A DNA stretch of 22,972 nucleotides from a virus. Each line of letters begins with the position of its first letter. Within the stretch, counting starts at the first letter, position 1. The DNA lies in IMG/VR virus record IMGVR_UViG_3300044858_001210, positions 1-22,972 of that record; one strand, given 5' to 3'. Made by a program: the position numbers and the translations under genes. Shown piece by piece: positions 1-22,972 of this stretch. The notes below the pieces were generated by a model. The model did no database searches, was not told the origin of the DNA, and was given only the letters and a program-made list of their open reading frames with translations.

Positions 1-2
1 TT

Positions 3-98
3 CGTAGTTCTGATGGTCAAAGTTATGACTCAACAGGTGGAAATGGTGGCTCAGGAATAGTTGTAGTTAGATATCTAAAGTCGGCAGTAGGAGAATAA
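3..98 (+). CDS. Glycine-rich phage adhesin-like protein, C-terminal end (partial)
   Basis: Only the last 31 residues are inside the window; the gene begins upstream. The readable end is rich in Gly and Ser (STGGNGGSG) and runs into a hydrophobic strand IVVVRY before the stop. This glycine-rich stretch followed by GSGIVxVRY is a common C-terminal signature of glycine-rich tail fibre or adhesin proteins in environmental phages; that link is family knowledge, not proof. The TAA stop overlaps the ATG of the next gene by one base (TAATG), so the two are probably translationally coupled and belong to one tail fibre block. Nothing can be said about the N-terminal domains. Confidence 0.6.
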   Translation, partial: RSSDGQSYDSTGGNGGSGIVVVRYLKSAVGE

Positions 99-1963
99 TG
101 TCTTATCAATTAAAAATATTAAAAGATCATCCTATTGTATATTATCCAATATCTGAAACATATACTTCATTAATAGGCTCATATCAAGATGTATTAGACA
201 CATATGATACATATCAAGAATTTGAAGATGATTTTTCAACATACAGGGAAATAGTATCCAATACTATATTTGATAAATCTGGATGTGGAAATGATGGTAT
301 ATATCAAGGAGATCTAACAGATACATTTTTACCATTAACATCTGGCGGAAGTCATGCAGCAAAAATAACAAATACAAACTACATGCTAGTTCCTACTACT
401 TTTGATTATTATGGTTCTACAGCATCAGGCGGGCTTGGAAATAAATATACATCAGATAATGATTTTACAATAGAAGCATGGATATATACTAGAATATCTA
501 CAACTAATATAGCAATTATATTCGCAGACCCTACAAATAACGTAGGTCTATTTTGGCAACGTGGAAATTTAATATTTAAATTAAATGCGGAAGTTTTAAA
601 CTATACAGTTCCAAACTTTAGAAAGTCATTACATGTAGTAGCAGTATACTCAGTTACGGGTATGTCTATATATGTAGATGGTCAATTGGCTGCCAGCAAA
701 TCTTTATCAAATTTTGAATTTACAAATACATCTTTAAACCTACAAATTGGAACTACAGGAAATGCTTCAGATTCTTTTATTGTAGATGACCCAGCAGTAT
801 ATAGGTATGCCCTTAGTTCATCTCAAATACTAAATCATTACAATGATAACGGATTTTTAAACCCTATTCAAATTGCTTATCCAGATGGCGGACAAATATT
901 TGAATTTTACGACAATGGCATAAATAGAAAATTTAGATATAGCTACCCATCTAATAAATCTTGGGATTATTTTTTAACAAGTGATTTATATTATGATGGA
1001 TTAGAAAATTCTATAGCCATCGCATATTCAGATTCTGCAGTATCTAAGACAGTGTATTTAACAGATCTAGTATCTATCCCATTGGGTATAACCATGGACT
1101 CTTCTAAAATTGAATGGGAGGGTGACAATGGAATAATGGTGGAAACAAGTGTAGATAATTCTACTTGGGTCCAATGCATAAATGGAGAATCTATACCTCA
1201 ATATAAATTAGGAAGCTTTAATTCATCAGGTCTCGTATATATAAAAATAACTATGTCTACAACAGATAACAGTAAGTATTTACCTAAGCTTTATAATTTA
1301 ACTCTTTCTTTTTATAATGATCAGATAGTATATGCTCAAAATGCTGGAAGCTATATGTCGACATTTGATGGGCTGTCTGGAATTAGCAATCCAGCAATTA
1401 GTTTAGGGCCAAATAAATATCCTATCCTATCTAGAGACTTTAGAAATGGAATAAGGGTAACAGCTGACGCTGGATTTTATATTAATGCTAATATTCCAGT
1501 CAAGACTATAGAATTTTTCTATACCCCAGATGACCTGACAAATAGCGGATTGGTAAATTCAACTGCTACCAATGGGTACGCCGCTTCAAATTATTCTTGG
1601 AATAATGCTGGAGCAATTAGCAAAACTAATGTAAATTCAATATACGTCAATGGGGTCAATAAAACATCTGCTACAGCCGTCTCAGACGTCTTTACAGCCG
1701 ATGATCTTCATCATGTGGTCATAACCTATACCAACGCTATTTCAGGGGCTATAAGGTTCAGTTACTCCTTAATTGGAACGGTAAAGTCATTAATTCAGAA
1801 TTTAGGACTATACGAAACTCAGTTTACTGGCGGTGAAATATTAAATCATTATGACCTTTATATAAGCAAAGCCTCTGTAACAGCAGATGATTCCACAATT
1901 ACCTTGACAGAAAATTCAGTTCAGGCTTATAATAATGAATGGTTGGTAATTCAAAACGTATAA
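98..1963 (+). CDS. LamG/concanavalin-like lectin domain tail fibre or virion surface protein
   Basis: This 621-residue protein has no signal peptide or membrane segment. Residues about 1-80 hold the LKDHPIVYYPISE and DKSGCGNDGIYQG stretches often found at the start of phage LamG-type proteins. Residues about 119-250 read as a LamG/laminin-G-3-like jelly roll (FTIEAWIY, HVVAVYS, MSIYVDGQLAAS, DDPAVYRYALSSSQILNHY). Residues about 290-415 look like a further beta-rich domain (SVDNSTWVQC). Residues about 466-588 look like a second, more diverged lectin fold (KTIEFFYTP, LHHVVITYT, GEILNHYDLY). Such domains usually bind surface glycans, so a role in host recognition or virion decoration is inferred. 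The start has AGGAG at 89-93, 4 nt from the ATG. Its position just before the portal is unusual for a tail fibre gene. Confidence 0.75.
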   Translation: MSYQLKILKDHPIVYYPISETYTSLIGSYQDVLDTYDTYQEFEDDFSTYREIVSNTIFDKSGCGNDGIYQGDLTDTFLPLTSGGSHAAKITNTNYMLVPTTFDYYGSTASGGLGNKYTSDNDFTIEAWIYTRISTTNIAIIFADPTNNVGLFWQRGNLIFKLNAEVLNYTVPNFRKSLHVVAVYSVTGMSIYVDGQLAASKSLSNFEFTNTSLNLQIGTTGNASDSFIVDDPAVYRYALSSSQILNHYNDNGFLNPIQIAYPDGGQIFEFYDNGINRKFRYSYPSNKSWDYFLTSDLYYDGLENSIAIAYSDSAVSKTVYLTDLVSIPLGITMDSSKIEWEGDNGIMVETSVDNSTWVQCINGESIPQYKLGSFNSSGLVYIKITMSTTDNSKYLPKLYNLTLSFYNDQIVYAQNAGSYMSTFDGLSGISNPAISLGPNKYPILSRDFRNGIRVTADAGFYINANIPVKTIEFFYTPDDLTNSGLVNSTATNGYAASNYSWNNAGAISKTNVNSIYVNGVNKTSATAVSDVFTADDLHHVVITYTNAISGAIRFSYSLIGTVKSLIQNLGLYETQFTGGEILNHYDLYISKASVTADDSTITLTENSVQAYNNEWLVIQNV

Positions 1964-1984
1964 TTTGTCACAAAGCTTGACAAA
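1964..1984 (+). repeat. Inverted repeat TTTGTCA/TGACAAA after the LamG gene
   Basis: Perfect 7-bp arms (1964-1970 and 1978-1984) flank a 7-nt loop immediately after the stop codon. No T-run follows, so it is not a typical intrinsic terminator. The right arm contains TTGACA (1977-1982), a perfect -35 hexamer, but the best -10 (2011-2016) is 28 bp away; TTAAAA at 1999-2004 gives a 16-bp spacing but is a poor -10. It could be an operator, an mRNA-end hairpin or chance. Confidence 0.35.
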
Positions 1985-2007
1985 ATCTGGACTTTAACTT
2001 AAAAGAA

Positions 2008-2016
2008 TGGTAAAAT
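2008..2016 (+). promoter_or_regulatory. Extended -10 promoter TGG-TAAAAT before the portal block
   Basis: The sequence TGGTAAAAT matches an extended -10 element (TGn plus TAAAAT). The predicted transcription start would be about 2023, only 3 nt before the ATG at 2026, and no Shine-Dalgarno is present. Together this suggests a leaderless or nearly leaderless transcript. No convincing -35 is at normal spacing. This is inference from sequence alone. Confidence 0.45.
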
Positions 2017-2025
2017 GAATACCTG

Positions 2026-2361
2026 ATGGATATTAAAAGAGTAAAGCAAAGCGTTATAGAAGAAACTACCCTAGGCATTTATGTGTGGGAAATTGATGGT
2101 AAATGGGTGGGAGACGACGAAGGCAACTACTTATCTGTCACTTCTAAAAAGGGAAATAGAGAAAGAATTGAGCAATTAAGAAAAGCCGTCGCACATTATG
2201 GAATTAATAGAGGCGAACCAAAGTTTTTATCTGGACGTAGAAAAATTGATGACGAAGAATATCAGTATCAGCAACAAAGATTGAAGTGGGGTCTGACACC
2301 AGATCCTCTAGATATAGGCGAATATAAAGATCAAATGAAAGCAGCAAAAGGGGCTAAGTAA
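2026..2361 (+). CDS. Unknown small protein immediately upstream of portal
   Basis: I do not recognise a family for this 111-residue protein. It is highly charged, with a probable beta-rich N-terminal half (LGIYVWEIDGKWVGDDEGNYLSV) and a Lys/Arg/Gln-rich C-terminal half likely to be helical (EEYQYQQQRLKWG, EYKDQMKAAKGAK). There is no membrane segment or signal peptide. The stop codon abuts the portal ATG (TAA then ATG), so the two are probably co-translated. Position suggests a head-assembly accessory role, but that is only context. The first codon follows a -10-like element within 10 nt and has no Shine-Dalgarno. Confidence 0.8.
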   Translation: MDIKRVKQSVIEETTLGIYVWEIDGKWVGDDEGNYLSVTSKKGNRERIEQLRKAVAHYGINRGEPKFLSGRRKIDDEEYQYQQQRLKWGLTPDPLDIGEYKDQMKAAKGAK

Positions 2362-3945
2362 ATGGAATTTATTGAAGACACGGAAGAACTGTCAAACCAA
2401 ATCAGCATATCTGATCAATCTGATTGGATTAAGTTTAATAATAAACCAGTTGTTGTAAACGATCCATTTAAAATTGAAGGCGAAGATTTAAAGAAAGTAA
2501 ATGGTTTAAGCCCAGCATTTCGTCGTAAAGTATCAAGAGATTTACAAAAAAGATTTGTAGGCCAAGAAGGAACTGCTACACAACAAAATTTAATGGCACA
2601 AGCCGTAACAGGCTATGCCATGTTCGATCTTATCGAGCCACCATATAACCTAGAATATCTTTCCAGGATTTATGAATTCTCTCCGTATAACTATGCAGCA
2701 ATTAATGCTAAAGTTGCAAATATTGTCGGACTAGGATTTTCATTTGTAGAAACACGTAAGGCAAATGAGGCATTAGATAATATTACAGATGAGAGGCAAT
2801 TAGATAGAGCACGTCGTAAATTAAATAAGCTTCGTCAAGATCTAGAATCTTGGCTAGAAGAAACAAATGAGGAAGAAACATTTACAGAAACTTTAATTAA
2901 AGCATACGTAGATCTTGAAGCAACAGGAAATGGCTATATTGAAATTGGCAGAACAACTGCAGGCAATATAGGGTATATCGGACATATCCCTTCAAAGACA
3001 ATGCGTGTACGTCGCTTGCGTGATGGATTTATTCAATTGCTTTATGGCAAGGCAGTATTCTTCCGTAACTTTGGAGATCAAGAAACACCTAATCCAATTT
3101 CAGATGGATCAGATAGGCCAAACGAAATTGTTCATTTAAAGAAATATACTCCAATGAATAACTATTACGGCATTGCAGATATTATTGCGGCTCAGAATGC
3201 AATGGCTGGAAATGAATTTGCTGGTAAATACAATTTAGATTATTTTGAAAACAAGGCGGTACCAAGATATATTATTACAGTTAAGGGTGCAAAGCTTTCA
3301 CCTGAGTCTGAGCGTAAATTATTAGAATTTTTTCAGGTGGGTCTAAGAGGAAAGAACCATAGATCTCTATATGTTCCACTTCCAGCAGATAGCGCAGACT
3401 CTAAAGTTGAATTTAAGATGGAGCCAATTGAGGCAAATTCTCAGGAATCCTCATTTAACGTATATAGAAAAGCAAACAGAGATGAAATTCTTTTGGCCCA
3501 TAGAGTACCTATTAGTAAGATAGGTTTACCTGAAGGAGTTAATTTAGCTTCAGCCAGAGATTCAGATAAAATGTTTAAAGAGCAGGTATGCCGTCCAGCC
3601 CAAGATATTTTAGAAAAGAAATTAAATAAAATTATTGAGGAAAAGACTGACGTATTATTAATTAAGTTTAATGAGCTAACTCTAACCGATGAGGATACTC
3701 AATCTAAGATTGATGAGAGATATTTAAGAATGCAGGTAATTACCCCTAATGAGGTAAGAATTAGAAAAGGCATGGTCCCTATTGATGGTGGAGATACAAT
3801 AGTTCAATTAAAACCACAACAGGCTGCCGAGCAAACTGCACAAGCCATGAATTCTCGTCAACGAACCCAGGAGCGGGATTCAAATTCTCCAGATATTTCT
3901 GGGGAGGCTAGAAATCCAAAAGGCGAGGGCAGAGTAACCGCTTAA
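2362..3945 (+). CDS. Phage portal protein (HK97/PBSX-like family)
   Basis: The portal forms the dodecameric ring at the capsid vertex through which DNA is packaged and the tail attaches. This 527-residue protein is a normal length for the family. Typical stretches are: YNYAAINAKVANIVGLGFSF (about 111-130), a polar helical insertion (about 130-175), GNGYIEIGRTTAGNIGYIGHIPSKTMRV (about 190-217), EIVHLKKYTPMNNYYGIADI (about 255-274), and AHRVPISKIGLPEG with the following helix to the CRPAQDILEKKLNKII region (about 380-425), as in PBSX/HK97-type portals. The C-terminal 40 residues are polar and low-complexity. The start is ATG directly after the preceding stop, with AAGGGG at 2348-2353. The gene is followed by an intrinsic terminator, which separates it from the protease gene. 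Confidence 0.93.
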   Translation: MEFIEDTEELSNQISISDQSDWIKFNNKPVVVNDPFKIEGEDLKKVNGLSPAFRRKVSRDLQKRFVGQEGTATQQNLMAQAVTGYAMFDLIEPPYNLEYLSRIYEFSPYNYAAINAKVANIVGLGFSFVETRKANEALDNITDERQLDRARRKLNKLRQDLESWLEETNEEETFTETLIKAYVDLEATGNGYIEIGRTTAGNIGYIGHIPSKTMRVRRLRDGFIQLLYGKAVFFRNFGDQETPNPISDGSDRPNEIVHLKKYTPMNNYYGIADIIAAQNAMAGNEFAGKYNLDYFENKAVPRYIITVKGAKLSPESERKLLEFFQVGLRGKNHRSLYVPLPADSADSKVEFKMEPIEANSQESSFNVYRKANRDEILLAHRVPISKIGLPEGVNLASARDSDKMFKEQVCRPAQDILEKKLNKIIEEKTDVLLIKFNELTLTDEDTQSKIDERYLRMQVITPNEVRIRKGMVPIDGGDTIVQLKPQQAAEQTAQAMNSRQRTQERDSNSPDISGEARNPKGEGRVTA

Positions 3946-3950
3946 TTATT

Positions 3951-3974
3951 AGGCAACTAGTTATTTGCCTTTTT
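3951..3974 (+). terminator. Intrinsic terminator after portal
   Basis: AGGCAA (3951-3956) pairs with TTGCCT (3965-3970) around an 8-nt loop, followed directly by a T-run (3970-3974). It lies 5 nt after the portal stop codon. A possible TTG start for the protease at 3965 would lie inside the 3' arm, which argues for the later ATG at 4001. Confidence 0.65.
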
Positions 3975-3987
3975 ACATATACAAAGA

Positions 3988-3993
3988 TAAAAT
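3988..3993 (+). promoter_or_regulatory. Candidate -10 box TAAAAT before protease gene
   Basis: TAAAAT ends 7 nt before the ATG at 4001 and follows the terminator above. There is no Shine-Dalgarno before that ATG, so a leaderless start at or next to the A of the ATG is possible. No clear -35 or TGn extension is seen. AT-rich DNA makes chance matches common. Confidence 0.35.
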
Positions 3994-4000
3994 TAAGCAT

Positions 4001-5335
4001 ATGAATATTGAAAAATCCAATTGGTCGTCTAATGGAGACAACATTGTTTTGTCTGTTCCATTCACAAAAGTTAATCGTGAAAAGAGAACAGTATCAGGAT
4101 TTGCAACACTAGATAATTTAGATCAGACTGGCGATGTAGTAACATCAGATGCAAGTCTAAAAGCATTTGAAAACTTTAGAGGCAATCTTCGTGAGATGCA
4201 TCAACCAATGGCGGTTGGCAAAGTTGTTTCATTTAAACCAGAAACATACTATGATCCAAAATCAAAAGAGTTTTTTAACGGAGTATATGTAGATGCATAT
4301 ATCTCAAAAGGTGCACAAGATACTTGGGAAAAAGTTCTAGACGGCACACTTCAAGGATTTTCAATTGGCGGAAAAATTAAAGAGTCCGATAATGAAGTAA
4401 ATAAGGCAACAGGACAGACAGTTAGATTTATTAAAGATTATGATCTTATGGAGTTATCAATTGTAGATTCTCCAGCAAATGAATTGTGCAACATCCTTTC
4501 TATTCAGAAGGTAAATGGACAATTAATATTTAAAGGTATGGCCGCAGAGGTTGTAACAGAAAACATTTTTTATTGCGAGGAAAGCGACTCTGTTTTCATC
4601 TCAACAGAGAAGACTTACGATTCACCAGTAACTGGTAAGCCAGCGGAATTAATTGGTTGGGTTGAAAGCTCAGATGTTAACAAGTCAAAAGAGATAGATA
4701 GAATTCTTGCTTCATTTAAGAAGACAAGATTACCGTTGCCTGCAATACAAACAATTGCAAAACAGGCAAACGCAGAAGGAGGTAATGAAGTGTCAGAAAA
4801 CACAGAAAACGTAGTTGCTGAAGATGTTGTTGCAGAAGCAGCAGCACCAGAAGCAGCCGTAGAAACTCCAGCAGTTGCAGAAGATGCAGCAGTTGAGAAC
4901 GCACCTGTAGAGAATACAGATGCAGACGCTTCTGCCGAAACTCTGGAAAAGGCAGCCGACGTATCAGAAGTTGAGGTTGATGAACCTGATTTTGCAAAGA
5001 TGCTAGGTGACCTAAAAGGCTTTTTCTCAGAAACTTTAAACAAGGCTTCTGAGGCAAACGCAGTGCAGGTTTCAACAATCAAAGAAACAGTAGAAACATT
5101 CAGCAAGAGCGTTGACAGCCGAATTTCAGAATTGGCAGAACAACACACAGCATTAACCAATGCTGTAACAGAAATACGCAACACCATTAATGGTGTAGAA
5201 AAGCGTGTCGATGCAGTAGAAAATGAGACTGCAATTAAGAAGTCCTCAGACCTTGGCGGGTCTCAGGAAGTAACAATTAAAAAATCTAAATGGAACGGTT
5301 CTTTCCTCGGTTCCGTACAGGAAATTTTCAATTAA
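4001..5335 (+). CDS. Prohead maturation protease with C-terminal scaffold region (XkdF/S78-like)
   Basis: Residues are numbered from ATG 4001 (444 aa). An upstream TTG at 3965 would add 12 residues but sits in a terminator hairpin. The N-terminal about 170 residues match phage prohead proteases: GFATLDNLDQTGDVV (about 33-47), LREMH with candidate catalytic His67, GTLQGFSIGG with candidate catalytic Ser121, and YDLMELSIVDSPAN (about 147-160). Residues about 250-320 are Ala/Glu/Val-rich and low-complexity. Residues about 327-415 are helical with coiled-coil character (TIKETVETFSKSVDSRISEL, VTEIRNTINGVEKRVDAV). This tail looks like a scaffolding domain fused to the protease, and there is no separate scaffold gene before the capsid gene. 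The enzyme would cleave scaffold and capsid protein within the prohead. It sits directly before the major capsid gene in what is probably one transcription unit. Confidence 0.88.
   Translation: MNIEKSNWSSNGDNIVLSVPFTKVNREKRTVSGFATLDNLDQTGDVVTSDASLKAFENFRGNLREMHQPMAVGKVVSFKPETYYDPKSKEFFNGVYVDAYISKGAQDTWEKVLDGTLQGFSIGGKIKESDNEVNKATGQTVRFIKDYDLMELSIVDSPANELCNILSIQKVNGQLIFKGMAAEVVTENIFYCEESDSVFISTEKTYDSPVTGKPAELIGWVESSDVNKSKEIDRILASFKKTRLPLPAIQTIAKQANAEGGNEVSENTENVVAEDVVAEAAAPEAAVETPAVAEDAAVENAPVENTDADASAETLEKAADVSEVEVDEPDFAKMLGDLKGFFSETLNKASEANAVQVSTIKETVETFSKSVDSRISELAEQHTALTNAVTEIRNTINGVEKRVDAVENETAIKKSSDLGGSQEVTIKKSKWNGSFLGSVQEIFN
4776..4783 (+). promoter_or_regulatory. Strong internal Shine-Dalgarno (AAGGAGGT) in protease gene
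   Basis: An eight-base perfect match to the anti-Shine-Dalgarno lies 6 nt before an in-frame GTG at 4790. It is much stronger than the start region of the parent gene and lies exactly between the protease part and the scaffold-like part. It therefore supports internal initiation of a separate scaffold protein. Confidence 0.65.
4790..5335 (+). CDS. Nested capsid scaffolding protein (internal in-frame start)
   Basis: Translation from GTG 4790 would give a 181-residue protein identical to the C-terminal part of the protease (VSENTENVV to the end). It contains only the Ala/Glu-rich segment and the predicted coiled coil, with none of the catalytic residues. This is the same layout as phage lambda, where the scaffold Nu3 starts inside the protease gene C in the same frame (established knowledge). 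The support here is the AAGGAGGT element at 4776-4783 with a 6-nt spacing, and the absence of any separate scaffold gene. Whether GTG is used is not shown; no in-frame ATG with a good ribosome site is nearby. Confidence 0.55.
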   Translation: MSENTENVVAEDVVAEAAAPEAAVETPAVAEDAAVENAPVENTDADASAETLEKAADVSEVEVDEPDFAKMLGDLKGFFSETLNKASEANAVQVSTIKETVETFSKSVDSRISELAEQHTALTNAVTEIRNTINGVEKRVDAVENETAIKKSSDLGGSQEVTIKKSKWNGSFLGSVQEIFN

Positions 5336-5356
5336 AAAAAAGGTAGGTAAAAAATA

Positions 5357-6409
5357 ATGAGCAATGAAACATTAGAAAAGTCAGTAGCCGCTAACACTAG
5401 CGTAACCGCTAACATGTCTGGGTCTGCAGTAGCAACCACAGGCGTACACATCGGTTCCGAGGGTGAGGGTGGATTACTTAACCCAGAACAATCAGCTCGT
5501 TTTCTAGACTACATGTTCGATGCAACCGTAATTGGTAAAGTCGCACGTACAGTTAGAATGAGATCTGATACAACTGAAATTGATCGTATGTCCGTAGGCG
5601 AGAAGCTTATGAAACTTGCGACAGAAGCAGATGACACTTCAGCAAACGCTGCAGTATCATTCTCAAAGATTTCTTTGACAACAAAGAAGTTACGCCTAGA
5701 TTGGGAACTATCAACAGAGTCTCTAGAAGACAATATTGAGGGTCCAGATTTAGAAGACCACATCGCACGTATGATGGCAACACAAGCAGGAAATGATATT
5801 GAGGATGTAGTTCTTAACGGAAATACAGCTTTAACATCAGATGCTTTGTACAAGTCATTTGACGGTGTAGTAAAGAAAGCAAAGACATATGGACATGTTG
5901 TTGATGCTGGTGGAGCTGCAGTAAGCCGTGCTGTATTTAACAGCGCCCTTAAGGCTCTTCCACGTAAGTACAAGCAACGTCGTTCAGACCTTCGCTTCTT
6001 GGCAGGTTCAAACCTAATCCAAGATTTCCTATATGCTAACAGCATCGGAACAAACCAAACAATTCCACAAGATATTGCTTCAAGCATTATCCGTGGACAA
6101 GAGGTACAACCTCTAGGTGGTCCAGCAGGATATGTTGCACCATTTGCATTTGGTATTCCAATCGTTGAAGTTCCACTTCTTCCAGAAGCACAGGACGGCG
6201 ATTACTCAGGTGAGACTGGTAACCACGGAGATATCCACTTGACATTCCCAAATAACGTAGTTATTGGAATCAAGCGTGATGTAACTGTTTACCGATTCTT
6301 CTGGCCTCGTAAGGACTCTATTGAGTACACAATGTATACTCGTGTAGGTGTTCAGATCGAGCAAGCAGATGCTTGGGTGGTAGTAAAGAACGTTAAGGTT
6401 GCTTCATAA
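5357..6409 (+). CDS. Major capsid protein (HK97 fold)
   Basis: At 350 residues this has the normal length for an HK97-fold capsid protein. It follows the protease/scaffold gene, the standard position. Features of the fold are an N-terminal arm, a charged extended-loop region (about 65-110, MSVGEKLMKLATEADDTSANAAVSF), a long acidic spine helix (about 130-155, DLEDHIARMMATQAGNDIEDVV) and a C-terminal P/A-domain part (FAFGIPIVEVPLLPE, about 263-277). Its arginines are mostly CGT, whereas the neighbouring fibre and tape measure genes mostly use AGA, which fits a very highly expressed gene. The start ATG has only a weak ribosome site (GGTAGG). An intrinsic terminator follows 21 bp after the stop. 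Confidence 0.92.
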   Translation: MSNETLEKSVAANTSVTANMSGSAVATTGVHIGSEGEGGLLNPEQSARFLDYMFDATVIGKVARTVRMRSDTTEIDRMSVGEKLMKLATEADDTSANAAVSFSKISLTTKKLRLDWELSTESLEDNIEGPDLEDHIARMMATQAGNDIEDVVLNGNTALTSDALYKSFDGVVKKAKTYGHVVDAGGAAVSRAVFNSALKALPRKYKQRRSDLRFLAGSNLIQDFLYANSIGTNQTIPQDIASSIIRGQEVQPLGGPAGYVAPFAFGIPIVEVPLLPEAQDGDYSGETGNHGDIHLTFPNNVVIGIKRDVTVYRFFWPRKDSIEYTMYTRVGVQIEQADAWVVVKNVKVAS

Positions 6410-6430
6410 GTAATCTCTAATAATTAAGTT

Positions 6431-6458
6431 GGGCCTGGATATTTCCAGGCCCTTCTTA
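6431..6458 (+). terminator. Intrinsic terminator after major capsid gene
   Basis: GGGCCTGG (6431-6438) pairs perfectly with CCAGGCCC (6445-6452), one further A-T pair closes inside, and the loop is 4 nt. The stem is followed by TTCTTATTT. A GC-rich stem in AT-rich surroundings makes this the strongest terminator of the window. Confidence 0.88.
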
Positions 6459-6480
6459 TTTAAATAACTACAATATCCCC

Positions 6481-6509
6481 TTTCCCTTTAAACTTATTAA
6501 TGCTATAAT
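6481..6509 (+). promoter_or_regulatory. Extended -10 promoter TGC-TATAAT
   Basis: TGC plus the consensus TATAAT (6501-6509) lies just downstream of the capsid terminator. The matching -35 position (6481-6486, TTTCCC, 17-bp spacing) is weak, as tolerated by extended -10 promoters. The predicted start near 6516 leaves a short leader holding AAGGAG at 6524-6529, 5 nt before the ATG at 6535. Confidence 0.65.
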
Positions 6510-6534
6510 TAAATGACCTAACAAAGGAGAATAT

Positions 6535-6933
6535 ATGTCATTCGAGACATTAAAGATAGCAGAACTAAAAAAGATCGCTGAAGATTTTGGCGTTGTAACA
6601 AATGAATTAAAAAACAAAAATGATGTAGTTGCCGCTTTAGCGGAAGAAGGCGTAACTTGGGCAGTATATCAAAAAACAATTAAAGACATTGAAGATAATT
6701 TAGAAGAGGCCCCAGAGCCGCAGGCTAAGTTTGATCCAAAGAAAGAAATTTCTGAGGATGATGTTTTGGTAAAGATGACCAGAGCAAATTTCAGATACGA
6801 TATTTTAGGTTTTACTTTTACAAAAGAGCACCCATTTGTCGCAATGAATAAAGAAAAAGCGCAAGCAATTTTTGACAAGGAGGAAGGTTTTAGATTAGCT
6901 AACCCAAAGGAAGTACAAGAGTTTTATAGCTAA
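6535..6933 (+). CDS. SAP/Rho-N-like domain protein in head-tail connector block
   Basis: This protein has 132 residues. The first about 45 (FETLKIAELKKIAEDFGV to DVVAALAEEGVTW) read as a SAP/HeH/Rho-N-type helix-turn-helix, a small fold that often binds nucleic acid. After an acidic linker, residues about 75-132 form a second segment (VLVKMTRANFRYDILGFTFTKEHPFVAM, then AIFDKEEGFRLANPKEVQEFY). Similar two-part proteins occur next to capsid and connector genes in actinobacterial phages, but their function is not well defined. The start is well supported by AAGGAG. It opens the block carrying the connector genes. Confidence 0.8.
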   Translation: MSFETLKIAELKKIAEDFGVVTNELKNKNDVVAALAEEGVTWAVYQKTIKDIEDNLEEAPEPQAKFDPKKEISEDDVLVKMTRANFRYDILGFTFTKEHPFVAMNKEKAQAIFDKEEGFRLANPKEVQEFYS

Positions 6934-6934
6934 T

Positions 6935-6940
6935 TAAAAT
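6935..6940 (+). promoter_or_regulatory. Candidate leaderless -10 box TAAAAT
   Basis: TAAAAT ends exactly 6 nt before the ATG at 6947, the spacing expected if transcription begins at the A of the start codon. No Shine-Dalgarno precedes this gene. It may still be translated from the upstream mRNA after termination 13 bp earlier. Confidence 0.3.
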
Positions 6941-6946
6941 CTAATA

Positions 6947-7936
6947 ATGGCAGAGATATACGTAAATAGCAATACCCCAATTAAGACAAAAATCTATTGG
7001 GAAGGTGAGTTAGTAATTCCAGACGGAAATGTAACCGCTGCTGTTTACGATATAACAGAAGATCCAGCCATCACACCAGCAATTCTTCCAACAACTGTTC
7101 TTACTACATTAACGGCTACAGCCGTAGAAACAGATACAGGAACTTACCAAGTTGTTTTGCCATTTTCATACTCAGTTAGAAATAGAAAATTTAAACTAGT
7201 ATGGTCATACGTAGTATCTTCCGTAAGCGGAACACACATTACATATGTAGATGTTGCAACACCATATATTAATTTAAATGAGCATATCGATAGTCTTAAT
7301 TTAGGATCAGATCCTAGCGATCCAAATTATAAAACCTATAATGATATCAGGGTGGCGGAAAGATATGCTAGAAAAATTATTGAAGATTACACAGGTCAAG
7401 AATTTTACCTATATGATGATACAGAGGTAGTATATGGAAATAACTCTGACATTCTGCCTTTGCCTTATAAAATAAATTCAATTTATCAACTTTATTCAAA
7501 TGACATTTTATTTATAGATAATACAACTAGCCCACTAACAAACAACTGGACATATACCCCAATTATTTCAGAGACAGGTTTTGGAATAAGGGTAGACAGA
7601 ACTGGATTAATAGATAATACAGTATACGTTGCTAATGGAATGGTGCCTCCAACAATTAATGACAATATTAACGGGGCATTTGCCAAGAATGTTAGATATA
7701 AAGTTATAGGAAAATATGGATGGGATCTAGTTCCAAGTAACGTACAACAGGCTTGCGTAGAGTTAATGAAAGACTATTTTTCAAAAGACAATATTTGGAA
7801 AAATAAGTATGTAAAGAATATTCAAACATTTGACTGGCAATTTGAGTATAGCGGAGATGCTTATCGTGGCACAGGAAATGCATATGTAGACCAACTACTA
7901 AACCCATATGTCATAAATGGAATGGTTGTTATTTAA
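6947..7936 (+). CDS. Head-tail connector/adaptor with N-terminal beta-domain
   Basis: At 329 residues this is longer than typical gp6-like adaptors (roughly 100-200). Residues 1 to about 112 are strand-rich and Ig-like (IKTKIYWEGELVIPDGNVTAAVYD, TGTYQVVLPFSY, KFKLVWSYVV). Residues about 113-329 resemble phage head-tail connector proteins: VAERYARKIIEDYTGQEFY is the usual first helix after which a strand-rich middle follows, then VRYKVIGKYGWDLVPSNVQQACVELMKDYF, the characteristic alpha-helical C-terminal pattern. It would sit under the portal ring. Its TAA overlaps the next ATG by one base. Confidence 0.78.
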   Translation: MAEIYVNSNTPIKTKIYWEGELVIPDGNVTAAVYDITEDPAITPAILPTTVLTTLTATAVETDTGTYQVVLPFSYSVRNRKFKLVWSYVVSSVSGTHITYVDVATPYINLNEHIDSLNLGSDPSDPNYKTYNDIRVAERYARKIIEDYTGQEFYLYDDTEVVYGNNSDILPLPYKINSIYQLYSNDILFIDNTTSPLTNNWTYTPIISETGFGIRVDRTGLIDNTVYVANGMVPPTINDNINGAFAKNVRYKVIGKYGWDLVPSNVQQACVELMKDYFSKDNIWKNKYVKNIQTFDWQFEYSGDAYRGTGNAYVDQLLNPYVINGMVVI

Positions 7937-8364
7937 TGCAAGATCTTATCCAGTCAGTTTTGCCAATGAAACTGGATATCTATAAACAGATAGATTCTCA
8001 GAACCCAGACACTGGCGCAATTGTAAAAGAATGGCAATATTATAAAACCCTAGACTGTCACGCCAAGGGAGTTATCAGTAACTCTGCTACTACTAGAAGC
8101 AGCGATAAACAAATATTTAATAACAAATATGTTAATGACCAAATTATTCAAGTTAGAACTGAACAAAGAATTACTACTAGAGAAAAAGTAACCAATATTA
8201 GAGATATGCAAAACAACTATATCTGGGTAGAACTAGACTTTCCAACCGAGACTCCCACAGTATTTGAGGTTATGGGAACAACCCCAATTACAGACCCATT
8301 TGGCAGAGTATTAGGATATAACTCTTCAATGAAGAGATCGGAGAATCAACAAATTGGACTCTAG
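7936..8364 (+). CDS. Head closure/stopper candidate
   Basis: This protein has 142 residues, a common length for head-closure proteins. It is strand-rich with a start like MKLDIYKQID, a middle CHAKGVISNSATT and a C-terminal part VFEVMGTTPITDPFGRVLGYNSSMKRSEN. The position right after the adaptor and before the gp10-like protein matches the stopper position in SPP1- and HK97-like phages. The specific function rests mostly on position. Start and stop overlap both neighbours (TAATG upstream). Confidence 0.65.
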   Translation: MQDLIQSVLPMKLDIYKQIDSQNPDTGAIVKEWQYYKTLDCHAKGVISNSATTRSSDKQIFNNKYVNDQIIQVRTEQRITTREKVTNIRDMQNNYIWVELDFPTETPTVFEVMGTTPITDPFGRVLGYNSSMKRSENQQIGL

Positions 8365-9142
8365 CGCTATGTTAGTTACAGCAGCTTCTGGCCTAGAAAG
8401 ATTAATGGTCGGTGGACCTAAAGACGCTATGATTAGAGATAGCAATGTGGCACAAATATCTGCCGCCTTATATTATCAGTCTAATGTTATAGCTAAATTA
8501 ACTACAAGCACAGCATTTAAGAATAAATTTAAGAAAACTCTTTATACTCAAATAAACAAAGACTTTGGAGAATATATTGATTCTCAAGCTAGGGTAAAGC
8601 CAAGATCCTTGCACCATGTCTATGAATGGAAAAGAGTGGGAAGTCCTGAATCTAGATTATTTAAATTAAAAATGATCGATACTCCTGGAATTTCATTTAA
8701 AATAGATTTTGATTACAAGCCTTCTAAAAGCACTGTCCCTGCCAAAAGAGGCAGGCGTAGACATGTATTTATAAATAAAGCTTCTGTGATGGAGGCTGGA
8801 ATGCCCCTAGTAATTGCTCCAAGGGCCGCAGAGCGCCTAGTATTCGAAACTGACACTGGGACAGTCTTTATGCCGAAAGGGGCCTCAGTGACCGTTAAAA
8901 GGCCAGGAGGAAGCGGAGTTAAAAATCAATTTAAATTATATTACAGTCGATGGTTTAGTGGAGATCTAGTAAATCAATCAATTAAGAGATCTGGCTTTCA
9001 ACAGATATTTAATTTAGCAATGACCAGGTCCCTAAGATTACCCTCAGTAATTAAAAGGGTACAATATTCATTTTCACCAAATTCAATTAAACAGATGGCT
9101 GATTCTTCCGTAGAGGCAGCATTCGGAGGATCAATGATATGA
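8354..9142 (+). CDS. HK97 gp10-like neck/tail completion protein
   Basis: This is a basic protein of 262 residues. The TTG at 8354 is preceded by GGAG (8340-8343, 10 nt away); an ATG at 8369, just after the preceding stop, would shorten it by 5 residues and has no ribosome site. The KPRSLHHVYEWKRVGSPESRLFKL segment (about 77-100) is typical of gp10-like proteins in actinobacterial phages. A Lys/Arg-rich stretch PAKRGRRRHVFINKA follows at about 130-144. It lies between head closure and tail terminator genes, the usual location. It is longer than the average gp10-like protein. It overlaps the next gene by ATGA. Confidence 0.65.
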   Translation: MDSSAMLVTAASGLERLMVGGPKDAMIRDSNVAQISAALYYQSNVIAKLTTSTAFKNKFKKTLYTQINKDFGEYIDSQARVKPRSLHHVYEWKRVGSPESRLFKLKMIDTPGISFKIDFDYKPSKSTVPAKRGRRRHVFINKASVMEAGMPLVIAPRAAERLVFETDTGTVFMPKGASVTVKRPGGSGVKNQFKLYYSRWFSGDLVNQSIKRSGFQQIFNLAMTRSLRLPSVIKRVQYSFSPNSIKQMADSSVEAAFGGSMI

Positions 9143-9651
9143 CAGTTAATTATAAATTAGACGCAATGCTAGAATTAAGAAAGTTTTTGTGGAGCAAATT
9201 GGTGGCGGCAAGCATATTTGATGATACCGAATATTACAGCGACAACCTAGCAGAGTCCCTAGTTCCCATTATTCCAGTTCAGCAATCAGCAGAGATGAAT
9301 CAATTCTTGAGCGGCAAGAAGCATATAGTTTACGATAAGATAGGTTTATCATATGAGGAAAATTGGCTTATATGCTGTGAGCAAATCCTATTTACCATAT
9401 ACTCAACAGATGTTTCCGAAATTAATGAGATCAGAAACTTTATGACAGATGAATTTAGACGTATGGATGATTCGGCTAAGGATGTAAATAAGTTTCCTAC
9501 TCTATCAAATAAATTTAAATTCCATAGTATATTTGTAGCAGATATCTCCCCAACGGCCCCATCAGAGGAACTACAGGGATTTCTATCAGCAGACGTAATA
9601 TTAGAGATCAAATATTCTAGAATAACAGACCTGGTAGGCCGCTTCTCATAA
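9139..9651 (+). CDS. Tail terminator candidate
   Basis: This 170-residue protein has an N-terminal helix (LDAMLELRKFLWSKLVAASIF), a strand-rich core (WLICCEQILFTIYSTDVSEINEIRNFMTDEFRRMDDSAKDVN) and a final strand-rich part (LSADVILEIKY). This alpha/beta order and the place directly before the major tail protein fit tail terminator proteins (gpU or HK97 gp11 class), which cap the tube and join it to the head. Similarity is of general pattern, so the assignment is moderate. A good ribosome site GGAGGA (9125-9130) precedes the ATG. Confidence 0.62.
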   Translation: MTVNYKLDAMLELRKFLWSKLVAASIFDDTEYYSDNLAESLVPIIPVQQSAEMNQFLSGKKHIVYDKIGLSYEENWLICCEQILFTIYSTDVSEINEIRNFMTDEFRRMDDSAKDVNKFPTLSNKFKFHSIFVADISPTAPSEELQGFLSADVILEIKYSRITDLVGRFS

Positions 9652-9660
9652 TTTGCCTTA

Positions 9661-9680
9661 TGGCTTAAAATGGCCTAAAA
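9661..9680 (+). repeat. Two tandem 10-bp repeats TGGCYTAAAA
   Basis: TGGCTTAAAA (9661-9670) is followed at once by TGGCCTAAAA (9671-9680), differing at one base, and a partial third copy TTGG follows. The repeat length equals about one helical turn, as in some operator arrays. It lies between the tail terminator and tail tube genes. No clear promoter hexamer pair was found in this 108-bp gap. Confidence 0.45.
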
Positions 9681-9720
9681 TTGGTCTTGAGGAAAGAAAA
9701 GCCTAGCCAGCTTAGATTTT

Positions 9721-9740
9721 TTAAATATATATATATTTAA
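9721..9740. repeat. Perfect 20-bp AT-only palindrome upstream of tail tube gene
   Basis: The 20 bases are identical to their own reverse complement (TTAAATATAT and its mirror). It is 19 bp before the ATG of the major tail protein and directly before its ribosome site. It may be a regulator site, an upstream part of a promoter, or a weak hairpin keeping the ribosome site open. Confidence 0.6.
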
Positions 9741-9759
9741 CACAGGAGGAAAATAAACT

Positions 9760-10467
9760 ATGGCACAATCCGTAGGTAATGCTAAAAACATTCTCGTTGG
9801 TGCATCTCCATTGTTTTTGTCAACTATTGACGTAAACGATTCAGATTATATTGCTAATGCCGAACCAGGCGTGGCAATTGCATCAGCCGCAGGAACAGTT
9901 GGCGTACCAGCATATTCAACAGGAGTATCATACACAACAACATTGAACACTGTTGATCAAGAAGCTGGAAAATTTGGATACCGCAACGTTGGTTTCACCA
10001 ACAACGGTCTTCAAATTACATACAACCCAACATACGACTCAGTAACTGTAGATCAGTTATTAGATACAGCTAAGCTGTTTAAGTCCGCAATGGAAGTTAT
10101 GATTGCAACAGAAATGTCAGAAGGTACTCTCGAGAATATCGTAACAGTATTTGGACAGAATGCATCATCTTTATCAACAACAGGAACTGGAACATCTAAA
10201 AGAGATACTCTAGGTCTTGAAGCAGGTTCTTTAGGTGCCGCTCCAACAGAGCGTCAGTTGATTGCAGTTGGACAAGCTCCAACAGCAAGCTCAACATCAT
10301 CTGAGCGTGTATATTATGCACGTCGAGTATTGTCTGTACAACAGTCACAATTCTCACTTGCCCGTACTACTCCAACCACATTCCCAGTAACCTTCCGTCT
10401 TCTACCAGATGCTAACTACTCTGGCTCAGAATACGGCAAGATTATTGACCGTGTACTAGTAGCATAA
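9760..10467 (+). CDS. Major tail (tube) protein
   Basis: This 235-residue protein forms the tail tube by stacking hexameric rings. The N-terminus (GNAKNILVGASPLFLS), a strand-rich middle (GKFGYRNVGFTNNGLQITYNPTYDSV) and the C-terminal VTFRLLPDANYSGSEYGKIIDR are typical of actinobacterial siphophage tube proteins, with the usual length and gene position. It has a near-perfect ribosome site (AGGAGG, 9744-9749), a tandem TAA TAA stop and mostly CGT arginine codons, in line with very high expression. It is its own unit: a non-coding gap before it and a terminator after it. Confidence 0.9.
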   Translation: MAQSVGNAKNILVGASPLFLSTIDVNDSDYIANAEPGVAIASAAGTVGVPAYSTGVSYTTTLNTVDQEAGKFGYRNVGFTNNGLQITYNPTYDSVTVDQLLDTAKLFKSAMEVMIATEMSEGTLENIVTVFGQNASSLSTTGTGTSKRDTLGLEAGSLGAAPTERQLIAVGQAPTASSTSSERVYYARRVLSVQQSQFSLARTTPTTFPVTFRLLPDANYSGSEYGKIIDRVLVA

Positions 10468-10489
10468 TAATTTAATTTATTAATAGATA

Positions 10490-10511
10490 CCCCCAAGAAA
10501 TTGGGGGTTTT
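10490..10511 (+). terminator. Intrinsic terminator after tail tube gene
   Basis: CCCCCAA (10490-10496) pairs with TTGGGGG (10501-10507) around a 4-nt loop GAAA, followed by TTTT. The GNRA-type loop and GC stem make it convincing. Partial read-through could set the ratio of tube protein to chaperones. Confidence 0.88.
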
Positions 10512-10515
10512 CTAT

Positions 10516-10544
10516 TTGTGTTAGTAATATCAATTTGTTATAAT
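10516..10544 (+). promoter_or_regulatory. Promoter TTGTGT-17 bp-TGT-TATAAT
   Basis: TATAAT (10539-10544) with the TG extension (10536-10537) has TTGTGT (10516-10521) at 17-bp spacing. This is the most complete promoter seen here. The predicted start near 10551 leaves about 22 nt to the TTG start of the chaperone, with AAGGAGG inside. It would drive the chaperone, tape measure and tail-tip genes. Confidence 0.7.
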
Positions 10545-10572
10545 AATTAAGACTATCCAAGGAGGATATAAA

Positions 10573-10911
10573 TTGGCTACAACCATATATAACGTAGAAG
10601 AGATCGAGCTTCAAAATGGAGCTAAGGTTAAATTAAAACCTTTAACAATCAAAGAGCTAAGAAAGTTCATGGAAGCTATCCAAAAAACTTCTGAGTCTAA
10701 AACAGAAAATGAAACACTAACCATATTAATCGATGCCTGTGCAGTGGCATTAGAAAAACAGTTACCAGATTTGGTAAAAGATCGAGATGCATTAGAAGAT
10801 GCGTTGGACGTACCCACAATCAATCGTATACTTGAAGTATGCGGTGGGATTAAGATGGACGACCCAAACCTTCTAGCGGCAGCGGTTCTGGCTGGTCAGA
10901 ACTCGATTTAG
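10573..10911 (+). CDS. Tail assembly chaperone, short form (lambda gpG-like)
   Basis: This 112-residue protein starts at TTG, supported by AAGGAGG (10559-10565) at 7-nt spacing; there is no upstream alternative. The beta start (TIYNVEEIELQNGAKVKLKPLTIKELRKF) and following helices are typical of tail assembly chaperones, which coat the tape measure during tail building. The stop TAG is read by most ribosomes; a fraction should shift at 10863-10869 into the -1 frame to make the longer form. Position between tube and tape measure genes agrees. Confidence 0.88.
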   Translation: MATTIYNVEEIELQNGAKVKLKPLTIKELRKFMEAIQKTSESKTENETLTILIDACAVALEKQLPDLVKDRDALEDALDVPTINRILEVCGGIKMDDPNLLAAAVLAGQNSI

Positions 10912-11228
10912 CCGCTTTGTTAGGAGAGGTTTTTCTTTTAGGTAATTGGAAAAATTACGAAGAGCTAGAAGATAGCCTTTCAATGCCAGAGTTAATACAA
11001 ACTTTTAAGTCGATGCAAAAAACTGAAGAAGAGAAAAGAAAATTCTTGGCTATGCTTCAGGGCGTTAACTTAGATGAAGAAAAAACAGAAGGTCCAACCT
11101 TCGAAGATATCAAAAGAAAGGCTCTAGGAATCAGTGCTAGTGGAGACGATGTATTATCTTTACAAGGACCGTTTGCCGCAGAGTCTGGATTTGGAATCAA
11201 CGCAGGGCTAGGATACTCTAAGGAGTAA
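10573..11228 (+). CDS. Tail assembly chaperone, frameshifted long form (gpGT-like)
   Basis: Joining 10573-10869 with 10869-11228 gives a 218-residue fusion. After the slip the sequence runs through a Ser/Gly linker (PSSGSGSG) into WSELDLAALLGEVFLLGNWKNYEELEDSLSMPELI, wording well known from the T part of actinobacterial phage chaperones, then a charged EEEKRKF helix and a C-terminal peptide rich in Gly. The T-like part binds tail tube subunits in lambda; the same is inferred here. The short:long ratio would be set by the slippery heptamer. Confidence 0.85.
10863..10869 (+). other. -1 programmed frameshift site CCCAAAC
   Basis: In the reading frame of the short chaperone the codons are CCA AAC preceded by C, which is the canonical X XXY YYZ heptamer. 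A slip of -1 leads into a frame that is open from 10854 to 11228, so the site lies inside the overlap. A possible stimulator downstream is weak (CAGC/GCTG or TTCT/AGAA pairs). The arrangement matches the lambda G/GT system and the conserved frameshift of siphophages. Confidence 0.82.
10869..11228 (+). CDS. T-like C-terminal part of the tail chaperone, made only by frameshift
   Basis: This frame contains no ATG with a ribosome site near its beginning. The only nearby initiation codon is a TTG at 10917, without a Shine-Dalgarno and beyond the conserved WSELDLAA part. It is therefore best read as the second segment of the fusion, not as an independent gene. Its end carries AAGGAG (11220-11225), the likely ribosome site of the tape measure gene. 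Confidence 0.75.
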   Translation, partial: PSSGSGSGWSELDLAALLGEVFLLGNWKNYEELEDSLSMPELIQTFKSMQKTEEEKRKFLAMLQGVNLDEEKTEGPTFEDIKRKALGISASGDDVLSLQGPFAAESGFGINAGLGYSKE

Positions 11229-11239
11229 TATAAATATAA

Positions 11240-14200
11240 ATGGCTGATGAAAATATAGTCACTAACATAGTCGCTAAATCCGACTTTTCAAACCTTATTT
11301 CTGACCTAAATAAGGTTTCTTTTTCATTAACCAAATTGCAGGACCAGTTAGTAGCAACTAATAAGACATTAGCTGCCCAGGTTGGAGTAATGAACCGCTC
11401 ATTTGCGGATACCTTACGAAGCACTGGGCAGTATTCAACACACTTTGTTAGCCTTACATCAGATGTAGATAAGTTTGGAATGCAGTTAGAAAGAGGTCAG
11501 CTAAAATTAGGTAAGTTTTTTCAAGTTTATAATCAACATGCTAAAACCAATGGCGGACTAATAAGAGATTTAGCAAAACAACAAGTACAGCTTCAAAGCG
11601 CAATTCTTCAGCCATTAGGTAAAAATGCTGAAGGGTTAATGCAGTATAACGTTCATATTCCAAAAGGCTTAGATTTAGTTAAAAATAAAGCAGCAATAGC
11701 AAAACAAGAATTAATGATTATGAACAAGGTTGTTCAAGAAGGAGCTAATCAATTAATCAATTGGGGTAAAAATACTCAATGGGCAGGACGTCAGTTAACA
11801 GTAGGATTAACAGTACCACTAGCAGCATTTGGAAAAGCATCTGCGGATGCGTTTAGGCAAGCAGATGAGCAGCTTGTTCGTTTAACAAAAGTTTATGGCG
11901 GAGTGGCTCAAGTAAGTTCTCAAGAATTAGGAAAAGTAAGAGAAGATGTTTCTAGAACAGCAGCAGATTTAGCAAAGTCTTATGGAGCATCATTTAAAGA
12001 CACACTAGCCCTGGCGGCGGATATTGCAGCGACTGGTAAAGAAGGAAATGATTTATTAGGGGCAATTAAAGAAACTACAAGATTATCTGTGCTTGGTGAA
12101 GTAGATAGGCAAGAGGCTATGAAAGCCACCCTAGCAATACAGACAGCTTTTAAACAAAATACAGATGAGTTATCTGAGTCGATTAACTTTTTAAACGCAG
12201 TTGAAAACCAAACATCTACAACTCTAAATGACTTAGTAGAAGCAATTCCAAAAGCTGGTCCAATTATTAGAGGTCTTGGTGGTAGCGTTCAAGACTTAGC
12301 TCTTTATTTAACAGCAATGCGTGAAGGTGGCATTAATGCTACCGAAGGAGCTAACGCTTTAAAGTCTGCATTAGCATCTTTAATTAATCCAACAAACGTT
12401 GCGGTTAAAAAGTTTCAAGGATTCGGAATAGACCTTCTTGGGATAGTTAGCACAAATGCTGGAAACGTAACGGCAACTTTATTAGAATTGCAAGCCGCAT
12501 TGGACAAACTTGATCCTTTACAAAAACAACAAGCAATTGAACAATTATTTGGCAAGTTTCAGTTTTCAAGATTAAATGCTTTATTTGAAAATTTAGGTAA
12601 ACAGGGTAGCCAAACATTACAAGTTTTAGATTTAATGAAGGCCAGTTCAGAAGATCTAGGTAATCTAGCTAGTCGAGAATTATCACAAGTAACAGAATCA
12701 GCTTCTGGTAAATACCGAAGAGCGGTAGAGGGATTAAAGGCAGACTTAGCTGGTATAGGAGAGCAATTTTTAACAATTAACACCAGCTTAATTAATTTTG
12801 TTGACGGAATAATTAAATTTGTTCAAAAGCTTCCAGAGCCTATTAAACAGGCATTAGGATTTATGGGAATGCTAACAGCAGCAGCTGGCCCATTAATTAT
12901 GTTAACTGGTGTACTTGGTAACTTCTTTGGATATATTATTAAGGGTGCATATCATTTTAAATCATTATTTAAAGGTGGAGAAGGTTGGAAACTTTTAACT
13001 CCAGAAATATTAGCTGCACAAAAAGCTGGAAATTTAGTAGAACAAACATTTTATAGCGATGCTAAAGCAGCAGCAGTATTAAAACAGGCTATTGCTGGAT
13101 TAACAGCGGAGTTTACTTTATTACAACAAAGGGCATCATCTGCTGCAATGGCAGTAAATCCTGGAATATCTACAGTCGCAGGATCAACTATTATTGCAGG
13201 AAGAGCTGTAAATCCTAACAGCCCTTACTTAGGACCAGAAGGAAGTAGATCTGCAGGGCATCACATTTCAAGATCAACAATGACTACAGCACAAAGAGAT
13301 GCACAAACAATTCATTCATTTACTCCAATACCACTTCCATTAAATAAAAAAGTTGGCACAGCGCCGATGGTTTTTGCAGAAGGAGATCTACCAAAGATTG
13401 AAGGTTTGACGGCATCCAGAGGAGTATCAACTGGCATTGTTGCTGGTGAAGCAGCAAAATGGCATACACTAATGGGTACATTGTCTATGATGACAAAACG
13501 AGAGGTAAGAGATTTAAAGAAAGAAATTGCTAGAACTGGAACATTTAGTACAGAAATAAATACTACATTTGGCCAATTGCTTCCAGCAATGACAAGTTTA
13601 ACAAGCAATGCTGCCGCAGAATCCGCATTAATTGTTCAACAATTGCAAGCTGGGAAACTTACCGTGGATGCTGCACGTGCAAAAATTATTGCAATAAATT
13701 CACAATTAGAAGCAATGATGGCTCAAACAACTACGCAGGTTGCAACAAGTTTAGGAAGAACTGCTAATTTAACACAGGTACCATTGCTTAATCAGCCTAT
13801 AGTTGGCCCTACTGGAAAAGCAAATACTAAAGAAATATTTAGAGCAAATAGGCCAGGTGCTCAAATTATTGATAAAATTGCAAGGGCATTAGGAGTAAGA
13901 ACTTGGGGCGGCGGATATTCTACCGAGACTACTATGCCTAAGAGAATGAATATGGGCGGATATGTTTATACAGCAAATGATGGAAGTATTGTTCCTGGCC
14001 CAAATATAAATGCAGATGTTGTTCCAGCAGTTCTAACTCCTGGAGAATTTGTGGTTAATAGAGAAGCAACTCAAGCAAATTTACCATTACTTACAGCATT
14101 AAATAATAATAGGGGTTCAGATGGACCTGGCTTCAATCTTGGAACTAGAAAAGCGGTACTTGCTACTACACAACAAATGTATTCTGGTAGACAAATTTCT

Positions 14201-17200
14201 CACCTGGGCAGATCATTTAGATCGGTAGATAGACCAGATTTGCATCCAGAATTAATGTCACAATACGGAGTAAGCTCTGAAAATCTAATGAATCCAAGAA
14301 CATCTGTTCATGGAGGACTAGTCGCTGCTTATCATACATTTTTTAATCAAGGAACACACAGAGGATCCTTGCCAATAGATGTAGCTATTAATTATTTAAG
14401 AGGAATACCAGTACCAATTAATTCAAATGGTCTTTATGCTCCAAATGGAACTCAAAATGTAACTCATGACCCACTTGTTGCATATGGGCCATTAATGGAA
14501 GACTTAGGAATTCGTGATAGATCTAAATTAGACTTTGTTTCAAATTTAGATAGAGAAATAATTAATACTTTAACAGGACAAAAAGAATCTGGTAAAACTA
14601 TTTTAGCAGATAGAATAACTGGAAGAAATGCAAATCAAAGAGTTAGTGCATCTATATTAAGAAATGCTGTATATAGAGCTGCAATTCCTTACGGATCTTC
14701 GGTAATGAGGGGCTTAAGAAAATTAGAAAAGCATCAAGAAGTTCGTGTTCCACAAGGAGTGCCTGCCACAGGAAAACCAACAAATCGTGGTCTTAGCACA
14801 AATAGAATTTTTAGACCTACAGAATCTAGAGCATCTTCAGCTATTTCAGCATTAAGAGCTGGCAGAGGGATTCCACAATTTACAGGATCTGCGTTTAGAT
14901 TTTTAAGTAAAGCTATGGGAAGAAATTCTGGAGGAATGATTCCAGGATACAATATGGGCGGAATGGTTCAAGGATATAACCGTGGGGGCGGACCAGTATC
15001 AGCATTTACTGCTGGCGTAAGAAATCCTTATGGCAAGTCTATAGTTTCTGGAGGAATGCCACAAATGGGAATGGGATCCCAAATGGCAATTGGTATGGGC
15101 GGCACGATGGCTGGCTCAATGATTGGTGGACCTGCTGGTATGGCTGTTATGGCTGCGTCAAACATACTTCCTCTGATGTCTGGATTAAAAGGTATCGGCG
15201 GAGTGCTACCAATGGTAACAAAGCTTGCAGGAGTTCTTGGAAGACTAACAATTCCTGGCGCAGTAATTGGCGGGGCATTTATGCTAGGAAGAGCTTTATT
15301 AGATCTTAAAAAGAATTATGAGGATGTAGGTAAAGCAAACAGATTAGCATTTGGCGGAACTCAGGAATCTTTTGCCTCTGTTGGAATTACTAAATTTAAA
15401 ACATTATCAGATAGACTAAAAGAAGTTAATGAGCAAATAGAGTTAAATAAGGCTAAGGCTCAATCAGCATATGAGGCATATACTAAGGGCGGTCCTACTG
15501 GAATTACCTTAAGCATAACTGAATTAAATGAAGCTATTGAAAATGCTAAAAAGAATCAAACAGATTATATTGAAGCATTTAATAGTATTGATAGTAGTGG
15601 AGTAAATAAATATGCAGCCGATCTAAAAGCACAATTTGTTGCTATGGGACTATCTGCATCAGAAGCATCTAATCAAATATTTGCAATAGTTAAGGCGTCT
15701 GATAAAGCTAGACAGGCTTTATCTGCAGTAACAACTACTGATTTTAGAAATATAATAGATCAAACTACAGCATTAACTAGACTGTTTGATAACCTCGGCA
15801 GGGCGTCAACTATTAATAACTTTAACCCAGAAGAGTTTGCACAAGGGCTAGATACATTAGTAAATTCAGTTATTGCATACCAAGAAGGATTAATTGGAAC
15901 AAAAGACGCTTTAGATCCTAAAAATATAATTGATTCAGCAGAATCATTAAGAATAACTATGGAAAAAATTACAAAAATTAATAGCTCTAATTCTATTTTA
16001 AGCGTAAAGCAGGTAGAAAATTTAAAACAGCAAAATGTAATATACGCATCTATCTTAGGAAATTTAGAATCAACAGCAAGCATTACTGCAAAAATATTGT
16101 TATACAACAACGAGTTAGCAGAAATGGTAAACTTATCAGCTATGTCTGGCCCAGAGGCAATATCAATGGCTCAAAATTATGCAGAAATTTTAAATGGTGT
16201 AAATAGTATTACAGAAGATTTATCAAACAATAACCCATTAAAAGCTTTAGCAGAACCAATTAATAAAGCTAAAAATGCTAGTACAGATTATGCAAAAACA
16301 ATTAAAGCAGCTCAAAAACAGGATCAAGATTATTATTCAAATAAAATAAAAGCAATTGATTTAGAAATAAAGAAAATTCGTGAAGCAGCAGATGCACGAA
16401 GAAAAGCTTTACAAGAACAACAAGATGCGGAATCCTACACTAGCGAAATTAAAAAATTACAACTAGAGTATCAGAATGCTCTTGCAGCAGGAGATATGTC
16501 TAGGGCTGCTCAAGCACAAATAAATTTACAACAACTTACTAAAGAAAAGCAAACAAGAGACGCTATTGCAGCCATCACTAAAAAAGAAGAAGAAGACATA
16601 AAGAAAAAAGAAGCTGAAAAACAAAGAATACAAGACGCAGAATCTAAATTTAAAAAAGGTGTTGAGATTGCTACTGCTAAGTCTGCAGAAGAAGCAGCAA
16701 GTGTTGCTAATCTAGAAAAGAATTTAAAAAGACTTAAAGAGTTGTCAGTATTTTATGCTGCAGATACAAGTTCTAAAGCAAGACAAGATTTTGCTAAAGA
16801 GGCACAAGGAATTATATTTGCTATGAAGTCTGGAACAAGAGAAGAGCAAAAGGCGGCGACAGATCTTGAAAAACAATATAGTCTTCCAGGAGCAAAACCT
16901 CAAAGTCTTAACGTCTACGGAGCACCTACAGTAGCACAAGAAACTCTTAATTTATACGGGGCAGCACAGGCAAGCACTGGACAAAAGGTATTAGATGCAA
17001 TGAATAAAGAAATGGAACGAAAAGGTGTTTCTGATACATTATTTAGAAATGCTGTAACAGATTTTAGAACAGCGGTAGATAAATTTAAAAATATACCTGG
17101 AACTGGAAGTAAAGAAAGTCCGATTAATATAAGAGGAACATATAATACGGGATCTGCTCAAACAGATGGAAGATTATATGCTCCAGATTTAATTAAAGAA

Positions 17201-17689
17201 AATGCTTTAAAGGCTAATCAGTATATTAATTATCAAGGAAAAGATTATCGAGTTTCCGTAAATGATTACATAATCCCTGTTAAAAAAGCAATGGGTGGAC
17301 AAATTAGAAATTATCAAATGGGATCATTTGGTGGTATTACAGGTCCAGGAACTGGGACATCTGACTCAATTCCAGCAATGCTTTCAAATGGAGAATATGT
17401 ATTAAGGGCTTCTGCAGTTAAAGCAGTTGGCGTCCCAATGCTTGATGAAATTAATAGAATGGCTATGGGTGGATTAGCAACAAGATATGATGTTGGAAAG
17501 AAAATGATTATGCCTTCAAATACTATGGGGTATAATAAAGGTGGAACAATTCAGCATTATAATGTAGGCGGATTAGTAATGAATTTTGAAAATGGCGGAC
17601 AGGTCGACGGAAGAATGTTATTTGAACAATTCAAGAGTGCAATGGCACTAGAACAATTAAAATCTGGTGGAGGAGGTAAGTTAAGATAA
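11240..17689 (+). CDS. Tape measure protein (TP901 family core)
   Basis: The 2149-residue tape measure sets tail length and is ejected at infection. Residues about 1-190 are helical. Residues about 202-463 match the TP901-type core (ADAFRQADEQLVRLTKVYGG, LAADIAATGKEGNDLLGA, FLNAVENQTSTTLNDLVEAIPKAG, YLTAMREGGINATEGANAL). Hydrophobic stretches lie at about 532-573 (FMGMLTAAAGPLIMLTGVLGNFFGYII) and about 1273-1353 (Gly/Met/Ala-rich). The motif VPAVLTPGEFVVNREA at about 927-942 has a diverged second copy near the C-terminus (SIPAMLSNGEYVLRASAVKAVG). Residues about 957-1163 are a less repetitive block without recognised family. Residues about 1690-1840 form a Lys/Glu/Gln-rich coiled coil. GG-Y-N repeats (GGMIPGYNMGGMVQGYNRGGG) occur near 1230 and at the C-terminus. 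At about 0.15 nm per residue the tail would be about 320 nm. Confidence 0.95.
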   Translation: MADENIVTNIVAKSDFSNLISDLNKVSFSLTKLQDQLVATNKTLAAQVGVMNRSFADTLRSTGQYSTHFVSLTSDVDKFGMQLERGQLKLGKFFQVYNQHAKTNGGLIRDLAKQQVQLQSAILQPLGKNAEGLMQYNVHIPKGLDLVKNKAAIAKQELMIMNKVVQEGANQLINWGKNTQWAGRQLTVGLTVPLAAFGKASADAFRQADEQLVRLTKVYGGVAQVSSQELGKVREDVSRTAADLAKSYGASFKDTLALAADIAATGKEGNDLLGAIKETTRLSVLGEVDRQEAMKATLAIQTAFKQNTDELSESINFLNAVENQTSTTLNDLVEAIPKAGPIIRGLGGSVQDLALYLTAMREGGINATEGANALKSALASLINPTNVAVKKFQGFGIDLLGIVSTNAGNVTATLLELQAALDKLDPLQKQQAIEQLFGKFQFSRLNALFENLGKQGSQTLQVLDLMKASSEDLGNLASRELSQVTESASGKYRRAVEGLKADLAGIGEQFLTINTSLINFVDGIIKFVQKLPEPIKQALGFMGMLTAAAGPLIMLTGVLGNFFGYIIKGAYHFKSLFKGGEGWKLLTPEILAAQKAGNLVEQTFYSDAKAAAVLKQAIAGLTAEFTLLQQRASSAAMAVNPGISTVAGSTIIAGRAVNPNSPYLGPEGSRSAGHHISRSTMTTAQRDAQTIHSFTPIPLPLNKKVGTAPMVFAEGDLPKIEGLTASRGVSTGIVAGEAAKWHTLMGTLSMMTKREVRDLKKEIARTGTFSTEINTTFGQLLPAMTSLTSNAAAESALIVQQLQAGKLTVDAARAKIIAINSQLEAMMAQTTTQVATSLGRTANLTQVPLLNQPIVGPTGKANTKEIFRANRPGAQIIDKIARALGVRTWGGGYSTETTMPKRMNMGGYVYTANDGSIVPGPNINADVVPAVLTPGEFVVNREATQANLPLLTALNNNRGSDGPGFNLGTRKAVLATTQQMYSGRQISHLGRSFRSVDRPDLHPELMSQYGVSSENLMNPRTSVHGGLVAAYHTFFNQGTHRGSLPIDVAINYLRGIPVPINSNGLYAPNGTQNVTHDPLVAYGPLMEDLGIRDRSKLDFVSNLDREIINTLTGQKESGKTILADRITGRNANQRVSASILRNAVYRAAIPYGSSVMRGLRKLEKHQEVRVPQGVPATGKPTNRGLSTNRIFRPTESRASSAISALRAGRGIPQFTGSAFRFLSKAMGRNSGGMIPGYNMGGMVQGYNRGGGPVSAFTAGVRNPYGKSIVSGGMPQMGMGSQMAIGMGGTMAGSMIGGPAGMAVMAASNILPLMSGLKGIGGVLPMVTKLAGVLGRLTIPGAVIGGAFMLGRALLDLKKNYEDVGKANRLAFGGTQESFASVGITKFKTLSDRLKEVNEQIELNKAKAQSAYEAYTKGGPTGITLSITELNEAIENAKKNQTDYIEAFNSIDSSGVNKYAADLKAQFVAMGLSASEASNQIFAIVKASDKARQALSAVTTTDFRNIIDQTTALTRLFDNLGRASTINNFNPEEFAQGLDTLVNSVIAYQEGLIGTKDALDPKNIIDSAESLRITMEKITKINSSNSILSVKQVENLKQQNVIYASILGNLESTASITAKILLYNNELAEMVNLSAMSGPEAISMAQNYAEILNGVNSITEDLSNNNPLKALAEPINKAKNASTDYAKTIKAAQKQDQDYYSNKIKAIDLEIKKIREAADARRKALQEQQDAESYTSEIKKLQLEYQNALAAGDMSRAAQAQINLQQLTKEKQTRDAIAAITKKEEEDIKKKEAEKQRIQDAESKFKKGVEIATAKSAEEAASVANLEKNLKRLKELSVFYAADTSSKARQDFAKEAQGIIFAMKSGTREEQKAATDLEKQYSLPGAKPQSLNVYGAPTVAQETLNLYGAAQASTGQKVLDAMNKEMERKGVSDTLFRNAVTDFRTAVDKFKNIPGTGSKESPINIRGTYNTGSAQTDGRLYAPDLIKENALKANQYINYQGKDYRVSVNDYIIPVKKAMGGQIRNYQMGSFGGITGPGTGTSDSIPAMLSNGEYVLRASAVKAVGVPMLDEINRMAMGGLATRYDVGKKMIMPSNTMGYNKGGTIQHYNVGGLVMNFENGGQVDGRMLFEQFKSAMALEQLKSGGGGKLR

Positions 17690-17690
17690 T

Positions 17691-18152
17691 ATGCCAGCTA
17701 TATACTTGCCAGTAGGCTCATTAATATATTTAAACACCACAATTAAACTCTCCGACCATAATCGTCAACCAGTATCTATTCAAACAAATAGAATTGAAAA
17801 GCAGCAAAGAATGGCTAACGGCACCCTACGTAAATTCTTTATTGCAGACAAAAAGACAATAAATGTAAACTGGAATATGCTACCGTCTCTTTCTACATTT
17901 ACAGCAGATGGTGGATATGGAGCAATAGATCTTAGATCATTTTATGAAGGAACTGCTGCCAAAGCTTCTGGAGCACTGTCTGGACGAAGTAACTTTGACG
18001 TATCTCTTGTGTATGGTGGAACATCTACACAAACCTTTAATATGATATTCACATCTTGCTCATTTGAACTGGTTAAAAGAAATGTTAAGCAAGTATCAGG
18101 CGATACAGCACAGGAGTTTTGGAACGTATCTATTTCTTTGGAAGAGGTATAA
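17691..18152 (+). CDS. Distal tail / small minor tail protein
   Basis: This is a strand-rich protein of 153 residues, one base after the tape measure stop. Motifs include LSDHNRQPVSIQTNRIEKQQRMANGTLRKFF, TINVNWNMLPS, a glycine-containing loop, and a C-terminal CSFELVKRN to FWNVSISLEEV. The tube-like beta pattern and the place right after the tape measure fit the distal tail (Dit-like) protein that joins the tube to the tail tip. The strong GGAGGAGG in the last codons of the tape measure gene, about 13 nt upstream, may serve as its ribosome site. Confidence 0.7.
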   Translation: MPAIYLPVGSLIYLNTTIKLSDHNRQPVSIQTNRIEKQQRMANGTLRKFFIADKKTINVNWNMLPSLSTFTADGGYGAIDLRSFYEGTAAKASGALSGRSNFDVSLVYGGTSTQTFNMIFTSCSFELVKRNVKQVSGDTAQEFWNVSISLEEV

Positions 18153-20155
18153 TGATATCCGCTTCTAATAATTTAAAAAATATATTTTATAACAATACAA
18201 ACGTTAGAATAGATAGCGGATGCACAATAGAATATAATATGAATACAATGATAGATTCCGTCTCCTCTGCCACTACATCTACAGATTCTCAGTATATCGC
18301 TGGTATAACTTCTACAGATGGATCCTTAATTAGATCAAATCCATTTAAAAAATTATTTCCAGTAGATTCTGTCATTAAGCCGTTCAGGCCAACAGGACCT
18401 GGAATTAAATATTTTATTCTTTTGACTAGCCCTTCGTACGATACAGCAACTAATAGTTTTTCAAATTACAGAATGGTCAATTATCCTGGTACTGTATCTT
18501 CTGATAACGTAACAGAAAAACCAAGAGTTTACTATCCAGGAGCCACATTATATTATAAATACTGGTTAACTCCAGAAAACCAAAATGCAGATGTAACTGT
18601 TACCTATGCTGCAACTGGAACTAAGTATGCCTTAACAAATAAAATAATTGCAACTTTTGAAAAATACCACACTCTTCCTACAAATTATACAATTACAATA
18701 ACTAAATCAGATAATTCTACAACTGTAATTGGGCCAACCACTACTCCATCTAGCGGAAAAGTCGTTTTATATTATACGGGCTCTACATGGTCTACTACGG
18801 CCTGGGCAGAACCTATATCTTATCCATCTCCAATATCAATTAAAAGCATAAGGCTACAGGCAACTAATCCAGGCGGGGGCAAGGTAGTGGGATTAATTGA
18901 GCTATCTGCCAGATGGGTAAAAGACTTATCATCAGATGTATCTACATTTAATATAAGCAAAGAATCCTCTGCCTCATCAGACGACATATTGCCAGTAGGA
19001 GTATTAACATCAAATAGCTTATCTATTAATTTGTCTAAATACGATGAATCTGCTCTTCAATATATATCTTATAATCCTTTAACAACTACACTAGATTCAA
19101 CTAAAACCTATATGTTTAAAAATGCTGAACTTAAACCATATTTTAAAATATACCATTCAAATGGTGCAATAACTAGTGGATCAGATGTATATGATAAAAT
19201 TGAGCAAGGTTTATTTTTTATAAACAACTGGTCAATATCTGAGCACGGAGAAACATCAGCAACTGCATTAGATAGCGCAAAGCATTTAATGGATACGATT
19301 GCACCAGACATTTTATGTGAGTCTTATCCAGTAACGGCAATACTGAGAAGATTGCTAGACTCAGTAGGGTATAACAACTATAATTTTAATTTGGCTGCCA
19401 CAGAAACATCTATCCCGCTTGTTAATTATTTCTGGACAGACGGCACAAAAACCGTGTGGGAGCATATTCAGGAGTTATGTAGAGATATACAAATGAATGC
19501 AATAGTAGATGAAAACAACATATTACAGTTTTATAGCAGAGACTATATGTATGGAAGAACAACTAAGGACTGGAATTTTTATTATGCAGCAGAAGGATCT
19601 GCTCTTCCTAATATTGTAGACTTTTCTCAAAATGAAATACCAGGAGCAAACCAAGTTAAAATTTTATGGTCTACCCCTATATCTACACAATATACAGGAG
19701 GATCATCTTCCTTATGGCAATCTGAGCCAACCTTTTTAAGTGCTGGCGGATTAAAAAATGCCATAAGCTCTTCAGATACTGAAATAGAACTAGACATTAA
19801 TTACGTAGATACCTATAGTAGATATCAATCTATATTTAATTTTAGTGGGTATTTTTTAATAGACTCAGAAATACTAGAGTTTGAAGCAATTCAATATCAG
19901 TATATTCCTATAAGTGGCAGCACATTTCAAACAGTGTGGATATATTCTGAGTCAGATGTGAATAAATATAGAGCATTATCTAAACCAGGATTTGAAGATC
20001 CAAATAAGCCAGAGACTTCATACTTTAAACCAACAGGAAAATATAAAATTAAAACCAGAGGTGCACTTGGAACAACTGCGGCATACCATAGCTCATCCCA
20101 ATCAACTTCAACAACATTAAATCAATGGACAGCAAGATTGGTAACAGTTAAATGA
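18152..20155 (+). CDS. Minor tail protein with tail-hub-like region
   Basis: The start is ATG 18152, overlapping the previous TAA by one base with AGAGG upstream; an earlier TTG at 18119 is within the preceding gene and is unlikely. The product has 667 residues. The first about 290 are strand-rich and carbohydrate-binding-like (PSYDTATNSFSNYRMVNYPG, IKSIRLQATNPGGGKVVGLIELSARWV). Residues about 380-480 (HLMDTIAPDILCESYPVTAILRRLLDSVGYNNYNF, KTVWEHIQELCRDIQMNAIVDENNILQF) resemble the hub/Tal-type fold of siphophage tail tips. The last part has another strand-rich segment (DTEIELDINY, FSGYFLIDSEILEFEAI). It would form the tail tip with the next protein. Stop and next ATG overlap (ATGA). Confidence 0.75.
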   Translation: MISASNNLKNIFYNNTNVRIDSGCTIEYNMNTMIDSVSSATTSTDSQYIAGITSTDGSLIRSNPFKKLFPVDSVIKPFRPTGPGIKYFILLTSPSYDTATNSFSNYRMVNYPGTVSSDNVTEKPRVYYPGATLYYKYWLTPENQNADVTVTYAATGTKYALTNKIIATFEKYHTLPTNYTITITKSDNSTTVIGPTTTPSSGKVVLYYTGSTWSTTAWAEPISYPSPISIKSIRLQATNPGGGKVVGLIELSARWVKDLSSDVSTFNISKESSASSDDILPVGVLTSNSLSINLSKYDESALQYISYNPLTTTLDSTKTYMFKNAELKPYFKIYHSNGAITSGSDVYDKIEQGLFFINNWSISEHGETSATALDSAKHLMDTIAPDILCESYPVTAILRRLLDSVGYNNYNFNLAATETSIPLVNYFWTDGTKTVWEHIQELCRDIQMNAIVDENNILQFYSRDYMYGRTTKDWNFYYAAEGSALPNIVDFSQNEIPGANQVKILWSTPISTQYTGGSSSLWQSEPTFLSAGGLKNAISSSDTEIELDINYVDTYSRYQSIFNFSGYFLIDSEILEFEAIQYQYIPISGSTFQTVWIYSESDVNKYRALSKPGFEDPNKPETSYFKPTGKYKIKTRGALGTTAAYHSSSQSTSTTLNQWTARLVTVK

Positions 20156-21861
20156 CAAGATATATTCTTGTAAACGGATCTGCTGGTGGACCAGTTGATA
20201 TAATTAACCAGCCAATTGTTGAACAAATTTCTACAACATCTGTGAGCGTAAATATAACAATTGTTAATATGGCATCTCAACCAACAAAATATAAATTTTA
20301 TTGGTATAAACTTAATACATCGACTCAGGTATACGATTTAGTATCTTCTATAGAAAATCCTACCATTCCGTACACAATTACAGGATTGGTAGAAGGAGCT
20401 TCATATGAATTTAAGGTAGAGGCATATTCAGGTGTAACTGTAAGTCAAGCTAGATCTGCTTTTCATGTTATGGCTGGATCATCAATCAATGGCCAAGTAA
20501 TATCTCCAACTCCAAAAACTTTAAATGCTCCATCAAAATCTTATATGGAGCTATCTGTATCTGAATCAGAATTTAAAGCAAACAAGTATGCAGTTGCGTA
20601 TAGAAGCTTTACATCGGTAGTGCCTCCTACTTATTCATCAGTAAATTATGCTGGAGCAAACGTAAGTCAGTCTGTATCAGAAGCAAACTCTACAGCGTAC
20701 TACTCATTTGGCGGAAGCATATTTATGAAAAATTCTATAGAAAATACAAATGCTGTTGGAGGAATAGGATTTTTTATTACTCCAGAAGCGGCTAGAGGGT
20801 ACTACATTATTATTGAAACTACAGCCTCTGCTGCGTCTTTTAATAGAAAAGCAGTAAGGATTGTAAAGTTTTATGGAAACCAATTGTTTAATTTAAGAGA
20901 GTCTGGGGTTAGAACAGAATCAACTATAGAAGGAATTTATGGCGGAAGAACTTACAATATTGATGTAAAGGTAAAGGTATCCCTGCAGTCAGTAACCATT
21001 AACGCATATATTAATGGATATAAAATTACTTATACTGACTCTACTACAAATAATACTGTAAAAGGAAGCACTGGCTTAATTGAATCTTTGAAGGCTACCG
21101 ATAGAGTAGCCTTGTTGTGCGGAAGAGGAACAGTGGCATACGATTATGTGTATGGAAATACAATTACAAAAACAAATTACGACGACTCCGCATATAAAAT
21201 AAATCTATATCAAGGCCAATTCAATAATGACCTAATAAATACTTCTTTTGGAGATTTAATATATACAGATCGTGATGACGAAATAGATGCTAAAGGAACA
21301 GCAATTGATGAGTTTGGAACGGTTGTTAGAGAAATTGTTAAATCTAATATCAAGTTTGATACCAGGCCTGCATATCCTGTCTTATGGTCTACGGGAGCAA
21401 ACCCAAATGCCGTGCTATTGGGAACCAAAGTTTCTAGTTTTGGAGCAGAGGCATATGTATTAAACAATTCATCTACTACAATTCCGTTGCAAGATGATCT
21501 AGGAAACGCTTTATATGTGTATGGCAACTCCCTAGGATCTTCTGGAACATTAGAATATGTAAGCAATGAGCTTGCAGAATACGCTAATCCAGAACCAGTA
21601 ATATTTGAATCTAGATGGTTGCAAAATTTATCAGATGTAAAATCCTTAGCCGATTGGATTAAATCAAAAACGGTAGTTGTAAATAGAGGCAGGGTAGTTA
21701 ATTTAAAGGTATTTGGAAATCCATTAATTTCAGTAGGAGATATAATATCAATAAAGCACACATATGTAGGCCTTGCTGGAACCGAAAATTTTATAGTTAC
21801 TAATGTTAGTCAAGAATACTCTGAAGGATTGGAGACATCTATTACCTGTCGATCTTTATAG
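20152..21861 (+). CDS. Minor tail protein: FN3, lectin-like and hub-like C-terminal domain
   Basis: This protein has 569 residues. Residues about 15-105 form a fibronectin type III-like domain (TSVSVNITIVNMASQPTKYKFYWY, ITGLVEGASYEFKVEAYSG). Residues about 140-345 form a LamG-like beta sandwich (YYSFGGSIFMKNSIENTNAVGGIGFFIT, TYNIDVKVKV, VTINAYINGYKITYTD). Residues about 360-569 (FGDLIYTDRDDEIDAKGTAIDEFGTVVREI, DWIKSKTVVVNRGRVVNLKVFGNPLISVGDIISI) look like the C-terminal half of a tail-hub protein, complementary to the hub-like part of the preceding gene. FN3 and lectin domains on phage tails usually aid surface attachment; that role is inferred. It overlaps the upstream gene by ATGA, so translation is coupled. 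Confidence 0.75.
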   Translation: MTRYILVNGSAGGPVDIINQPIVEQISTTSVSVNITIVNMASQPTKYKFYWYKLNTSTQVYDLVSSIENPTIPYTITGLVEGASYEFKVEAYSGVTVSQARSAFHVMAGSSINGQVISPTPKTLNAPSKSYMELSVSESEFKANKYAVAYRSFTSVVPPTYSSVNYAGANVSQSVSEANSTAYYSFGGSIFMKNSIENTNAVGGIGFFITPEAARGYYIIIETTASAASFNRKAVRIVKFYGNQLFNLRESGVRTESTIEGIYGGRTYNIDVKVKVSLQSVTINAYINGYKITYTDSTTNNTVKGSTGLIESLKATDRVALLCGRGTVAYDYVYGNTITKTNYDDSAYKINLYQGQFNNDLINTSFGDLIYTDRDDEIDAKGTAIDEFGTVVREIVKSNIKFDTRPAYPVLWSTGANPNAVLLGTKVSSFGAEAYVLNNSSTTIPLQDDLGNALYVYGNSLGSSGTLEYVSNELAEYANPEPVIFESRWLQNLSDVKSLADWIKSKTVVVNRGRVVNLKVFGNPLISVGDIISIKHTYVGLAGTENFIVTNVSQEYSEGLETSITCRSL

Positions 21862-21870
21862 TCGACCAAA

Positions 21871-21879
21871 TGGTATAAT
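21871..21879 (+). promoter_or_regulatory. Extended -10 promoter TGG-TATAAT, probably leaderless
   Basis: TGG plus TATAAT ends 8 nt before the ATG at 21888. The expected start (about 21886) leaves no room for a Shine-Dalgarno, and none is present. A 5-bp inverted repeat GTCGA/TCGAC (21848-21852, 21862-21866) spans the preceding stop codon and could be an operator or end-of-message hairpin. Confidence 0.5.
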
Positions 21880-21887
21880 AAATAATT

Positions 21888-22286
21888 ATGGCAATTAAAA
21901 GAATAGATAAAAAAGATGTCACGGACGGACAACCACTGGTACTGCCAGTAGGCCATCCAGATACAGTATTTTTAAATCCTAATAATTATATTCAAACTAA
22001 AGGCACAATTGTAGATTATTCAAAATATCAAGTAGACGGGGCATACTCTAGTTTATCTGGAATTCCAGCAAATGGGGATGCAGTTCCAACATCATTAAAT
22101 GTGTCTTTGGTTAATCAGCTTGATGTACCACAATTAACAGATATTGAAAGTGTTAATTTTGAGCAATACTATGATCCAGTAAGCAAGTTGGCAAAATACA
22201 AGGCAGTTTTAAAAATAAGAAATTCAAGTAAAAATATAAATAATGTAGCGGGGGTGGATGCAAGGATTTACAATCCTAACGCATAA
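21888..22286 (+). CDS. Unknown small tail-tip region protein
   Basis: I do not recognise a family for this 132-residue protein. It has a short basic start (AIKRIDKKD), a Pro/Gly/Asp-containing strand-rich middle (PLVLPVGHPDTVFLNP, IPANGDAVPTSLNVSLVNQLDVP) and a final strand-rich segment (AKYKAVLKIRNSSKNINNVAGVDARIYNP). There is no signal peptide or membrane helix. It lies between hub and fibre genes, so a tail-tip or fibre accessory role is likely. It is separately preceded by an extended -10 box and lacks a ribosome site. Confidence 0.8.
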   Translation: MAIKRIDKKDVTDGQPLVLPVGHPDTVFLNPNNYIQTKGTIVDYSKYQVDGAYSSLSGIPANGDAVPTSLNVSLVNQLDVPQLTDIESVNFEQYYDPVSKLAKYKAVLKIRNSSKNINNVAGVDARIYNPNA

Positions 22287-22287
22287 T

Positions 22288-22972
22288 ATGATTAAGGGCA
22301 CATACATATTCTATCAAGACGGTAAAGAAATTTATCGTTCCCCTAACGTAATTACTAAATTTGGCAAAAGGTTTATTGCAAATTTTATTGCTGGAAATAT
22401 TGAGGATGCGAGTAAAGATATCTCTATCGGCATAGATACAACTGCAGCAACTGACGAAGACACCAGGCTTGGTTTTGAATTTTATAGGCTTCCAGTAACA
22501 CTTGGCAGCACAGATATTCAAACGGTATCTGGAACAACAACCTATAAGGTTGTTTATAAAACAACTATTCCTCAAGACATTGCAGGACAAATTAACGAAA
22601 TAGGCTTATATCCGTCTACTCGAACATCTATAAATAATTTTGATAGCAGATTTTTAGCAGATTTTGCAGACAGATTAGACTGGCAGCTATCCTCTGGAGC
22701 TAATCCAGATTATGATATTACGGCTCAAAGGGCAAAAGTAGGAGACAGCCTTTTAACATTTGTATCTAATTCAACTGCCGCTCAAGAATATACAAACACT
22801 ACATCTTTAGATTTATCTGGATATAGTGTAAATGACTCGATAAGACTAGCATACTATAAAAGTGATGCTAATTTACAAAGCATTATTTTAAAGCTATATT
22901 CATCAAGCTCTGATTATTACACAACAACCATTACTCCAGCAAGCGGAACTGGATATAAAATAACATCAGACA
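22288..22972 (+). CDS. Tail fibre/tail-tip protein, N-terminal part (runs off window)
   Basis: The reading frame is open from ATG 22288 to the window end (228 codons seen). The beginning MIKGTYIFYQDGKEIYRSPNVITKFGKRFIANFIAG, followed by a ISIGIDTTAATDEDTRLGFEFYRLPV segment and QDIAGQINEIGLYPS (about 90-104), is the pattern common at the N-terminus of phage tail fibre and tail-tip proteins, in which an EIGL(Y/F) turn ends a beta domain. The remaining part is strand-rich and may begin a carbohydrate-binding module (SLDLSGYSVNDSIRLAYY). It follows one base after the preceding stop. The rest of the protein is outside the window. Confidence 0.75.
   Translation, partial: MIKGTYIFYQDGKEIYRSPNVITKFGKRFIANFIAGNIEDASKDISIGIDTTAATDEDTRLGFEFYRLPVTLGSTDIQTVSGTTTYKVVYKTTIPQDIAGQINEIGLYPSTRTSINNFDSRFLADFADRLDWQLSSGANPDYDITAQRAKVGDSLLTFVSNSTAAQEYTNTTSLDLSGYSVNDSIRLAYYKSDANLQSIILKLYSSSSDYYTTTITPASGTGYKITSD

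Follow-up and report, generated by a model that had tools for sequence, protein, structure and literature searches.

Gene block and prohead protease

The stretch of viral DNA analyzed here, which we call the window, is 22,972 bases long with a GC content of 36%. Profile searches of its head/tail block place a prohead protease gene between the genes for the portal and the major capsid protein (Table 1). On the 3' side of the capsid gene, head-tail and tail genes continue up to the tape measure protein and further. Between the tail genes and the tape measure gene are two overlapping frames (10573-11228; one of 112 aa, then one that lacks a Shine-Dalgarno [SD] sequence), which likely encode a tail assembly chaperone pair produced via a frameshift.

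Table 1. Coordinates of genes, domains and predicted signals in the window
Feature	Positions	Strand	Basis or remark
LamG-domain protein gene	98-1963		Head/tail block, profile searches
Portal gene	2362-3945		Upstream of protease gene
Predicted protease promoter, -35 element TTGCCT	3965-3970	+	
Predicted protease promoter, -10 element TAAAAT	3988-3993	+	7 nt 5' of ATG 4001
Prohead (head maturation) protease with scaffold-like C-terminal part, 444 aa	4001-5335	+	phrog_9427, Pfam
Protease domain, about residues 21-155	4061-4465	+	Pfam and invariant residues in alignment
Internal Shine-Dalgarno sequence AAGGAGGT	4776-4783	+	Counterpart present in all 236 distinct homologues
Internal start codon GTG, codon 264 of parent	4790-4792	+	
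Predicted nested scaffold gene in the parent frame, product of 181 aa, 19.2 kDa, pI 4.2	4790-5335	+	
Major capsid protein, 350 aa	5357-6409	+	Pfam Phage_capsid

The 444-aa protein matches the head maturation protease family phrog_9427 over its full length (E = 1e-130). It also matches Pfam Peptidase_S78 (28.9 bits, cutoff 21) and, below the cutoff, NCBIfam TIGR01543 (25.6 bits, cutoff 59). Three residues, His67, Ser121 and Glu151, are invariant in 91 aligned proteins, and we take His67 and Ser121 to be the catalytic residues of an S78-type prohead protease.

AlphaFold (AF2) models reach a pTM of only 0.34-0.37. In these models, a beta-rich domain extends to residue 155, and a small beta unit (residues 186-222) is followed by a helix to residue 242, where the folded part ends. 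Residues 244-327 are unstructured, residues 331-416 form a helix, and the disordered tail contains a short helix. A fold search of both models against the PDB, in which we looked for a herpes-assemblin-like fold, gave no usable match, and a profile search of solved structures returned coiled-coil matches only. In Streptomyces and Rhodococcus relatives, residues 186-222 (positions 4556-4666) carry a Cys..Cys-x-x-Cys pattern that resembles a small zinc ribbon; the window clade retains only its first Cys.

A probable internal ribosome site in the protease gene

The SD sequence AAGGAGGT, found once in the window, lies inside the protease gene and is separated by a spacer of 6 nt (4784-4789) from a GTG codon that is in frame with the parent ATG at 4001. 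The frame opened by this GTG shares the stop of the parent. The original prediction, made from this DNA alone, had proposed a nested scaffold gene with exactly these coordinates. It had further placed the site precisely where the protease gives way to an Ala/Glu-rich sequence. The site is indeed near that junction, but its start codon is located some 20 residues inside the linker.

As a single sequence, the site is not beyond chance: chance alone predicts 0.69 copies of the octamer per window, and 4 patterns of an SD plus a start codon were observed in the window, compared with 2.4 expected. When codons were shuffled synonymously, so that neither the encoded protein nor the codon usage of the gene changed, a site at codon 264 that was equal or better appeared in 0.4% of shuffles. 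From the window alone, a chance origin of the SD is possible; it is ruled out by the conservation described below.

Two other products of this region were considered and set aside. A frameshift product at the junction is disfavored because no other forward-strand ORF of at least 80 codons overlaps it. At 4785 there is an out-of-frame ATG, but its frame runs for just 9 codons, and relatives with GGTAAAGAAGTG lack it. On the minus strand, an ORF at 4615-5187 lies opposite the protease gene; such long frames often occur on the strand complementary to coding sequence rich in Ala and Glu.

Conservation of the internal start among homologues

Homologues were collected from 80 close IMG/VR relatives, 13 annotated Streptomyces and Rhodococcus phages and further IMG/VR relatives of those phages, as well as from two bacterial genome contigs and two further metagenomic clades found from these contigs. 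After incomplete and identical genes were removed, 236 distinct complete genes remained, representing IMG/VR contigs, Streptomyces Stanwilliamsviridae, Rhodococcus phages and the two further metagenomic clades; 4 of the 236 were retrievable solely with a pattern that covers the junction. Identity to the window protein (alignment A2) is about 41-47% in the two further clades and 32-33% in Rhodococcus-type members. Most phages of this large group are actinobacterial, and the presence of actinobacteriophages among the relatives fits the earlier impression that the phage is actinobacterial. One family member (L181, CAINGU010000031.1) is in a genome bin labelled uncultured cyanobacterium; the label could stem from binning noise, or else the host range is wider.

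Sites were scored by a single fixed rule, an exact SD match of at least 6 bases located 3-12 nt 5' of an in-frame ATG or GTG. All 236 distinct genes have an SD and an in-frame ATG or GTG at the same junction. The exact match covers at least 7 bases in 207 genes and at least 6 in 229, and in these 229 genes the site lies at 0.56-0.64 of the gene length. The other 7 genes, all of clade C181, have AAGGGGGT at the same place, with a changed base that is still able to pair as G:U. Homologues that lack an internal ribosome site had been named as evidence that would refute the nested gene; we looked for them, and none was found among the 236. As a control, portal and capsid genes of the same loci were scored, and an internal site of at least 7 bases occurs in 0 of 181 and 2 of 217 of these, respectively.

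The window clade is represented by 65 non-redundant genes. Codon 260 is GGA and codon 261 is GGT in all of them, and codon 264 is GTG in 53, ATG in 12 and nothing else. Within 32 disjoint pairs from this clade, codons 260-264 exhibit 0 synonymous differences, compared with 29.4 expected; base conservation at the SD and start beyond codon needs had been anticipated in the original prediction. Switches between GTG and ATG number at least 6-7 on the tree, and the residues before the start vary (22 different 4-residue contexts). The window clade and Loccivirinae have a spacer of 6 nt, Boydwoodruffvirinae and Rhodococcus phages one of 9 nt. Counted along the annotated genes of the Streptomyces phages Wakanda and StarPlatinum, the internal GTG is codon 263 and codon 258, respectively. 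Clade C182 has AAGGAGG in another codon frame, where it is read as Lys-Glu-Asp/Glu; elsewhere the reading is mostly Glu-Gly-Gly. Depending on the clade, the SD region encodes EGG, GGA, GGQ, KED, KEE or GVN, and the SD is kept throughout. These comparisons show directly which signals are present, where they lie and that they are conserved beyond what the protein sequence requires. The start-codon swaps, the spacers of either 6 or 9 nt and the other codon frame in C182 argue that it is an RNA signal, not a peptide, that conservation preserves.

These data also bear on a simpler explanation, namely that a conserved Glu-Gly-Gly-x-x-Val/Met peptide happens to use SD-like codons. The expected frequency of the octamer is compatible with this idea, as is the fact that synonymous shuffles of some proteins keep the site in up to 27% of cases. 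However, the peptide differs among clades and yet the SD stays, the third bases of GGA-GGT are fixed in 65 of 65 genes, and the portal and capsid controls are without such sites. The clade with the other SD codon frame refutes this explanation for practical purposes, and the probability that we leave to it is negligible.

Not all genes are equally informative in this respect. Shuffles keep the site in 9-27% in clades with a Met start and in 0.4-2% in GTG clades, and the Met-start clades therefore count for less. Also, reduced synonymous change is not unique to the inner start within the protease gene, since few synonymous changes are found in the window clade at codons 253-259, 326-330, 418-422 and 433-437 as well. 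Because of these two caveats, we place the main weight on the codon-frame change, the start-codon swaps and the GTG clades.

The additional constrained stretches might have roles of their own. Codons 253-258 (4757-4775), about 20 nt 5' of the SD, exhibit no synonymous change in disjoint pairs and are perhaps an unstructured ribosome standby site. The other three stretches correspond to 4976-4990, 5252-5266 and 5297-5311, and those closest to the capsid gene may hold signals for that gene. In 16 representatives, the 60 bases around the inner start are predicted to be less structured than 75-100% of the segments compared within the same gene; in 14 of the 16, this region is less structured than at least 93% of them.

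An SD-like sequence at a domain boundary could, in principle, be an elongation pause site or a frameshift stimulator that yields no separate product. The SD is located about 20 residues past the folded module, as such a role might call for, and frameshifting in some genes is stimulated by internal SD-like sequences. Pausing, however, needs no ATG or GTG 6-9 nt downstream, whereas codon 264 is solely GTG or ATG with repeated swaps between them; a frameshift would find no other long forward-strand frame at the junction. We therefore regard this role as highly improbable and favor an internal translation start.

A predicted leaderless mRNA for the parent protease

The original prediction held that the parent gene has no ribosome site at its ATG, and no SD was found within 20 nt upstream of position 4001. 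This ATG is preceded by TTGCCT-N17-TAAAAT and then 7 nt. The pattern TTGC[CGT]T-N17-TA[AT]AAT-N7-ATG, without an SD, is present in all 50 distinct upstream regions of the window clade, which thus has the arrangement of leaderless genes, a -10 element about 6-7 nt before the start and no SD. In Streptomyces phages, 14 of 16 upstream regions have a -10 element 6-8 nt 5' of the ATG, mostly with a gap of 6. In other clades TATTAT, TATAAT or TATACT lies mostly 9-10 nt 5' of the protease ATG, corresponding to a leader of 3-4 nt. Overall, an SD precedes the protease ATG in 3 of 136 distinct upstream regions. Because shuffled upstream regions yield a -10-like match in 27-46% of cases, the evidence for a promoter lies in the constancy of its position and sequence. 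We predict that the protease mRNA is leaderless, with a leader of 0-1 nt in the window and 0-4 nt across clades, which would account for the missing ribosome site.

A terminator-like hairpin at 3951-3970 was rejected as a shared part of this region, as it is present in just 30 of 101 window-clade genes. The promoter-like motif ATTTGCCTT...TAAAAT, with 17-nt spacing, occurs in two copies in the window, at 3951-3993 and 9653-9681. The latter copy is about 78 nt 5' of a gene at 9760 that carries its own SD, AGGAGG. Genes at 2026 and 21888 have no SD and have TAAAAT or TATAAT 8-9 nt 5' of their ATG, and they may also be leaderless or nearly so.

Promoter-like sequences inside the protease gene raise the alternative that the scaffold is translated from its own mRNA, in the manner of herpesvirus UL26.5, with the SD serving that transcript. 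The match TTAACA-N16-TAGAAT lies at 4677-4704, about 72 nt 5' of the SD; a similar TTAACA..TAAGAT is present in many relatives of the window clade, and in clade C182 the matches reach 9-10 out of 12. Such a promoter is not conserved in position or quality across clades (the best match in Streptomyces phages is 6-7 out of 12), whereas the ribosome site is universal. Moreover, the window contains 43 promoter-like matches, compared with 44.9 expected from shuffles. We consider an internal promoter unlikely, and its existence would still mean a nested scaffold gene.

Predicted scaffold role of the nested product

The predicted nested product consists of a 67-residue acidic tail rich in Ala, Glu and Val, an 86-residue helix (331-416) and a conserved C-terminal S-K-W-x-G-x-F-L. 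It includes the linker, helix and tail of the parent protein and is without His67, Ser121 and Glu151. Compared with profiles of phage scaffolds, the nested part gives a weak match to phrog_73 (E = 0.0035). Phage scaffolding proteins are mostly helical and have disordered regions (PMC4493119). In the window, a helix is predicted at residues 331-416 and disorder at 244-327, and the capsid protein appears to have no delta domain: the Phage_capsid match starts at residue 38 of 350, which leaves no room for an HK97-type delta domain of about 102 residues.

No scaffold gene is annotated between the portal and capsid genes in the records of the 13 related Streptomyces and Rhodococcus phages, each of which lists one "capsid maturation protease". 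Ordinary annotation would therefore have missed the nested product, as originally expected. Given that this product is predicted to be acidic, helical and partly disordered, that its gene is beside the capsid gene, that no other candidate is annotated and that the capsid protein has no delta-sized extension, a scaffold is by far its likeliest role.

Proposed mechanism and significance

We propose that one gene very probably specifies two products, a protease-scaffold fusion and the scaffold alone, the latter from the internal SD and the GTG at 4790. The full-length product would combine a prohead protease of the S78 type with a scaffold domain at its C-terminus. Ribosomes that enter at the internal SD would start at the GTG and make the 181-aa scaffold alone. 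We infer that both products are made, and their common C-terminal part would bring protease molecules into the prohead together with a large number of scaffold molecules; once assembly is complete, the scaffold would be removed by the protease. Initiation at the protease start is expected to be weak or special if the mRNA is leaderless as predicted, and the near-perfect SD in an unusually unstructured stretch would lead to an excess of scaffold over protease. Read-through mRNA from upstream, which has no SD for the protease, would yield mainly scaffold.

A stronger version of this scheme is a two-mode translation switch used throughout the phage group, in which the protease is made solely from a leaderless mRNA that starts at its own ATG, and the scaffold is made via the SD from that mRNA and from any read-through mRNA. 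We advance this version tentatively, at slightly less than an even chance. If it is true, the protease-to-scaffold ratio would be set by transcription start versus read-through, and it would respond to conditions that affect leaderless versus SD-dependent initiation, such as initiation factors, stress ribosomes and subunit availability.

We found no report of a nested scaffold gene in these phages in the accessible literature, including papers on related phages. The nested layout itself is already known from lambda C/Nu3, Mu I/Z and herpesvirus UL26/UL26.5. What the present case adds is another phage group, a protease of the S78 family, deep conservation and a parent gene that is predicted to be leaderless. 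The nested gene appears to be the missing scaffold gene of Stanwilliamsviridae, of Rhodococcus Weaselvirus/Dorin-like phages and of abundant freshwater phage contigs. It would extend to the S78 protease family the solution of lambda, Mu and herpesviruses, in which the scaffold resides in the protease gene, and a leaderless parent with an SD-driven scaffold would be a clear and testable way to set stoichiometry. Ordinary annotation would thus hide an abundant and probably essential protein, and a product of about 19 kDa is to be expected when these phages are studied by structural or proteomic methods.

Comparison with known systems

As in a nested protease/scaffold layout, the inner reading frame described here has the same phase and the same stop codon as the head protease gene around it, lies beside portal and capsid genes and has an internal start that is conserved in all 236 homologues and under synonymous constraint. 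The original comparison with lambda C/Nu3 holds for this layout: in the lambda record (C, 4418-5737; nu3, 5132-5737), too, the 3' part of the head protease gene contains the scaffold gene in the same reading frame, and capsid genes adjoin it. It does not hold for the protease family, since lambda C is an S49-family peptidase, whereas the window domain is a Peptidase_S78 with no S49 match in Pfam. Because the protease class differs, the window gene would work like lambda C but stands outside the lambda C family. Also, the annotated start of lambda nu3 is ATG 5132, and the sequence inspected there shows no strong SD, in contrast to the inner start of the window. We know of no description of a leaderless protease promoter for lambda C.

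Phage Mu (I/Z) and the Mu-like phage PaMx73 have the same nested layout, and in PaMx73 a scaffold start was proposed at a Val codon with the SD-like sequence ACGAGGA (PMC4378225). This precedent, and the interchange of GTG and ATG among our homologues, make the GTG start less special than originally supposed. The genomes and host group are unrelated to those of the window, which has a much stronger SD whose conservation we examined over 236 genes.

In herpesviruses, UL26 encodes a protease-scaffold fusion, and UL26.5, which shares its 3' end, yields the scaffold alone, with the sequence of the C-terminus of the fusion; capsid formation requires a conserved C-terminal tail (PMC12474303). A fusion and a scaffold-only C-terminal product are likewise predicted for the window, whose protein also has a conserved C-terminal tail. 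UL26.5, with its start midway through UL26, is treated as a separate gene, whereas the window group has a conserved ribosome site rather than a conserved internal promoter.

With HK97 gp4/gp5, the window shares an S78-family prohead protease and an HK97-type capsid protein. The HK97 scaffold is the 102-residue N-terminal (delta) domain of the capsid protein (PMC12474303), in contrast to the predicted scaffold of the window, which is fused to the protease and accompanied by a capsid protein without room for such a domain. In the T5-like Vibrio phage pVp-1, whose protease is a distant relative, the arrangement is reversed: the protease is 201 residues long and has no such tail, and the capsid precursor has 465 residues.
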